Assembly: GCF_001457415.1 (NCBI RefSeq)
Contig: NZ_LN881722.1
Location: forward strand, 62,001 to 126,000
DNA length: 64,000 nucleotides
Direction of reading: 5' to 3'
DNA from: Gorillibacterium timonense
GTDB lineage: Bacteria; Bacillota; Bacilli; Paenibacillales; NBRC-103111
Shown here: piece by piece, positions 1 through 64,000 of the stretch
Position numbering within the stretch: the stretch's first letter is position 1
Layout: each line of letters starts with the position of its first letter
Program-made: the position numbers and the translations under genes
The notes under the pieces: generated by a model
What the model was told of the DNA's origin: nothing
The model's input: only the letters and a program-made list of their open reading frames with translations
Database searches by the model: none

Positions 1-384
1 CTTATTATTGTTTACCGTTTTAATAAATATATGCTTATTTTCCTTACTTCATGATGCGCCCTTCAACCCTTACACGTATTACATTTCTTTATTAATACAT
101 AGCCTATTGGAATAATGGATAAATCTTGCTTCCATCCTACCTTTGTATGGGGAACGCAGTGTAACAATCTGCTATAAGCCAGATTCAAAAGTGATATGAC
201 TGCTCTTCATTTCGAATCATTGTCCGGGTAGCTATGCAATTAAACGTTGATCTAACTTTATTCCCGCCTGATTATGTAGATGGGTGAAGTCCCAAACTAT
301 GCAGCATTCTATCAAAGAATCTATTCAATCTCATTCGGCCAATTGTGGATTTGCTGATCCACGGTTCGCCTTCATAGGTATGAC

Positions 385-424
385 CAGTGAGCGTGTTCTT
401 AAAGGGTATGCTCACTGTTTTTTT
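385..424 (+). terminator. Rho-independent terminator
   Basis: The stem CAGTGAGC (385-392) pairs with GCTCACTG (410-417) and is followed by a run of seven T. No clear gene precedes it in the window. Confidence 0.6.
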
Positions 425-504
425 GTGGGATGTAAGCTATGCATGGAGCCGTGGGAGCAGGGAAACGCATGGTCAAAGCTGAAATGAACGTTGTGCGGCC
501 TTGG

Positions 505-539
505 AGCACCAAAAGGATTGACGATATTTGGTGCTTTTT
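505..539 (+). terminator. Rho-independent terminator
   Basis: AGCACCAAA (505-513) pairs with TTTGGTGCT (527-535) and is followed by T residues. It lies only 80 bases after the terminator at 385, so a short transcript could exist between the two. Confidence 0.6.
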
Positions 540-851
540 GTATTCTGGTGATGAAATAAGTGTTCTTTTTCACTATCAAAATGGGGGCTCAAGCATTTCA
601 AGAATGTCCTGTTATATTTGATGTATTCAAGATAGCCCATTCAGATTGAACAAGTGTCGAAATGAGCTTGGGAAGGACGTTGGTATTATGAGAAAAATTC
701 CAAAATTTAGCAGCTTGTTGCCGGTACGCCATCACGCCAGCGATGGGGGGCAATTGATACTGACATATTCCCAAACCGTGTTCGAACGGCTCAATTCGGG
801 TATAACAATAGAGAGGTGTCAAAATTCCTCCGCAAGGGGGCTGTTTGAATA

Positions 852-1772
852 ATGTCAATCCGTTTAACCGATCAAAGAATCGTCCCACATGTATGGTACG
901 ACAAGGAGGCAAAAGAAGCAGCAGAGTTTTACGCTTCCGTATTCCCGGACTCCAAAATTACGGATGTAACCACCTTACATAACACACCATCCGGCGATAG
1001 CGATGTAGTCTCTTTTGAAATATGGGGGCAGAAGTTTATGGCGATCAGCGCGGGACCCTATTTTAAAATTAATCCGTCTGTGTCTTTCATGGTTAACTTT
1101 GACCCCTCTCGAGAGAAAGATGCGGAAGAGAGATTGAATGAGGTTTGGAGCAAATTATCGGATGGCGGTACAGCGCTAATGCCGCTCGATAAGTACCCGT
1201 TCAGCGAAAGATATGGCTGGATTCAGGACAAGTATGGGTTGACGTGGCAGTTAATTCTAACCAACCCAGAAGGCGAAGTACGCCCTACGATTATACCGTC
1301 GATGTTGTTTGTCGGGGATCGATGCGGCAAAACGGAAGAGGCGATTCATTTTTACCTGTCCGTATTTAAGAACGCCAAGCAGGGACTTACGGCTCGCTAC
1401 CCCAAAGGTATGGAACCCGACAAAGAAGGGACGATCCTATTCGCTGACTTCATGCTTGAAAATCAGTGGTTTGTCGCAATGGACAGCGCGCACGAGCATA
1501 GATTCAGTTTCAACGAGGCCATTTCATTCATGGTGTATTGCGACACACAAGATGAGATTGACTACTACTGGGATAAGCTCTCTGCGGTTTCGGAAGCCGA
1601 GCAATGCGGTTGGCTGAAAGATAAGTATGGGGTGTCCTGGCAGGTTGTGCCCAGAGAGATGGACGAGATGATGAGCAAGGGGACACCGGAGCAGATTGCT
1701 TCCGTAACAAAAGAATTTCTTAACATGAAGAAATTTGATCTTGCGGAATTGAAGGAAGCATACAACAGATGA
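852..1772 (+). CDS. Two-domain VOC (PhnB-like) family protein
   Basis: This 306-residue protein consists of two glyoxalase/bleomycin-resistance (VOC) modules of the PhnB-like type. The first spans about residues 7-140 (starting IVPHVWYDKEAKEAAEFY). The second spans about 145-285 (starting IIPSMLFVGDRCGKTEEAI). Each module shows the family pattern of an AxFY-SVF helix, an FMV-F strand and an end motif DKYG-(L/V)-(T/S)WQ. Proteins of this family are often labelled 3-demethylubiquinone methyltransferase-like, but that activity is unproven and unlikely in a menaquinone-using Firmicute. The purine-rich AAGGGGG upstream is rather far from the ATG. The gene seems to be monocistronic, with a terminator at 1887. 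The true substrate is unknown. Confidence 0.85.
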   Translation: MSIRLTDQRIVPHVWYDKEAKEAAEFYASVFPDSKITDVTTLHNTPSGDSDVVSFEIWGQKFMAISAGPYFKINPSVSFMVNFDPSREKDAEERLNEVWSKLSDGGTALMPLDKYPFSERYGWIQDKYGLTWQLILTNPEGEVRPTIIPSMLFVGDRCGKTEEAIHFYLSVFKNAKQGLTARYPKGMEPDKEGTILFADFMLENQWFVAMDSAHEHRFSFNEAISFMVYCDTQDEIDYYWDKLSAVSEAEQCGWLKDKYGVSWQVVPREMDEMMSKGTPEQIASVTKEFLNMKKFDLAELKEAYNR

Positions 1773-1886
1773 TGGGGTTCGGTCTCCGCGAATTGTGGAG
1801 TTGCCAAGCCATCGTTGATTTGATGGGCCAACATCAATTTGTTGTTTTTTCGAATAGGGATTCACCTCACCGTGGCCCCATCATGT

Positions 1887-1918
1887 AAATCCACAACTGC
1901 AAGAGGTTGTGGATTTTT
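1887..1918 (+). terminator. Terminator of the VOC gene
   Basis: AAATCCACAAC pairs with GTTGTGGATTT across a short loop and is followed by T residues. The stem resembles that of the terminator at 6380. Confidence 0.7.
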
Positions 1919-2039
1919 GCTGTTTCTATCGATATTCTAGACTTAGAAAGTTTGACTGAATGGGTGCAATATCTTTCGAAACAACTAAAAAGCAACTACC
2001 GTTGCTGGAAGTCACCATACACCGAGAGGAGACAATACT

Positions 2040-3482
2040 ATGGGCGTTTCTGCAATCGAGGCTGCACAGATCGTCCCGTCATCCCGGCAGATGGCGTGGC
2101 AGCAGCTGGAGTTTTATGCTTTTATTCATTTTACGGTCAATACCTTTACGGATCGGGAGTGGGGGGACGGGGCAGAGTCTCCTGATTTATTCAATCCGAC
2201 GGAATTAAGTGCATCCCAGTGGGTGGAAGTGTGCAAAAGCGCGGGGATGAAAGGCTTGATTCTGACCTGCAAGCATCATGACGGATTCTGCCTTTGGCCG
2301 AGTCGCTGGACGGATCATTCGGTCGCGAGCAGCCCGTGGCGCGAGGGAAAGGGCGACTTGGTCAAAGAGGTGTCGGACGCTTGCCGGGAGGCTGGACTAA
2401 AATTCGGCATTTATTTGTCGCCCTGGGACCGACACGAATTGAGCTATGGAGATTCGGACAAGTACAACGCTTATTTCATTAATCAGCTTACCGAACTCGT
2501 GACGGGCTATGGGGACTTGTTCTGTGTCTGGTTTGATGGAGCGTGTGGCGAAGGACCGAACGGCAAGAGGCAGGTGTACGATTGGGACGCTTATTACCAC
2601 GTCATCCGATCCCATCAGCCGGGGGCGGTGATCTCCGTGTGCGGCCCGGATGTTCGGTGGTGCGGCAACGAGGCGGGGCATACCCGGAAGGTGGAGTGGA
2701 GCGTCGTGCCTGCGAGCCTTAAGGATAACGAGAAGATTCAAGCTCATTCGCAGCAGGTGGATGACAGCAGCTTTGCCAAGCGAATCGGCTCGGATGAAGA
2801 GGATCTGGGCAGCCGTAGGACCCTGTCCGCGACAGACCGTGTCGTCTGGTATCCCGCCGAAGTCAACACGTCGATTCGCCCCGGCTGGTTTTATCATGAA
2901 CACGAGGACCAGCAGGTGAAATCGGTTCCTCATCTGGTGGACCTATACGAACGGACCGTTGGGGGCAACTCCACCTTCCTGCTCAATCTCCCGCCGGACC
3001 GCCGGGGACTCATTCATGAGAACGATGCCGAAACCATGCGCTCCTTGGGAAAAACATTGAAGCAGATGTACGGACGAAATCTAGCCTTGGGGGCAAAAGC
3101 AACGGCTTCCGCATGCAAGAGCGATGAGCATGAGGGGAGCCGGGCAACGGACGGAGATCCGGGAACCTACTGGCGAACCGAAGAGAATGTGGAAGAGGCA
3201 ACCCTCGAAATCGAGTTGGGGACCATACAGACCTTTGATCGTATCGTTCTTCAGGAAGCGATTATTCAGGGCCAACGAATCGAGAAGTTCCATATGGAGA
3301 GGCTTCACCAGGGACAGTGGCAGGTATTCTATGAAGGGGAGATCGTGGGATATAAGAAAATTTGCCGCTTCGACCCCATTGAAACAGACCGTATCCGCAT
3401 CTGCGTAACTCAATCCCGCTGGTATCCGACCTTGCAGGCGGTTCAAGTGTACTGCACCGGAGCAAAGGAACTTCATATCTAG
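2040..3482 (+). CDS. Alpha-L-fucosidase-like GH29 enzyme with a C-terminal carbohydrate-binding domain
   Basis: This 480-residue protein has the GH29 fold. The N-terminal (beta/alpha)8 part (about 1-340) shows FYAFIHF (His30), TCKHHDGFCLWPS (His79-His80), GIYLSPWDRH, and VWFDGACGEG. Asp166 in the last motif is at the expected position of the catalytic nucleophile. Residues 350-475 look like an F5/8 type C (CBM32-like) galactose-binding domain. No signal peptide is visible, so it is probably cytoplasmic and acts on imported fucosides. The GAGAGGAGAC ribosome site supports the ATG at 2040. No transporter is adjacent. The family is known for alpha-L-fucosidases, but the fucose specificity is inferred. 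Confidence 0.88.
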   Translation: MGVSAIEAAQIVPSSRQMAWQQLEFYAFIHFTVNTFTDREWGDGAESPDLFNPTELSASQWVEVCKSAGMKGLILTCKHHDGFCLWPSRWTDHSVASSPWREGKGDLVKEVSDACREAGLKFGIYLSPWDRHELSYGDSDKYNAYFINQLTELVTGYGDLFCVWFDGACGEGPNGKRQVYDWDAYYHVIRSHQPGAVISVCGPDVRWCGNEAGHTRKVEWSVVPASLKDNEKIQAHSQQVDDSSFAKRIGSDEEDLGSRRTLSATDRVVWYPAEVNTSIRPGWFYHEHEDQQVKSVPHLVDLYERTVGGNSTFLLNLPPDRRGLIHENDAETMRSLGKTLKQMYGRNLALGAKATASACKSDEHEGSRATDGDPGTYWRTEENVEEATLEIELGTIQTFDRIVLQEAIIQGQRIEKFHMERLHQGQWQVFYEGEIVGYKKICRFDPIETDRIRICVTQSRWYPTLQAVQVYCTGAKELHI

Positions 3483-3783
3483 GTCGGATACAGGGAGGGA
3501 GATACAAACGATCTATATTCCTGCGGGCAAGGTGGATTTTGGCTCCGATCACGGCGTCAATCGGTATGAGAAGTGAAAGCGACCTCGTGATGAGGTTGCT
3601 TTTTTTTGGATAAGCTGCACATTCCATTTTATCGATTTATTACATGCGGACCCCGTCGTGTGGATGCGCAGCGGCTTCAACCGGTATGAGAAGTGGTACG
3701 ATAACCGCGGTTCTTGAGTTGACAGCGTACTTGGCGGACGCAGCTTTGTAGGCATTCTAATGACGAGTGCTTATGACTTGGAG
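3483..3783 (+). other. Intergenic region with an 18-bp imperfect direct repeat
   Basis: After the fucosidase comes a terminator and then about 170 bases with no gene. An 18-base sequence ending GGTATGAGAAGTG occurs at 3558-3575 and again at 3678-3695 with one mismatch. Both copies would read NRYEK in the same relative frame, so they may be remnants of duplicated coding DNA, but no protein family is recognisable. Confidence 0.45.
3576..3608 (+). terminator. Terminator of the GH29 gene
   Basis: AAAGCGACCTC pairs with GAGGTTGCTTT (one G-U pair) around a five-base loop and is followed by a run of T. Confidence 0.75.
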
Positions 3784-3828
3784 TTGCCACAGGGGACGAT
3801 CTGTGATCTAATAGTAATAATTACGAAT
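3784..3828 (+). promoter_or_regulatory. Promoter overlapped by a candidate Zur operator
   Basis: A sigma-A type promoter is visible: -35 TTGCCA (3784-3789), a 17-base spacer and -10 TCTAAT (3807-3812). A 9-1-9 inverted repeat at 3810-3828 contains TAGTAATAATTACGA. It differs at one position from the Bacillus Zur core TCGTAATnATTACGA. It covers the end of the -10 box and the expected transcription start, which is where a repressor should bind. The ribosome site AAGGAGG (3829-3835) follows directly. The downstream genes are COG0523 GTPases, classic Zur targets, so sequence and context agree. Confidence 0.78.
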
Positions 3829-3843
3829 AAGGAGGCGGGACAT

Positions 3844-5091
3844 ATGAAGAACGAACACATGAAAGAAGAACGCATGAAGGAAGATCGTATTCCCGTAACC
3901 GTGCTGTGCGGTTACCTCGGCTCTGGCAAAACGACGCTGCTCAACCATGTGCTGAACAATCGCGAAGGCTTGCGGGTGGCCGTGATCGTTAATGATATGA
4001 GTGAAGTGAATGTCGATGCGGCTCTTGTCCGCTCCGGGTCTAACCTTTCACGGACCGAAGAAAAGCTCGTCCAGCTCTCCAACGGCTGCATCTGCTGCAC
4101 CCTGCGCGCTGACTTGCTTGAAGAAGTGAAGCAATTGGCTGAGCAGAAGCGATTCGACTATATCTTGATCGAATCTACTGGGATTGCCGAACCGCTGCCT
4201 ATTGCCCAGACGTTCTCGTACCGGGATGAAACGGGCCAGATCGACCTGACCGATTATTGCCGGCTCGACTGCATGGTAACGGTAGTGGATGCTTATAGCT
4301 TCTGGCAAGATTTTTCCTCCGGGGAAAGCTTGCTGGAAAGGTCTCAGGCAACCAGCGAAAACGACACTCGCGATGTAGTCGATCTGCTGATCGACCAGAT
4401 CGAATTTTGCGATGTTCTGGTGTTGAACAAATGCGACCGCCTGTCGGAACAGGAGCTGCTGGAGCTGGAGGCTGTACTCCGGGCGCTGCAGCCGCGGGCC
4501 AAGCTGGTTCGCAGTGTGTACGGAAAAATCGATCCCCAGGAGATTCTTCACACCGATTTGTTTGATTTCGAGACAGCCAGCACATCGGCGGGCTGGATGC
4601 GTGAATTGGAGAACGAGCATGTTCCGGAGACCGAGGAGTATGGTATCGGGTCCTTCGTCTATCGGCGCAGACGGCCGTTTCATCCCGAGAGGTTGTATCA
4701 CTTCTTTGAGGACTGGCCCGAAGAGGTCGTTCGCTCCAAAGGCTATTTGTGGATTGCGACGCGGACTGACATCGCAGCGTCCATCGGCCAGGCAGGACCA
4801 TCGATTCAATTCGGGCCAGCAGGCTACTGGGTAGCCTCCCTCTCTTCTCCCGAGAGGGAAGAGGTGCTTCGGGATAATCCGGAGGTTCTGGAAAATTGGG
4901 ACTCCCGTTGGGGAGACCGCATTACCGAGTGGGTGCTCATCGGTATCCAACTGGATCGCGAGGGGATCACTGCTGAACTGGATAAGTGTTTGCTTACAAA
5001 TGCCGAGATGATGGAGGACTGGAGCTCCTTTGCCGATCCGCTGCCTGCTTGGCCGAATCTTGAATCGGCGAAGGAGGAGATCGGCAAATGA
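3844..5091 (+). CDS. COG0523 (G3E family) GTPase, YciC/ZagA-like zinc metallochaperone
   Basis: This 415-residue P-loop GTPase belongs to the CobW/COG0523 group. It has a Walker A motif GYLGSGKTT (about residue 23), the metal-binding signature CICC in NGCICCTLRADL, the G3 region ESTGIAEP, an NKCD base-recognition motif and a CobW_C domain at the C terminus (from about 280). The family delivers zinc to client enzymes when zinc is scarce. The start is placed at the ATG at 3844, eight bases after AAGGAGG; an upstream in-frame ATG at 3760 lies before the promoter. Repression by Zur is predicted. The gene overlaps the next GTPase gene by ATGA. Confidence 0.88.
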   Translation: MKNEHMKEERMKEDRIPVTVLCGYLGSGKTTLLNHVLNNREGLRVAVIVNDMSEVNVDAALVRSGSNLSRTEEKLVQLSNGCICCTLRADLLEEVKQLAEQKRFDYILIESTGIAEPLPIAQTFSYRDETGQIDLTDYCRLDCMVTVVDAYSFWQDFSSGESLLERSQATSENDTRDVVDLLIDQIEFCDVLVLNKCDRLSEQELLELEAVLRALQPRAKLVRSVYGKIDPQEILHTDLFDFETASTSAGWMRELENEHVPETEEYGIGSFVYRRRRPFHPERLYHFFEDWPEEVVRSKGYLWIATRTDIAASIGQAGPSIQFGPAGYWVASLSSPEREEVLRDNPEVLENWDSRWGDRITEWVLIGIQLDREGITAELDKCLLTNAEMMEDWSSFADPLPAWPNLESAKEEIGK

Positions 5092-6149
5092 CGGAACATA
5101 GCCTCGATATGAGCGCCCCCGTCCCCATTATGGTCCTGTCGGGATTCCTCGGCAGTGGCAAGACAACACTGTTGACCCGCATGCTGGAGGAAACGAAAGC
5201 CGCAGGGCTGAAGCCCGCTGTCATCATGAACGAGATCGGAGAGATCAGCTTGGACGGAGCCATGGTCCAAGCTGAGGTGCCCATGACAGAGATCATGGAT
5301 GGCTGTATCTGCTGCAGCGTACGTGGAGAGTTGGCGCTGGCGATCAAATTGCTTATTGAGGAGCATGCGCCAGATATCGTCATTGTTGAAGCAACCGGTT
5401 TAGCCAACCCGGTAGAGATTATCGAGTCCATAACCGATACTTCGCTGATCATGAACACGGAGTTGCGCAGCATAGTCACGGTCATTGGCGCGGATCACTT
5501 CTTCGCCATGATGGGAGGCAGCGGAGCTAAAAAGGCTTCCCGCGCCACGCTGGCGCTTCTGGAGGATCAAGTACGAGTGGCCAACCGTTTGATTCTGAAC
5601 AAGACCGATTTGCTATATCCCGATCAGCTCTTCCTCGTTCATGAGCAAATCCGCTTGTGGAATGAAAGTGCCCAGGTTTTCCAGACGAGCTATGCCGAGA
5701 TTTCCATTGATGAACTGATCGATAGGGGAGCGGAAGCGCCTAATTGGGAGGAGGAAAAGGTCATCGCGGGGGACCAAGGTGACGATGATACCTGTCTTAG
5801 GCATCCGCATCACGACCATGTTACGGTCTTTACTCATAAGCTGAGCGGCCCGATTAAACGGAGCCATTTTCAGCGCTTTATCGCCGAATTGCCTGCCGAA
5901 GTCTATCGTTCCAAGGGACTCGTCACCTTTGAAGGCAAAGAAGAGGAGCGGCAGCTATTCCAGTATTCCTATCGCGAGGTATCCTTGACCAAATTGCTTC
6001 CTCGCAAATCGATTCCGGATGTGCTGGTCGTGATGGGCGAGGGGATCTCTCGCACGAAGCTGGCTCAAATGATGCTTCAGCTTGAAGGAAATCTTCCGAG
6101 GACGGTAAGGACGGGTAAAATCATGAGGGAAAATCTGCCTCATTCCTGA
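5088..6149 (+). CDS. Second COG0523 (G3E family) GTPase
   Basis: This 353-residue paralogue of the preceding gene carries SGFLGSGKTT near the N terminus, DGCICCSVRGEL with the CxCC metal motif, EATGLANP and the nucleotide-recognition motif NKTD. A His-rich stretch (HPHHDH, about residue 241) precedes the CobW_C domain. Such His clusters are typical of metal-binding members. Its ATG overlaps the stop of the upstream GTPase (ATGA), so the two are translationally coupled and share the Zur-type promoter. The two proteins differ throughout, which argues against a recent duplication and for distinct client proteins. The exact partner is unknown. Confidence 0.87.
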   Translation: MTEHSLDMSAPVPIMVLSGFLGSGKTTLLTRMLEETKAAGLKPAVIMNEIGEISLDGAMVQAEVPMTEIMDGCICCSVRGELALAIKLLIEEHAPDIVIVEATGLANPVEIIESITDTSLIMNTELRSIVTVIGADHFFAMMGGSGAKKASRATLALLEDQVRVANRLILNKTDLLYPDQLFLVHEQIRLWNESAQVFQTSYAEISIDELIDRGAEAPNWEEEKVIAGDQGDDDTCLRHPHHDHVTVFTHKLSGPIKRSHFQRFIAELPAEVYRSKGLVTFEGKEEERQLFQYSYREVSLTKLLPRKSIPDVLVVMGEGISRTKLAQMMLQLEGNLPRTVRTGKIMRENLPHS

Positions 6150-6154
6150 ATCAG

Positions 6155-6290
6155 AAAACGGGTTATCGCGATCGTAAGCTGCTGGAGAAGATGGGACTGA
6201 TCGTCAAGCAGCGGCTGGACAGGCAGTCACTACCAGCTCTTCCGAGAAGACGATCACCTACAGGCGATATGACTTAAATGCGGCCAATGC
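6155..6290 (+). pseudogene. Possible decayed coding remnant
   Basis: Directly after the GTPase stop, one frame reads TGYRDRKLLEKMGLIVKQRL. A shift of frame then gives HYQLFREDDHL before a stop. The first part looks like helical regulator or enzyme sequence, and the join suggests a frameshifted tail of a lost gene. The family is not recognisable and the length is short, so this is a weak call. Confidence 0.25.
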
Positions 6291-6379
6291 TGGGGCGTTC
6301 GACCGACTGAGCGTTCGTCATAGAGCCGTGCTCGCCTCAAGGGAACCGGGTCGTGATTAGGCCTCTTCCTCACCTCCAT

Positions 6380-6412
6380 AAAAAACCACAACTCCCAGAG
6401 TTGTGGTTTTTT
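6380..6412 (+). terminator. Terminator of the GTPase operon
   Basis: AAAAACCACAACT pairs with AGTTGTGGTTTTT around a CCC-containing loop. It is roughly symmetrical and could act on both strands. Confidence 0.75.
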
Positions 6413-6525
6413 ATGCGTTACTCATGATGAGCTTGCCATTATGGGCAAATCACCCGTCTCATGCTATTCGACCTTTTCATCGGTTTGCACCCACGCTCTA
6501 GTCGATATATCGTAATTAACTCAAA

Positions 6526-6553
6526 TTCAAATGAATATTTCTGGTAAGATAAT
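6526..6553 (+). promoter_or_regulatory. Possible promoter of the Rgg-type gene
   Basis: TTCAAA (6526-6531) and GATAAT (6548-6553) are separated by 16 bases. The arms CAAATTC (6522-6528) and GAATTTG (6565-6571) form an inverted repeat flanking the region, which could be an autoregulatory site. This is a weak prediction. Confidence 0.3.
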
Positions 6554-6584
6554 GTCATATATGAGAATTTGAAAGGAAAACACT

Positions 6585-7454
6585 ATGGAAAACAATAATA
6601 TCGGAAAAATTTTCAGGAAAATTCGGTTGGGGAGACAAATGTCATTAAAAGAGGTTTCAGGTCAGTCCTTATCGTTATCTTTTATTTCAAAATTTGAAAG
6701 AGGGGAAACGGAAATCTCTTTATCGAGATTTCTACTTCTGCTCGATCAGCTGAACGTGAACATTGATGAATTTGTTAAGATCCATCAAGTAGAGAATCCA
6801 AGCGAAGTTGATATATTGATGCGTGAAACAGCCAATGCATTTTTCAATAATAATGTGCAAATGTTAAAAAAAATCGAAGAGAATGAATTAATGAAGTGGG
6901 AAAAAACAGCTAAGAAGCAATACTACTATAATTCTATAATGGTTGCTGCATTTGCTTCTGAGGTTTCTGGAGAGAAATTGAGTAAATCCAAAACACAAGA
7001 TCTATCGGACTATCTATTTGGCGTTGAATATTGGGGGAAGTACGAACTGATGATTTACGGAAATTCAATAGGGGTTCTTCCAATAAAAACGACTGTATTA
7101 TTAACGAATGAACTTATCAATAGAACGATACTATTTGGCACAGTAGAAGAAAACTATAGAGCCAGGATAGGATTACTAATAAATTCCATTCACGCATGTT
7201 TACTACATAATGATCTAATCAATGCAGAGCGATTCTTAGGAGTTATAAGAGAAATGAAGCTAGGCGATCTACTACTCTATGAAAAATGTGAGTACAAATT
7301 TGCTTATGGAATTTACTTAATTAAATGTGGAGATATAAGCATCGGAAAACAGAATGCACAGGATGCACTGCAAGTTCTAAGGGTATTGAATTCAACTAAT
7401 TTGCTAATGGCTCGTGAGGAAATTCTTAAAAACGCATTGAGTTCTCATATATGA
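6585..7454 (+). CDS. Rgg/GadR/MutR family transcriptional regulator
   Basis: This 289-residue protein has an N-terminal XRE helix-turn-helix (about 8-62, with GQSLSLSFISKFERGETEIS) followed by an all-helical TPR-like domain, the layout of Rgg-type regulators. In streptococci such proteins bind short exported peptides that are re-imported as pheromones. The gene is markedly AT-rich compared with its neighbours, suggesting horizontal acquisition together with the ABC transporter at 7644. A ribosome site (GAAAGGAAAA) precedes the ATG. A terminator directly follows the stop. The peptide-binding role is inferred from family and context. Confidence 0.8.
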   Translation: MENNNIGKIFRKIRLGRQMSLKEVSGQSLSLSFISKFERGETEISLSRFLLLLDQLNVNIDEFVKIHQVENPSEVDILMRETANAFFNNNVQMLKKIEENELMKWEKTAKKQYYYNSIMVAAFASEVSGEKLSKSKTQDLSDYLFGVEYWGKYELMIYGNSIGVLPIKTTVLLTNELINRTILFGTVEENYRARIGLLINSIHACLLHNDLINAERFLGVIREMKLGDLLLYEKCEYKFAYGIYLIKCGDISIGKQNAQDALQVLRVLNSTNLLMAREEILKNALSSHI

Positions 7455-7492
7455 CAAGTTTTATAAAATGGATTGAAGCTCCTATAAGATGA
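7451..7492 (+). CDS. Possible 13-residue leader peptide overlapping the Rgg stop
   Basis: An ATG overlaps the stop of the regulator gene (ATGA) and opens a frame encoding MTSFIKWIEAPIR. Its stop codon lies exactly at the foot of the hairpin at 7492. Translation could start by reinitiation after the regulator gene, since no separate Shine-Dalgarno is seen. It could be a leader peptide that influences the hairpin, a short signalling peptide, or chance. Conservation would decide. Confidence 0.22.
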   Translation: MTSFIKWIEAPIR

Positions 7493-7536
7493 TGACATGA
7501 GAGATGAACCCCATCTGATCGTGTCATTATTTTTTT
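7492..7536 (+). terminator. Terminator or attenuator between the regulator and the ABC gene
   Basis: ATGACATGA (from 7492) pairs with the TGTCAT arm ending at 7527. AGATG pairs with CATCT inside it, with a small internal loop. A run of T (7531-7536) follows. The structure lies between the Rgg gene and the downstream reading frames, so it either ends the regulator message or attenuates read-through into the transporter. Confidence 0.6.
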
Positions 7537-7553
7537 GGAGGGGAGGACGAGAT

Positions 7554-7625
7554 TTGGTTTGTTCTAGAATAGCTTGGCCCTCTTTTCTTTGGGATCGAGA
7601 ACATGGAGCTAACGACATTGGATGA
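7554..7625 (+). CDS. Possible 23-residue peptide ORF before the ABC transporter
   Basis: A strong ribosome site GGAGGGGAGG (7537-7546) is followed seven bases later by a TTG codon opening a 23-codon frame (MVCSRIAWPSFLWDREHGANDIG). The site follows the T run of the terminator immediately and no other start uses it. In an Rgg plus ABC exporter context a small exported peptide would fit. The sequence does not match a known pheromone or bacteriocin class that I recognise, and the start is non-ATG. Confidence 0.28.
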   Translation: MVCSRIAWPSFLWDREHGANDIG

Positions 7626-7643
7626 ATAAAGGGGAGATTTGGG

Positions 7644-9224
7644 ATGATCAAATCCATCAAACGATTTAAATATGAAAACATTTTTTTGATAGTCTGTCTT
7701 ATCGGATTATCAGTTGTGCAGGTACTGACCTCGTTGATTCATACCTTTGCTTTTGACTCTTTGCTGGGTGGAGGTATACGACATTTCATTTATTGGTATC
7801 TATTTTGCTTAGGGTTGTGGGTCGTGCTGCTCCTGTGCAATTATTTAATTAGAATTTACCAAACCAAGTTAATTCAAAAAATGTCGACCGAGATCCGCAA
7901 AGACATGTTACAGCGTGTGGAAAACCTTTCATTTGATGAATTTCATAAGAGTGGAACAGGAGATTATACTTCAAGATTAAGCAATGATGTAACGGCAATT
8001 GAAACATCCGGATTTAAAAGCTTATACAATCTTATAAGCACCGCAAGCATTACGATCTTTTCTTTAATCGCTCTGTTACAATTTAGTGGATATATTATGA
8101 TCACAACGGTTGTACTAACGGTCATGATTTCATTGGTCCCCAATTTGTTTAGCAAAAAGGCAAATAAATCAATGCTGCAGCTATCAGAAGCAAACGAATC
8201 CTTTATCAGCAAACTACAGAATATTCTAAATGGCTTTAGTGTGTTGTTCTTTTCAAATGGCACAAGTAAAATGAAAGACTTTATCGGAAAATACTCGGAA
8301 GAACTAGGTAATGAAAAGGTAAATTATTCAAGGACAACAGGTGCGATTACTTTTTTTATTTCATTAATAAGCGTTATTTCTCAATTAATTATCTTCGTCT
8401 TAACTGGATACCTTGCTTCAATAGGCATAGTCTCGTTCGGTACAATTACTTCAACAGGAAGTATTGCCGGAAATGTGTTTAGTTCATTAACCCAATTTAA
8501 TAGTAATGTTGTTCAAATTAAATCCGTCTATTCCATTTTCAAAAAATTTCAATTTCGTTCAAGTGAAGAAACAAACTCACCTTTCAAATTGGAAAGTAGT
8601 TTCGAAAGCATTGCTCTTGATGATGTTGGTTATAAATACGATGAAAATGAAGTGCTAACGAATATAAATATTTGCTTTGAAAAAGGAAAAAAGTATGCAA
8701 TCACTGGAGTTAGCGGAAGTGGTAAATCTACGCTTATGAATATCTTGCTTGGAACAAAGAAGGATTACACCGGATCAGCCAAGCTGAATGGAATTGAAAT
8801 AAATACAATTTCGGATGATTGCCTCCATCAATACATTGGATTTATTGATCATAAAAACTACATTTTCAACGGCACCCTATCCGATAATATTGCATTATGG
8901 AGAGATTATCCGGATGAGGAAATGATGGATGCTGTAAGGCACGCAAACGTAGCTGAAATCGGATGCATTGATGAAGAGATTGGAAACGGCAAAAGACTTT
9001 TATCAGAAGGACAAAAGCAACGAATTGCTATAGCAAGGGCTCTTATTCAAAAGAAGCCCATCCTCATTATTGATGAAGGGACAGCAAATCTTGATCAAAA
9101 AAATTCGGAGGGAATCGAAAGAGAATTACTTTTGAACCCCAACTTAACCATGATCATGGTAACTCATCACTTAAATAACAACCTAAGAGACTTGTACGAT
9201 GACATAATCACTCTTCATTCCTGA
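7644..9224 (+). CDS. ABC exporter, fused permease and ATPase
   Basis: This 526-residue half-transporter has an N-terminal six-helix type I exporter domain (about 1-300) and a C-terminal ATPase. The ATPase shows Walker A GVSGSGKST (about 355), the signature LSEGQKQR (a variant of LSGGQ), Walker B ILIIDEGTANLD and the switch motif VTHH. No C39 peptidase domain is present, so it would not itself cleave a double-glycine leader. AAAGGGGAG precedes the ATG. It is AT-rich like the neighbouring Rgg gene, and the two form an island. The substrate is unknown; a peptide is an inference from the regulator. A terminator follows. Confidence 0.85.
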   Translation: MIKSIKRFKYENIFLIVCLIGLSVVQVLTSLIHTFAFDSLLGGGIRHFIYWYLFCLGLWVVLLLCNYLIRIYQTKLIQKMSTEIRKDMLQRVENLSFDEFHKSGTGDYTSRLSNDVTAIETSGFKSLYNLISTASITIFSLIALLQFSGYIMITTVVLTVMISLVPNLFSKKANKSMLQLSEANESFISKLQNILNGFSVLFFSNGTSKMKDFIGKYSEELGNEKVNYSRTTGAITFFISLISVISQLIIFVLTGYLASIGIVSFGTITSTGSIAGNVFSSLTQFNSNVVQIKSVYSIFKKFQFRSSEETNSPFKLESSFESIALDDVGYKYDENEVLTNINICFEKGKKYAITGVSGSGKSTLMNILLGTKKDYTGSAKLNGIEINTISDDCLHQYIGFIDHKNYIFNGTLSDNIALWRDYPDEEMMDAVRHANVAEIGCIDEEIGNGKRLLSEGQKQRIAIARALIQKKPILIIDEGTANLDQKNSEGIERELLLNPNLTMIMVTHHLNNNLRDLYDDIITLHS

Positions 9225-9251
9225 AAAGGAAAGAATCCATTCTATTATCAG

Positions 9252-9280
9252 AAAAGCGACCTTAATCGGTCGCTTTTTCT
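9252..9280 (+). terminator. Terminator of the ABC transporter gene
   Basis: AAAAGCGACC pairs with GGTCGCTTTT around TTAATC and is followed by T residues. Confidence 0.8.
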
Positions 9281-9320
9281 TTCCCATTACACGAATGATA
9301 GAGTAGTCCAGGCTTCCACG

Positions 9321-9602
9321 TTGGTTTTTGATAAGGAAACGGGTAAGCTCATTGCCAATTGCCGCCTTTGTTTACAGGACAACATAGCAGCAGTTTACAG
9401 TATCGGGGTTGTACCGGCTCATAGAGGAAGAGGATTGGCTACGCGCATGTTGCAAAGAGCCTTGACGAGTCTAAAGGGGAACTATCCCTTATTAAGGTTG
9501 TATGTGATGGAAGGGAACGATGCGGAATCGGTGTATTGGAATCTTGGTTTCATGCCTGGAGTACAGGAAATTGAAAACATGTATATTCCTGCGAACCAGT
9601 AG
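9321..9602 (+). pseudogene. GNAT acetyltransferase, C-terminal fragment
   Basis: The frame encodes the end of a GNAT N-acetyltransferase: VFDKETGKLIA, then the acetyl-CoA-binding motif A (VVPAHRGRGLATRML) and the final YWNLGF strand. A complete GNAT domain needs about 60 more residues before this. The frame stays open upstream through the terminator at 9252, reading TNDRVVQASTLVFDK, so the original gene extended further left. No ribosome site supports the TTG at 9321. It is probably a remnant cut when the AT-rich Rgg/ABC island was inserted. Confidence 0.6.
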
Positions 9603-9678
9603 CCGAGAATCATCTGGGGTTCCATATTTAGCATTAGAAAGACCACCTTAACGGGTAGTCTTTCTGCTTTAGATTCCG

Positions 9679-10086
9679 TTAGCACTCCGTTATTTTGATG
9701 CAATGTGCTTGAATGACTGAGGTTAATTCCTGGAATCTATACTTATGGATTACCATATCCACGGTGAAGTCCTCGGCCTTCTTTGTATCCATTATGAAAT
9801 ACAGGCCATTATAGCGCAAAAATAGGACAAGTGCCGTAAAAGCAGTACGTTTGTTGGCGTTGTGGAAGGGATGGTTTTGCCCCAGTGATTCAAATAATGC
9901 GGCTGCCTTTTCGAATAGGGTCGGGTATGCATCTTCCTCAAAAGCCGAGGATTGAGGCCGATAAACGGCAGATTCAAGCATTCCAGGGTCTTTGACCCCA
10001 ACCTGTTCACCCGGACTATAGCGCTGAATCATGGCAAGGTTAATGGCAATGACTTCTTGGGCGGATAAATAGCGGGTTAAGCTCAT
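9679..10086 (-). CDS. Doc-type toxin (Fic fold) of a toxin-antitoxin pair
   Basis: This 135-residue Doc/death-on-curing family protein carries the Fic-type motif HPFHNANKR (from His72), matching HxFx(D/N)ANKR. In phage P1 the Doc enzyme phosphorylates EF-Tu and arrests translation. Its ATG overlaps the stop of the upstream antitoxin gene (ATGA), giving the usual coupled antitoxin-first order. The partner here is an AbrB/SpoVT-type protein and not Phd. Confidence 0.87.
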   Translation of the reverse strand: MSLTRYLSAQEVIAINLAMIQRYSPGEQVGVKDPGMLESAVYRPQSSAFEEDAYPTLFEKAAALFESLGQNHPFHNANKRTAFTALVLFLRYNGLYFIMDTKKAEDFTVDMVIHKYRFQELTSVIQAHCIKITEC

Positions 10087-10346
10087 CTGTCTTTGAGACC
10101 GTGTAACGTCTGATCATACAGGTTAATTACATCTGCCAGGGAGTCCATAAAATCTTCACTAATTCCTTGGGGCAAGGAGACTTTCGTTGATTTCTTAATA
10201 ATGATTTCTCCGGTAGATGGATTTACATCGATGCTGACCGTATCGCCTTGATCGAGTCCAATTTGTTTTAAAGCGTCCGTCATCGTTATACCTAGACTGT
10301 TACCAAACTTCGTCACTTTTCTTTCCATCCCAATCATCCTGTCCAT
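10083..10346 (-). CDS. AbrB/SpoVT-type (MazE-like) antitoxin
   Basis: This 87-residue protein has the swapped-hairpin AbrB DNA-binding domain (KVTKFGNSLGITMTDALKQIGLDQGD) and an acidic C-terminal tail likely to bind the toxin. AAGGAGG seven bases before the ATG at 10346 supports this start; an in-frame ATG at 10328 is an alternative. It lies directly before the Doc toxin gene with a four-base overlap. Such antitoxins usually repress their own promoter. Confidence 0.82.
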   Translation of the reverse strand: MDRMIGMERKVTKFGNSLGITMTDALKQIGLDQGDTVSIDVNPSTGEIIIKKSTKVSLPQGISEDFMDSLADVINLYDQTLHGLKDR

Positions 10347-10490
10347 TGAAATTCCTCCTTACCATCATATTCAATTGTTATAACAATTATACATGTCTTG
10401 GCCCATGAATCAATTTTAAGACATAATGGAGCTTTGCACTTCAGTTCCGCTTGCTTGGGAGGAGAGAGGAGGACAAGCATCCCAATATGC

Positions 10491-11075
10491 TTATCTCGTC
10501 CCTTGAAATGTCTGGTAGCTCTTAAATATGGCTTCGATTCGTTTTTGGTGTTGACTGAAATAGTCAAGGGTCATGATGCCCCGCACCCGATATTCAATTT
10601 GTCGGTCACTGTTGATTACGTACATCTCAATTAAAACTTTTTTGTCTAGAGGTTCAATGAAATAGCTGGCGATTTCTCCGCTGTCCAGCGTAAGCGGCCT
10701 AGCGTAGGTTAATGGCGGGGATGTGTCTTTATCGTATGGGTGACCAGAGGCCTCGATCAACGTCCCTTCGCCTTCAGAAATGAGGGCCGGGGAAAAGTTA
10801 GTCTGTCGTTCTCTGAGATTCCAATTCGAAGGATATTTGATACTGTAACCGTAAAAGTCATCTGTGAACGTTACCCGCTCCGTATTATCGATTTCAGCAT
10901 CGTCATCGGCAGGCACAACAAGAAGATAAGCAAAGTCCTCTGTATCAAAGCCATTCACTTGGTCTGACTTAGCCGCTACGCTCACTTGATCCGACTTTGT
11001 CGTAAGAGGAACGTCACAACCAGCAAGGAGAAGAAGGGAAATGCAGAGTGTGAGGATAAACGTAAAGATTCTCAT
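10491..11075 (-). CDS. Lipoprotein with a PsbP-like domain
   Basis: This 194-residue secreted lipoprotein has a signal peptide with lipobox LAGC (Cys19) and a short low-complexity linker with the repeat KSDQV. A folded domain follows (about 65-190), containing FYGYSIKYPSNW, a pattern typical of PsbP/MOG1-like lipoproteins of Gram-positive bacteria. These are membrane-anchored on the outside and their function is mostly unknown. It reads in the same direction as the membrane protein at 11162 and the toxin-antitoxin pair, but the gaps suggest separate transcripts. Confidence 0.7.
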   Translation of the reverse strand: MRIFTFILTLCISLLLLAGCDVPLTTKSDQVSVAAKSDQVNGFDTEDFAYLLVVPADDDAEIDNTERVTFTDDFYGYSIKYPSNWNLRERQTNFSPALISEGEGTLIEASGHPYDKDTSPPLTYARPLTLDSGEIASYFIEPLDKKVLIEMYVINSDRQIEYRVRGIMTLDYFSQHQKRIEAIFKSYQTFQGTR

Positions 11076-11161
11076 GCCTTTGGATCGGTCTCCTGTAAAC
11101 TCTCAGATAAACTCATATAAGCTATTATACATAGGACATCCTTATCATGTAAGTGATGAGA

Positions 11162-11782
11162 TTATGCGCGTGCTACCAATTGCACCCATGAGGCATACAA
11201 GCGTCCAAGCCCTTTCAAAACCAAGGGTAACAGGAGGACCATTACCAAGCCAATGCCAGCGGCGGCCCATGAACGCTCAGAGGAGGACAGGTCTGGTAGA
11301 AGGAAGAGGAGAGAGGAATCGTACGAGAACAGATCGAAGGAAAAGAAGCGGTCGCTCACCCAGTAGGCGATTGGAGAAAGCAAGATACCGAAGGCGGTAG
11401 CGGGCAGAACGACAGCAAGGGTAAATCCGGTAATGCCAATGGGAAGCTGAGCTACACTGTAGAGCAATCCGCGGTAGGTCTGGCTTTGCCCCAGTAGTGA
11501 GAAGAGAGACCTCCATCCGCCCCATTGAAAAGGTACGGATGCTTCAGCAGGTTCAGGTTTGAGCTCCTCATCACGTATCCAGTTACTCACCGCCGATTGT
11601 TCATTCTTCATCATTCTGGAGCAGGCAGCAAGGGTTGCAGCCAACAACGGGATTCCGATCCAGACGATGATGAGCGGCAAACTCACACATATTCCCGTAA
11701 TCGCAATAACAAATGCCACAATTCCTTTTGGCAGGGATAACATGAGAAGGGTCCAAGATTGCAGAGTACTTTGTTTTTTCAT
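11162..11782 (-). CDS. Membrane protein of the putative sensor domain family
   Basis: This 206-residue protein has four probable transmembrane segments in two pairs (about 15-55 and 105-145), with a further hydrophobic stretch near 175-195. The layout and the motifs SLPKGIVAFVI and QLPIGITGFTLAV match the sensor domain found in some actinobacterial and Firmicute membrane proteins and sensor kinases. Here it stands alone without a kinase. The two halves resemble each other, suggesting internal duplication. The role is unknown. Confidence 0.62.
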   Translation of the reverse strand: MKKQSTLQSWTLLMLSLPKGIVAFVIAITGICVSLPLIIVWIGIPLLAATLAACSRMMKNEQSAVSNWIRDEELKPEPAEASVPFQWGGWRSLFSLLGQSQTYRGLLYSVAQLPIGITGFTLAVVLPATAFGILLSPIAYWVSDRFFSFDLFSYDSSLLFLLPDLSSSERSWAAAGIGLVMVLLLPLVLKGLGRLYASWVQLVARA

Positions 11783-12099
11783 CGCTAAACGCCCCTTTAT
11801 TGAAGTCTATTCTAGGATAGATGATTAGGAGGGCAGGGGAAAGGTTCTGAGGATTGGGAGATCCCCCGACCTTGGTCCAGAATTCATTCACGATAACGAA
11901 TATCCCACAGCCTTCGTTCCCCATAGGACGATATACGATTTCCTGTACGCATGTAGAGGGATCGGCGAATCGGTACGGCCGATTTGAACATCATCTAGAC
12001 ACGCCGGTGCTTGGGTGCAGATGATCCGTATAGAAAATAATGGAATCGTATAGTATCATAAAAATTGCTAGAATACAAAAAATGTTAGGGGCCGCTTTC
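11783..12099. other. Divergent intergenic region
   Basis: This gap separates the minus-strand sensor-domain gene from the plus-strand surface protein gene, so it must hold two promoters. I see no consensus promoter, operator or RNA structure that I can defend. Confidence 0.4.
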
Positions 12100-15000
12100 A
12101 TGAAAAAGAGGATGAAACGTTTATTAGTTGGGATGGTATTGCTTTTGCTGTTCAGTTCACTTGAGGCTGCAGTGGTTCCTGTAGCCCGTGCAGAATCGTT
12201 AGCGGCTACTACGGAGCTTTCTCTCCCCGGAAATTTGACGGACTGGCTGTTGGATGAAGATGCGGGCTATATTTATGCAATCTCTAGCAAGGATAATTCC
12301 CTGTATTTCATTAGACTCAGCGATTTTACGGTCGAAAAAACGCTGAATGTAGGATCTAACCCGATTTATCTTGCAAGAGATGGGCAGTCTCTGCAGATTG
12401 CGCTCTCCGGAGCGACCCTAATCAAGACGGTTAATCTCTCCACTCAACAAATTTCGGACACGATTCAGACAAGCGCAGTACCTGACTCGGTAGCTGCTAC
12501 TGCCAATCATCTTTTCTATGGAACGAATGATGGGAAAATATACAAGTACGACAAGACCGCCCGAACGAGCAGCCTCTTGTTCAGCGCTTTTTCGAATGAT
12601 GATGTGGCTCTCGCCGTAGATGAGCAATCCCATACGCTTTATGTTGGCAAATTGTCCTCTTATGGCGGATTAACGGCTGTCAGCACGGAGACCGGAGCAA
12701 TCCTGAGTCGGGACATTGATGATGACAAGGAGATTGGCGGGTTTTCTTTATCGCTCAAGCATATTTTTATGGATGATCAGTCCGTATACTTTGGCGGGCA
12801 TCAGTTCAATAAAGACAACTTGATGGAGACCACGGGCACTTATGCAAGAATGTTGAATGATTATACCTCTCTCGAATCGGTTATATTGGCTGTTTCAGAC
12901 TCCTATGTGCTTACTACGCAAGGGGTTTACGATAAGGATACTTATACTCCCTTGGTGGACTTTCCCTCCGACAAAAAGTTCGCCTTGCTCGACTCGAACG
13001 GCCATGCCTATCTTGCGGGCGTAGCGAACTCATTTTATGATGCCAATAAGATCGACAGAATCGATCTTGTGATCCCGCAGAGGGCAACCGTTGCCTTTAC
13101 CAAGGATGCCTATTCGATCAAAAGCGATCAAGCGATCACCAATTGGGCCACGACGGATCACTCCCCCTACCTCTACGCCATTGTGGCAAGCACAAATGAG
13201 CTTGTCGTTATCCGTAAGGACGATATGAGTGTAGCAAGCAAGATGTTTATTGGTTCTAGCCCGAGTAAAATTAAGATTTTTGACAACAAGATCTATATCA
13301 TCTATGAAGGTGAGAATCATATCAAGGTCATGGATCTGCATGACGGCCTTCCATCAGATGGAGCAGCAACCCAGATTACCACAAAACACTATCCACTTGA
13401 TGTCTATCCGGATACTAACAGTCGGATCTTGTATAATGGCGGGGTCTTTAACGGCGGTATTCAAGTGACTTCAGCGGTCTATACCTCTGTTCAGGATGCC
13501 GTATACCATGAACAAAGTACAGGAATTTATTATCCTGACCGCTACACGTTAGACGCTGACCAACAAGTTCTCTATGGCGGGGATTCGTATTCTATATACA
13601 AATACAGCAGCACAAATTTTGAATTGATTGAAAAAGTCGGTGCACAAAGCGGCTATTATTATTCGGATATTATCCTCGATGAAAATAATCTGTATTATGG
13701 GAACCTCAGGCTCGATGCGAACCACATCTCCACCCTATACGGAACCTATCCAGAAAAGATTATTTATGCACGCGGCAGTCTCGTGTTCAGCAATAGTTCC
13801 GTCTATGACAGAGACAGCCTCACGAAAATCAGTGATCTGTTTATGTTTATTGATCATGCCTATGTTGGCGGAGATCAAGCCCTATTCGTTTCGACGAATA
13901 ATCGGCTGTTTAAATTCAATAGTTTGGAAGAATTGACCACGGTCATGAATAAGAACCGCTTACCCTCTCATGCGGTTTTCGTGGATGAAAATTTGACCTC
14001 CGGTACGATTGATGGGTACCTGACCTTTGAACCGCCGGTCGAACAAGAAGGGATTACGGGGTACGACGCGTACTACCTTGATCGGAATGGCAATCAACTT
14101 AATCAAGTAACGATCTATAAGAACACGGAATTATCAACGGACTCCCAATTCGTTTATGATCTCTATCATTCGGTCCTGCCTGCGGGAGCCGTAAGCATTG
14201 GGCTGTATCCGGTCATTTGGCATGAAGGGAGTGGCAGTAAGCGCACACTGGATATTCATATCTCCGTTCCGATTTATGATGCGCCTGACTATCTGCCAGT
14301 AGATCTAACCGTGACCGATACCAATGCAGATATCTTCAAATTCGCCGGTACCGTAACCTGGAAGCCGGGTGCGATTGAACTGCCAGGTGCCCGCTATTCC
14401 TTATATTTCGTTGATGAAGAGGGTGCGGTTGGAGCTGCATTAGACGTTGTGAACGGTGGGAAAAAAGCCTATTCGGTTACATTTCCAGAGAAGGATGTTC
14501 CGAAAGAAGCTATTGGAATCGGTATTTTTGTAGAAAATGATGAATTTGAATCGCCCTTCTACAGCCGTGCACTATTAAAAGATAAAGTGACGCCGGATAT
14601 CCCGCTATCCTCCATTACCGTGTACAAGAATTTGGTTAAAGTGGATCAGGTCGTCGTGAATAATCTGTTACCTGGAGATTATGTACGAGTTTACAATGGA
14701 ACAGGAACCTCTCTCCTGGGGGTAGGAAACGTCGGCTCGGACAAGAACACCGTTACGATTCTGATCGGTAATCTTGGGCGTTCAGGGGATAACATTATTC
14801 TAACCCGTCAAGCACCTCACAAAATGGAAAGCGCGGGAACGATGGTCGTGATTCCTCCTGTAACGGATGATAGCGGCGGCGGAACCGGCGGTGGCGGTGG
14901 AATCGGCGGCGGTGGCGGTGGCGGTTTTGGAGGAGGCATCCCGAACCTGTCCGGCATTTCTGATGAAGCCAAGCTATCGACGATAATCAAGGAAAACACC

Positions 15001-16182
15001 GATGGAACCCATTCGTCTTTAACGGAAGTGACATCGGCCTTTATTTCAAAGGCAATAACGGCTTCCGACTTTGCCAAAAACCCGGTGATCACGATCAAGG
15101 CGGATGAACAAGCGGTAGTTCAAAGCAGTCAATTCCAGATCGATACAAGTTCAATAACAAGCATCCGCAATCAATCAAAGGAAGCCATATTGCTTCTGGA
15201 ATCCACATGGGGCAAGCTTCAGATTCCAGTGAATGCCTTATTCTCGTCGCTTTCTAAGGACAACGGCTCGGAAAAGAAGGTCGTCATTACGATCTCTCAA
15301 GCCGCGAGCACCTATAAAGCCAAATTAAGTGCTCAGCTCAAGAGATCAACCAGTGTTCTGTTGGGAGGTCCTGTCGATTTTGAAGTTAAGTTGACCGGAG
15401 GCAGCCAAGAACGCATTCTTTCAAGTTTCTCTGATTATGTTGGCCACGTGATGAATTTCAACGTACCCAAAGAAGCGAATGCCGTCTATACAGGGTTAAC
15501 CTATGATCCGATCTCGCAGACATACGTCCCGGTTCCAACTACTTGGGAATGGAAGGATGGTTCTTTACAGGTTACACTGAAGCGTAAGGGGAATTCTATC
15601 TATACCGTTGTTCAAAATCAAGTTGAGTTTAATGATTTAACTAACAGCAATCCGTATAAAGACAGCATCTTGGCGTTAGCGAATCGAAAGGTTATCAATG
15701 GCTATTCGGATGGAAGTTTTAAAGCGGAATCGGTTGTTACACGTGCCGAATTTGCTGTTATGCTCAATCGAGCTTTAGGCATTCTTCCTAAGCAGACGGC
15801 CTCGCAAAACTTTACGGATGTTAAGGATGGGGCATGGTATGCAGTTCAAGTAAATGCAGCTGTCGATGCGGGTTTGATTAACGGTTTTCCAGATGGCACT
15901 TTTCGCCCAAATCAAGAAATTACGCATGAAGAGCTGCTTGTTATGCTGGTAAATGCCATTAAATATGCCGGAACGGACACCGATCTAACGAAAACCTCTT
16001 CGGCAAAGTTCCCTGATAAGCTTCCGGATTGGGCTAAACCCTATTATGCTTCTGCCTTGGCTTATGATCTATTGCCGACGAACAGCCCCTTCCACTTCCA
16101 GTCGGGTAAGAAAACACAGCGCCAAGAAAGTGCATGGCTGTTGTACCAATTCATGAAGGTATTGAGGCTGACAAACGGATAG
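12100..16182 (+). CDS. Large surface protein with a beta-propeller-like region and three SLH domains
   Basis: This protein of about 1,360 residues is anchored to the cell wall. It starts with a signal peptide (MKKRMKRLLVGMVLLLLFSS), so the ATG at 12100 is preferred over the in-frame ATG at 12040. About 600 residues of blade-like repeats follow (patterns such as YIYAISSKDNSLYFIRLSD), as in YncE-type propellers. Two related beta-sandwich modules (about 620-845) come next, then a Gly-rich linker (about 930-955) and three SLH domains (from about 1185) that bind pyruvylated wall polymer. Composition is somewhat more AT-rich than that of the flanking metabolic genes. Function is unknown; adhesion or S-layer structure is likely. 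Confidence 0.85.
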   Translation: MKKRMKRLLVGMVLLLLFSSLEAAVVPVARAESLAATTELSLPGNLTDWLLDEDAGYIYAISSKDNSLYFIRLSDFTVEKTLNVGSNPIYLARDGQSLQIALSGATLIKTVNLSTQQISDTIQTSAVPDSVAATANHLFYGTNDGKIYKYDKTARTSSLLFSAFSNDDVALAVDEQSHTLYVGKLSSYGGLTAVSTETGAILSRDIDDDKEIGGFSLSLKHIFMDDQSVYFGGHQFNKDNLMETTGTYARMLNDYTSLESVILAVSDSYVLTTQGVYDKDTYTPLVDFPSDKKFALLDSNGHAYLAGVANSFYDANKIDRIDLVIPQRATVAFTKDAYSIKSDQAITNWATTDHSPYLYAIVASTNELVVIRKDDMSVASKMFIGSSPSKIKIFDNKIYIIYEGENHIKVMDLHDGLPSDGAATQITTKHYPLDVYPDTNSRILYNGGVFNGGIQVTSAVYTSVQDAVYHEQSTGIYYPDRYTLDADQQVLYGGDSYSIYKYSSTNFELIEKVGAQSGYYYSDIILDENNLYYGNLRLDANHISTLYGTYPEKIIYARGSLVFSNSSVYDRDSLTKISDLFMFIDHAYVGGDQALFVSTNNRLFKFNSLEELTTVMNKNRLPSHAVFVDENLTSGTIDGYLTFEPPVEQEGITGYDAYYLDRNGNQLNQVTIYKNTELSTDSQFVYDLYHSVLPAGAVSIGLYPVIWHEGSGSKRTLDIHISVPIYDAPDYLPVDLTVTDTNADIFKFAGTVTWKPGAIELPGARYSLYFVDEEGAVGAALDVVNGGKKAYSVTFPEKDVPKEAIGIGIFVENDEFESPFYSRALLKDKVTPDIPLSSITVYKNLVKVDQVVVNNLLPGDYVRVYNGTGTSLLGVGNVGSDKNTVTILIGNLGRSGDNIILTRQAPHKMESAGTMVVIPPVTDDSGGGTGGGGGIGGGGGGGFGGGIPNLSGISDEAKLSTIIKENTDGTHSSLTEVTSAFISKAITASDFAKNPVITIKADEQAVVQSSQFQIDTSSITSIRNQSKEAILLLESTWGKLQIPVNALFSSLSKDNGSEKKVVITISQAASTYKAKLSAQLKRSTSVLLGGPVDFEVKLTGGSQERILSSFSDYVGHVMNFNVPKEANAVYTGLTYDPISQTYVPVPTTWEWKDGSLQVTLKRKGNSIYTVVQNQVEFNDLTNSNPYKDSILALANRKVINGYSDGSFKAESVVTRAEFAVMLNRALGILPKQTASQNFTDVKDGAWYAVQVNAAVDAGLINGFPDGTFRPNQEITHEELLVMLVNAIKYAGTDTDLTKTSSAKFPDKLPDWAKPYYASALAYDLLPTNSPFHFQSGKKTQRQESAWLLYQFMKVLRLTNG

Positions 16183-16204
16183 ATCAGGAGAGGGTGAAAC
16201 TTAA

Positions 16205-16384
16205 ATGACAGCGAATTGGTGGTTAGCCCTCATCATCATGGTTGTGTTAAACGGCATTGTGGCATGGACTTTGCTTACAGGGCTAGAGCCCGTAAGTCGG
16301 AGGGCCAAGAAGTGGATGTTTATCGTCGTGAATGGGATTGGGCTCGTTCTCGCGGTCTCTCAGTTTTTCTGGATGGAGTTTTAA
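16205..16384 (+). CDS. Small two-helix membrane protein
   Basis: This 59-codon frame begins 22 bases after the SLH protein stop and has an AGGAGAGGG ribosome site. It encodes two hydrophobic helices (WWLALIIMVVLNGIVAWTLL and WMFIVVNGIGLVLAVSQFFW) joined by a basic loop SRRAKK. It is probably co-transcribed with the surface protein, with a shared terminator at 16395. Function is unknown. Confidence 0.65.
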   Translation: MTANWWLALIIMVVLNGIVAWTLLTGLEPVSRRAKKWMFIVVNGIGLVLAVSQFFWMEF

Positions 16385-16394
16385 CGTGGCTTCG

Positions 16395-16425
16395 AAAAAA
16401 AGCGACCGATGTTCGGTCGCTTTTT
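16395..16425 (+). terminator. Terminator of the SLH protein operon
   Basis: AAAAAGCGACCGA pairs with TCGGTCGCTTTTT around TGT. The stem core AAAGCGACC is shared with the terminators at 3576 and 9252. Confidence 0.82.
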
Positions 16426-16606
16426 GCATGCTCTATCGGGCGATGAAAACAACCATTCGGTTGATCGGAACGAGTGGCCTTTCGTGAGCTGCTACAAGGG
16501 GAGAAAGAGGTGATGTGATAATTATCACAGAAAACTTTTGCTTCCCTTCTCAATAATAACGCTAGTGGCTTTACCGCAGAGAACAGATGGCAGGGAGGCA
16601 GAGAGT

Positions 16607-16825
16607 GTGGCGGTCCGTCGTGGAGCTATGGAGCAAGATTATGTGATTGAACGTGTACGAGAATTGTTTCCATGCCGGGTTTTATGGAGCGAAGGGCGTC
16701 CATGCCTGGAGTATACAAGTACAGAAGAGCTGACGAAAATCTCTGATTACGTAAAAGCAAACTTTGAAGTCGAGCTGCTGGATGTGTTTTTTACAGCGGT
16801 AGAAAGCCTTCCGGAAGAGAATTAG
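16607..16825 (+). CDS. Small hypothetical protein
   Basis: The likely start is a GTG eight bases after GGGAGG (16593-16598), giving 72 residues that end ...FTAVESLPEEN. An ATG at 16628 is an alternative start, and the frame stays open further upstream. It looks like a small alpha/beta protein without membrane segments. I do not recognise the family. Confidence 0.5.
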   Translation: MAVRRGAMEQDYVIERVRELFPCRVLWSEGRPCLEYTSTEELTKISDYVKANFEVELLDVFFTAVESLPEEN

Positions 16826-16920
16826 ATTGTTCTGCGGGTAGAAGAACTTCTCTCTTGAAGGCCCGAATTTACTGAGGCGCATTGATCTCTCCGTTTCCAC
16901 TCAAGATTGGTTTTCCAGTA

Positions 16921-16968
16921 CAAAAAGGGACCTTCATCTCCACGTTTTCCGTGGCTTTGAAGATCCCT
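16921..16968 (-). terminator. Terminator of the cystathionine operon
   Basis: On the minus strand a long interrupted hairpin (AGGGA..TTCA..CCAC paired with GTGG..TGAA..TCCCT) ends in TTTTTG. It lies 85 bases after the stop of the gene at 17055. Its 3' arm is almost identical to that of the terminator at 47747. Confidence 0.65.
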
Positions 16969-17054
16969 ATGCGTGTTAGTCGGGACTTGCTCATCAACTG
17001 TGCTAACGCGTTTGGGACATCCCCTAGTTGTTAATGCTCGTAGGTTTCAACAGG

Positions 17055-18212
17055 TTAAATCTGCTGCAAAGCGTCTTCCAGGTCTCGGATCAAATCGGCG
17101 GTGTCCTCGATTCCGACGGATAGCCGGATCAAATTGTCGGAGATCCCGATTTGCTCCCGGGTTTCTTTCGGGATGGAGGCGTGGGTCATGACAGATGGGA
17201 TTTCCACTAGACTTTCCACACCTCCGAGGCTTTCAGCCAAGGAGAATAGCTTTGTAGCAGCCGACACTTTGACCGCTTCTTCCGAACCGCCTTTGACCAA
17301 GAAGGAGACCATTCCACCGAAATTCGTCATCTGCTCCTTGGCAATGTGGTGATTTGGATGGGAGGGTAACCCTGGGTAGTAGACCTTATCCACCTTGGGA
17401 TGCTGCTCCAGAAATTCGGCTATCGCTCGGGCGTTCCTACAGTGCGCGTCCATTCGGACGGATAAGGTTTTTAGTCCCCGCAGCAGGAGGAAGGAATCAA
17501 AGGGAGACAGCACGGAGCCGATGGCGTTCTGCAGAAAACGGATTCTCTCCGTCCATTCGTCATTGCGTCGGGCTACCACGACACCGGCAATCACATCGGA
17601 ATGCCCGTTCAAGTATTTGGTGGCCGAGTGGACGACAAGATCGAAGCCAAGGGTGAGCGGCCGCTGCAAATAGGAAGAGGCAAAGGTGTTGTCGCAGACG
17701 CTGATCAGGTTGTGCTTTGCCGCAAGGCCGGCGATTTTCTTCAAATCGACGATCTTGAGAAGCGGATTGGTCGGCGTTTCCACCCAAATGAGGCGTGTAT
17801 TGTCGCGAATCTGGTTTTCTAGCAAATCCAGGTCCGTCATGTCCACATAAGTGATTTCGAGATCGTGAGACTCTCGTTTTACCTTGTCCAGCAGTCGGAA
17901 GGTTCCTCCGTACAGATCGTCGCTCGCGATGATGTGGGAGCCCTTCTCCAGCAGGTCGATCACGACGGATTCCGCCGCCAGGCCGGAGGCAAAGGCGAAG
18001 CCGGCTTCTCCTTCCTCCAGGGTGGCGAGGCAGGATTCGAGAGCAGTTCGGGTCGGATTTCCGCTTCGGGAATATTCGTACCCTTTGTGCCGACCCGGCT
18101 CCTCCTGAACAAAGGTGGACGTGGCATAGATCGGCGTGATGATGGCTCCTGTAGCCGGATCGGGCTCCTGACCCGCATGTATCGATTTGGTAGTAAATCC
18201 GTAACCGCTCAT
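17055..18212 (-). CDS. Cystathionine gamma-lyase / gamma-synthase family enzyme
   Basis: This 385-residue PLP enzyme belongs to the Cys/Met metabolism family. It shows YSRSGNPTR, the PLP-phosphate region FASGLAAES, DNTFASSYLQRPL, and SATKYLNGHSD with the PLP lysine at 199. Closely related family members catalyse gamma-synthesis (MetB), gamma-lysis (MccB) or beta-lysis (MetC), and sequence alone does not separate them safely. The partner cystathionine beta-synthase, 13 bases upstream, suggests the reverse transsulfuration route, in which cystathionine is cleaved to cysteine (MccB role). Confidence 0.85.
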   Translation of the reverse strand: MSGYGFTTKSIHAGQEPDPATGAIITPIYATSTFVQEEPGRHKGYEYSRSGNPTRTALESCLATLEEGEAGFAFASGLAAESVVIDLLEKGSHIIASDDLYGGTFRLLDKVKRESHDLEITYVDMTDLDLLENQIRDNTRLIWVETPTNPLLKIVDLKKIAGLAAKHNLISVCDNTFASSYLQRPLTLGFDLVVHSATKYLNGHSDVIAGVVVARRNDEWTERIRFLQNAIGSVLSPFDSFLLLRGLKTLSVRMDAHCRNARAIAEFLEQHPKVDKVYYPGLPSHPNHHIAKEQMTNFGGMVSFLVKGGSEEAVKVSAATKLFSLAESLGGVESLVEIPSVMTHASIPKETREQIGISDNLIRLSVGIEDTADLIRDLEDALQQI

Positions 18213-18225
18213 GATTGTCCTCCGC

Positions 18226-19587
18226 TCATTTTAATTTTCTGCGCAGATAATGGATATAGTCCGTCTTGGTGATCACACCGTAAAATTCGTTATTCTTCGT
18301 GACGATGACAAGCAGCCCTTCCTTCAAAATTCCGATCACTCGGGACAATTCAGCTTCGAGCGGGACGGACACAATGTCCTTGGACATATAGGTTTCGACC
18401 GGTTCTTTCAAAATCGCTTCGTCCCCGTCTTCAACCGCCGTCAAGATGTCCCACTCGTCGATGATCCCCACAACCTTGGAATCCCGCACCACGGGGATTT
18501 GCGAAATTTCGTAGAGGCTCATTTTGGAGTGAGCGTTCAGCAAGGAATCATCCGGCTTTACGGTGATGACGCTACGCTCGGAGTACTTGCGCGTAATGAT
18601 ATCGTCGAGTCCGCCTGCCGTTTCCTTCTCGATCAATCCGCGATCGATCATCCAAAAATCGTTGAACATCTTCGTCAAATACTTGTTGCCGCTGTCGCAA
18701 ACAAACGTCACGATGTTCTTCGGCTGTGTCTGTTCTCGGGCATACTTCACAGCCGCGCTGATCAGCGTTCCGCTGGATGAACCCGCCAGGATTCCCTCTT
18801 TGCGCAACAAGGTCCTTGCGGCATCGAAGCTTTCCTTGTCGCTGACCGCATAGGCCCGCCGAATGAGCGTGGAATCGAATTGATGCGGCACAAAATCTTC
18901 CCCGATGCCCTCAACCAGCCAGCTTCCGGCCTGCGGCAACGGCTTTCCTTCCACATAATCCGCCAATATCGAGCCTTCGGGATCGGCCAGTACGATCTCC
19001 AGATCGGGTTTGACTTTCTTGAAATAATCGGTGAGCCCCTTCAGCGTTCCGGCGGAACCGACGCCGACGACAATCGCATCCACGTTATGCCCGGTCTGTT
19101 CCCAGATTTCCGGTCCTGTTGTTTTCTCGTGAGCCAGCGGATTCGCCGGATTATTAAACTGGTTAACGAAGTAGGAGTTGGGGGTTTCTCTCGCAATCCG
19201 CTCTGCGTAATCCTGATAGTACTCGGGGTGGCCCTTCTCCACATCCGAGCGGGTGAGCACAATTTCGACTCCGAGAGCCTTGAGGTGATGAATTTTCTCT
19301 GTGCTCATCTTGTCCGGAATGACCAGGATCAGCTTGTAGCCTTTGGTGATGGCGGCGAGCGCCAACCCAAGTCCGGTATTTCCCGCCGTCGCTTCGACCA
19401 GAGTATCCCCCGGCTTGATTTTGCCTTCCTTCTCCGCCTGCTCGATCATGGATAATCCGATTCGGTCCTTAATGGAACCGCCGGGGTTCTGATTTTCCAG
19501 CTTTAGAAACAGGCGGCTTGCCCCCAAGTCGAAACAGTTGACCTCGATCAGCGGGGTGTTCCCGATCAAATCGATCGTTGTCTTCAC
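18226..19587 (-). CDS. Cystathionine beta-synthase with tandem CBS domains
   Basis: This 453-residue enzyme has a fold II PLP domain (1-310; ENQNPGGSIKDR with the PLP lysine at 40; EATAGNTG; a GSAGTLKG phosphate loop) followed by two CBS domains (about 335-453). It condenses serine or O-acetylserine with homocysteine to cystathionine. The Bacillus counterpart MccA lacks CBS domains, so this is the longer form also seen in eukaryotes; the domains may bind an adenosyl ligand. The start follows an AAGGAGG site. The promoter at 19714 is a perfect consensus. Confidence 0.86.
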   Translation of the reverse strand: MKTTIDLIGNTPLIEVNCFDLGASRLFLKLENQNPGGSIKDRIGLSMIEQAEKEGKIKPGDTLVEATAGNTGLGLALAAITKGYKLILVIPDKMSTEKIHHLKALGVEIVLTRSDVEKGHPEYYQDYAERIARETPNSYFVNQFNNPANPLAHEKTTGPEIWEQTGHNVDAIVVGVGSAGTLKGLTDYFKKVKPDLEIVLADPEGSILADYVEGKPLPQAGSWLVEGIGEDFVPHQFDSTLIRRAYAVSDKESFDAARTLLRKEGILAGSSSGTLISAAVKYAREQTQPKNIVTFVCDSGNKYLTKMFNDFWMIDRGLIEKETAGGLDDIITRKYSERSVITVKPDDSLLNAHSKMSLYEISQIPVVRDSKVVGIIDEWDILTAVEDGDEAILKEPVETYMSKDIVSVPLEAELSRVIGILKEGLLVIVTKNNEFYGVITKTDYIHYLRRKLK

Positions 19588-19688
19588 CTTGTTACCTCCT
19601 TATTTTCCGGCAATGAAGCCGCAGTAAATCAATGGATGAACACCAAATAACCCCACAACGAGTGGAGAGCTTTAAAAACCGATAAAAA

Positions 19689-19742
19689 ATACTTGTATAG
19701 TATGAATAATGGAATTATATGACACGATCTTAATGCTGTCAA
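19689..19742 (-). promoter_or_regulatory. Consensus promoter and inverted repeat of the cystathionine operon
   Basis: Reading on the minus strand, -35 TTGACA (19737-19742) and -10 TATAAT (19714-19719) are separated by exactly 17 bases, a perfect consensus. Just downstream, near the start of transcription, ATACTATACAAGTAT (19689-19703) is a 5-5-5 inverted repeat suited to a repressor. CymR controls the equivalent Bacillus genes, but I cannot confirm its motif here. Confidence 0.72.
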
Positions 19743-19798
19743 TATACGAGATCGGGAAGGAAAAAATGCCGCTGTGAAACGAGTTTGGCAGATTTTTA

Positions 19799-19827
19799 TT
19801 GACAATTTTTTCGATGTGCCCTAGAGT
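19799..19827 (+). promoter_or_regulatory. Probable promoter of the M20/peptide transport operon
   Basis: TTGACA (19799-19804) and TAGAGT (19822-19827) are separated by 17 bases. The -35 is perfect and the -10 is weak, as in regulated promoters. Confidence 0.5.
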
Positions 19828-19977
19828 GTAAGGTAATTTAAAATACAAGGTAATCCAATAGGGCTACTCATCAAATAAGCTCCTTTTTTTGGGGCTAAAT
19901 CCGAGTAAGTAGACAGGAATTATAAGTGTATGCCCGATCGATTGAAAAAACTCTTTTACTTGAAAGGTGAGGATAGG

Positions 19978-21168
19978 ATGAGCACGATTCTGGAGGGCAG
20001 GCAAGAGCGAATCAAACAAAAGATCGAGGCTAATAAGTCGCTGTATATTGAAACGAGCCATTCGATTCACGCCAATCCGGAGATCGGCAACCAGGAGCAC
20101 TTCGCTTCCCAGACGCTTACCCGACTTCTCGAAGATGCCGGCTTTGAGGTCACGCGGAATGTCGCTGGCCATGAGACCGGATTCGTTGCCCGTAAAGGTT
20201 CGTCTAAGCCAGGGCCAAAGATCGGTTACTTGGCGGAATATGATGCTCTCCCCGGTCTCGGCCATGCCTGCGGGCACAATCTGATCGGAACCATCAGCAC
20301 GGCGGCGGCGATCGCATTATCGCAGATTACGGAAGAGGCGGGCGGCGATGTCTATGTATTCGGAACACCGGCCGAAGAGGGAGGACCGGGCGGCAGCGCC
20401 AAGGGCAGCTTCGTGAAGCATGGGTTGTTCGAAGGGATCGATGTCGCCTTGATCATCCATCCCTCCGGAGAAACGAGATTGACCACACCCAGCCTGGCTG
20501 TAGACCCGCTAGATTTTCATTTCTACGGAAAAGCGGCCCATGCTTCCGGCGCACCGGAGAAGGGAATTAACGCTCTCGATGCAGTGCTGCTCCTATTCAA
20601 CGGAATCAATGCGTTGCGCCAGCAGCTTCCGACCGACGTGCGCATTCACGGCATTATCACACATGGCGGCGATGCGCCCAATATTATCCCCGAATATGCT
20701 TCTGCCCGCTTCTTTATTCGGGCAAGCACATGGGCTAGCACGGAAGAGGTTTCAGCGAAGGTTCGAAAGATTGCGGAGGGTGCGGCATTGGCGACTGGAA
20801 GCACCGTAAAAATTGAAAGATTCCAAAACGAGATAAAGGACATTGTCATCAACCGGACGCTGGACGAAGTTGTCGGCAGAGAACTCGAGCAGCTCGGTGA
20901 GACCTTGATTCACGAGGAGAGACGGGGGATCGGTTCCACAGACGCCGGGAATGTCAGCCATGTGATTCCAACCTCCCATGAATACATAAAGATCGGACCG
21001 GATGACCTCATTGCCCATACGCCTGAATTCCGGGAAGCGGCGGGCTCCAGCAAAGGAGACGAAGCGCTGCTCACGGGAGCCAAAGCGCTGGCTCTGGCCG
21101 GACTTCAACTGATCGAGAACCCCGATCTGCTGGCTCGGGTGAAAGAGGATTTTGCACACAATCACTGA
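19978..21168 (+). CDS. M20 family amidohydrolase/peptidase
   Basis: This 396-residue protein resembles AbgB/YxeP-type M20 amidohydrolases. The metal site is visible as GHACGHN (Cys98, His100), followed by GTPAEEGGPGG with the catalytic Glu pair and a lid domain starting near HGIITHGGDAPNIIP. The family removes acyl groups or cleaves small amide-linked amino acids (for example N-acetyl amino acids or aminobenzoyl-glutamate). The start at 19978 is preferred because AAGGTGAGG precedes it; the frame is open from 19930. It is followed by a peptide importer, so it probably processes an imported acylated amino acid or dipeptide. Confidence 0.82.
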   Translation: MSTILEGRQERIKQKIEANKSLYIETSHSIHANPEIGNQEHFASQTLTRLLEDAGFEVTRNVAGHETGFVARKGSSKPGPKIGYLAEYDALPGLGHACGHNLIGTISTAAAIALSQITEEAGGDVYVFGTPAEEGGPGGSAKGSFVKHGLFEGIDVALIIHPSGETRLTTPSLAVDPLDFHFYGKAAHASGAPEKGINALDAVLLLFNGINALRQQLPTDVRIHGIITHGGDAPNIIPEYASARFFIRASTWASTEEVSAKVRKIAEGAALATGSTVKIERFQNEIKDIVINRTLDEVVGRELEQLGETLIHEERRGIGSTDAGNVSHVIPTSHEYIKIGPDDLIAHTPEFREAAGSSKGDEALLTGAKALALAGLQLIENPDLLARVKEDFAHNH

Positions 21169-21287
21169 GGAATGTTTGGACGGGAAATTACTTTTTCAAG
21201 GGGGCAGCGAACATGACTTGTTGAAGATCCGATGAGTTCGAATCGTGATCAGGAACGTTAAATATGGGACATGAAGGGATGAGTATC

Positions 21288-23000
21288 ATGAGGAACAAAT
21301 GGAAGCTGAATGTGCTGTTGAGCTTGGTCGTAGTCGTATCGCTCGCGGGGTGCTCCTCCAAGAAAGCCGAAACCGCGTCGCCTTCCGCAGGCGCAACTGC
21401 AGCGGCAACTTCGGCGGCAACGGCTGCTCCCGCTTCTCCGAGCAAGGCGCCTGTACCGCAAGAGCTAAACTGGATCATTGCCAATGAATTGCCTACCGCC
21501 GATTCCGTTAAATCCTACGACACGTTAAGCTCTTCGCAAATCGAAATCTTTGCCGAAGGGTTATACAAGATCGACGGAAGCAACAAAACGGTTCCCGTAC
21601 TGGCCACCGGAGACCCTGTGATCAGCGCAGATGGCTTGACTTATACGATTAAGCTGCGGGATAGCTTGAAATGGTCCAACGGAGATCCTCTTACCGCCAA
21701 GGATTTCGTCTTCGCCTGGAAAAGGCTGTTTGATCCCAAAACAGCGGCGCAAAATGCGAGCACTTATTTTAACATCAAAAATGCGCAGGCGATCAACGAG
21801 GGCAAGAAAACGCCGGAGGAGCTGGGGATTGAAGCTGTCAGCGATACCGAGCTGAAGATTACGCTCGAATACCCGGATACCTACTTTACCGCTTCCTTGT
21901 CGTCGGTTAACCTCTTTCCGCAAAATGAGGCGTTTGTAACGGGGAAGGGCGAAACGTATGGAACAACAAGTGAGAACACGCTCGGCAACGGACCTTTTGT
22001 TCTGTCGGATTGGGATGGTACCGGGCTGAAATGGGCCTACAAGAAAAACGAGAACTATTGGGACAAGGACAACATCAAGCTGGACAAGATCAACATTCAG
22101 GTCGTGAAGGAAACCGGAACAGGGATTAACCTGTATGAGTCAGGCGCTGTCGATGTAGCGGCTCTATCCGGGGAGTACATCAGTCAATACATTAGCAACC
22201 CCGAATATCTGTCCGTTCTGACGTTGACGGATTCCAACCTGGAGTTGGGCATTAGCGCCAATAAGGCGCTGCAGAACGAGAACTTCCGCAAAGCGATTTC
22301 CCTGGTCATCAACCGGGAAGAGCTGGTGAACAACGTGCTGATCGACGGCTCCAAGCCGCTTACCGGGATCGTTCCTAAGGGGATTGCGGTTAATCCGGAT
22401 ACCGGCACGGACTTCTCGGATGAAGCGGGAGTGCTGGTCAAAACCGACGTCGAGGAAGGCAAGAAGTTATGGGAGCAAGCCAAGAAGGAGCTTGGGACGG
22501 ACAAGGTAACCCTTGAGCTGGTGACGAGCGACACCGATACGGCTAAGAAAACGAGCCAGTATCTGCAGAGTCAACTGGAGACGAATTTGCCGGGCGTGAC
22601 GATCGAGCTGAGCAACGTGCCTGCCAAAGTTCGTTTCGAGAAGATGATGTCCTACAAATTCGACCTGGCCCTTGGCGGCTGGACCGGCGATTTCGATCCG
22701 GTGAGTTATCTAAACTTGTTCTTCTCCACGTATGAACACAATCATGCCAAGTACAAGGATGCCACCTATGATGCGTATATCACCAAAATCAAGACCGAGG
22801 ATGCGACGAATCCGCAAGTCCGCTGGAAGGATCTCCAGGAAGCTCAAAAGTATATTCTGAGCAAGGCGGTAGTGGCTCCCTTATACCAAGGCGCCTCCAA
22901 CTATCTGGTCAAGTCCAAGGTGAAGGGCATTGTCACTCACAATTTGGGCACCCCATTGGAAATCACTCGCGCCTATATCGAGGAGGATTCCGCCAAGTAA
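21288..23000 (+). CDS. Oligopeptide ABC transporter substrate-binding lipoprotein (OppA-like)
   Basis: This lipoprotein of about 570 residues has a signal peptide with lipobox LAGC (Cys22), an Ala/Ser-rich linker, and the class C periplasmic-binding fold (family SBP_bac_5). Motifs include SSQIEIFAEGLYKIDG, DGLTYTIKLRDSLKWSNGDPLTAKDF and LNLFFSTYEHNHAKYKD, typical of OppA/DppE. Alternative starts at 21264 and 21279 exist. It is the binding component for the permeases and ATPases that follow. Confidence 0.9.
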   Translation: MRNKWKLNVLLSLVVVVSLAGCSSKKAETASPSAGATAAATSAATAAPASPSKAPVPQELNWIIANELPTADSVKSYDTLSSSQIEIFAEGLYKIDGSNKTVPVLATGDPVISADGLTYTIKLRDSLKWSNGDPLTAKDFVFAWKRLFDPKTAAQNASTYFNIKNAQAINEGKKTPEELGIEAVSDTELKITLEYPDTYFTASLSSVNLFPQNEAFVTGKGETYGTTSENTLGNGPFVLSDWDGTGLKWAYKKNENYWDKDNIKLDKINIQVVKETGTGINLYESGAVDVAALSGEYISQYISNPEYLSVLTLTDSNLELGISANKALQNENFRKAISLVINREELVNNVLIDGSKPLTGIVPKGIAVNPDTGTDFSDEAGVLVKTDVEEGKKLWEQAKKELGTDKVTLELVTSDTDTAKKTSQYLQSQLETNLPGVTIELSNVPAKVRFEKMMSYKFDLALGGWTGDFDPVSYLNLFFSTYEHNHAKYKDATYDAYITKIKTEDATNPQVRWKDLQEAQKYILSKAVVAPLYQGASNYLVKSKVKGIVTHNLGTPLEITRAYIEEDSAK

Positions 23001-23021
23001 AGAGTTGAACGCTAATGGAAG

Positions 23022-23056
23022 GGTAAAGTCTATTCGCGAATAGACTTTACCTTTTT
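23022..23056 (+). terminator. Partial terminator between binding protein and permease genes
   Basis: Bases 23022-23051 form a perfect 30-base palindrome (arms GGTAAAGTCTATTCG and its complement) followed by TTTTT. In importer operons such structures allow more binding protein than permease to be made. Confidence 0.8.
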
Positions 23057-23100
23057 CATGATGATTCAGGAGGGCTTCAGCAGCGGGGAGATGGGTTCGC

Positions 23101-24042
23101 ATGACGAATTATTGCAAATTTATTGGAAAACGGGTCGGGTACATGCTGGTCACCTTATTCTTTATCAGCTCGATAACCTTCTTGTTGATGAACTTCTTGC
23201 CGGGCAGTCCTTACAATAACGAAGAGAAGCTGACCAACCAGCAGCGGCAGATCATGGATGAGAAGTATGGACTGAACAAACCGGTAACCGAACGGTATGC
23301 CACCTATATGTCGGGCATCGTCCGCGGCGACTTCGGCATCTCGCTGCAATTCAGCAATCAGCCTGTGGGCAAGCTGTTGTCCAAGCGCATTGGCCCCTCG
23401 CTTCAGTTGGGAATTCAGGCGATGCTGCTGGGAACGGTCGTCGGAATCGTGCTCGGAACGATCTCGGCTATGTATCAGAACAGTTTTACGGATACCTTTG
23501 CCTCTTTAACGGCCATCATCGGGCGTTCGATTCCCAACTTTGTTTTTGCGGTTCTGCTTCAGGCGATATTCGCCATCAGTTTAAAATGGCTGCCGATCGC
23601 CTTGTGGGACGACGGATTTCGATCCACCATACTGCCGACGATCGCTTTATCCATCTCGCCCATGGCGGATGCCGCCCGTTTTATCCGCACCGAAATGATC
23701 GAGGTGCTCAATAGCGACTATGTAGAATTGGCAAGAGCCAAGGGACAGAGCGAATGGCGGATGGCCTTTGTCCATGGCCTGCGAAACGCCTTGATTCCCT
23801 TGATCACCATACTCGGGCCCATGACCGTTGGCTTGATGACAGGCTCTTTGGTGGTGGAGAATATCTTCGCCATTCCGGGCATCGGCGAACAGTTTGTTAA
23901 ATCCATCCTGACCAATGACTATGCCACCATCATGGGTGTGACACTGCTCTATTCCACGCTGCTTGTCGTTGTCATCTTACTCGTAGATATTCTCTACGGG
24001 ATTATCGATCCGCGGATCCGGGTAGCGGGAGGAACATCATGA
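23101..24042 (+). CDS. Oligopeptide transport permease (OppB/DppB)
   Basis: This 313-residue inner membrane protein has six transmembrane helices. It has the classical OppB start (FIGKRVGYMLVTLFFISSITF), the FLPGSPY loop and the EAA loop (ARAKGQSEWRMAFVHGLRNALIP). It forms the channel with the OppC protein. It ends with an ATGA overlap with the next gene. Confidence 0.93.
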   Translation: MTNYCKFIGKRVGYMLVTLFFISSITFLLMNFLPGSPYNNEEKLTNQQRQIMDEKYGLNKPVTERYATYMSGIVRGDFGISLQFSNQPVGKLLSKRIGPSLQLGIQAMLLGTVVGIVLGTISAMYQNSFTDTFASLTAIIGRSIPNFVFAVLLQAIFAISLKWLPIALWDDGFRSTILPTIALSISPMADAARFIRTEMIEVLNSDYVELARAKGQSEWRMAFVHGLRNALIPLITILGPMTVGLMTGSLVVENIFAIPGIGEQFVKSILTNDYATIMGVTLLYSTLLVVVILLVDILYGIIDPRIRVAGGTS

Positions 24043-25082
24043 GCGAAGCAAACAGGATGGGACAGGCGCTTCCCGAGATTCCGGACTCTTATTTTGAGCC
24101 TTTAAGCAGCGACTACTTTTTGGATAATGAGAAAATATCCGCACCTTCCTTGTCCTTCTATCGGGATGGATGGAGGCGATTGAAGAAAAACAAAGCGGCT
24201 CTCGTATCGCTTTATATCTTATTGCTCATTGTCCTCATAGCGGTGGCATCGATCTGGTACTCTCCGCATGATCCGAATCTGCAAAATGTGCCGCATGCCA
24301 ATTTACCGCCTCGCATTCCCGGGCTGGATATCAATGGGTTTAACGGGATGGCGAAGGTGGCGGGCAAATGGGTGAACAAGTACGAGCTTGCCCACGTTCC
24401 TCAAGGCGTACATTACTATTTTGGTACGGATGCATTCGGACGCGATTTGCTGTCGCGGATCTTGGCGGGTACCCGCATCTCCCTGTTGATTGCCGGGGTG
24501 GCTGCCCTATTTGATCTGGTCATTGGGGTAACCTACGGCTTGATCTCCGGCTGGAAGGGAGGGCGCACGGATAATTTCATGCAGCGCATCCTGGAGATTA
24601 TCTCCGGTGTTCCGACCTTGGTTGTCGTGATTCTGATGCTCCTGTTTTTTAAGCCGGGGGCCATGTCGATCATCGTTGCCTTGGCCTTAACCGGCTGGAT
24701 TACGATGGCGCGGGTGATTCGTGGACAAACCCTTAGGCTGAAGGGGCAGGAGTACATATTGGCAGCGAGGACGCTCGGCGTTTCCTCTCTGAATATTGCG
24801 GTGAAGCATATCATCCCGAATCTAAGCGGGATCATTATCATTCAGACGATGTTCACCATTCCCAGCGCGATTTTTTTCGAGGCGTTCTTGAGCTTCATCG
24901 GGATCGGAATGCGTCCGCCTCATGCGTCGCTCGGGACGCTGCTTAACGAAGGGTATAAAACGTTTCGATTTTTGCCCCATCTGATGTGGTTTCCCGCCGC
25001 CGTTCTCTGTGTGATCATGATTTCCTTTAACTTGCTGGCGGACGGGCTTCGGGATGCCTTCGATCCGAAGATGAAAGAGTAG
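24039..25082 (+). CDS. Oligopeptide transport permease (OppC/DppC)
   Basis: This 347-residue permease has a cytoplasmic N-terminal tail and a first helix at about 55-75. The family segment YYFGTDAFGRDLLSRILAGTR and the EAA loop (ARTLGVSSLNIAVKHIIPN) are present. Translation is coupled to oppB by a four-base overlap. The extended loop after helix 1 (about 80-130) is a little longer than usual in DppC. Confidence 0.92.
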   Translation: MSEANRMGQALPEIPDSYFEPLSSDYFLDNEKISAPSLSFYRDGWRRLKKNKAALVSLYILLLIVLIAVASIWYSPHDPNLQNVPHANLPPRIPGLDINGFNGMAKVAGKWVNKYELAHVPQGVHYYFGTDAFGRDLLSRILAGTRISLLIAGVAALFDLVIGVTYGLISGWKGGRTDNFMQRILEIISGVPTLVVVILMLLFFKPGAMSIIVALALTGWITMARVIRGQTLRLKGQEYILAARTLGVSSLNIAVKHIIPNLSGIIIIQTMFTIPSAIFFEAFLSFIGIGMRPPHASLGTLLNEGYKTFRFLPHLMWFPAAVLCVIMISFNLLADGLRDAFDPKMKE

Positions 25083-25095
25083 GGGGCTGAAACGG

Positions 25096-26160
25096 ATGGC
25101 GGAAACTTTATTGGAAATGAATGATTTGCATATATCCTTCCAAACGTTTGCCGGTAAGGTAAAGGCGGTACGAGGGGTGACCCTCGCTCTGCAAAAAGGG
25201 GAGACCCTTGCCCTCGTTGGCGAATCGGGTTCGGGAAAATCCGTAACCTGCAGGAGCATGATGGGGCTGCTCGCCAAAAATGCACAGGTGGAGGGCGGAG
25301 AAATCCTCTATCACGGGGAAGACCTGCTCGCCAAAAGCAATAAGGAAATGAAGCATATTCGTGGAAAAGAGATTGCGATGATTTTTCAGAACCCGATGAC
25401 ATCTCTGAACCCGACGATGACAGTGGGGAAGCAGGTGGCCGAGCCCTTGATTCTTCATCAGAAGCTGAGCAAGTCGGCTGCTAGGAAGAGAGCTTTGGAA
25501 TTGCTGCAAGATGTAGGAATTCCCGACTGTGAGAAGCGCTTGAATGATTATCCTCATCAATTTTCCGGCGGTCAGCGGCAGCGGATCGTGGTAGCGATCG
25601 CACTTGCCTGCAACCCGGAGATCCTGATCGCGGACGAGCCGACAACGGCGCTCGACGTCACCATTCAGGCCCAAATTCTCGAATTGCTCAAGACCCTGCA
25701 GAATAAGGTGTCGACCTCTATCCTCTTCATCACGCATGATTTGGGAGTGGTGGCGAATGTCGCGGACCGAGTGGCGGTGATGTATGGAGGGAAGATCGTC
25801 GAGATCGGCCGGGTTGACGAAATCTTTTACAATCCTCAGCATCCGTATACATGGGGACTCTTGAGGTCCATGCCGACCGTGGACACCGGCGACGAAGACC
25901 TCTATGCCATCCCAGGGAGTCCGCCCGATCTCTTGGCGCCGCCCCCAGGGGATTTGTTCGCTTCGCGCAACCCCTATGCTTTAACGGTCGATGTTCATTA
26001 TGAACCGCCCCTGTTTCAGGTGTCTCCGACTCACTTTGCCGCCACCTGGCTGCTGGATCCGCGTGCTCCGAAGATGGAAGTGCCTGAAGCGATTGCGGCC
26101 CGTCGACGTTATTTTCTGGCTAGAAACAGCGGTCTGATCAAAAAAGAGGGATTGACATGA
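25096..26160 (+). CDS. Oligopeptide transport ATPase (OppD/DppD)
   Basis: This 354-residue ATPase shows Walker A GESGSGKS, Q-loop FQNPMTSLNP, signature FSGGQRQR, Walker B ILIADEPTTALD and the oligopeptide/dipeptide C-terminal extension (HPYTWGLLRSMP). The Cys cluster common in this extension is missing. It forms a heterodimer with OppF. The stop overlaps the next ATG. Confidence 0.93.
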   Translation: MAETLLEMNDLHISFQTFAGKVKAVRGVTLALQKGETLALVGESGSGKSVTCRSMMGLLAKNAQVEGGEILYHGEDLLAKSNKEMKHIRGKEIAMIFQNPMTSLNPTMTVGKQVAEPLILHQKLSKSAARKRALELLQDVGIPDCEKRLNDYPHQFSGGQRQRIVVAIALACNPEILIADEPTTALDVTIQAQILELLKTLQNKVSTSILFITHDLGVVANVADRVAVMYGGKIVEIGRVDEIFYNPQHPYTWGLLRSMPTVDTGDEDLYAIPGSPPDLLAPPPGDLFASRNPYALTVDVHYEPPLFQVSPTHFAATWLLDPRAPKMEVPEAIAARRRYFLARNSGLIKKEGLT

Positions 26161-27131
26161 TGGAGAACAAACGTGAACTTTTACGGGTAGATGGCTTGAA
26201 GCAGGTGTTCAAGGCGGGCTCTGGTCGAGTTAAGGCCGTGGACGATATCAGCTTTTCGATTGGGGAAGGGGAGACCTTCGGTCTCGTTGGCGAGTCGGGA
26301 TGCGGCAAATCGACGACGGGGAGGACGATCATTCAGCTATATCAGCCTACGGCGGGGCGTATCTATTATGATGGCGTGGATCTATCGACTCTTCATAGCA
26401 AAAAGCAATGGCTGCAGTTCCGGCGCGATGTCCAGATGATCTATCAGGACCCCTACGCTTCACTGAATCCGAGGAATAAGATCAAGGAGATTATTGCCGA
26501 AGGAATCGATGTTCACGGGCTGGCCAAGAATGCCGCAGACCGCAATCGTCAAGTCGCCGAGCTGCTCGAGACGGTAGGACTAAACCCGGATCATGCCAAT
26601 CGTTATCCTCACGAGTTGTCAGGGGGTCAACGGCAGCGGATCGGCATCGCCCGCGCTTTGGCCGTGCAGCCCAAATTCATTATCTGTGACGAGCCCATAT
26701 CCGCATTGGATGTATCCATTCAAGCCCAGATCGTAAATCTGCTGAAACGATTGCAAAAGGAGAAGCAACTAACGTATCTCTTTATCGCCCATGATCTCTC
26801 CATGGTCAAATATATCAGCAATCGAATCGCCGTGATGTATCGCGGGAAGATCGTTGAGCTTGGCCATGCAAAGGAGCTTTATCGCTTCCCTCTGCATCCC
26901 TATACGGAGAGCTTGCTATCGTCCATTCCTTATCCGGACCCGGATTATGAGAGTCAGAGAACTCGACTGGTCTTTCACCAATTGATTCAGACGGAGAGCA
27001 GCCAGCTTCATGAGGTGGTTCCTGGTCATTATGTCTATTGCGATACATCGGAAATACCATTTTATCAGAGAAAATATGAAGGGATGGTTTCCCATACCGC
27101 CTTGCAGACCGAAGTTCAACTGATCCGGTAA
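26157..27131 (+). CDS. Oligopeptide transport ATPase (OppF/DppF)
   Basis: This 324-residue ATPase shows GESGCGKST, YQDPYASLNPR, LSGGQRQRIGIARAL and ICDEPISALDVS, followed by the C-terminal extension HPYTESLLSSIPYPDP. It completes the five-component importer begun at 21288. A terminator follows at 27179. The specificity (peptide, acylated amino acid or other) is not set by the ATPase. Confidence 0.93.
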   Translation: MMENKRELLRVDGLKQVFKAGSGRVKAVDDISFSIGEGETFGLVGESGCGKSTTGRTIIQLYQPTAGRIYYDGVDLSTLHSKKQWLQFRRDVQMIYQDPYASLNPRNKIKEIIAEGIDVHGLAKNAADRNRQVAELLETVGLNPDHANRYPHELSGGQRQRIGIARALAVQPKFIICDEPISALDVSIQAQIVNLLKRLQKEKQLTYLFIAHDLSMVKYISNRIAVMYRGKIVELGHAKELYRFPLHPYTESLLSSIPYPDPDYESQRTRLVFHQLIQTESSQLHEVVPGHYVYCDTSEIPFYQRKYEGMVSHTALQTEVQLIR

Positions 27132-27178
27132 AACTTCGTTGCGGCAGCTTGATTCGGCTGCGGATGGCTAATCCCTCA

Positions 27179-27204
27179 AGAGAGACCCATGGGTCTCTTT
27201 TTTT
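27179..27204 (+). terminator. Terminator of the peptide transport operon
   Basis: AGAGACCC pairs with GGGTCTCT over a two-base gap and is followed by seven T residues. Confidence 0.8.
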
Positions 27205-27254
27205 CTCCCATTTAAGGATACCCTCTATTCACCATTGGTTTCCTTCTGTTTTCA

Positions 27255-27287
27255 TTTAAGAAAAATTTAAGCTAGGCCTCCTATAAT
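27255..27287 (+). promoter_or_regulatory. Activator-type promoter with TTTAAG direct repeats
   Basis: A perfect -10 TATAAT lies at 27282-27287, but the matching -35 position (about 27259-27264) has no consensus. TTTAAG occurs there twice, at 27255-27260 and 27266-27271, one helical turn apart. This layout fits an activator such as PhoP, whose boxes are direct repeats spaced 11 bases apart. The regulator identity is a guess. Confidence 0.4.
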
Positions 27288-27325
27288 AAAAAACAGAGAA
27301 GAGCTTTAGGAGGAGTGACCTGCTC

Positions 27326-28426
27326 ATGATGGTCAAAAAACGAAAATCGAGACGAAAGCTGCTGATCGGTCTTATCCTCTCCCTATCCATTATCGGTGCC
27401 ATTGTCTACGGGTTGGCGGATCGCTATTTAATCAGGCATGTGGAAGTGGTCGTACAACCGAATACGATAACAAGGTTCGTCGATTCCGCGTCTACATCGA
27501 CGTCTTCTTCGTCCTCATCCAGCCCAACGTCATCCTCATCGTCATCAACAGCTTCATCCGAGCCGACACCTACAACCGCGTCGTCATCAACGCCCACATC
27601 GGAGTCTGCATCCACAACCGCTGCCTCCCCTTCTGCTACTTCAACGGCAGCTGCGGACTCCGCGCAACAGGTCTCCTCCGACGATTGGAATTACAAGAGC
27701 GACTCCACTGAGATTGCGATCAAGAAGGTGGAGACCGGCAGCGGCTCGGACAAAGTCACCTACTATGTCGCCGATGTTCAGCTGAAGGACTCGTCTAATC
27801 TGCTGACGGCTTTTGCAGATAATGCCTACGGCCGCAATATTATCGAAGACACCTCGGTGATCGCTTCTGCGAACAAGGCGATATTCGCCATTAACGGCGA
27901 TTATTACGGGTTCCGCAACGATGGGGTCATCATCCGGAATGGCACGCTCTACCGCAATAAACCGGCGCGTGAAGGGCTCGCCCTTTATAGCGACGGCACG
28001 ATGGCCTCGTACGATGAAAAGGAGGTTTCGGCAGAAGAGCTGCTGGCCCAAGGGGTGACGAACACCTTCTCGTTTGGACCGGTGTTGGTGAAAGACGGCA
28101 AGGCCGTCCAAAACTTAACGAACGTCAAGATCGATAACAACATCGGCTACGGCACGATTGACGGAGCCAACCCGCGAACGGGCGTCGGCATGATCTCCGC
28201 CAATCATTATGTGTTCGTGGTCGTCGACGGCCGGCAGAAGAACTACAGCAAGGGGCTGACCCTCACCGAATTTGCCAAGCTTTTCGAAGACCTGGGGGCA
28301 AAGGAAGCCTACAACCTCGACGGCGGAGGCTCGTCTACGATGTATTTTAATGGCAGGGTCGTGAACAGCCCGGGAAGCAAGGGCAATGAGCGCGGCGTCA
28401 GCGACATCCTCTATATCGCGAAATGA
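27326..28426 (+). CDS. Phosphodiester glycosidase (NAGPA) family exoprotein
   Basis: This 366-residue membrane-anchored protein has one N-terminal helix (about 11-30), a Ser/Thr-rich linker (about 52-112) and a C-terminal NAGPA-type domain (about 115-365). That domain contains AINGDYYGFRNDGVIIRNG, TGVGMISANHYVFVVVDGR and NLDGGGSSTMYFNG. The family includes the enzyme that uncovers mannose-6-phosphate in animals; bacterial members are linked to exopolysaccharide or wall glycopolymers. AGGAGGAG supports the ATG at 27326. The next gene, a glycosyltransferase, begins 44 bases downstream, so the two likely act on the same polymer. Confidence 0.83.
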   Translation: MMVKKRKSRRKLLIGLILSLSIIGAIVYGLADRYLIRHVEVVVQPNTITRFVDSASTSTSSSSSSSPTSSSSSSTASSEPTPTTASSSTPTSESASTTAASPSATSTAAADSAQQVSSDDWNYKSDSTEIAIKKVETGSGSDKVTYYVADVQLKDSSNLLTAFADNAYGRNIIEDTSVIASANKAIFAINGDYYGFRNDGVIIRNGTLYRNKPAREGLALYSDGTMASYDEKEVSAEELLAQGVTNTFSFGPVLVKDGKAVQNLTNVKIDNNIGYGTIDGANPRTGVGMISANHYVFVVVDGRQKNYSKGLTLTEFAKLFEDLGAKEAYNLDGGGSSTMYFNGRVVNSPGSKGNERGVSDILYIAK

Positions 28427-28470
28427 TCTTCCGAGCTGCAAGCGAACGATTCCGAAGGAGGCAGATCCCC

Positions 28471-29544
28471 ATGACCGTATTGATTCCCGCTTATGAACCG
28501 GACGACCGGCTGCTTTCCCTTATTGCCAATTTAAAAGCGACTTTCCGCTCCAAGATCGTCATTGTCGATGACGGCAGCGGCGAAGCCTATCGTCCGATAT
28601 TCGACTTGGCGCGTCAATCCGGCTGCGTCGTGCTCACCCACGCGGTCAATCTCGGCAAGGGCCGCGCTCTGAAGACCGGGTTCCGCTACTTGATTGACAT
28701 CGGCGAAAGGGAGGGCGTGATCTGCGCCGACAGCGACGGGCAGCATCTCCCCGCCGATATCAAGCGAATCGCCGATGCATTAGTCGATTACCGTTACGAG
28801 ATCGTGCTTGGGTGCAGGCATTTTACCGGAAAGGTTCCGTTCAGGAGCCGTTTCGGCAACGACGCTACCCGCTGGGTATATTCGTTGACGACCGGGCGGC
28901 GCATCCAGGACACTCAGACCGGACTTCGTGGCTTCCCGGCCACGATGCTGGATTGGCTGTGCCGGATTCCGGGAGAGCGGTTCGAATATGAGATGAACAT
29001 GCTGCTGCAGGCCCAAAGAGAGGGTTACTCCTTATACGAGGTGCCGATCGATACCATTTATTTGGAAGATAACAAATCGTCGCATTTTCGCCCTATCGCC
29101 GATTCCGCCAAGGTGTATGCCCCAATCCTGAAGTTCTGCTCATCCTCGGTGCTTGCGGCCTTGCTCGATTTCGTGCTGGTTTTATTGCTCCAACTGCTAA
29201 GCGGCAGCCTGCTCCTTTCAGTCGTCGGCGCGAGGGCTTGCAGCTCCCTTTTCAATTACGCGATGAACCGGCGCTTTGTATTCGGCGATAAGCAGCGTGA
29301 GGCGGTGAGCTCGTCGGCTCCAAAATATTTCGCGCTTGTCTTGCTGATTCTGGGGTTCAACTACGGGCTCATGTTCCTCTTCCATGAACGTATCGGCGTT
29401 CCGCTCGTTGCGGCCAAGCTGCTGACGGAGGGAATCCTCTTTGCTTTCAGCTATTGGTCGCAGCGCACCTTCGTCTTCCGAAGCGCACGCCCGTCAACCG
29501 GATTGCATCCGACGAGCAAGTTGGATCGTTCAACCCGGCAGTAA
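28471..29544 (+). CDS. GT2 glycosyltransferase fused to a GtrA-like membrane domain
   Basis: This protein of about 357 residues has a GT-A domain (1-225) with TVLIPAYEPDD, IVIVDDGSG, ADSDGQH (the DxD-type motif) and GLRGFPA, as in dolichyl-phosphate mannosyltransferase-like enzymes. It is joined to a four-helix GtrA-like domain (about 225-340; LLDFVLVLLLQLL, NYAMNRRFVF). Such fusions make and flip lipid-linked sugars for wall or surface polymer modification. The start at 28471 follows AAGGAGG; the frame is also open from an ATG at 28423 overlapping the upstream stop. Confidence 0.85.
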   Translation: MTVLIPAYEPDDRLLSLIANLKATFRSKIVIVDDGSGEAYRPIFDLARQSGCVVLTHAVNLGKGRALKTGFRYLIDIGEREGVICADSDGQHLPADIKRIADALVDYRYEIVLGCRHFTGKVPFRSRFGNDATRWVYSLTTGRRIQDTQTGLRGFPATMLDWLCRIPGERFEYEMNMLLQAQREGYSLYEVPIDTIYLEDNKSSHFRPIADSAKVYAPILKFCSSSVLAALLDFVLVLLLQLLSGSLLLSVVGARACSSLFNYAMNRRFVFGDKQREAVSSSAPKYFALVLLILGFNYGLMFLFHERIGVPLVAAKLLTEGILFAFSYWSQRTFVFRSARPSTGLHPTSKLDRSTRQ

Positions 29545-29624
29545 GGATGGGAGAGAGTGACTTCTCCGGACATCCCTTCGGCTTACGAGGGCACCGGAAA
29601 TGCGGCCGAGCTGCCCCAACCATC

Positions 29625-29656
29625 TTTTCAAACCTAATATAACATGATATATTAGG
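29625..29656 (+). promoter_or_regulatory. Promoter and 24-bp palindromic operator of the GntR-LacI regulator
   Basis: A 24-base palindrome at 29633-29656 (arms CCTAATATA and TATATTAGG around CATG, 22 of 24 positions symmetrical) covers the spacer and -10 (TATATT, 29648-29653) of a promoter with -35 TTTTCA (29625-29630). The regulator gene starts about 40 bases later, so autorepression is likely. Confidence 0.6.
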
Positions 29657-29697
29657 ATAAAGGGTTATGCTGCAAGGGTTGATGGAGGTGCTTGATT

Positions 29698-30885
29698 TTG
29701 GTGAATCATTCGTCGTCGAAGCCGATGTATGAGCAGATTTTTGAAGAGCTGCGTGAGCGGATTGAACAAGGGAGTTATCAGGTAGGAGAACGAGTGCCCT
29801 CGGAGAAGGAGCTCTGCGACGAGTTTGGCGTCAGCCGGATTACAAGCAAGAAGGCGCTGGAGATGCTGGCGGCAGACGACTATATTGTCCGGAAGCCCGG
29901 CAGGGGATCGTTTGTGTCAGATGCCAAGCCTCAGCGGCAGTCGCACCCGTTGAACCACTCGAGCTCGATTCATTCGACTCATTTGGGAAGGTCCAAGGAG
30001 AATAATAAAGGCCAGCTGATCGGCCTCGTGATCACGAATTTTAGCGATATGTATGGGACAGAGCTGCTCTATGGACTGGAAGAAGCGAGCCGAGAGAACG
30101 GCGCCTTTCTGGTCGTGAGACGTTCCTTCGGCATTGCCGAGCAAGAGGAACAGATCATCCGGGAGATGCTGGAGCTGGGAGTGGACAGGCTGATCATCTT
30201 CCCGGCGCAGGGGGAGTATTTCAGCGCGGAGATTCTGAAGCTGGTCATCGAGAAGTTCCCCTTCGTCATGGTGGACCGTTATCTCAAGGGAATCCCGGCT
30301 TCTTCCGTCAGCACGGATAATGTGAAGGCGGCCAAAGAAGGGGCGATCCATCTGTTCGAGCTGGGACACCGGGATATTGCGTTTCTGACCACACCTCCGG
30401 TAAACACGACGGCGATTGAAGAGCGCATTGAGGGAATCGTCGAAGCCCATGCCGAATACGGGATTCTGGTGAATCGGGAGCAGTGGCTGGAGTCGTTCGT
30501 CTCTACCATGCCGAATGTCTTTGACCCGGAGGCCCGTGTACAGGACGCGGAAATGCTGGTGGATCATCTCAAGCGGCATCCTCAGATTACGGCGCTTTTT
30601 GCAGCGGAGTACAACATCGCCTTGCTGGCGGAGGCGGCGGCCGCGAAGCTGGGGCTGCGGATTCCCGAAGACTTGTCGATCATCTGCTTCGACAGTCCGA
30701 AATCGAGCGACAGCTTCCGGTTTACTCACATCCGGCAGGATCAGTTTGAAATGGGGAAACAGGCCTGTGAAATGGTTCTGGATATGAACCGGAACGAAAG
30801 CCCGGTAAACCGGATTCTGCTTCCGGCCACTTTGGTTAAAGGAAGATCGACTGGACCCGTTCGAACAAGCCCTGCTTCAAGCTGA
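29698..30885 (+). CDS. AraR-type regulator: GntR DNA-binding domain with LacI sugar-binding domain
   Basis: This protein of about 395 residues has an N-terminal winged helix of the GntR family (MYEQIFEELRERIEQGSYQVGERVPSEKELCDEFGVSR, then KPGRGSFVS). A LacI-type periplasmic-binding domain follows (from about 95; ITNFSDMYGTELLYGLEEA, VSTDNVKAAKEGAIHLFELGHRDIAFL). This arrangement is that of B. subtilis AraR. The TTG at 29698 is nine bases after GGAGG; TTG 29692 and GTG 29701 are alternatives. It probably controls the mannosidase locus that follows, responding to an imported sugar. Confidence 0.87.
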   Translation: MVNHSSSKPMYEQIFEELRERIEQGSYQVGERVPSEKELCDEFGVSRITSKKALEMLAADDYIVRKPGRGSFVSDAKPQRQSHPLNHSSSIHSTHLGRSKENNKGQLIGLVITNFSDMYGTELLYGLEEASRENGAFLVVRRSFGIAEQEEQIIREMLELGVDRLIIFPAQGEYFSAEILKLVIEKFPFVMVDRYLKGIPASSVSTDNVKAAKEGAIHLFELGHRDIAFLTTPPVNTTAIEERIEGIVEAHAEYGILVNREQWLESFVSTMPNVFDPEARVQDAEMLVDHLKRHPQITALFAAEYNIALLAEAAAAKLGLRIPEDLSIICFDSPKSSDSFRFTHIRQDQFEMGKQACEMVLDMNRNESPVNRILLPATLVKGRSTGPVRTSPASS

Positions 30886-30900
30886 TCCATTCCTTCTCTT

Positions 30901-30926
30901 AAGAGACCTCATACGAGGTCTCTTTT
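30901..30926 (+). terminator. Terminator of the regulator gene
   Basis: AAGAGACCTC pairs with GAGGTCTCTT around ATAC and ends in T residues. The stem resembles that of the terminator at 27179. Confidence 0.78.
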
Positions 30927-30943
30927 CTGTTAAATGCGAACAC

Positions 30944-31029
30944 TTGGTATACCATTATATCTAATTAAAATTTTCACATACCAATTATACTATTAGTATA
31001 TTGACATATTATAATAAAGAGGGTAGGAT
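30944..31029 (+). promoter_or_regulatory. Promoter and multiple inverted repeats before GH125
   Basis: TTGACA (31001-31006) and TAGGAT (31024-31029), 17 bases apart, form a likely promoter. Directly before it lies the perfect 6-3-6 palindrome TATACTATTAGTATA (30986-31000). Further up, TTGGTAT (30944-30950) and ATACCAA (30978-30984) form an inverted repeat 34 bases apart, and TGGTATACCA is itself a palindrome. These are candidate operators for the adjacent regulator. Confidence 0.5.
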
Positions 31030-31082
31030 AATGATGAAAGCGGTTCATATGGGGTGCAACAAGAGAAGGAAGGTGATGGCTT

Positions 31083-32381
31083 TTGTCGTCAGATGTCGAA
31101 AAAAGCGTTCCCGCATCGATCCGAAACATGGTGGATCGGGTGAAGGAATGTTTACCGGATAAGCCAAAGCTGGCGCAGATGTTTGAAAATTGCTTTACGA
31201 ACACCATCGTGACCACTATCAAGGGGAAGGAAGACGGAACGACCTTTGTTATCACAGGCGATATACCCGCCATGTGGCTGCGCGATTCGGCGGCTCAGGT
31301 ACGTCCGTATTTGGTCCTCGCTGCAGAGGATGAGAGCATCGCGGATATGATCGCAGGGCTGATCGAACGGCAGATGGCGTACGTGCTGATTGATCCCTAT
31401 GCAAACGCTTTTAATGAGGGGCCAACCGGAGCGGGCCATCAGCAGGATTTGACCGCGATGAACCCTTGGATTTGGGAACGCAAATACGAAATCGATTCAT
31501 TGGCTTATCCCATTCAACTCGGATACCTGCTCTGGAAAAACAGCGGGTCGGTCAAACCCTTTAATGAGACGTTCCGTAAGGCCGCTTACGAGATCATCAA
31601 GCTGTGGAAAGTCGAGCAGCATCATGAGGACAAGTCGCCGTACACGTTCCAGCGCCTGAATGCTCCTCTTACCGATACGTTGGTCAGAGAAGGCAAAGGC
31701 AGCGAAACGGCCTACACCGGGATGACCTGGAGCGGCTTCCGCCCGAGTGACGATTGCTGCAATTATGGGTATCTGATTCCCTCCAACATGTTCGCCGTTG
31801 TCGCGCTCCGCTATTTGGACGAGATTGCCCGCGTCGTATATGGGGACGCGGTCTTAGCCGAGGAAGCCTTGGGACTGGCAGACGAAATCGAAGCCGGCAT
31901 CCGCAAATTCGGGGTTTATGATCATCCCGTATACGGGAAAATCTATGCTTATGAAACGGATGGCAAAGGCGGCTATACCCTGATGGACGACGCCAATGTA
32001 CCGAGCTTGCTCGCCCTGCCTTATTTGGGATACACCGACGATCAGGACGAGATCTATCGGAACACCCGCAGGTTTATCTTGAGTGAGGACAACCCGTACT
32101 ACTATCGCGGTCAAGCTGCGGAGGGCATCGGTAGTCCGCATACGCCTCCCGGTTATATCTGGCATATCGCCTTATCCATGCAGGGGCTGACGTCTTCGGA
32201 CCGGGAAGAGAAGGCCCGGATGCTCCAAATGATTCAGGATACAGACGCAGATACGGGGCTGACGCATGAAAGCTTCTCGCCCGACGATCCGCAGCAGTTT
32301 ACAAGACCATGGTTTTCCTGGTCCAACATGTTATTCAGCGAACTGATCATGGATTATTGCGGAATTCGCATCCACTCGTAA
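31083..32381 (+). CDS. GH125 exo-alpha-1,6-mannosidase
   Basis: This 432-residue protein belongs to family GH125 (formerly DUF1237), metal-independent inverting exo-mannosidases with an (alpha/alpha)6 barrel. Visible family segments are TGDIPAMWLRDSAAQVRPY, GPTGAGHQQDLTAMNPWIWERKYE, TWSGFRPSDDC and AEGIGSPHTPPGYIWHI. No signal peptide is seen, so it should work in the cytoplasm on imported manno-oligosaccharides. It starts at a TTG preceded by GGAAGGTG. It sits upstream of a sugar importer and a GH38 mannosidase, which strongly supports an alpha-mannoside function. Confidence 0.9.
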   Translation: MSSDVEKSVPASIRNMVDRVKECLPDKPKLAQMFENCFTNTIVTTIKGKEDGTTFVITGDIPAMWLRDSAAQVRPYLVLAAEDESIADMIAGLIERQMAYVLIDPYANAFNEGPTGAGHQQDLTAMNPWIWERKYEIDSLAYPIQLGYLLWKNSGSVKPFNETFRKAAYEIIKLWKVEQHHEDKSPYTFQRLNAPLTDTLVREGKGSETAYTGMTWSGFRPSDDCCNYGYLIPSNMFAVVALRYLDEIARVVYGDAVLAEEALGLADEIEAGIRKFGVYDHPVYGKIYAYETDGKGGYTLMDDANVPSLLALPYLGYTDDQDEIYRNTRRFILSEDNPYYYRGQAAEGIGSPHTPPGYIWHIALSMQGLTSSDREEKARMLQMIQDTDADTGLTHESFSPDDPQQFTRPWFSWSNMLFSELIMDYCGIRIHS

Positions 32382-32598
32382 TCCCGACGATTCAACGCGA
32401 AGGCATGAAGACCATTTCATCCTCGTGCGCTTGCAACATCAACGATGGTTCCGGCATCCGTTCTCACGTTCATGGGTGCCTAATCATATCCACACGAGCA
32501 CGGCCGAAAGCGTACAAGCACCATAGAGAAAGAATCTTCTTGAGAGATGGGAAAACGGAGAGCGCCTACGATCCTAAAACGAAGGGGATTGACGAGAA

Positions 32599-33981
32599 AT
32601 GAGACAGGCTAAAAAAGGGAAGGTCATCCTGACTGCTGCTATCGCATCTTTGCTTGTTGTGACAAGCGCCTGTTCGAGCGGCAAGTCAAATGCGGGGAAT
32701 TCCGACGGAGGCAAGCAAAGCGTGACGATTACGTTCCGCTCCGCCGGTTCGGAGGACACGCTGACGAAATACTTCAAATCCGGATTGGTCGAAGAATTCG
32801 AAAAACAGAACCCCGATATCAAAATCAACATCGCTCCGATTCTAGCCAGCGAAGGCGACTATACGTCGAAGATCGTGCTGCAAATGAAATCGGCGGGCAC
32901 CGCGCCTGATATTGTGGCCGAAGATACGTCCATTATCAAATCGGATGCCGCCGCTGGGTATTTGGAGCCGCTGGATACGCAGGTCGCCGGTTGGTCGGAT
33001 TGGAAGGACCATATCATCGATAACCTGAAAGCCGGCGTAACCGGTGAAGACGGCAAAGTATACGGCGTGCCGGCTACCACCGACACTCGCGGGATCTGGT
33101 ACAACAAAGAGCTGCTGGCGCAAGCGGGCATCCAAGTGCCCTTTAAGCCGGCAAGCTGGGAAGAAGTGCTGGAGGCCGCTCGCACCATCAAGGCCAAGTT
33201 CCCGGATGTAACGCCGCTTAACCTGATCGTCGGCAAATCGAGCGGCGAAGGGGTCACGATGCAGACGCTGGAGATGCTGCTGTACGGAACGAACGATACG
33301 CTCTATAACGACACGACCAAGAAATGGGTGGTCGGCAGCCAAGGTCTGCTCGATTCCTTCAACTTCATCAATCAAGTCTACAACGTAGACAAGACGGGGA
33401 CTTCCTTGCAGGTCGCACTGAACGGCCAAGCGGGAAGCATCGCGTTCCAGCAGTTGTTCCCGGAAGGGAAGCTCGCGATGGCCGTCGACGGCAGCTGGGC
33501 CGGTTCGACCTGGTTCGCGAACGGCGCGGCTCCGATTGAGAATGTTCAAGACAAGATGGGTTTTGCTCCGTTCCCAACCCAGAACGGCCAAGAACCGGGA
33601 GCGACCACGATGTCTGGCGGATGGGCTTGGTCGATTCCGGCTCAATCGAAGAACAAGGAAGCAGCTTGGAAGTTCCTGGAGTTCTTGATGAACCGGGACA
33701 ACGGCACGGCTCGGGTTATCGCGGAAGGTGCTTTGAGCCCCCGCAATGATTCCACCGAGGTCCAAGGCTACACCGATCGCACCTTTATCGCCGAAGCTCA
33801 AGCCATGGTCAATACGGCGCACTTCCGTCCGGCGAACGATCAATACGCTACGGTCTCGGCTCAACTGCAAAGCATCGTGGAAAGCATCGCTACCGGCAAG
33901 CTCACTCCGGAAAATGCCATGAAGCAATTGAAAGACAATGTATCTCGCTCTCTCGGTGCGGACAGCATAGAAGAGAAATAG
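32599..33981 (+). CDS. Sugar ABC transporter substrate-binding lipoprotein (family 1)
   Basis: This 460-residue lipoprotein has a signal peptide with lipobox TSAC (Cys25) and an SBP_bac_1 fold (VTITFRSAGSEDTLTKYF, GKVYGVPATTDTRGIWYN, MAVDGSWAGS). It probably binds alpha-manno-oligosaccharides, judged from the mannosidases on both sides. It lies about 220 bases after GH125, possibly with its own promoter, and 82 bases before the first permease. Confidence 0.9.
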   Translation: MRQAKKGKVILTAAIASLLVVTSACSSGKSNAGNSDGGKQSVTITFRSAGSEDTLTKYFKSGLVEEFEKQNPDIKINIAPILASEGDYTSKIVLQMKSAGTAPDIVAEDTSIIKSDAAAGYLEPLDTQVAGWSDWKDHIIDNLKAGVTGEDGKVYGVPATTDTRGIWYNKELLAQAGIQVPFKPASWEEVLEAARTIKAKFPDVTPLNLIVGKSSGEGVTMQTLEMLLYGTNDTLYNDTTKKWVVGSQGLLDSFNFINQVYNVDKTGTSLQVALNGQAGSIAFQQLFPEGKLAMAVDGSWAGSTWFANGAAPIENVQDKMGFAPFPTQNGQEPGATTMSGGWAWSIPAQSKNKEAAWKFLEFLMNRDNGTARVIAEGALSPRNDSTEVQGYTDRTFIAEAQAMVNTAHFRPANDQYATVSAQLQSIVESIATGKLTPENAMKQLKDNVSRSLGADSIEEK

Positions 33982-34063
33982 GAAATGGCGGGAGAGACAA
34001 GTCGTCGCCAGCTTACGCAAGCGGCGGCGACTGTTTCTTCTTGGACTAGAAAGGAGAGTACTC

Positions 34064-34930
34064 ATGGGGAGGAAGAAATCGGGAGCTTTTCTGTTCTTCA
34101 CGCCTTCGATACTGCTGCTGCTTGTGTTTTTCATCTTTCCGATTATCCTTACGTTCTGCTTCGCGTTTACCAATATGGCCTTGACCGGTGAGGCGGCAAA
34201 AAATCTACAATTTGTCGGCTTTCAGAATTTCATCAATATGTTCCAAGACCCGGATTTTCGAATCAGTGTATGGCGCACCCTGGTCTTTTTGATATTCTCG
34301 GCCGTGATCGGTCAAGTTATGCTGGGCTTCATTCTGGCGCTGCTGATGAAGGAAAAGAATGTGACCTTCCGGCGCATCCTCGGAATTATTGTCATCGCCG
34401 CGTGGGTAACCCCGGAAATCGTAGTGGCGTTTTGCATGGTTTCCTTTTTCAGCGACAATGGCTCCTTGAATCAAATCATCGGCTGGATCGGCTTGAAGCC
34501 GGTATCCTGGCTGTTCAGCTTCCCCATGGTTAGTGTTATCATCGCCAACATCTGGCACGGAACGGCGTTCTCCATGATGGTTTACCAATCCGCTCTCGAT
34601 GAAATTCCGAAGGATGTGGAAGAGGCGGCGGTTATCGACGGAACCAATGGTTTTCAGTTGCTGCGGCATATCACCATCCCCATGGTAAAAGGCTCGATCG
34701 TAACCAACATGATGCTGGTTACCCTTCAAACGCTGGGCGTGTTCACGCTCATCTATACCATGACCGGAGGCGGACCCGGAACAGCTACGCAAACCTTGCC
34801 CGTCTTCATGTACAATCAGGCTTTTGTGAACTACCAGTTTGGCTATGGGACGGCAATCTCGCTTGTGCTGCTGTTCATCGGCATCGTGACAAGCTTGCTC
34901 TATATGAAATCGATGAAAGTCAAAATGTAG
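34064..34930 (+). CDS. Sugar ABC transporter permease (MalF-like)
   Basis: This 288-residue membrane protein has six helices, starting FLFFTPSILLLLVFFIFPIIL, with the EAA loop EIPKDVEEAAVIDGTNGFQL. It pairs with the next permease. No ATPase is encoded nearby, as is usual for importers that share an MsmX-type ATPase. Confidence 0.92.
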   Translation: MGRKKSGAFLFFTPSILLLLVFFIFPIILTFCFAFTNMALTGEAAKNLQFVGFQNFINMFQDPDFRISVWRTLVFLIFSAVIGQVMLGFILALLMKEKNVTFRRILGIIVIAAWVTPEIVVAFCMVSFFSDNGSLNQIIGWIGLKPVSWLFSFPMVSVIIANIWHGTAFSMMVYQSALDEIPKDVEEAAVIDGTNGFQLLRHITIPMVKGSIVTNMMLVTLQTLGVFTLIYTMTGGGPGTATQTLPVFMYNQAFVNYQFGYGTAISLVLLFIGIVTSLLYMKSMKVKM

Positions 34931-34951
34931 CCGAAAAGGTGGTGGATCATC

Positions 34952-35776
34952 GTGGTTAATCATAGGCTTCATCGCAACATCCAGTATGGCATTCTGGTGT
35001 TTCTCGGGATTTGCTTTCTGGCTCCTCTCCTGTGGCTCCTCTTCGCTGCCTTCGACCTGAATGCGCGGCAGGGGATCAAAATTCCGAGCTCCTTCTCGTT
35101 GGCTAACTTTTCAGCGGTGCTGGGGGATACCGGCAATATCCGCTCCTTTGGCGTCGGGCTTTTGCTCTCGGGGGGACAGGCCATCCTGGTTGTCGTCGTC
35201 TCCATTCTGGCCGCGTACCCGCTGTCTCGATATGAGATGAGGTTCAAGAAGAGCTTTCTGCTGAGCATCCTCTTTATGACGTCTCTGCCGATCACCGCCG
35301 TTATGGTGCCTGTATTTCAAATGTTCTTGTACTTCAAGCTGCAGAACTCCATCTTCGCAACGATGCTGTTCCTGACTTCCTCCTCCCTGCCGTACGGTAT
35401 CTGGATGATGAAAAATTTCATGGATTCCGTTCCGATCGACTTGGAGGAATCGGCATGGATCGACGGAACCTCCGTATGGGGCGGCTTGCGTAAAATTGTC
35501 GCTCCCCTGATGCTGCCGGGGATCGCCACGATCGCGATCTTTACCTTCTCCGGCAGCTGGGGCAACTTCTTTGTTCCGTATATTTTACTGCAAACGCCGG
35601 AAAAACTGCCTGCTTCCGTCACCATCTATCAATTCTTTGGAAGCCACGGGATGGTGGAATACGGTCGGCTCGCGGCGTTCTCGCTGCTCTACACCATGCC
35701 CTCCGTTGTGCTGTACATTTTCTCCCAGCGCTACATGTCCAAAGGCTTTAGCATGGGCGGAGCGACCAAGGGATAA
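34952..35776 (+). CDS. Sugar ABC transporter permease (MalG-like)
   Basis: This 274-residue membrane protein with six helices carries the EAA loop SVPIDLEESAWIDGTSVWGG and a cytoplasmic C terminus typical of MalG (SQRYMSKGFSMGG). It starts at GTG 34952, 21 bases after the preceding stop, and forms the channel with that protein. Confidence 0.92.
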   Translation: MVNHRLHRNIQYGILVFLGICFLAPLLWLLFAAFDLNARQGIKIPSSFSLANFSAVLGDTGNIRSFGVGLLLSGGQAILVVVVSILAAYPLSRYEMRFKKSFLLSILFMTSLPITAVMVPVFQMFLYFKLQNSIFATMLFLTSSSLPYGIWMMKNFMDSVPIDLEESAWIDGTSVWGGLRKIVAPLMLPGIATIAIFTFSGSWGNFFVPYILLQTPEKLPASVTIYQFFGSHGMVEYGRLAAFSLLYTMPSVVLYIFSQRYMSKGFSMGGATKG

Positions 35777-35826
35777 GAGCATCGGAAATACGGGCCGACA
35801 TGGCTCGATCGAAGGAGTGGAACCGC

Positions 35827-38637
35827 ATGACCAAGAAAAAAACTGCGCATGTCATCTCGCATACCCACTGGGATCGCGAGTGGTACATGCCTTATGAATA
35901 TCATCATGCCTTGCTGATCGAGCTGGTGGACACCTTGCTCGATACGCTGGATCGGGACCCGGACTACCGCTATTTCCACTTGGATGGGCAGACGATTGTC
36001 CGCGAGGACTATTTACAGATCCGCCCCGATCAGCAAGAACGGTTGGACCGTTATATCCGCGAAGGGCGAATTCATTTCGGGCCTTGGTATGTGCTGCAGG
36101 ATGAATTTCTGACGAGCAGCGAAGCGAACCTGCGGAATCTGCTGATCGGCCACCGGGACGCGAAGCCGTTCGGCATCATCTCCAAGACCGGTTATTTCCC
36201 CGATTCGTTCGGGAATATGGGACAGGCCCCGCAAATTTTGCAGCAGGCTGACATCGATAACGCCGTCTTCGGGCGGGGCGTCAAGCCTACCGGGTTCAAC
36301 AATACGGTGGGGGAAGCGGACAGCTACGAGTCGCCTTATTCCGAGATGATCTGGCGTGCTCCGGACGGGTCGGAGGTGCTCGGCGTTCTGTTTGCCAATT
36401 GGTATTGCAACGGGATGGAGGTCCCCGCCGATGCGGCGGCCGCGAAAACCTACTGGGACAAAAACCTGGCGGATGCGGAGCGGTTCGCTTCTACGCCGCA
36501 TTTGCTCTTCATGAACGGCTGCGATCATCAGCCGATTCAGACGGATCTGTCGGAGGCTCTTCGCACCGCGTCCGAGCTGTACCCGGATGTAGACTTCGTT
36601 CACTCTAATTTTGACGAGTATCTGCTAGCGCTGCGATCGGAGCTTCCGAACGACCTCGTCACCATCGAAGGGGAGCTTCGCAGCCAGCATACGGACGGAT
36701 GGGGAACGCTCGTCAATACGGCTTCCGCCCGCGTCTACCTGAAGCAGTTGAACCAGCGCGCTCAGACTCTGCTTGAGAAGGTAGCTGAACCGCTTGCAGC
36801 GCTTGCTCAGCAGACCGTGGGGAAGGCTTATCCGCATCATCTGTTGACCTATGCTTGGAAGACGCTGATGCAGAATCATCCTCATGACAGCATTTGCGGC
36901 TGCAGCGTCGATGAAGTGCATCGAGAAATGATTACCCGCTTCGCCAAGAGCATCCAGATGACCGAGACGATTGTGGCCCAAAGCGCGGAAGCCATCGCGG
37001 GGAAGATCGCTACGGGCGCGGTTGTGGCGTGGGGAGAGGAAGCGATCCCGTTCACCGTCTTCAATACGAGCGGCTGGAAGCGCAGCGGCACTGTTGAAGT
37101 CGAGCTGATCGTGGCGAGAAAGTATTTTCCGGAGGGGCCGAATCCACAGGCGCTTGCTAGAGAGCTGGAGCACGAGCCGCTTCCCGGCTATCAGGTGCTG
37201 GACGAAGCAGGCTGCGTTTATCCGGCCCGCATCGAAGACCTCGGCGCCCATTTCGGCTATGACCTGCCGAAGGATCGCTTCCGCCAGCCGTATATGGCGC
37301 GCAAGGTGCGGGTAACGCTTCCCGTTGCCGAAGTAGCTGAGCTCGGCTATCGCACGTATGCCCTCGTTCCCGAACGGGAAGGCGCTCGCGAACAGGCTGC
37401 GCTTGATCTCGTTACCGTGCAGGGCATGACCATGGAGAATGAGAAGCTGCGCGTGGAAGTGGCGGACAACGGAACCGTTACAGTAACGGACAAGCCATCC
37501 GGAGCGGCCTATCCCGGCCTGAACGGATATGAGAATACCGGAGATATCGGCAACGAATATGTTTACCGTCAACCGGACGGCGAGCAGGCGCTCACGACCG
37601 AGCAGTTGAAAGCGGAGCTGCGTGTGGTGGAGCAAACTCTTTATCGCGCCGTCATCGAGAGTGTTCTTCGCTGGGAGATTCCGGAGAGCGCGGGAGAACG
37701 GTTCCTTCAAGAGAAGCGCGAGATGGTTCCTTTCACGGAGCGCAAGGCTCAGCGCTCGGACCGCCTCGTTCCGCTCGTGCTGACAACCCGTTACACCCTC
37801 GAATCGGGCAGCGGCCTGCTTCAGGTCAAGACGAGCTTCAACAACCAAGCGAAGGATCATCGCCTGCGGGCGCTGTTCCCGACAAACCGACAGGCGGAGC
37901 ATCATTACGCCGATTCGATCTTTGAAGTGGCGAAACGCAGCAATGTCCCGGCAAAGGAATGGACGAACCCGAGCAATGCTCAGCATCAGCAGGCGTTCGT
38001 GCATGTGACGGACGGAACCGACGGGCTGGTTGTCGCTAACAAAGGCTTAAACGAGTATGAAGTGCTTCGCGACGGCAAGAACACGATCGCCTTGACCCTT
38101 CTGCGCGCCTCCTCGGAGCTGGGCGATTGGGGCGTATTCGAAACACCTGAAGCGCAATGCTTGGGCGAGCAGGTGGTGGAATACGCCATCATCCCTCATC
38201 ATGGAGATGCAGCCGAGTCGGGGGCGTATGCACTCGCTTACCAATATCAAATTCCGTGGACCAGCGTCCAATCCGGCCAATTTGCCGCCGCCGCAACGCT
38301 GTGGAAATCCGGGAACGGGAAGGTCGGAACTGCCACCGCTTCCGGTGCGGTTGAAGCAACCCTTCCTGTGTCCGCACAGGCGCTGAGCTGGAATGCGGAG
38401 CATTCGCCGCTGGCGTTCTCCTCGTTTAAGATCGCGGAGGAGACGGGGGATCTCGTGGCGCGTTGGTACAACATTGGCTCGGCTTCGGTCAAGCTGGAAG
38501 CTGCGCTGCCCTTTGAAGCCGCCGCCGTTTACGAAAGCGACGTGCTGGAGCGCCGCCGCGCGGAGCTGCCCTCCGCTGAGCTGGACGTCGCAGGCTACAA
38601 AATCGTGACGCTCGCCTTCCGCATGTCCGCTAAGTGA
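35827..38637 (+). CDS. GH38 alpha-mannosidase
   Basis: This 936-residue enzyme belongs to family GH38. The N-terminal barrel shows HVISHTHWDREWYMP (zinc ligands His12/His14 region and Asp16), FPDSFGNMGQAPQIL with the likely nucleophile Asp126, and NHPHDSICGCSVDEVHREM. A middle helical domain and C-terminal beta-sandwich domains (from about 520) follow. No signal peptide is present. GAAGGAG supports the ATG at 35827 over one at 35800. Together with GH125 it should strip alpha-mannosyl residues of several linkages inside the cell. Confidence 0.92.
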   Translation: MTKKKTAHVISHTHWDREWYMPYEYHHALLIELVDTLLDTLDRDPDYRYFHLDGQTIVREDYLQIRPDQQERLDRYIREGRIHFGPWYVLQDEFLTSSEANLRNLLIGHRDAKPFGIISKTGYFPDSFGNMGQAPQILQQADIDNAVFGRGVKPTGFNNTVGEADSYESPYSEMIWRAPDGSEVLGVLFANWYCNGMEVPADAAAAKTYWDKNLADAERFASTPHLLFMNGCDHQPIQTDLSEALRTASELYPDVDFVHSNFDEYLLALRSELPNDLVTIEGELRSQHTDGWGTLVNTASARVYLKQLNQRAQTLLEKVAEPLAALAQQTVGKAYPHHLLTYAWKTLMQNHPHDSICGCSVDEVHREMITRFAKSIQMTETIVAQSAEAIAGKIATGAVVAWGEEAIPFTVFNTSGWKRSGTVEVELIVARKYFPEGPNPQALARELEHEPLPGYQVLDEAGCVYPARIEDLGAHFGYDLPKDRFRQPYMARKVRVTLPVAEVAELGYRTYALVPEREGAREQAALDLVTVQGMTMENEKLRVEVADNGTVTVTDKPSGAAYPGLNGYENTGDIGNEYVYRQPDGEQALTTEQLKAELRVVEQTLYRAVIESVLRWEIPESAGERFLQEKREMVPFTERKAQRSDRLVPLVLTTRYTLESGSGLLQVKTSFNNQAKDHRLRALFPTNRQAEHHYADSIFEVAKRSNVPAKEWTNPSNAQHQQAFVHVTDGTDGLVVANKGLNEYEVLRDGKNTIALTLLRASSELGDWGVFETPEAQCLGEQVVEYAIIPHHGDAAESGAYALAYQYQIPWTSVQSGQFAAAATLWKSGNGKVGTATASGAVEATLPVSAQALSWNAEHSPLAFSSFKIAEETGDLVARWYNIGSASVKLEAALPFEAAAVYESDVLERRRAELPSAELDVAGYKIVTLAFRMSAK

Positions 38638-39116
38638 ACGAACAACAACAACAACATGCTGCTCTGTCCGTATATACTCTCTGAACGTCCGACTTTGATC
38701 GGGTGGCTACGATAGAAAGTTGCGACAATTGGCCAAGGAACCCGGTTGACGGGATGGGGAGACAGACCCTTCCGCACACGTCAAGTAAAAGCAGCCTGCT
38801 CTCTCGGGAGACAGGCTGCTTTTGTCAGCTGCGCAGCGGGTTCGGCGAATGAAGCAGTGGATCTTGCTGCTTTCACCTGGTTTCTGCAAGATTCACCCCT
38901 TGGGAGAGAACGCCTTGTGCGTATAGGGGATCGATAGGGCTCGATAGGGCTTGATACAGCGCACTTCACTTTCCCGCTTAGCATTTTTTTCGCTTAAGTG
39001 GGGTATGCTTATGAAGATTGCCGTCTCTTGGGTTTCGCTCAACCAGTTGAAGGACTTCACAGAGTTTTAATTTTTCCTTCACGGTAGCTTCATGAACAAA
39101 GTTTCCATTTGTGATA
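38638..39116. other. Intergenic region with terminator and short tandem repeat
   Basis: Between the mannosidase and ahpC there is no convincing gene. The region holds a strong terminator at 38787. A 10-base tandem repeat TCGATAGGGC occurs at 38931-38940 and 38941-38950, flanked by degenerate copies. Confidence 0.5.
38787..38824 (+). terminator. Terminator of the mannoside operon
   Basis: AAAAGCAGCCTG pairs with CAGGCTGCTTTT around a 13-base loop that contains its own small hairpin (TCTC/GAGA). Confidence 0.8.
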
Positions 39117-39131
39117 TTATTCTTTATATAA
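39102..39131 (+). promoter_or_regulatory. Promoter of ahpCF with a degenerate PerR-like box
   Basis: TTTCCA (39102-39107) and TATATA (39125-39130), 17 bases apart, could be the promoter. TTATTCTTTATATAA (39117-39131) matches the PerR box TTATAATnATTATAA at about 10 of 14 defined positions and covers the -10. PerR control is expected for ahpCF in Bacilli, but this site is weak. Confidence 0.4.
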
Positions 39132-39163
39132 AGTTAAAATCACACTAAGGAGGAAAAATCATT

Positions 39164-39727
39164 ATGTCTCTGATTGGAAAAGAAGTACTCCCGTTTAAAG
39201 CATCTGCCTACAACAACGGTAAGTTTGTCGACCTCACCGAGGCTGACTTCAAGGGCAAGTGGAGCGTCGTTTGCTTCTACCCGGCCGACTTCACCTTCGT
39301 CTGCCCGACGGAGCTTGAAGACCTCCAGAACCAATACGAAACCCTCAAAGGACTTGGCGTTGAAGTGTACTCCGTTTCGACTGATACCCACTTCACGCAC
39401 AAAGCCTGGCATGACAGCTCGGAAGCGATCGGCAAAATCACCTATACGATGATCGGCGACCCGTCCCATACGCTGTCCCGTAACTTCGATGTCCTGATCG
39501 AAGAAGACGGCCTGGCAGACCGCGGCACGTTCATCATCGACCCGGACGGCGTCATTCAAGCTCTTGAAATCAATGCCGGCGGCATCGGCCGCGACGCCAG
39601 CACTCTGGTGAACAAGATTAAAGCCGCACAATATGTTCGGACCAATCCCGGTGAAGTATGCCCGGCCAAATGGCAAGAAGGCGGCGCTACCCTGAAGCCG
39701 AGCCTGGATCTTGTAGGAAAGATTTAA
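39164..39727 (+). CDS. ahpC: Alkyl hydroperoxide reductase subunit C (2-Cys peroxiredoxin)
   Basis: This 187-residue typical 2-Cys peroxiredoxin has the peroxidatic cysteine 47 in DFTFVCPTE and the resolving cysteine 166 in GEVCPAKW. It reduces hydrogen peroxide and organic hydroperoxides using electrons from AhpF, encoded 13 bases downstream. AAGGAGG lies ten bases before the ATG. Length and motifs fit the family exactly. Confidence 0.97.
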
Positions 39728-39740
39728 GGAGCGAACCCTT

Positions 39741-41273
39741 ATGGCATTGGATGCAGATATTAAAGCCCAACTGGCTCAATACCTGCAGCTTCTCGAGGGG
39801 GATGTCCTCCTCAAAGTGAGCGCAGGTACGGATGCCGTGTCCGCGGAGATGCTGGCTCTCGTCGAAGAGATCGCTGGCATGTCTCCCCGGATCACGGTGG
39901 AAAAGGCCTCGTTGCCCAAAACGCCGAGCTTTAGCGTCAATCGCGCAGGTCAAGCGGACAGCGGCATTACCTTTGCCGGCATTCCGCTTGGCCACGAGTT
40001 CACGTCCTTGGTGCTCGCCCTGCTGCAAGTAAGCGGCAGGCCGCCCAAGGTGGAGCAGAAGGTCATCGATCAGATCAAAGCCATTCGCGGCGAGTATCAC
40101 TTCGAGACGTATGTCAGCCTGAGCTGCCATAACTGTCCCGACGTGGTGCAAGCGCTGAACGTGCTGAGCGTGCTGAACCCAGGCATCACCCACACCATGA
40201 TCGACGGCGCGGCCTTTAAGGATGAGGTCGAAAGCAAGAACATCATGGCGGTGCCTTCGGTTTACCTGAACGGAGAATTCTTCAACAGCGGACGTACGTC
40301 CCTCGAAGAAATTCTCGCCAAGCTGGGCAGCCAGCCCGACGCTTCCGAATTGGCGAACAAGGAGCCCTATGACGTGCTCGTCATCGGCGGCGGTCCGGCC
40401 GGCGCGAGCGCGGCGATCTATGCGGCGCGCAAAGGCATCCGCACCGGTATCGTCGCAGAGCGCTTCGGCGGCCAAGTGCTGGACACCTTGGGCATCGAGA
40501 ATTTCATCAGCGTGAAATACACCGAAGGGCCCAAGCTGGCGGCAAGCCTCGAAGAGCATGTGAACGAATACGGCGTCGATGTGATGAAGGTCCAGCGCGC
40601 CAAGCGTCTGGAAAAGAAAGAGCTCATCGAAGTCGAGCTGGAGAGCGGAGCGGTGCTGAAGAGCAAAACCGTCATCCTCTCGACCGGCGCTCGCTGGCGC
40701 AACGTCGGCGTTCCCGGCGAAGCCGAGTTCAAAAACAAAGGGGTCGCTTACTGCCCCCATTGCGATGGTCCTCTCTTCGCGGGCAAGCATGTTGCGGTTA
40801 TCGGCGGCGGCAACTCTGGCATCGAGGCTGCGATTGACTTGGCCGGTGTCGTGAAACATGTCACCGTTCTGGAATTCCTGCCTGAGCTTAAAGCCGACTC
40901 GGTCCTCCAGGAACGGCTATACAGCCTTCCGAACGTAACGGTTCTGAAGAATGTGCAAACCAAGGAGATCACCGGCACGGATAAAGTGAACGGCATTACG
41001 TATGTGGACCGGGAAACCGGAGCGGAGCATCACACCGAGCTGCAAGGCGTATTCGTGCAGATTGGCCTTGTTCCCAATACCGATTGGTTGGGTGACACGG
41101 TGGAGCGTACCCGCTTTGGCGAGATTGTAGTGGATCGCCACGGCGCAACCAACGTGCCCGGCGTGTTTGCTGCAGGCGACTGTACCAACAGTCCCTTCAA
41201 GCAGATCATCATATCGATGGGATCGGGCGCGACGGCAGCCTTGGGCGCGTTCGATTATCTCATCCGCAATTAA
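39741..41273 (+). CDS. ahpF: Alkyl hydroperoxide reductase subunit F (flavoprotein disulfide reductase)
   Basis: This 510-residue flavoprotein has a double thioredoxin-like N-terminal domain with the redox pair CHNC (Cys129, Cys132). A thioredoxin-reductase-like part follows, with FAD motif [11 protein letters not shown] (about 215), active disulfide CPHC (Cys338, Cys341) and NADH motif [12 protein letters not shown]. It passes electrons from NADH to AhpC. The operon ends in a long terminator at 41339. Confidence 0.97.
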
Positions 41274-41338
41274 TGGTATCATCTCGGCGGGCGACTGCGG
41301 CTTCCTTTGCGGAAGCGGTGGTTCGCCTTCCTTACTAT

Positions 41339-41404
41339 GAAGCAGAGGGGCTGGCCCTTAAGCAGGTAAATACCTGCTTGGGTCCAGCCCCTGCTTCAAT
41401 TTTT
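41339..41404 (+). terminator. Long terminator of ahpCF
   Basis: A stem of almost 60 bases: GAAGCAG-GGGGCTGG pairs with CCAGCCCC-TGCTTC, and AAGCAGGTA pairs with TACCTGCTT inside it, followed by a T run. Confidence 0.85.
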
Positions 41405-41738
41405 CTAACGGATGTCGTAGCCGCTATTTAATCGATAGTTGGTGGGGTGAAATTTTAACGGAGATACACGCAGCTAATAGGGGCCAATCGTTGATATTCA
41501 CTCCGAAGTAAGCCAAATAGCTGCGTCCATTTCCGCTACATAAATAAATCTACCTTTATGAGCTCATTAGCGGCAGTAGCTTCCATTAGAATCAAAACTC
41601 GATGCAGCTCGTTAAGGCTGATTTCAGCTCTGTACATGATGTTGGTTTTTACGTACGAGAGTAGGGGTGGCTCGGCTGATTAACAACCATCGGCGTAGGC
41701 AAGCCTCTGCCTTCTTTTCCATATTCCTCCGTCGGGGG
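41405..41738. other. Intergenic region without visible genes
   Basis: This stretch after ahpCF has only short frames with no ribosome sites. I see no convincing RNA structure in it. Confidence 0.45.
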
Positions 41739-41767
41739 TTGACATCAGGCGGCGATTCGCCTATACA
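41739..41767 (+). promoter_or_regulatory. Probable promoter of the LacI-type gene
   Basis: TTGACA (41739-41744) and TATACA (41762-41767) are separated by 17 bases. The leader that follows is about 200 bases and contains three near-copies of GGCAGGTAC between 41813 and 41850. Confidence 0.5.
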
Positions 41768-41971
41768 AAAAGCAAGGAAATGCGCAGCCCGCAGTGGCAG
41801 GAACAAAGGCAGGTACGCGGCGGCAGGTACATCGGCGGCAGGTACAGAGGAAGGTGTCGCTGCAAGCGCAGGAGAGTAAGGATACCGCTACAAGGACAAG
41901 CGGAGCGAATACTCGGGAGACAAAGGGGAGCTCGTGAGGTCTCTCCAGCAGCCGACGAGGAGGATATTCAT

Positions 41972-43126
41972 GTGAAGTGGAAAGCTGATTTGGAGCGCTG
42001 TGCCGACGACGCGCAAACAAGCGAAAGCAGCCGAAAGGAAAACGAACAAGCGAGCCCACAACCGCATTTTCCCGATAAGATAACTCAGCAGGACATCGCC
42101 GCTCGCCTCGGCCTTTCCCTTCACACCGTATCCAAGGCTTTGCGCGGGAGAAGCGGGATGTCCGAGCAGACCCGGCGGGCGGTGTTCCAAACCGCACGGG
42201 AATTGGGCTACCGCACGAAGCAGCAGGAAAACTCGCTCGCCATCGATCGGCTTGAGGTGCAGCCCGGGCAGAGCTGTCGGTTCCTGTTTATCTCTTACGC
42301 CAAAAGCAGCCTCCATCAGCTTCTGTATGACGGACTGGCGGATCGCTTGGCTGAGTTCGGCCACCACTTGAACTGGATCACTTATCCCGATGAGACAACC
42401 GATGAGGCCCGGTTGAACGCGTGGCTGGATGAGCAGGCGGTTCCCTATGTGGACGGCCTGTTCTTGTCCTTCGGCCTTCCGCTGCTCGTGGAGAAGCGCA
42501 TCCTTCAGGTTCCTGTTCCGAAGATTCTGCTGAACTACCCGGAGACGGGGATCGAAGCCGACAGCATCATTTGGGATGTGTATGATGCGATTGCCAAGAG
42601 CGTGCTCACCTTCGTGGAAGCGGGCCACCGCTCCATACTCTATGTCGGGGACATCTACAGCCATCGCGGGTTCCGCCGTCGTTGGCAGGCCTTCAGTGAA
42701 ACCATGAACGACGCCGGGCTTGAGGTGCGTTTGGAGGATCACCTGATCCGGAGCTACTCCACGCAGCAGGAATGGACGAAGGCCTTTGCCGAGCTTTTGA
42801 CGAAGAGAGCCCCTTCCGCCGTGTTATGCTCGATTGAATATATTTTGCCTTGGGTGTACGACGCATGTGCTTCGCTCTCGCTGCAAATTCCGGGAGATGT
42901 ATCTCTGATCAGCCTGGAGACGATCCTTTCGCCTTTGTCCGATGAGGTGACCCACCCGCATTTGCTGGTTAGCAAAACCGGAGAGCGCGCCGCCGACCGG
43001 CTGCTGTGGAGGATCGCGAATCCGCATCTTCCTTACGAGCATATCCGTTTGCAATGCCGCTGGCACGATGGCGGCACGGTGCGGCAGCTTCATAACAAGC
43101 GCAAGCCGGTCATTCGTTGGAACTAA
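41972..43126 (+). CDS. LacI family transcriptional regulator
   Basis: This 384-residue regulator has a LacI headpiece (residues 37-60: ITQQDIAARLGLSLHTVSKALRG) after an unusually long polar N-terminal tail, and a sugar-binding domain with CRFLFISYAKSSLHQLLYDGLADRL and EAGHRSILYVGD. The start is taken at a GTG eight bases after GAGGAGG; the frame is open from 41780, but that part is Arg-rich and unlike protein. It probably controls the oxidoreductase and GH3 genes downstream. Confidence 0.85.
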   Translation: MKWKADLERCADDAQTSESSRKENEQASPQPHFPDKITQQDIAARLGLSLHTVSKALRGRSGMSEQTRRAVFQTARELGYRTKQQENSLAIDRLEVQPGQSCRFLFISYAKSSLHQLLYDGLADRLAEFGHHLNWITYPDETTDEARLNAWLDEQAVPYVDGLFLSFGLPLLVEKRILQVPVPKILLNYPETGIEADSIIWDVYDAIAKSVLTFVEAGHRSILYVGDIYSHRGFRRRWQAFSETMNDAGLEVRLEDHLIRSYSTQQEWTKAFAELLTKRAPSAVLCSIEYILPWVYDACASLSLQIPGDVSLISLETILSPLSDEVTHPHLLVSKTGERAADRLLWRIANPHLPYEHIRLQCRWHDGGTVRQLHNKRKPVIRWN

Positions 43127-43218
43127 ATTTGAACTAGATGCGCAGAAAAGCGTCCGATTATGATGAAGCTGATCCGTTGATCGAAAAGGCCGGTCAAATC
43201 ATGAGGAGGTTGATCCAC

Positions 43219-44487
43219 ATGGAAGCGTATTCTCTTAATCGGAGCGTTCCCCTGCTTGCGGAGGCGGACATTGTCGTCATTGGAGGAGGTCCTGCGGGCA
43301 TTGCTGCGTCGATCGCAGCGGCACGCTGCGGCAAAAAGGTCATTGTGGCCGAACATTCGGGACAGCTTGGCGGTATGGGGACGCTGGCGAATGTGAGTGT
43401 GTTTATGCCCGTTGGCAACGTGACCGGCATCTACCGCGAGATTGTCGAAGAGACCTTGCCGGAGAGTCTGCCCGATTCCCACGACACTTCGATCGCTCCG
43501 CAATACAATCCTTTTCTTCTGCGGCATTATTTCAATGAGAAGCTGGAAAAGGAAAACGTCAAGGTTCTCTTCCATACCACATTCATTAGCGCGGTTAAAG
43601 AACGGGATCGAGTAACGGCGGTCATCGTCCATACCCGCGAAGGCTTGTTTGCCTTGAAGGCGGCTGTCTTCATTGACGGCAGCGGTGACGGTGCTGTGGC
43701 GATCGATGCTGGAGCCGACTATACGACGGGCAGAGAAGAGGACGGCTTGACGCAACCGATGACTCTCATGTTCATGATGCAAAATACGGGAAAACCGGTA
43801 CAACGCAGCCTGCCGGAAGGCTGCTACACGTACAGCTCGGTCGAGGAGCTGCCGCAAGGGCGTCATTTGTATTGGGAGAGGAATTCGGACGGAACAATGC
43901 TCGTGAACATGACCCGGGTGAAAGGAAACGGCTCCAAGGTGGAGGAGGTCAGCTTTGCCGAGAAGGAGTCGCTGCGGCAGGCCTTGTCCGTCGCGGACTA
44001 CTTGCAACGCAATGGCTTTGAGACTTACACCTTGTCGCATATTCCCGGGCAGATCGGAGTGCGGGAGACGAATCAGATCGTCGGCCGCTACACACTGACG
44101 GAGCAGGATATCGTCGAAGGCAGAAGATTCGCGGATGTCGTCGCACAAACCAATTATGAGATCGATATTCACAGCCCGGATGGCAAAAGAGGGACCGACG
44201 AGCGGCGCGTAGACGGCTACGATATCCCGTATCGCTGCATGATTCCCGCGAAGGTCGAAGGCTTGCTGGTGGCGGGGCGCTCGATCTCGGCCACTCATGT
44301 GGCCATGTCCTCGATGCGCGTGCAGGCGACCTGCTTCGCGCTCGGCCAAGCGGCGGGAATTGCCGCTTCCTTAAGCATCGACACCCATTGCCCACTGCCT
44401 GAAGTAAGCATGACGGAGCTACACCGGGAGCTGGGTAAACAGGGAGTGCGCTTGCTGAAAGAAGATGAGCCTGTAGCTTCAAAATAA
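43219..44487 (+). CDS. FAD-dependent oxidoreductase (FAD_oxidored family)
   Basis: This 422-residue flavoprotein has the N-terminal dinucleotide motif [20 protein letters not shown], the segment GGMGTLANVS and a C-terminal FAD segment GLLVAGRSISATHVA. It resembles family PF12831, often found beside glycoside hydrolases in Paenibacillus-type genomes but biochemically poorly known. GAGGAGG precedes the ATG at 43219. It lies between a LacI regulator and a GH3 enzyme, so oxidation of a sugar or glycoside is possible, but this is inference. Confidence 0.75.
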   Translation: MEAYSLNRSVPLLAEADIVVIGGGPAGIAASIAAARCGKKVIVAEHSGQLGGMGTLANVSVFMPVGNVTGIYREIVEETLPESLPDSHDTSIAPQYNPFLLRHYFNEKLEKENVKVLFHTTFISAVKERDRVTAVIVHTREGLFALKAAVFIDGSGDGAVAIDAGADYTTGREEDGLTQPMTLMFMMQNTGKPVQRSLPEGCYTYSSVEELPQGRHLYWERNSDGTMLVNMTRVKGNGSKVEEVSFAEKESLRQALSVADYLQRNGFETYTLSHIPGQIGVRETNQIVGRYTLTEQDIVEGRRFADVVAQTNYEIDIHSPDGKRGTDERRVDGYDIPYRCMIPAKVEGLLVAGRSISATHVAMSSMRVQATCFALGQAAGIAASLSIDTHCPLPEVSMTELHRELGKQGVRLLKEDEPVASK

Positions 44488-44822
44488 AAGGCGGCACGGT
44501 ATCGCCGTCACGGAATCTTGCTCGTGCTCCCCGGGAATCGGATGCGAGTGTGCACTTTGCACAAGACGCTAGGGTAAACCGTTTCCGAGATGACGGTTTA
44601 CCCTGGCTCTTTTGGCTGAACAGTTCCTGAATTTTTCCTTGAAATGGAACCATTGATCGTTCAAAAATCCCGGAAAAGACCTCTAGTTTACCGGTTTGAT
44701 TCTTAAGGGGAAATTCTTTATAGTGAGAGGAATGGGTTCGGGAAAGTAGAGAAAATTCCGCAAGGGATAAGGGCTTTTGACAGAACCGCTAAACATTGAA
44801 ATGACAACAGGGAGAGAGTTCA
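44488..44822. other. Intergenic region before the GH3 gene
   Basis: This gap holds the hairpin at 44571 and probably a promoter for the GH3 gene. No coding frame or defined operator is visible. Confidence 0.4.
44571..44613 (+). terminator. Hairpin after the oxidoreductase gene
   Basis: AGGGTAAACCGT pairs perfectly with ACGGTTTACCCT around a ten-base loop, followed by a broken T tract (GGCTCTTTT). It is a probable but suboptimal terminator. Confidence 0.55.
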
Positions 44823-47609
44823 TTGACTACACAGAAGCTGGGAGTTCCATTGGAAGGATTTGCGGAATTCAGCCGCAAAGTAGCCGCGGAAGGAGCCGTG
44901 CTGCTGAAGAATGAGGGCCAAGTGCTGCCGATTGGCAACAACGAGACGGTTTCGGTCTTCGGCAGAACGCAGGTCAACTATTACCGCAGCGGGACAGGCT
45001 CGGGCGGAAGCGTTCATGTCGCCTATACGACCAACCTGCTGGACGGTTTGCGAAGCAAAACAAGCATTCAAGTGAATGAAGACCTAGCTGCCGTCTATGA
45101 GAAGTGGATCGAGGAGCATCCCTTCGATAACGGTGGAGGAGGCTGGGCCGCAGAGCCTTGGCATCAGAAGGAAATGCCGCTTACCGATGAGCTGGTGGCG
45201 GAAGCCCGGCGGAAATCCGCTAAGGCGATCGTCGTCATCGGTCGGACGGCGGGAGAGGATCAGGACAACGCCGACGCACCGGGCAGCTATCAGCTGACAC
45301 CGGAAGAGAAGGCCATGCTGAAGAGCGTGACCGCTCATTTCGAGCAGACGGCCGTGGTGCTGAATGTCTCGAATATCATCGATATGAGCTGGCTGAACGA
45401 GGACGGGGATGCGAACCCGATTCCCTGCGTGATCTACGCTTGGCACGGCGGTATGGAGGGCGGCAATGCGATCGCCGATGTTCTGGTCGGAGAGGTGACG
45501 CCGAGCGGCAAATTGACCGATACGATCGCGGTTTCCATCGAGGATTATCCTTCCACTCGCAATTACGGCAATGAGCACCAGAACCTTTACCAGGAAGATA
45601 TCTATGTTGGGTATCGGTATTTTGAAACCTTTTGCCCGGACAAGGTTCAATATGAATTTGGTTATGGCATCTCGTATACGTCTTTCCAGGTTGAATCGGA
45701 GGAAGCTAAGCTCGTCAACCGGGAAGGTGAAGAGCATCTGGAGATCGGCGTAACGGTGCACAATACCGGGACGGCATTCGCGGGCAAGGAAGTCGTTCAG
45801 ATCTATTATGAAGCGCCGCAGGGCAAGCTCGGCAAGCCAGCCAAGGTGTTGGCGGCATTCGGGAAAACCCGGTTGCTTCAGCCGGGTGAATCGCAGCGTT
45901 TGGTCCTGAGCTTCCCGGTTCATGCGATGGCTTCCTATGATGACGGCGGCGTGACGGGGCATCCTTCCGCTTATGTACTGGAGGAAGGGACTTATCGCTT
46001 GTATGTGGGAACCAGCGTCAAGAAGCTGACAGAGATCACCGTTGAAGGGCAGAACGGCTATGCGGTGGAAGCTCTTCAAGTCGTGCAACAGCTGGAAGAG
46101 GCGCTCGCGCCGACTGTGGCCTTCGCGAGAATGAAGCCGGGAGTCCGGAAGGAAAACGGCTCGTATGAGCTCGCCTTCGAGGATGCGCCGAACCAGAAGA
46201 TAGCCTTGGCGGAGCGAATTGCGAAGAATCTCCCCGCAACCCTGGAGCAGACCGGGGATCGAGGCTACAAGCTGCAGGACGTGCGGGACGGCAAGGTGAG
46301 CCTGGAGGCGTTTATCGCGCAGCTTGATGATCAGGACTTGGCCGCGATCGTCCGTGGTGAAGGCATGAGCAGCCCGCTCGTCACCCCGGGCACGGCATCG
46401 GCTTTCGGAGGAGTCACCGACCGTCTGTTCCACTACGGAATTCCCGTTGCCTGTACGGCGGATGGCCCTTCCGGAATTCGAATGGACAGCGGGGAAAAGG
46501 CGACGCAGGTAGCCATCGGAACTCTGCTTGCCGCTACCTGGAACGCGGACCTCGTGGAAGAGCTGTATGTCATGGAAGGTCAGGAGCTGCTGCGCAACCG
46601 CGTGGATACGCTGCTCGGACCGGGCATGAACATCCGACGCAGCCCGCTCAACGGGCGCAACTTCGAGTACTTTTCGGAAGATCCGCTCGTAACCGGCGTC
46701 TTCGCTGCGGCTTGCACCCGCGGTATCATGAAGGGCGGCTCTAACGCTACGATGAAGCACTTCGCCTGCAACAATCAGGAGAAGTTCCGCAGCAAGGTCG
46801 ACGCGGTCGTCTCCGAACGCGCTCTGCGGGAGATCTATCTGAAGGGCTTCGAGCTGGCGGTGAAGCAAAGCGACGCGAATTCGATCATGACCTCCTACAA
46901 TCCCGTCAACGGGCATTGGGCGGCGTCCAATTATGATCTGAACACCACGATTCTTCGCGGCGAGTGGGGCTTCACGGGCATCGTGATGACAGACTGGTGG
47001 GCCATGATGAACGATGTCGTCCACGGCGGCGCTCCGGATTCGAAGAATACGAACGCGATGGTCCGCGCCCAGAACGATCTCTTCATGGTCATCAGCAACT
47101 ATGGCGCCGACATCAATGCGATGGAGGATAACACCATTGAGTCCTTGGGCAACGGCACCTTGACGCGCGGGGAGCTGCAGCGTTCGGCTATGAACATCTG
47201 CCGCTTCATCATGCAGGCGCCGGTATTCTCACGTAAGCTGGAGCGGGAGGAGACCGCCCACAAGTTCGCAGCGAATCCCGCCCTTTTGCCGGATCAAGTG
47301 CAGGCCCTGGCGGAGAACGTTCAGGTGAAGCCCGCCACAGCCGGATCGACCTTTATCCGGGCTAATCAGGCTGGCTACTACTGGATCGTGGTCAAGCTCA
47401 TGTCGCCGGGCAGCTATTTGGCGCAAAGCGCCTGCAACGTGACGCTGAACGGAGAGCTGATGACGACCGTGCAAACGAACGGCACCGACAACCGGTGGAT
47501 CCGGCTGCGGCTTGTCAAGATCGAGCTGGAAGAAGGCTTGTATGAAATGAAGCTTGATTTCGTCAAGCCCGGCATGCAGATCGATTGGATCGAATTCAAG
47601 CAGGTGTAA
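44823..47609 (+). CDS. GH3 beta-glycosidase with inverted domain order
   Basis: This 928-residue enzyme has the parts of a GH3 glycosidase in unusual order. The alpha/beta sandwich domain normally at the C terminus comes first (about 10-230: EGAVLLKNEGQVLPI, VIGRTAGEDQDN), then a fibronectin III-like domain (about 295-375). The catalytic barrel is last (about 460-800: GPSGIRMD, MKHFACNNQE, GFTGIVMTDWW with the nucleophile Asp724). A C-terminal jelly-roll tail of about 90 residues follows. Such reversed GH3 enzymes are known from Ruminococcus albus and Butyrivibrio. No signal peptide is present. It starts at TTG. Confidence 0.88.
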   Translation: MTTQKLGVPLEGFAEFSRKVAAEGAVLLKNEGQVLPIGNNETVSVFGRTQVNYYRSGTGSGGSVHVAYTTNLLDGLRSKTSIQVNEDLAAVYEKWIEEHPFDNGGGGWAAEPWHQKEMPLTDELVAEARRKSAKAIVVIGRTAGEDQDNADAPGSYQLTPEEKAMLKSVTAHFEQTAVVLNVSNIIDMSWLNEDGDANPIPCVIYAWHGGMEGGNAIADVLVGEVTPSGKLTDTIAVSIEDYPSTRNYGNEHQNLYQEDIYVGYRYFETFCPDKVQYEFGYGISYTSFQVESEEAKLVNREGEEHLEIGVTVHNTGTAFAGKEVVQIYYEAPQGKLGKPAKVLAAFGKTRLLQPGESQRLVLSFPVHAMASYDDGGVTGHPSAYVLEEGTYRLYVGTSVKKLTEITVEGQNGYAVEALQVVQQLEEALAPTVAFARMKPGVRKENGSYELAFEDAPNQKIALAERIAKNLPATLEQTGDRGYKLQDVRDGKVSLEAFIAQLDDQDLAAIVRGEGMSSPLVTPGTASAFGGVTDRLFHYGIPVACTADGPSGIRMDSGEKATQVAIGTLLAATWNADLVEELYVMEGQELLRNRVDTLLGPGMNIRRSPLNGRNFEYFSEDPLVTGVFAAACTRGIMKGGSNATMKHFACNNQEKFRSKVDAVVSERALREIYLKGFELAVKQSDANSIMTSYNPVNGHWAASNYDLNTTILRGEWGFTGIVMTDWWAMMNDVVHGGAPDSKNTNAMVRAQNDLFMVISNYGADINAMEDNTIESLGNGTLTRGELQRSAMNICRFIMQAPVFSRKLEREETAHKFAANPALLPDQVQALAENVQVKPATAGSTFIRANQAGYYWIVVKLMSPGSYLAQSACNVTLNGELMTTVQTNGTDNRWIRLRLVKIELEEGLYEMKLDFVKPGMQIDWIEFKQV

Positions 47610-47746
47610 GCGGAGCAGCTGGTGGATCGAGCTTGGCAGGCGTGAGCTGAGCGGCTGGCAGCTCCATTTCACAAGCTTCGGGAAGTCGTGCAGCTACGGG
47701 CTTTCCTGTGATGCTTAGACGATTGAGGATATTCCAGACAAAAGAT

Positions 47747-47797
47747 GCAAAGAGGACTTTCATCACCACTTTTCCGGTGGGGGTGAAGGTCCTTTTT
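47747..47797 (+). terminator. Terminator of the GH3 gene
   Basis: GCAAAGAGGAC pairs with GTCCTTTTTGC and an inner CACC/GGTG stem extends it. A T run is built into the 3' arm. The 3' arm matches that of the terminator at 16921. Confidence 0.72.
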
Positions 47798-47888
47798 GCG
47801 TATCCGGTGGAGGTTGCTCATCCATACGAACGGGTTTGAACAGTCTCTATTGGTTTTTTTCAAAGAAAAGAAAGATCGGAAGTGTGTC

Positions 47889-48449
47889 ATGAAAGAGAGA
47901 ATCGCGCAAAGCGCAATCGGAGAAATCATGCAGAGGGGGCTGAAGTTTTCTATTCGGGATGTCGCCGCTCGCCTGGGGATCAGCACGAAGTCGATCTATC
48001 AATTTTTTGACTCGAAGGAGCAGATCATCGGGTATTTGGTTGACCGGTGTATTGCCGACATGAGAGATGCTGAGAAAGAAGTGATGGATGACCCGGTGCT
48101 CACCCCGCGACAAAAGTTGGAGAAGGCTTTGGTCATTCTGCCTCGTGGCATTGTTTTTCCGGACATTCGAGTCCTGCATGAGGTGAAAGTGAAATACCCC
48201 AACCAATGGGAAAAGGCGGACACCTACTTGGAGCAAGGCTGGGATAACATCCGGATGCTCGTTCGGGAAGGAATGGCGGAAGGAAGCCTGCGGCCGTTTG
48301 ATTTGGACGTTTTCATCCAGATGTACATCGGGGCTTTGAATCATTTGATGGATTACCGGGTTTCTACCCGAATGGGCTTGTCCTTAGAGAAGGCATTGGT
48401 GCAGATGGTGGAGATCATGCTGCAGGGGATCGAAAACAAGGTTGTCTAG
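47889..48449 (+). CDS. TetR/AcrR family regulator
   Basis: This 186-residue protein has an N-terminal TetR helix-turn-helix (FSIRDVAARLGISTKSIYQFFDSKEQIIGYL) and a helical ligand domain. The ATG at 47889 is chosen as the family start; the open frame begins earlier, at 47796. The gene normally controlled by such a regulator would lie next to it, but downstream only a 50-codon frame and a broken regulator remain. Confidence 0.82.
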   Translation: MKERIAQSAIGEIMQRGLKFSIRDVAARLGISTKSIYQFFDSKEQIIGYLVDRCIADMRDAEKEVMDDPVLTPRQKLEKALVILPRGIVFPDIRVLHEVKVKYPNQWEKADTYLEQGWDNIRMLVREGMAEGSLRPFDLDVFIQMYIGALNHLMDYRVSTRMGLSLEKALVQMVEIMLQGIENKVV

Positions 48450-48475
48450 CAAGTGGAGTAAGGGAGGGGAGCCGA

Positions 48476-48628
48476 ATGAAGCCGTATCTTGGATTCTTGA
48501 ATCAGGTTATCTATCGATTATTTCTCGACGGCGTGATGATCGGTATTTCGGAATTCCCGCTTTGGTTGTCTTATGCTCAACAAATGAGAAATGGTGATTT
48601 GCTGGCTCCTTTAGTATGGTTCTTATAG
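48476..48628 (+). CDS. 50-residue orphan peptide or truncated gene after TetR
   Basis: GGGAGGGG five to six bases before the ATG is an excellent ribosome site, 26 bases after the TetR stop. The product MKPYLGFLNQVIYRLFLDGV... is amphipathic and ends after 50 residues (LAPLVWFL). It may be the start of a lost membrane protein formerly regulated by the TetR protein, or a real small protein. No family is recognised. Confidence 0.4.
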   Translation: MKPYLGFLNQVIYRLFLDGVMIGISEFPLWLSYAQQMRNGDLLAPLVWFL

Positions 48629-48654
48629 AAGAGAAAAAGCAAAGGAGTAAACAT

Positions 48655-49046
48655 ATGCAAATCAAATTCGGCGAGAATCTTCGAAAGCTTAGAATGATGA
48701 ACGAGCTTACACAGGAAAAGCTGGCAGAGGTATTCGGAGTATCCCCCCAAGCCATTAGCCTTAACGCTAAAAATTCAAACGGATGCAGCAGGCGAGTTCG
48801 TTAAGGAAGGAATGCCGGGAGGTTCTTTTGCCAGAAATGGTCATGGAGGATGATTATTTAAGTGAATTGAAAAAAGGGATCCTTACGGTTTTATCTGTAA
48901 TCTGTGAGAAAATTGAGAACTCCAAAAATCATGAACATTCAAGTATGGATACAATGTTTGCGATTGGACCGAATACGAATGCGAATGATGATGTCAAAGA
49001 GAAAATAGAGCTGCTAGCGAAGTTCCTTGATGTAGCTATTCATTGA
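48655..49046 (+). pseudogene. Truncated XRE-family regulator
   Basis: AAAGGAG precedes an ATG that begins a good XRE helix-turn-helix (FGENLRKLRMMNELTQEKLAEVFGVSPQAIS). Immediately after AIS, where related proteins continue RWE, the sequence breaks off and the frame stops at 48804. Another frame (48783-49046) continues with helical sequence ELKKGILTVLSVICEKIENS to a stop. An internal deletion with a frame change is the simplest explanation. The 49-residue N-terminal part may still bind DNA. Confidence 0.6.
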
Positions 49047-49161
49047 AAGGTAGTCTGCGTTATATTCGGATGGACGCTATCATCAGCTTTTTCTGGCACG
49101 GACGTTTCTTCTGATATAAAATGGAAATCATTCACTCATTCGGCATGAAGGAGCTAGAACG

Positions 49162-49719
49162 TTGTCCACTCACAAACTGTGGTTTCTGCACCTCTTCTCA
49201 ATCTCATTTGCGCCGGTTCATCTCTACACGATGCGGGCTGACAACGCACTAGCGAGCCGGCTGGATGTGCATTGGGGTTTTTCCTGGGAGGGGCTCGTCG
49301 TATTCCTGCTCGTCATGGTGCCCAACCTGTTCTACTTTTGGCTTCCCCAAGCAGATGCCGATTTGGTCAAAGCTGAGCACAACGGCAGCTATAGGCTGTG
49401 GACGCTTATCGAACACGCGAGCCAGGCGGTCATGGTCGCGCTTTTGGTATTTTTGACAAGTCGTTCGAGCTCGTCGTTTCTCAGCCCGTACACCTTGGGG
49501 ATGGCCGTCTTTCTGCTGTCCTATTACGGGATGTGGGGATTCTATTTCCGGGGGCGCCGAAATCGGCTCCTGCTGCTAGGCATGGCGGTTTTCCCTGTTG
49601 TGTATTTTGTGCTGGCGCAGCTCTGGCTTCACAACGTTCCGGCTCTTGTGCCCACTGGGATCTTTGGAATTGCGCATGTATGGATCACGATCTGCGACGA
49701 TCAACAGACAAGTAAATAG
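49162..49719 (+). CDS. Multi-pass membrane protein of unknown function
   Basis: This 185-residue hydrophobic protein has five or six predicted helices (for example LVVFLLVMVPNLFYFWL and LLGMAVFPVVYFVLAQL). It begins at a TTG. No characteristic motif identifies it. The GNAT gene begins 35 bases after its stop, so the two may be co-transcribed. Confidence 0.65.
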   Translation: MSTHKLWFLHLFSISFAPVHLYTMRADNALASRLDVHWGFSWEGLVVFLLVMVPNLFYFWLPQADADLVKAEHNGSYRLWTLIEHASQAVMVALLVFLTSRSSSSFLSPYTLGMAVFLLSYYGMWGFYFRGRRNRLLLLGMAVFPVVYFVLAQLWLHNVPALVPTGIFGIAHVWITICDDQQTSK

Positions 49720-49754
49720 AGGCGTTCGTGGAGAAGAACAAAGGAGGGAATGGC

Positions 49755-50249
49755 ATGAGCGAGATCGTATCCACTCGAAAATTGACACAAGAGGAATTCA
49801 CGGCGTATCGGAACGAAGTGGTCGAAAAGTATTGCGAGGAGCTGGTGGGAACGGATTCTGTGGCCAGCGCGGAAGAGGCCCGAGCTTTTGCCGAAACGGA
49901 GGTCAGCAGGCTGCTGCCGGTTGGAGTGGACCTCGATTGCTTGAATTTGAACGTCATGGTAAACGATAAAGGAGAGGACGTCGGGTTTCTGTGGCATGAG
50001 AAGAGACATATCCTGGAGATGGACGTAGCGTTTATCTACGATATTCTCGTCTATGAGAACCACCGCAAAAAGGGCTATGGCCAAAGAATCATTGCTTATT
50101 TGGCAGAGGCGGCCAAGAAGGAAGGGCTGGGTAAGATCGTCTTGAATGTCTTTGCGAAGAATGCGGCGGCAAACGCTTTGTACGAGCGCATGGGGTTCGA
50201 AGTGATTGCCGAAGCGAAAGGGCAGAAGGCGATGATCAAGCATCTGTAG
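49755..50249 (+). CDS. GNAT family N-acetyltransferase
   Basis: This 164-residue GNAT protein has acetyl-CoA motif A (IYDILVYENHRKKGYGQRIIAYLAEAAKKEG) and the final NALYERMGFEVIAE segment. AAGGAGGGAATGGC places the start at 49755. The substrate is unknown. The N-terminal 70 residues are helical and not conserved in better-known relatives. Confidence 0.85.
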   Translation: MSEIVSTRKLTQEEFTAYRNEVVEKYCEELVGTDSVASAEEARAFAETEVSRLLPVGVDLDCLNLNVMVNDKGEDVGFLWHEKRHILEMDVAFIYDILVYENHRKKGYGQRIIAYLAEAAKKEGLGKIVLNVFAKNAAANALYERMGFEVIAEAKGQKAMIKHL

Positions 50250-50339
50250 AAGTGCGAACATTGCTCATGTGAATAGTCCCGATGCCGTGCTTGATGCATA
50301 CAAGCGGTTGCTAGGCTTCTTCTTCGATCATGTTCGTGA

Positions 50340-51833
<1,494 letters not shown>

Positions 51834-51944
51834 TTTCCGACCCACGGCCGCCTTTAATCGCTTTGTGGCCGATTTTGGAGCGGATCACCGACTTTTATCG
51901 AGCGGAACACTTGCCAATATAGAAGGCGCATCCTGCTTCCATTC

Positions 51945-51968
51945 AAGCACCCGTCAGGGTGCTTTTTT
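51945..51968 (+). terminator. Terminator of gdhA
   Basis: AAGCACCC pairs with GGGTGCTT around GTCA and is followed by T residues. Confidence 0.85.
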
Positions 51969-52132
51969 CACGTTGTACGGTCGCTCTCCTGTTGTTGCCA
52001 ATTCGGCTCGCTCTTCGGCTTTCCCCGGAATAATCCACTATACGAAAAGAGGGAATTGCGGAGATGAGGGATCTTTTCTACAGTAAGGATATTAGCCACG
52101 TAAACTATCGATTACCTGTAGGAGGAATCCGG

Positions 52133-53413
52133 ATGTACTCTGCTGCTGAACGAGAAGCGGTTTTAACGGAGTTGCAAGCCTTGGCTCAAGGGATTGAAGG
52201 GATTCGCGGACTGATCCTGGTCGGTTCCGGGGCGTATGGCTTTCGGGACGCCTATTCGGATCTGGATGTCGTAGCGGTCGCGGAAGAGAGCGGGCAGGTC
52301 CCCCGGATCCATGAGGAGCTCATCAGCCTGTTGAAGCGTCATCACTCGGTTGTCCGGCATAAGGTTTATCGCCATGAACCGGATATCTATGTCTCCTGCT
52401 TGCTGCTCGGCAGCTATTTGGAGCTGGATGTAGGCGTCTGGGCCTTTGATAAGCTCAGGGCCACAAAGCCGCATTGGAAGATCCTCTTCGACAAACAACC
52501 ATCCTCCTTGGAGGAACGCTTGCAGAGCAAGAGTAGTATTCCTTCCCCAAAGCTTCTGGAGGACAAGGCCCGCGAATCGATGGGGTTCCTTTGGCAATTC
52601 GTGAGGGGTGCGGCCATCTCTCTGAAGCGCGGCCATTTCCTGCGGGCCGATAAGGAAATGGGGACGATCCGGGATGTGATCGCGGAGCTGCTCGTCCTGA
52701 GGGAAGGCAAGGGACCGGATATCGGCAAGGAGATCGACAAGGTGAACCCGGAGCTGCGGAACCGGTTGATTCGTACCTACGAAGGCAAGCTCGATCATCA
52801 AGGAAGCTGCGACAAGCTTATGGCTGCAGTTGAGCTCTATTATGACATTCTGAACGAAATTTTAGGGCAGGAGGAGACGGCGGAGAGCTATCAAATCAGC
52901 CGGAATATGATACGAGACCTTTTAAAACCATATGGAGTTGATACGATGGAACTCAGCTCAGAAAAGATTAAGAACAAATTAGAAAATGAGAAGCTCCTTA
53001 ACTTGGCAACAACAAATGGCAAGTATCCCGATAACTCCGTTGTTTGCTTTGCCTATGATGAAAATATCCATCTGTATTTTGGAAGCTATTCAGACACCTT
53101 GAAATGTATGAATATTTCTCAAAATCCACATGTGGCAATAACCGTTGGAACCTTGCAAATTCATGGACTTGCGAAGGTTGTTCCCTATGGAAGCGAAGAA
53201 TATATAAGCAAAAGAGCCATTTACGACAAGCGCTTTCCCCAATATGTATCCGTATTTGAGAAGGTTGCTAATGAGTTGTATGAAATCGCTCCTCTTGTCA
53301 TTTGGAACTACAATCCGTCAGTGGGGGAAATGAATCGAGATGAATTCATCGTGGATGATGAATACTATAAAACAATTTCTCCCTATAAATTCCACGAGTA
53401 TGAGGAACGATAA
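52133..53413 (+). CDS. Nucleotidyltransferase fused to a pyridoxamine-phosphate-oxidase-like domain
   Basis: This 426-residue protein has two parts. Residues 1-265 are a nucleotidyltransferase of the antibiotic-modifying/MNT type, with GSGAYGFRDAYSDLDV (Gly31-Ser32, Asp43, Asp45) and a helical second half. Residues 272-426 resemble the FMN-binding split barrel family (LLNLATTNGKYPDNSVVCFAYDENIHLYFGS; NPHVAITVG). The join is marked by Met272, and the base composition becomes clearly more AT-rich there. TAGGAGGAA supports the start at 52133. The frame is continuous. Function is unknown; the pairing seems rare. Confidence 0.75.
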   Translation: MYSAAEREAVLTELQALAQGIEGIRGLILVGSGAYGFRDAYSDLDVVAVAEESGQVPRIHEELISLLKRHHSVVRHKVYRHEPDIYVSCLLLGSYLELDVGVWAFDKLRATKPHWKILFDKQPSSLEERLQSKSSIPSPKLLEDKARESMGFLWQFVRGAAISLKRGHFLRADKEMGTIRDVIAELLVLREGKGPDIGKEIDKVNPELRNRLIRTYEGKLDHQGSCDKLMAAVELYYDILNEILGQEETAESYQISRNMIRDLLKPYGVDTMELSSEKIKNKLENEKLLNLATTNGKYPDNSVVCFAYDENIHLYFGSYSDTLKCMNISQNPHVAITVGTLQIHGLAKVVPYGSEEYISKRAIYDKRFPQYVSVFEKVANELYEIAPLVIWNYNPSVGEMNRDEFIVDDEYYKTISPYKFHEYEER

Positions 53414-53484
53414 TTCTACATCAGGGGAATCGTCCCATTCGAAGCGAGCCGGCCGAATCACTTGACTGGCTCGCTTGTCATGAG

Positions 53485-54201
53485 TTATCGAATGATCGTT
53501 TTCGTCAGGCTCCTCACTCTCAGCACCTTTACCTTCCCCGTTAGAAGAGCGCGGTCGCTAATGGCCCAGGTATGACCCTGCGAATTTTTTCGGCGAATCG
53601 CCACGAAGTTGTGCTTGCTCCCCGCATAAACCTTAAAGCCCTTGGCTCTGCTTCTGGAACAAAACTTGACGCATTCTCCCAAGCTCTGATTGGGGAAGGC
53701 GACCTTTCGGAATACATGGCGCTTGAACAGCAGCGTCGCCCCCGCAACATAGGAAACATAGCGGTTATCCATACCGGGATAGCGGAGGAGAAGCAGCCTT
53801 CGTCCCCGCAGGTACATGAAATACGCTCGCTTGCCGACGATGTCGGCGCCTGTTCCTTTCAGGGTCCGCATGCTTTCGGTCAGATAGTGGGGGGCGTAGT
53901 AATCGTCGTCGTCAAATTTGGCAATGACTCCGTATTTGGCTGCTTTCACCCCGTAGTTTAGGCAGCGGCCGAGCGACACGCGTTCGGGAAGTCGGTAGAT
54001 TCTAATGTTTTTGTAGGGTTTTGCCGCCGCCAGATAGTCGCTCAGCCTCTGGGTCCGATGATTCAGGATAACGATGAGCTCCTTGTTCTTGTAGTGCTGC
54101 CTGGCGAAGTTGCGAAAAAGCGCGTGCATGCATTCGGGTCGTTTGGTGCACGTAAGGACGGTTATCCCTTCCCGGAGGAGAGGGGGCTTCTTCCTTCTCA
54201 T
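53485..54201 (-). CDS. GT2-type glycosyltransferase (second of a tandem pair)
   Basis: This 238-residue GT-A fold enzyme shows GITVLTCTKRPECMHALFRN, FDDDDYYAPHYL (metal site) and GKRAYFMYLRG. It is a close paralogue of the gene directly upstream (54198-54938). AAAGGTGG supports the start at 54201. Its ATG overlaps the stop of the upstream gene by four bases, so both are made together. Short single-domain enzymes of this kind modify surface polymers or spore components; the acceptor is unknown. The C-terminal tail is very basic. Confidence 0.8.
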   Translation of the reverse strand: MRRKKPPLLREGITVLTCTKRPECMHALFRNFARQHYKNKELIVILNHRTQRLSDYLAAAKPYKNIRIYRLPERVSLGRCLNYGVKAAKYGVIAKFDDDDYYAPHYLTESMRTLKGTGADIVGKRAYFMYLRGRRLLLLRYPGMDNRYVSYVAGATLLFKRHVFRKVAFPNQSLGECVKFCSRSRAKGFKVYAGSKHNFVAIRRKNSQGHTWAISDRALLTGKVKVLRVRSLTKTIIR

Positions 54202-54938
54202 CGGGGAACCACCTTTGGCATTCGGCTGATGAACCTTGGGATATTCGTGACTCCGCGGATTCGCTTGTGATGCGCGAGCAAGGTTTGGTCGCTGATGATC
54301 CACGTGTGCCCGTGAGAGTTTTTTCTGCGGATGGCGACGAAATTGAATTTGCTTGCGGAGTAAATCTTGAATCCCCTTTTTCGGCTCCGCATGCAGAAGC
54401 CGTCGTCTTCGCCGACGCTCTGATTAGGGAAGCTTACGGAGCGGAACACCTTGCGCTTCATGACGAGCGTAGCACCGGGAAGGATGTCGACATAGCGGTT
54501 CTCGTCCTGCGCGAACCGAAGGAGGAGAGCTTTGGAACCGCGCAAAACCATATAATGAGCCCGTTTGCCTACGATATCGGCACCCGTTCTCTTAAAGGCC
54601 TGCAAGCTGTCCGTTAAATAGTAAGGGGCATAATAATCATCGTCATCAAACTTGGCAATATAGGGATAGCGGCTTCTCTTAACGGCATAGTTTAAGCAGG
54701 CTCCGAGAGTATAGCGCTCTGACAAGCGGAACACGTGTACATGGGGATACTTCCGGGCTGCGTTGCGGTAGACGGATAGCGGAATTCGGCTGCTGTTGAT
54801 GACAATGATGAGCTCTTTCTTGGCATGGAGCTGCCGGCTGTAATTCCGAAAAATAGTATGGATAAAACTCGCTCGATTGGTGCAGGTGATGATAGAAACC
54901 CCTGGCGGGCTGCTCGGTCTCCCCGGGTTTGATCTCAT
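54198..54938 (-). CDS. GT2-type glycosyltransferase (first of a tandem pair)
   Basis: This 246-residue glycosyltransferase shows GVSIITCTNRASFIHTIFRN, LGACLNYAVKRSRYPYIAKF, a DDDDYYAPYYLTDS metal site and RRKNSHGHTWIISD near the end. AAGGGGGG lies ten bases before the chosen ATG (54938), although the frame is open to 55184. The start of the frame beyond 54938 has low similarity to protein. It shares the motif order of the following gene throughout, indicating local duplication. Confidence 0.8.
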   Translation of the reverse strand: MRSNPGRPSSPPGVSIITCTNRASFIHTIFRNYSRQLHAKKELIIVINSSRIPLSVYRNAARKYPHVHVFRLSERYTLGACLNYAVKRSRYPYIAKFDDDDYYAPYYLTDSLQAFKRTGADIVGKRAHYMVLRGSKALLLRFAQDENRYVDILPGATLVMKRKVFRSVSFPNQSVGEDDGFCMRSRKRGFKIYSASKFNFVAIRRKNSHGHTWIISDQTLLAHHKRIRGVTNIPRFISRMPKVVPR

Positions 54939-55183
54939 GAAATCGGCCCCCCTTATCGGAAAATCACGCACGGAAACCATCGCATAATACAATATGTTCC
55001 TAGCAGGGGGAGGCAACGGCATTTCTACCAAGCGAAAAAGAAAGGCGGCCAAGCGAGAATGAACCACGATCGGGTCGGGACGGGGATGGCGAATCGCGCT
55101 CGGGGGAGCGCGATACCTCATAGGATGATAGGCGGAGAAATGATATACTAATGGTATAATTTTCTTCTTTTGGAGGTCGAACA

Positions 55184-55930
55184 ATGCCGAATCCGACAGA
55201 ATATTCCCCTTCCGGTCAACCGATTTACCGCTATGAAAGCCGCGAGGAACAAGAGTGGACTCCTCCAGCCTATGGACAAGAGGGCTGGTCAGAGAAGATC
55301 GAAGAGCACTTTCAGAAGCACATCGGACCGATCGAGTCCGTCTTTCATGAGGTCATTTCGGATACAATCCACATTGACGTCCATTTTATCAAACCAACGG
55401 CGGAACGGGATTATCAGGTCCTCTTCACCACGGGGATGAGCTATCTTCCCATGAGCACACCCGAAGGCTTGGAGGAGCACGATTATGCCGAGCTGATGAT
55501 TTGCCTGCCCTCCTCCTGGCCGCTTTCGCAAGAAGCGATACAGGATGAGAACCATTACTGGCCGATCCGCTGGTTGAAGATGCTGGCGCGCCTGCCTCAT
55601 GAATACCATTCCTGGCTGGGACCGGGGCATACGGTCCCGAACGGCGATCCGGCGGACCCCTTCGCCTCACAGACGAAGCTGAGCGGAGTTATGCTGATGC
55701 CTCCGACGATTGCCGATCCGGAATTTTCAACGCTCAAGATGGACAGCGGGGAGACCGTACGCTTCTACAGCGTTCTCCCGCTGTATACGGAGGAAATGAA
55801 CTACAAGCTGAGACACGGAGCGGAGGCTCTCATCGACAAGCTGGAGAAGACAGCGTTCACCGAAGTGGTGGATATCGACCGTAAAAATGCGGTGAAGTCT
55901 TCTCTTCTGTCGTTCTGGAAGAGACGATAA
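55184..55930 (+). CDS. Suppressor-of-fused (SUFU) domain protein
   Basis: This 248-residue cytoplasmic protein has the SUFU fold. The segments HIDVHFIKPTAERDYQVLFTTGMS, EHDYAELMICLPSSWPLS and YWPIRWLKMLARLPHEYHSWLGPGHT are characteristic. Bacterial SUFU proteins are often immunity proteins for secreted polymorphic toxins, but no toxin gene is adjacent here. Many genomes carry stand-alone copies. A clear ribosome site (TTGGAGG) precedes the ATG. Confidence 0.85.
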   Translation: MPNPTEYSPSGQPIYRYESREEQEWTPPAYGQEGWSEKIEEHFQKHIGPIESVFHEVISDTIHIDVHFIKPTAERDYQVLFTTGMSYLPMSTPEGLEEHDYAELMICLPSSWPLSQEAIQDENHYWPIRWLKMLARLPHEYHSWLGPGHTVPNGDPADPFASQTKLSGVMLMPPTIADPEFSTLKMDSGETVRFYSVLPLYTEEMNYKLRHGAEALIDKLEKTAFTEVVDIDRKNAVKSSLLSFWKRR

Positions 55931-55957
55931 GCCCGTTGATATCCTCCTGCAGACAGG

Positions 55958-55982
55958 CCCGGTTCCGATGGAACCGGGTTTT
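55958..55982 (+). terminator. Terminator of the SUFU gene
   Basis: CCCGGTTCC pairs with GGAACCGGG around GAT and ends in TTTT. Confidence 0.8.
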
Positions 55983-55995
55983 GCTGTATAGCGAA

Positions 55996-56033
55996 GAAGC
56001 TCCTGCACCGGGAAGGTGCAGGAGCTTCTCTTT
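55996..56033. terminator. Second hairpin between convergent genes
   Basis: GAAGCTCCTGCACC pairs with GGTGCAGGAGCTTC. It lies between the convergent SUFU and beta-phosphoglucomutase genes and may act on either strand, although the T tract is poor on the minus side. Confidence 0.55.
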
Positions 56034-56041
56034 ATAGGCTT

Positions 56042-56734
56042 CTATCGGCCGAATGCTGCGCTGAACGCTGCGGCGAGCAGATCGATGGACAAACGGGAAG
56101 TATCGGGGAGGACGAGATCCGCATGCGGGAAGAGCTCCAGTTGGCCGATGGCCACGGCGAACATCCCGGCCGCCTTGATGGCTTCCACGCCCGCGGCTGC
56201 ATCCTCCACCCCGATGCACCGGTCCGGCTCTACGCCGAGTGCGGCGGCGGCTGTCAGGAACACTTCGGGGTCCGGCTTATTCCGCTTCAGCTTGCCTGCG
56301 TCGACGATGTAGTCGAACTGCTCCTCGATTCCGAGGAGGCGCACGACGGTAAACGCGTTTTTGCTGGCCGAGGCGATCGCGGTCTTGATGCCCCGCTCCT
56401 TCAGCTCTCCGAGCAGCGGCAGAATGCCGGGGAGGGCGTCGTCGGGAGTGACTTGGTTGATGAGCTCTTGGTACCGTTCATTCTTCTCTGTGGCGAGGCG
56501 ATCCAGCTCCTCCGGCGAGTATTCGCGAGAGGTCGCAGCATCCGCTTGCCCCAGCAGCAGCTTGAGCGAATCAAGACGCGAGACTCCCTTCAGATTCTCG
56601 TTGAATTCCCGGGTGAAGGGGATGCCAAGCTCTTTGGCGAGGATGGCCCAAGCCTGGTAATGATATTCCGCCGTATCGGTGATGACTCCGTCGAGATCAA
56701 AGATGACGGCTTGCAGCTGTTCGGTTGGCAGCAT
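56042..56734 (-). CDS. pgmB: Beta-phosphoglucomutase
   Basis: This 230-residue HAD-family enzyme has FDLDGVITD (nucleophile Asp13 and acid/base Asp15), the cap-domain segment LKGVSRLDSL, IASASKNA and KPDPEVFL. It converts beta-glucose 1-phosphate to glucose 6-phosphate. It lies 34 bases downstream of a GH65 phosphorylase that releases beta-glucose 1-phosphate, so the two enzymes form a short pathway and a clear operon. Confidence 0.93.
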   Translation of the reverse strand: MLPTEQLQAVIFDLDGVITDTAEYHYQAWAILAKELGIPFTREFNENLKGVSRLDSLKLLLGQADAATSREYSPEELDRLATEKNERYQELINQVTPDDALPGILPLLGELKERGIKTAIASASKNAFTVVRLLGIEEQFDYIVDAGKLKRNKPDPEVFLTAAAALGVEPDRCIGVEDAAAGVEAIKAAGMFAVAIGQLELFPHADLVLPDTSRLSIDLLAAAFSAAFGR

Positions 56735-56768
56735 CTAGAAAACTCCTTCCCATGGTGTCGGTTTCGCT

Positions 56769-59069
56769 TTACTTCCGATTCGGTTGCTGGAGCGGATGGG
56801 TGATCGGTGTCCCTGAAAGCAAGTCGACCGAATCGTTGTAGAGGGTCAAGGTCAGGGCATCGCCCTCCAGAAGCTCCAGTTCGACGCCGGCGGTGGTAAT
56901 GGTCACCGAGAGGAGCCGCCCGCGGAAGGTCAGCCGGAAGGAATAGGTCGCCCAGCCGGCCGGAATTTGCGGGGACAGCGACAGGCCGGTTTCCTTCAGG
57001 CGAGTGCCGGCAAAGCCATAGACGATGGCCATCCAGGTCCCGCCCATGTTGGCCATGTGGAGGCCGTCCTTCGTGTTGCCGTGCGTGTTGTCCAGATCGA
57101 GCCGGGCCGTCTCGATGAAATAATCGTACGCCTTGTCGTGGTACCCGACCTTGGAGGCCATGATGCTGAAGATGCAGGACGACAAGGAAGAGTCGTGGGT
57201 CGTGATGGCCTCGTAGTAGTCATAGGAGCGGCGGATCGTTTCCTCGCTCTGTTCATCCTCCAGAAGGAAGTGGGCCAGCACCGTATCAGCCTGCTTGCAC
57301 ACCTGATAGCGGTACAGCGTGAGCGGGTGATAATGCAGCAGGAGCGGGTGCTTGTCCTGCGGGGTATTGGCGAAATCCCATACCGCTTTTCGGAGGAACG
57401 AATCGTCCTGCGGGTTGATGCCGAGTTTCTCGTCATAGGGAAGCAGCATGGCCTCCGCTGCCTGCAGCCAACCTTGGGCCTCCGCTTCGGTCACCTGAAG
57501 GCGTGCGCAGAGCTCCTGAAAGCCCTTCTCGTCGTAGCTCTTCAGCCGCTCAAAGCTGCGATACGCCCACTTCAGGTTGTGCTTCGCCATCACGTTGGTG
57601 TAGTAGTTGTTGTTGACGACGCAGGTGTATTCGTCCGGCCCCGTCACGTCATCGATATGGAAGCGGCCTTCGTAATAATGGCCGATTTCCGCCCACAAGC
57701 GTGCGGTTTCAAACAGCACCTCAGCCCCGTAACGGAGCAGGAACTCATCGTCTTCTTCCGCCAGCAAATATTGAATATAACTGTAAGCAACATCGGCGCT
57801 GATGTGATATTGCGCCGTGCCCGATGGGAAGAAGGAGGAGCATTCGGTGCCGGAGATCGTCCGCCACGGGTACAGCGCTCCCTTGGCATGGCCCATCTCC
57901 CGCGCCCGCTCCCGGGCTTGCTCCAGCTTGGAATACCGATACAACAGAAGCTGCTTCGCCAGCTCCGGAGAAGTCATCAGGAACACCGGGAACATGTAGA
58001 TCTCCGTATCCCAAAAGTAGTGGCCCTCGTAGCCTTCTCCCGATAGTCCCTTAGCGGAAATGTTGCTGTGTTCGTCCCGTCCGGCGGATTGCAGGAGCTG
58101 ATAGAGGTTAAAGCGGATTCCCTCCTGCAAGCGCTGATCGTTCTCGATCAAGATGTCCGAGGTTTTCCAGAAGGCATCCAAATAGCGCCGCTGCTGCTTC
58201 AAGAGCTCCTCGAAGGTCAATTCTCGCAGAGAGTTTTGCAGGGAGATGCCGCGGGCGACCAGTGAGTCCCCGTGCCGGAGGGTATCCGTGTAGACGTTCC
58301 ATTTCGTCAGGCAGAGCGGCCCCGTCAGCTCCGCTTCCGCGGTCACCCATCCTTCCGCCGCGCCGGCTCGGGTCTCCACCTTCCAATTTCCGTCCCAGTC
58401 ATGGCGGGTGACGCAAGCGACCCGCAGAGCGGAAGCCATCGTCTCATCCTCGACGTATAGGTATTCCCCCTGCAAGCCGCAGCCGTCAACGGTAAGACGC
58501 TTCGAGTGACCGGCGGCGACGCGAGGATCGTTCGGATTGGTGTAGTTGCTCACATCCCCGTTCAGCCGGGAAACGACCTTGATTTTGCCGACGAAATTGA
58601 CAGGCTCAAGCTTGACCTCTACTGCAAAAAGCTCCTTGTTCGTGAAGGAGACGACTCTGCGAATGTGCAGCTTGAGCTCTTTGCCGGAGGGGGAACGCCA
58701 ATGGATCTTCCGTTCCGAGAACCCTTTGTCCATATGCAGGCTTCTCTCGTAGCTCAAAGCGCTGCCCTCTGTGAGCGTGAAGGGCTCCTCGTCTTCCCCG
58801 ATATAGAGATTCACGCTTTGGGAATCGATGACATTGACCAGCTTTTGCTGGGTTCCTGGAAAAGCGTAGAGCTTCTCCCCGTAAGGAATGTCAATGACAT
58901 CGTGAAAGGCGTTCAAATACGTCCCTCGTATGCTCGAAATCTCCGCATCCGCATAGCCTTCCTCGAAATTGCCGCGAACGCCCAGGTAGCCGTTTCCCAG
59001 CGCAAAAATGCTCTCCAGATTCAACAAAGTTTCGGACGATAACCCTTGGTTGGATATGCTCCAGCTCAT
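56769..59069 (-). CDS. GH65 disaccharide phosphorylase
   Basis: This 766-residue enzyme of family GH65 has an N-terminal beta-sandwich (1-270), a linker and an (alpha/alpha)6 barrel. VTGPDEYTC holds the catalytic acid Glu480, and KADTVLAHFL-type segments bind phosphate. It cleaves an alpha-glucoside such as maltose, trehalose, kojibiose or nigerose with phosphate to glucose and beta-glucose 1-phosphate. The loop segment GTECSSFFPSGTAQYHI likely decides which, but I cannot assign it with confidence. Cytoplasmic. AGGAGG precedes the ATG. Confidence 0.9.
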   Translation of the reverse strand: MSWSISNQGLSSETLLNLESIFALGNGYLGVRGNFEEGYADAEISSIRGTYLNAFHDVIDIPYGEKLYAFPGTQQKLVNVIDSQSVNLYIGEDEEPFTLTEGSALSYERSLHMDKGFSERKIHWRSPSGKELKLHIRRVVSFTNKELFAVEVKLEPVNFVGKIKVVSRLNGDVSNYTNPNDPRVAAGHSKRLTVDGCGLQGEYLYVEDETMASALRVACVTRHDWDGNWKVETRAGAAEGWVTAEAELTGPLCLTKWNVYTDTLRHGDSLVARGISLQNSLRELTFEELLKQQRRYLDAFWKTSDILIENDQRLQEGIRFNLYQLLQSAGRDEHSNISAKGLSGEGYEGHYFWDTEIYMFPVFLMTSPELAKQLLLYRYSKLEQARERAREMGHAKGALYPWRTISGTECSSFFPSGTAQYHISADVAYSYIQYLLAEEDDEFLLRYGAEVLFETARLWAEIGHYYEGRFHIDDVTGPDEYTCVVNNNYYTNVMAKHNLKWAYRSFERLKSYDEKGFQELCARLQVTEAEAQGWLQAAEAMLLPYDEKLGINPQDDSFLRKAVWDFANTPQDKHPLLLHYHPLTLYRYQVCKQADTVLAHFLLEDEQSEETIRRSYDYYEAITTHDSSLSSCIFSIMASKVGYHDKAYDYFIETARLDLDNTHGNTKDGLHMANMGGTWMAIVYGFAGTRLKETGLSLSPQIPAGWATYSFRLTFRGRLLSVTITTAGVELELLEGDALTLTLYNDSVDLLSGTPITHPLQQPNRK

Positions 59070-59125
59070 GCTAACGTTCCTCCTCGATGGATTATGGATT
59101 GAATTTTAAGCGGGAAGGGCCTAAG

Positions 59126-59144
59126 ATTATACTAAATTATTTAG
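59126..59144. promoter_or_regulatory. Divergent promoter with a 13-bp palindrome
   Basis: The perfect palindrome CTAAATTATTTAG (59132-59144) touches a minus-strand -10 TATAAT (59126-59131) that would serve the GH65 operon. The gap is shared with the plus-strand AraC gene, so one operator could control both. A perfect -35 for either promoter is not visible. Confidence 0.5.
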
Positions 59145-59173
59145 CTTTTTATTAAAATTTAAAGGTGAAGCTC

Positions 59174-59950
59174 ATGATAAAGACGGTTCATGGCGAAGGC
59201 AGCATCGCGCCTTCCTATCTGATCACTCGCTCCCAAGATCTCAGCGACGGATTCGTTCATCCTCCGCTCGACTATGAGCAAGAGCTGCTGGAGGCCATCC
59301 GACTTGGCGACAAGAGCAAAGCGATGGAGACACTCCACCGCATCAACGCTCTGGAAGGAGCAACGCTAGCCCGCTATCCGCTGCGCTCCAAAAAGAACGC
59401 CATGATCGCTTCCTGCACGTTGTTTACGAGGGCGATCATCAGCGGGGGTGTGGACCCGGAGACCGCCTTCCAGTTAAGCGACACCTTGATTCGCGAGATC
59501 GAAATGATCGGAGAGCTGGAGCGACTGACCTCGTTTGAGTACGAAATGGTGCTGCAGTTTATTTCGGTTCTGAAGCGGGAGAAGGAGACGCTGCAGTATT
59601 CGCACATCGTCAATCTGTCGGTGTCCTTCATTCGGGAGCATATTTTTCAGGAGCTTACCCTCGACATCCTCTCTCGGCATGCGGGCGTGCATCCCAGCTA
59701 TTTGTCTTGCCGATTCAAGAAAGAAACGGGGATGCCGCTCACGGAATTTATCAACCGGCGCAAGATCGAGGAATCCAAGCCGATCCTGATCTACAGCAAC
59801 CAGTCGATCTCCGAGATCGCATTATTATTCCGGTTTTGCAATCAAGGCTATTACACCCAATTGTTCAAAAAGTACACGGGGAAGACGCCCAAACAGTTCC
59901 GTAGGGAAGGGAAAAATACGTTGAGCGAAGAGAAACGGGAAGAATCATGA
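59174..59950 (+). CDS. AraC family transcriptional regulator
   Basis: This 258-residue protein has a C-terminal AraC DNA-binding domain (about 150-250) with two helix-turn-helix units (TLDILSRHAGVHPSYLSCRFKKETGMPLTEFI and ISEIALLFRFCNQGYYTQLFKKYTGKTPKQFRR) and an N-terminal all-helical region as in YesN-linked regulators, without a sugar-binding cupin. AAAGGTGA supports the ATG at 59174. The stop overlaps the next ATG (ATGA), linking it to the sensor kinase. Confidence 0.87.
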   Translation: MIKTVHGEGSIAPSYLITRSQDLSDGFVHPPLDYEQELLEAIRLGDKSKAMETLHRINALEGATLARYPLRSKKNAMIASCTLFTRAIISGGVDPETAFQLSDTLIREIEMIGELERLTSFEYEMVLQFISVLKREKETLQYSHIVNLSVSFIREHIFQELTLDILSRHAGVHPSYLSCRFKKETGMPLTEFINRRKIEESKPILIYSNQSISEIALLFRFCNQGYYTQLFKKYTGKTPKQFRREGKNTLSEEKREES

Positions 59951-61776
59951 ACAAGCTGAGACGAAACCTGAAGAACCTGCGGATGGAGCAGAAGCTCATC
60001 ATAGCGTTTTCCGTCTTCATTGTGGTGCCATTGTTGATTATTGGGGGCATCCTGACCGGGATTTACATGGAAAACAACCGGCAGACCGTGATGGATGCAG
60101 CGGTGGAGAAAAACCAGCAGATCATCAAGAATATGGATACCTCGATGCAGCCTCTCCTGCGCATGTCCATGCTTCCGGTTCAAGACGACAGCCTGTTTCG
60201 AATCATGCGCAAGGAGTATGACAAGGTAGCGTACCCCCTTCTTGAACGAGCGCGGGATTTTGACACCGTGAACGGCATCATCCGCAGCAGCATGATTCCT
60301 TATTCGGATTTGATCGATTCGCTGGCCATCTATCACAATGCGGAGCAGCGGATTATCGGACGCAACCACACCGAATATTTGAACTACTCTTATCTTAAAG
60401 AGGGGTTTACTCAGGAGCCCTTTGTCCAAGCGATATCGGAAAGCAACGGGGGTTATGTGCCCATCGGGGTGCATCTGGAGAAGCTTCTGTCGAGAAAGCC
60501 TCAACCTGTTGTTTCGATCGGCCGGGGGATCATAGACCCGTATTCCAAGAAGAAATTGGGCTTCGTCCTGATCAACATCAAGGCCGAGCAGCTGCAAACC
60601 CTATGGAGCAGCTCCTCCTTCACCAAGAACACAAGATTTTATCTGGTGGACGAGAAGGGAAACATCATTTACAGTAAACGGGCTGAAGAAATCGGGGATG
60701 CCGCCTCTGCGGTACTGGGAGTGAGCTTCGATTTGCTGCCGGCCAACGGACGTAATGACAAAGGAGGCAATCTGACCGTATCCTCCGCTTCCGGCATAAC
60801 CGGGTGGAGAGCGGTGACGGTCATCCCGAAGGAAGAGCTGCTGTCGATCGTTTATGAGACGGTGACGATCATCGTGATCAGCCTGCTCGTCTTGCTGATG
60901 ATCTCCATCTTCACATCGGCGCGCATTGCGAAGGCGGTCATGAAGCCGCTTGCGGAGTTGAACAGCAAGATGAAGCTGGTCTCCCAGGGGAATCTGGACG
61001 TCTCCTTCGAGACCCAGAATGGGGAAATGGGGAAGATCAGCAACACGATCGATCATATGCTGAAGGAAATCCGCAGCCTCATCCAGCGCATTTATAAGGA
61101 GGAGCGGGAGAAGATGGAGCTGGAAATGACGGCGCTCCAGTCGCAGATTCGGCCTCATTTCATGTACAATACCTTGAATGTCGTGAAATGGATGGCGAAA
61201 ATTCAAGGTGCCACCGGCATTGAAGAGGCCTTGAACGCCTTCATTTCGGTCGTGAAATTTACCGCTCGGAAGGCGGGCGATTACGTCGCCATCTCCGAGG
61301 AGCTGGATTTTCTGGAGAACTATACGAAGATTCTCGACTTCCGCTATCTGAACAAATTCGAGGTGACCTTCGATGCCGATCCGGAGGTTCGGTCGTGCAA
61401 AACCTTGAAGTTCCTTCTGCAGCCTCTGATCGAGAATGCGGTCTTCCACGGCTTTGACGGGATCGAGTATAAGGGCGTGTTGATCGTGTCCATTCAGAAG
61501 GAGGACGACCAGTTGGTCATGAGGGTCAAGGACAATGGACGCGGAATCGCGGATTCGATGCCCGCCGCGAGCGGGACGATCCCGCTCCCGGATCATATGA
61601 CTTCCATTGGACTGAGCAATATCCGCAAGCGGCTCGAGCTTCATTTTGGACAAGAAGGCGGGCTGACTCTGGAGCGAGCGGAGGGTGGTGGAACCGTTGC
61701 CACCGTTCGGGTTCCGCTCCTCTATGACGAAGGAGAGACAGGGGGGACGGAAGGTGCGAATTCTGATCGCGGATGA
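59947..61776 (+). CDS. YesM-type sensor histidine kinase
   Basis: This 609-residue membrane kinase has a first helix at about 18-38, an extracellular sensor domain (about 40-295), a second helix (about 300-325) and a HAMP domain. The His_kinase motif QSQIRPHFMYNTLN (phospho-His404) and an ATPase domain with LIENAVFHG and DNGRGI follow. Kinases of this group sense extracellular sugars or the loaded binding protein and act on YesN-type regulators. Translation is coupled to the AraC gene upstream. The C terminus overlaps the start of the response regulator. Confidence 0.92.
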   Translation: MNKLRRNLKNLRMEQKLIIAFSVFIVVPLLIIGGILTGIYMENNRQTVMDAAVEKNQQIIKNMDTSMQPLLRMSMLPVQDDSLFRIMRKEYDKVAYPLLERARDFDTVNGIIRSSMIPYSDLIDSLAIYHNAEQRIIGRNHTEYLNYSYLKEGFTQEPFVQAISESNGGYVPIGVHLEKLLSRKPQPVVSIGRGIIDPYSKKKLGFVLINIKAEQLQTLWSSSSFTKNTRFYLVDEKGNIIYSKRAEEIGDAASAVLGVSFDLLPANGRNDKGGNLTVSSASGITGWRAVTVIPKEELLSIVYETVTIIVISLLVLLMISIFTSARIAKAVMKPLAELNSKMKLVSQGNLDVSFETQNGEMGKISNTIDHMLKEIRSLIQRIYKEEREKMELEMTALQSQIRPHFMYNTLNVVKWMAKIQGATGIEEALNAFISVVKFTARKAGDYVAISEELDFLENYTKILDFRYLNKFEVTFDADPEVRSCKTLKFLLQPLIENAVFHGFDGIEYKGVLIVSIQKEDDQLVMRVKDNGRGIADSMPAASGTIPLPDHMTSIGLSNIRKRLELHFGQEGGLTLERAEGGGTVATVRVPLLYDEGETGGTEGANSDRG

Positions 61777-63289
61777 CGAGCCGCTGGTGCGGATCGGTCT
61801 AAAATCAGTTATCGATTGGAAGGGGAACGGCATGGAGATCGTTGGAGAAGCTGCGGACGGCGCGGAAACGCTGGAGCAAATCTCTAGCCTGAGTCCGGAT
61901 GTCGTCTTCCTGGATATCAAGATGCCGAAGAAGGATGGCATCGCCGTGATGAAGGAAATGCGGCAGCTCGGCTCGACCGCCAAGGTCATCATCCTGAGCA
62001 GCTTTGACGACATCGCTTATGTCAAGGAGGCGATGAAGCTCGGAGCGGTCGATTATTTTCATAAACCCGCTATGAACGAGGAGGAAATCACCGCCGTCCT
62101 GAAGGAGCTTCAAAGCGAGGCGACCCAAGGCGGGTTTTCTCCCAAGCAGCCGAGAGCCGATCATCCGGCTTCGTCCAAAGCGGATGATCTGCGCGAAGGG
62201 CTGCGCGGCAACAGCGGGGTCATGCGGAGATCCAGCCATCTGAAGGAAGCCGGAATCTACGTTCTGCTGTTTTCCATCAAGCATTATGGGACGGTGATCA
62301 AGCGCTATCCCCATGAGCAGCCCCATATATTGCCGGATACGGTGGACAATATCGTGGCGGAGGTGCTGGGGAAGGAGAAGGAGACCGAGTACCTGCGTAT
62401 CGATGACCGCGTGTCGGCCGTTCTGATCAGCAACAGTGAGCTGAAGAGCTTGCTGGCCTCCTTGAATCGGGTCAACGGGCTGGTTCAAACACTTACTACG
62501 GCCTTGAAACGGTTCGTCAATGTCGATGCCGTCTTTGGCATCAGCGATTGGTTCTCCTCCTTCGGAGGCTTGGAAACGGGATATGCGCAGGCGCAAACGG
62601 CTCTTGAGCAGGCGTTCTATATGCCCGAGCCTTCCGTTTTTTATTTTCATTTCTGCAAGCCTGTCGACCCGAGCAGCCTCGAGCAATCCGACGTGTTGCT
62701 TGCCTCGATGAAGAATGCGCTTCGGGAGGGAAACTTCAAGAAGTTCAAGGAAATTCTCGAGCGCTGGCAGAAGCTTGTGGAGCGAGCTCGCTGTCTGAAT
62801 GAGCAGGAGGCGCGAAAGGTATACGAAGGTCTGCTCTTCATGCTGGATGAGAGAAAGCCGGACGCAGAGGCGGCGGGAACAGGGGAAACCTTTGCAGAGC
62901 TCTCCGCATCCTTCAACCGGGTCATCGAGAGGGCGACTGCGGAGAAGGACAGCAGCGAGTTGAAGCTGTACAGCCTGCTGATCCGCAACGTGATCCGCTA
63001 TTTGCAGGAGCACTACACAGAGGACCTATCTCTCAAACTGCTTGCGGAGCAATTTCAAGTGAGCCCGAACTATGTAAGCCGTCTCTTCAAGCAGGAGGTA
63101 GGCCGCGGAATATTTGAATACATCAACGAAATTCGGATCGAGAAGGCGAAGGCGCTCTTGAAGGATTATCGCTACAAAATCTACGAAATCGCCGAAATGG
63201 TCGGTTTCAACAGCCAAACCCACTTTTCCACCGTCTTTCAAAGGCTCACAGGAGTGTCGCCTAAGGAGTATCGGAACGATGAAGGTTGA
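61754..63289 (+). CDS. YesN-type response regulator with AraC DNA-binding domain
   Basis: This regulator of about 511 residues has an N-terminal receiver domain (ILIADDEPLVRIG; phospho-Asp54 in VVFLDIKMPKKDG), a middle region of about 250 residues and a C-terminal AraC domain (LLAEQFQVSPNYVSRLFKQ; EMVGFNSQTHFSTVFQRLTG). The GTG at 61754, 23 bases inside the kinase gene, fits the receiver start; the frame is open from 61685. It likely activates the sugar transporter that follows. Confidence 0.9.
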   Translation: MRILIADDEPLVRIGLKSVIDWKGNGMEIVGEAADGAETLEQISSLSPDVVFLDIKMPKKDGIAVMKEMRQLGSTAKVIILSSFDDIAYVKEAMKLGAVDYFHKPAMNEEEITAVLKELQSEATQGGFSPKQPRADHPASSKADDLREGLRGNSGVMRRSSHLKEAGIYVLLFSIKHYGTVIKRYPHEQPHILPDTVDNIVAEVLGKEKETEYLRIDDRVSAVLISNSELKSLLASLNRVNGLVQTLTTALKRFVNVDAVFGISDWFSSFGGLETGYAQAQTALEQAFYMPEPSVFYFHFCKPVDPSSLEQSDVLLASMKNALREGNFKKFKEILERWQKLVERARCLNEQEARKVYEGLLFMLDERKPDAEAAGTGETFAELSASFNRVIERATAEKDSSELKLYSLLIRNVIRYLQEHYTEDLSLKLLAEQFQVSPNYVSRLFKQEVGRGIFEYINEIRIEKAKALLKDYRYKIYEIAEMVGFNSQTHFSTVFQRLTGVSPKEYRNDEG

Positions 63290-63366
63290 TGCGGTTAATG
63301 AAAGTGTGATTTCGTGTATATCCATTCCGGCAAAGGCGGAAATGCTAATTTCATAAGCGTTGTGAG

Positions 63367-63405
63367 AAGAAATTAATCGTTATTCGGTTAATTTCTTTTG
63401 TTTTT
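63367..63405 (+). terminator. Terminator of the regulator operon
   Basis: AAGAAATTAA pairs with TTAATTTCTT around an 11-base loop and is followed by T-rich sequence. Confidence 0.7.
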
Positions 63406-63463
63406 GAAAGCCTATATCCTTTGACTATAGGCAAGCACTTCATACGAAGCAGGGGGATTAGAG

Positions 63464-64000
63464 ATGAGCAGGTTTAAGAAGATGACCGGGTTGGTGCTGA
63501 GCAGCGTACTTGTGCTTTCACTCGCCGCTTGCGGCAGCAGCAAGTCGGATAAGGAAGCGGGCAGCGGCACAGACAATGCTGCAAGCGGTAAAAAAGTTAC
63601 GGTAAGCATGGGGTTCTGGGGAACCGCCCAGGACTTGCAGGTTTATCAGGACGCAGCGAAAACGATCTCCACGGAATACCCGAATCTTGAGCTTAAGATC
63701 AAACAGTATCCAAGTGCCGGGGATTTCTGGAACACGCTGCCGGGTGAAATTGCTGCCGGCGTAGCGCCTGATTTTATCAAGACATCCAATGAAGGGGCTT
63801 ACGAGTATATCGATAAAGGCTTGTTCACCTCGTTGGATGATCTGATTACTTCGACAGGCGTAGATATGACTCGCTTTACGGAAACCTCCAAGAACATTTG
63901 GAAGGTGAACGGGAAGCAGTACGGGATTCCGAACAGTGTGATGCCGGCCATGTTCTTCGTCAACCAAACGATGTGGGAAGAGAAGGGATTAGGCGAGTAT
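63464..64000 (+). CDS. Sugar ABC transporter substrate-binding lipoprotein, cut by the window edge
   Basis: The frame starts at an ATG after AGGGGGAT and stays open to the last base (179 codons). It has a signal peptide with lipobox LAACG (Cys23) and an SBP_bac_1 start (VTVSMGFWGTAQDLQVYQDAAKTI; GVAPDFIKTSNEGAYEYID; GIPNSVMPAMFFVNQTMW). It is probably the first gene of a sugar importer controlled by the kinase/regulator pair upstream, supplying the disaccharide split by the GH65 enzyme. Confidence 0.88.
   Translation, partial: MSRFKKMTGLVLSSVLVLSLAACGSSKSDKEAGSGTDNAASGKKVTVSMGFWGTAQDLQVYQDAAKTISTEYPNLELKIKQYPSAGDFWNTLPGEIAAGVAPDFIKTSNEGAYEYIDKGLFTSLDDLITSTGVDMTRFTETSKNIWKVNGKQYGIPNSVMPAMFFVNQTMWEEKGLGEY

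Follow-up and report, generated by a model that had tools for sequence, protein, structure and literature searches.

We found that an AT-rich island in the window (the whole 64-kb stretch of DNA analyzed here) carries an Rgg-type regulator next to an ABC exporter, and we read it, at a probability of roughly 0.55, as a reduced, horizontally acquired copy of a class III-like lanthipeptide operon under Rgg control, of a kind found in lactic acid bacteria, of which the regulator, its predicted operators, and the exporter are left. The computed basis for this reading is homology, the side-by-side pairing of the two genes, agreeing trees, a shared DNA element, and the lack of a RamC_N match in the genome. 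The island lies on the plus strand at positions 6500 to 9278, with approximate edges drawn from GC contrast. Its composition is unlike that of its surroundings, as the initial annotation had claimed: GC content was 0.347 across positions 6500 to 9250 compared with 0.525 in the rest of the window, and the lowest-GC stretch of the window began at position 6501 (2751-base stretches, 50-base steps). The AT-rich stretch was apparently acquired horizontally from another bacterium. The Rgg/ABC pair was absent from the sample of genomes of the family, no direct repeats were found within either island edge when each edge was searched by itself, and a comparison of positions 40000 to 64000 with plasmid-like host DNA gave no near match. 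At the island edge lies a GNAT gene whose first third is missing.

Both genes belong to the families to which the initial annotation had assigned them. The product of the ORF at positions 6585 to 7454 (plus strand, 289 amino acids) has a helix-turn-helix domain (HTH_3, 30.8 bits against a cutoff of 23) and an Rgg C-terminal domain (PF21259 Rgg_C, E = 3.3e-36, 125 bits against a cutoff of 27), and with both above curated cutoffs it falls within the Rgg/GadR/MutR family; TIGR01716 also matched (E = 2.8e-31, 108.9 bits against a cutoff of 36.9). Among PDB sequences, it matched 4yv6 (E = 1.8e-33), as well as the solved Rgg2 and Rgg3. The exporter gene (positions 7644 to 9224, plus strand, 526 amino acids) encodes membrane and ATPase domains (ABC_membrane and ABC_tran) and is preceded by a ribosome-site-like AGGGGAG, read from the sequence at positions 7630 to 7636 of the plus strand, with a 4-nucleotide contiguous consensus match. 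Pfam reported no peptidase domain in the exporter, in which ABC_membrane begins at residue 13, and TIGR01193 scored 131 bits against a cutoff of 524, which places the protein outside the peptide-cleaving bacteriocin exporter type. When aligned with six relatives, it keeps the Walker A GxSGxGKST-type region and reads LSEGQ, compared with LSGGQ in most of the six. We rejected a viral origin, tried with the ABC protein only, because its exact peptides had no relatives in viral contigs and a single remote phage match (26.5%) was found.

The nearest relatives of the two proteins are likewise encoded side by side, in Streptococcus-like genomes (loci L178 to L181). Identity to the nearest Rgg relatives was 38 to 44% (40 to 44% for L178 to L181), and ABC identity to L178 to L181 was 36 to 39%. 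Locus L178 has the full set: two 29-amino-acid precursor-like ORFs, Rgg, ABC, and between the last two a LanKC-like synthetase (PF25816 at E = 8.1e-42, with Pkinase as well). In L179 a 47-codon remnant of LanKC is left at this position, L180 and L181 have only Rgg and ABC, as in the window, and in L205 the ABC gene is reduced to 92 codons. Rgg, a LanKC-like gene, and ABC also occur on the Carnobacterium inhibens plasmid pWNCR47. The window ABC groups with ABC genes that adjoin LanKC-like genes, which makes it a member of the lanthipeptide-type exporter family to which the L178 and pWNCR47 exporters belong. The LanKC-like proteins scored 300 and 281 bits against the NCBIfam class III cutoff of 575 (300 with NF038151 for L178), and Pfam reported no LanC-like cyclase domain in them; by this measure the L178 protein, with its RamC_N and kinase domains, falls short of class III.

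The Rgg tree (22 rows) placed the window Rgg as sister to six streptococcal Rggs with support of 100/100, and the ABC tree (27 rows) placed the window ABC as sister to the four streptococcal ABCs of L178 to L181 with support of 99/98; the two trees thus agree. Tree input excluded ORFs shorter than 240 or 400 amino acids and weaker hits, and the Rgg-like genes of L061 and L062 were below the threshold. Rgg neighborhoods were taken from 19 places in a longer match list, together with two of the six close Rgg places (the other four were already in the set); for ABC, they came from 4 places besides the window's and 20 more (13 from a longer match list and 7 from a further search). In genome_contigs, exact Rgg peptides had no relatives, and an ABC profile scan gave at least 80 loci, with identity from 29% downward over long stretches; neighborhoods were inspected for five of these (L063, L064, L065, L079, and L092).

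RamC_N had no match in the window genome, leaving it without the LanKC component of a class III cluster, and remains of LanKC or precursor genes were not found in the window. By tblastn, the precursor-like ORFs of two relatives matched the window only at E values of 0.23 or more, for a class of sequence that diverges fast. Because neither a precursor nor a modifying enzyme was found, the regulator and exporter have, on this evidence, no peptide in the window that belongs to them. Counterparts of the LanKC synthetase and precursor ORFs present in the best-preserved relative would have been lost; for the window's lineage we only infer this loss, given that the nearest relatives are about 40% identical and no LanKC or precursor trace is present. 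That the system is instead complete, with a precursor or enzyme that is too diverged or encoded elsewhere in the genome, we consider highly improbable. Precursors are short and easy to miss, and RamC_N was the only modifying enzyme that the genome search covered, but RamC_N went unmatched and the genome has no third exact copy of the operator.

That operator is predicted from DNA shared with the relatives. A 15-bp perfect inverted repeat, which the initial annotation had passed over along with the hairpin after rgg, has its arms at positions 6553 to 6567 and 7442 to 7456, and a shared word that long occurred in 0 of 2000 shuffles. The 10-mer TTGTCATATA, which belongs to the 16-bp palindrome TTGTCATATATGACAA, runs across the rgg stop codon both in the window and in five of six close relatives, but in none of 28 further Rgg 3' ends; the 3' site is missing from L204. 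The six close loci together contain eight copies where 0.33 would be expected, for a motif picked from these same loci, and TTGTCATATA also lies upstream of the relatives' precursor operons. We therefore treat the TTGTCATATA/TTGTCATATATGACAA element as a predicted Rgg operator. Predicted operator 1, ATGTCATATATGAGAA (positions 6552 to 6567, plus strand), coincides with one arm of the repeat, has two mismatches to TTGTCATATATGACAA, and is the near-copy of the element at the window rgg promoter; predicted operator 2, TTGTCATATATGAGAA (positions 7442 to 7457, minus strand), runs across the rgg stop codon with one mismatch to the palindrome. A possible rgg promoter (TTCAAA, 16 nucleotides, GATAAT; positions 6526 to 6553, plus strand) matches 9 of 12 consensus positions, and a possible ABC gene promoter with weak boxes was read by eye around operator 2 (positions 7437 to 7469, plus strand), where a promoter scan lists TTCTCA-16-TAAAAT at 7442 to 7469. 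Promoter-like matches in the region were not above chance, with 9 found and 11.4 expected. Genome-wide, the 13-mer TCTCATATATGAC had 62 matches with up to two mismatches compared with 49 for a reversed control, and a wider Rgg regulon was rejected because its exact matches were the two window sites only. An Rgg dimer would bind sites resembling TTGTCATATATGACAA, one in the rgg promoter and one in a promoter inside the rgg 3' end, and would set its own and the exporter's levels according to a peptide held in its C-terminal domain.

Between rgg and the ABC gene, a terminator-like hairpin with a T tract occupies positions 7486 to 7535 of the plus strand (hairpin at 7486 to 7533, -22.2 kcal/mol, z = -5.95); it was not on the pattern scan's list, nor was a second terminator-like hairpin read by eye after the ABC gene (positions 9252 to 9278, plus strand). 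Leader control through premature termination occurs for some drug-efflux pumps. The strong hairpin between a possible promoter and the ABC start could, with a leader frame, control the exporter in this way, and hairpins stand at the equivalent place in L178, L179, L180, and L181, where LanKC or ABC comes next with little or no room for a further promoter. However, the hairpin also fits a plain end of rgg, its sequence varies among relatives, and the fold of the whole junction was only slightly more stable than that of shuffled sequences (z = -2.14, with 6 of 200 as good). No Rfam family matched at the junction, which disposes of a known RNA element there, and we judge attenuation unlikely. Inside the ABC gene, Rfam gave one hit, to a microRNA family, which was treated as chance (E = 0.06; 23.7 bits, with a gathering threshold of 74).

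The same junction holds the short frames that the initial annotation had proposed as peptide genes. A 23-codon frame with a TTG start (positions 7554 to 7625, plus strand) follows a strong ribosome-site-like sequence, GGAGGGGAGG (positions 7537 to 7546, plus strand), with a 5-nucleotide contiguous consensus match; it is nested inside a 42-codon ATG frame (positions 7497 to 7625), and a 15-codon frame (positions 7622 to 7669) overlaps the ABC start. The frame and its site thus exist as described, but they do not exceed chance. When the junction was dinucleotide-shuffled 1000 times, 228 of the shuffled sequences had a plus-strand frame of 15 to 80 codons with a site of at least 5 nucleotides (48 with a 6-nucleotide site), and the 64-kb window has 115 start codons with a comparable site, counting both strands and positions inside and outside genes. 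Against the collected loci, tblastn with the 42-codon version recovered its own locus and otherwise only matches with E values of 1.8 or more. The initial annotation had held that its proposal would fail if the frames were not conserved alongside the Rgg and ABC genes; with no relatives, at about 40% protein identity in the closest loci found, and no excess over chance, that is the outcome here. We therefore rejected the mini-ORFs as genes, and they are most likely not genuine. A signaling peptide or peptide antibiotic encoded by the 23-codon frame or a neighbor, sensed by Rgg and exported by ABC, would fit the short-peptide sensing of SHP/Rgg systems (PMC11002830) but has very little probability left, also because the precursor-like ORFs of L178 and L179 precede rgg rather than lying between rgg and ABC. 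The LanKC ribosome site sits directly behind the hairpin in both of these loci, and the matching position of GGAGGGGAGG suggests that it may be the leftover of a LanKC start region.

The module is perhaps kept for sensing and expelling foreign peptides, and the exporter might remove lanthipeptide-like peptides made by neighbors, giving protection without production. Tentatively, we extend this to an orphan listening-and-protection module, in which Rgg, operators, and exporter are selected in nonproducers to detect and pump out neighbors' class III-like lanthipeptides and have moved from lactic acid bacteria to a remote family of Bacilli. A neutral relic, in which the transferred pair is now useless and will decay, is doubtful. 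The lack of a modifying enzyme in the genome (RamC_N search), the stepwise loss in relatives (LanKC truncated in L179, ABC shortened to 92 codons in L205), and the truncated GNAT gene would all suit it, but the two window ORFs are of full length, the predicted operator sites are both preserved, and the pair has changed mainly synonymously in those streptococcal relatives that have no adjacent LanKC. For L180 versus L181, two such relatives and not the window itself, dN/dS was 0.21 for rgg and 0.16 for the ABC gene, with a synonymous excess at P = 0.03 and 2e-8, respectively (assuming a 24% synonymous share). This test is qualified by G1029, whose genome carries a RamC_N gene at another location.

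The reduced-operon reading has its closest counterparts in the Lactobacillales Rgg-LanKC-like-ABC operons (L178 and pWNCR47), which have the same Rgg and ABC families in adjacent positions; L178 also has the predicted operator in common with the window. These operons differ in having a LanKC-like gene and, in L178, precursor-like ORFs, and in pWNCR47 rgg is encoded on the opposite strand and an exact TTGTCATATA is missing. Class III lanthipeptide clusters (LanA, LanKC, transporter) resemble the window in that relatives of its exporter and regulator adjoin LanKC-like genes, but the window has no LanKC, its precursor was not found, and the LanKC-like proteins of the relatives do not reach the class III cutoff. 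A Lactococcus lactis plasmid (NZ_CP094477.1) has an annotated Rgg followed by split LanKC-like pieces on one strand, with an MFS transporter rather than the window-type ABC. In Streptococcus, according to PMC11002830, SHP/Rgg quorum sensing controls peptide genes; the window resembles these systems in that its Rgg stands next to a peptide-antibiotic-type exporter, but the island has no recognized SHP gene or radical-SAM enzyme and is in another host group. For SHP, the upstream side of rgg was read by eye, and the small frames between rgg and the ABC gene were at chance level. The ComR-box of ComRS, as given in PMC6563777, is a 20-bp palindrome with GACA/TGTC inverted repeats; the window palindrome is also a GACA/TGTC-built site of an Rgg-like regulator but is a 16-bp TGTC-N6-GACA element. 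Among the open-literature papers listed, no title or abstract opening dealt with Rgg control of class III lanthipeptides.

Taken together, these results uphold part of the initial suggestion of a peptide signaling or antibiotic cassette outside streptococci: the pair does lie outside them and its fullest relative resembles a lanthipeptide-type operon, but the mini-ORF peptides, at chance level and without relatives, drop out of it. They point to a branch of Rgg regulators tied to LanKC-type operons, with a predicted operator, whose relatives form a graded series from a full operon to a bare regulator-exporter pair. What Rgg senses in LanKC-type operons, and whether stripped operons persist as immunity or eavesdropping modules, can now be tested.

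The genome carrying the window measures 5.26 Mb, and the window is situated in its contig 5. The initial annotation described an AT-rich Rgg and ABC exporter pair unlike its surroundings, and composition and domain matches agree with that description: GC is 0.347 in 6500-9250 versus 0.525 in the remainder of the window, and domain matches identify an Rgg-type regulator (6585-7454, + strand) followed by an ABC exporter (7644-9224, + strand) that comprises membrane and ATPase domains, no peptidase domain being reported. The window genome alone carries the Rgg (E 1e-20) and the ABC gene (E 1e-80) among 104 genomes of its family, and it alone carries the ABC gene at E 1e-75 among 392 genomes of its order. 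Because the other genomes gave no match at these thresholds and the composition is unusual, the island was likely acquired by transfer from elsewhere. The same genome has a second, remote Rgg-like gene, L002 (G000:C7:1281300-1282097; 24% identity, E 2.8e-9). Upstream of the island lies a tandem pair of CobW-like GTPase genes (3760-6149), the second of which was covered by the domain scan. At the island edge, a GNAT acetyltransferase frame (9225-9602) is open backwards as far as the ABC stop codon and its match begins at profile position 38 of 116; the first part of this gene seems to have been lost there. A Doc-type toxin (DOC_P1) and an antidote-like gene occupy 9679-10346 on the - strand.

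We then examined where relatives of the pair occur. In a class-wide sample of 398 genomes, the Rgg matched 41 at E 1e-12, the best besides the window's own being 37% identical, and the ABC gene matched 4 at E 1e-68, the window's included. ABC matches were present in 25 of the 201 genomes of one family, apparently Lactobacillaceae-like, with up to seven per genome. In a genus of 147 genomes, 8 had ABC matches and 6 had Rgg matches at E 1e-45. We infer that this genus is Streptococcus-like on grounds that include the number of Rgg genes and DNA in one locus, L178, where a 2.2-kb query resembles Streptococcus suis plasmids (72% over 61% of its length). In the trees, the six streptococcal Rggs form a seven-row clade with the window Rgg as their sister (support 100/100), and the four streptococcal ABCs likewise have the window ABC as sister (support 99/98); these placements agree, and therefore the pair travelled together. 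In one survey, which excluded Rggs without a nearby propeptide, Rgg was confined to Lactobacillales (PMC9765709).

The initial annotation had also pointed to a 23-codon frame with a very strong ribosome site between the two genes, and suggested that the cassette could serve peptide signaling or make a peptide antibiotic. This frame has a TTG start at 7554 (+ strand) and is preceded by GGAGGGGAGG at 7537-7546. Conservation of the frame with the pair was not borne out, within the limit set by nearest relatives that are only ~40% identical: tblastn with a 42-codon version against the compared loci returned its own locus only, with the next matches at E of at least 1.8. Nor did the frame stand out from chance. 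When the junction was shuffled 1,000 times with dinucleotides preserved, 228 shuffles had a 5-nt ribosome-site match ahead of a + strand frame of 15 to 80 codons, and 48 had a 6-nt match. Start codons with a ribosome site of this quality number 115 over both strands of the 64 kb.

A different origin for the ribosome site is suggested by the streptococcal loci. A stable hairpin and T tract lie 3' of the window rgg (-22.2 kcal/mol, z -5.95), and hairpins also follow rgg in L178, L179, L180, and L181 (-13.3 to -23.4 kcal/mol, z -3.0 to -5.0), the relatives covered by the folding. In L178 and L179, the ribosome site and start of LanKC, a class III-like lanthipeptide synthetase, stand directly behind the T tract, and in the alignment the strong ribosome site of the window occupies the same position. 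It may thus be a remnant of a LanKC start, which would account for a good ribosome site that no gene follows. A search of the window for LanKC coding sequence gave nothing, and the window genome lacks the LanKC domain RamC_N.

The six close loci differ in gene content. In L178, a 25-aa ORF, a 63-aa ORF, and two 29-aa ORFs called precursor-like by eye are followed by Rgg, a 727-aa LanKC-like protein, and ABC. L179 shares the 63-aa ORF; its precursor-like ORF (likewise called by eye) seems to be broken, and between its Rgg and ABC stands a 47-codon ORF composed of both ends of LanKC. L180 and L181 consist of Rgg and ABC alone, and in L205 the Rgg is accompanied by an ABC shortened to 92 codons. 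L204 lacks ABC; its Rgg comes with a related small protein and a CYTH-domain protein. The LanKC label is based on RamC_N and kinase domains and on a match to the NCBIfam class III model, whose score of 300 bits is far under the curated cut-off of 575; no LanC-like cyclase domain was reported in the LanKC-like proteins of L178, pWNCR47, and L191, and in L189 such a domain lies in a separate 451-aa ORF adjoining the ABC gene. Among 12 genomes tested, RamC_N was found in 5 (G959, G1029, G833, G908, and G772) and not in G1055, G1015, G953, or G966; in G1029, the genome of L180, it is on a different contig from the pair. The conserved small protein of 58 to 63 aa, downstream of a predicted operator (L178:11807-11998, L179:7833-8024, L204:5420-5596), has 18 invariant columns of 63 and matched no Pfam or NCBIfam family; it may represent the cargo peptide, or else the signal, that goes with this branch of Rggs.

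Similar arrangements occur on plasmids. That of Carnobacterium inhibens (pWNCR47) resembles the window in its Rgg and ABC and carries a LanKC-like gene. On that of L. kefiranofaciens (L034), besides a RamC_N fragment, two ORFs labeled by eye flank the ABC gene: a precursor-like one of 42 aa ahead of it (5740-5892) and a hydrophobic, bacteriocin-like one of 66 aa after it (7790-7990). A Lactobacillus gasseri plasmid pairs an annotated LanC-family protein with an ABC gene that falls short of E 1e-60 against the window's, and a Lactococcus lactis plasmid has Rgg and a split LanKC-like gene adjoining an MFS transporter. At L061:7649-8942, an ABC gene of the same family as the window's has two neighbors: a gene for an Rgg-like HTH protein, and an ORF of 92 aa in which the end of an ATP-grasp enzyme seems recognizable by eye. 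Because LanKC-like genes or pieces adjoin other branches of the ABC tree too (L033, L191, L194, and L034), it is plausible that an ancestor carried LanKC, which would then have been lost in the window's line. According to excerpts of PMC7268733, Actinobacteria and Firmicutes account for most LanKC and LanL, none of those in Firmicutes had been characterized by 2020, and one class III precursor family is confined to S. pneumoniae. Radical-SAM peptides under SHP/Rgg control appear in part of PMC11002830; two passages of PMC12445099 have no word starting with "lanthi."

Next, we examined DNA shared by these loci. In the window, a 15-bp perfect inverted repeat is common to the sequence upstream of rgg and the rgg end; a shared word of that length arose in 0 of 2,000 shuffles. 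Its 10-mer TTGTCATATA spans the rgg stop codon in the window, L178, L179, L180, L181, and L205, though not L204, and conserved bases extend beyond the stop codon in the alignment, so coding does not explain their conservation. None of 28 other Rgg 3' ends comes within one mismatch. TTGTCATATA also lies upstream of the small-ORF operon in L178, L179, and L204. Exact copies number 14 versus 2.3 expected over 47 loci (646,731 bases) and 8 versus 0.33 in the six close loci, counts that are descriptive rather than a blind test because the motif was chosen from these same loci. Five of the other 6 copies are within ~230 bases of rgg (L035, L042 twice, and L047) or an ABC gene (L182), and the sixth is inside an rgg (L036). 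At L042:6021-6053, two exact copies face each other ~200 bases upstream of two tandem rgg genes; more Rggs than the close group may use the predicted operator. In its ideal form the operator reads TTGTCATATATGACAA, a palindrome of 16 bp that would suit a dimeric HTH protein; the two sites in the window deviate from this form at 2 and 1 positions and the relatives' sites at 1 to 4. By eye, the sites seem to lie in or beside weak promoter-like boxes; a promoter scan of the region was not above chance. A ComR-box is described in part of PMC6563777, and the Rgg2 (4YV9) and Rgg3 (7JI0) structures in part of PMC9765709. Identity between the window Rgg and the six close Rggs is 50-61% over the HTH part and 35-40% over the remainder, a contrast consistent with conservation of the operator and a change of ligand.

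We also compared substitution rates in relatives in which LanKC is missing or cut. Between L180 and L181, pairs without an adjacent LanKC, dN/dS is 0.21 in rgg, with 6 synonymous changes and 5 others, and 0.16 in the ABC gene, with 29 and 17, respectively; the synonymous excess has P 0.03 and 2e-8, assuming 24% synonymous sites. This pair is constrained, though no more than four neighboring genes (0 to 0.16). For L178 and L179, one of which has a cut LanKC, dN/dS is 0.12 (rgg) and 0.14 (ABC gene). These ratios suggest that the pair can be maintained without an adjacent LanKC, but G1029, the genome of L180, has a RamC_N gene elsewhere. Over neutral decay, the main rival, we favor the reading that the window pair would sense and export foreign lanthipeptide-like peptides.
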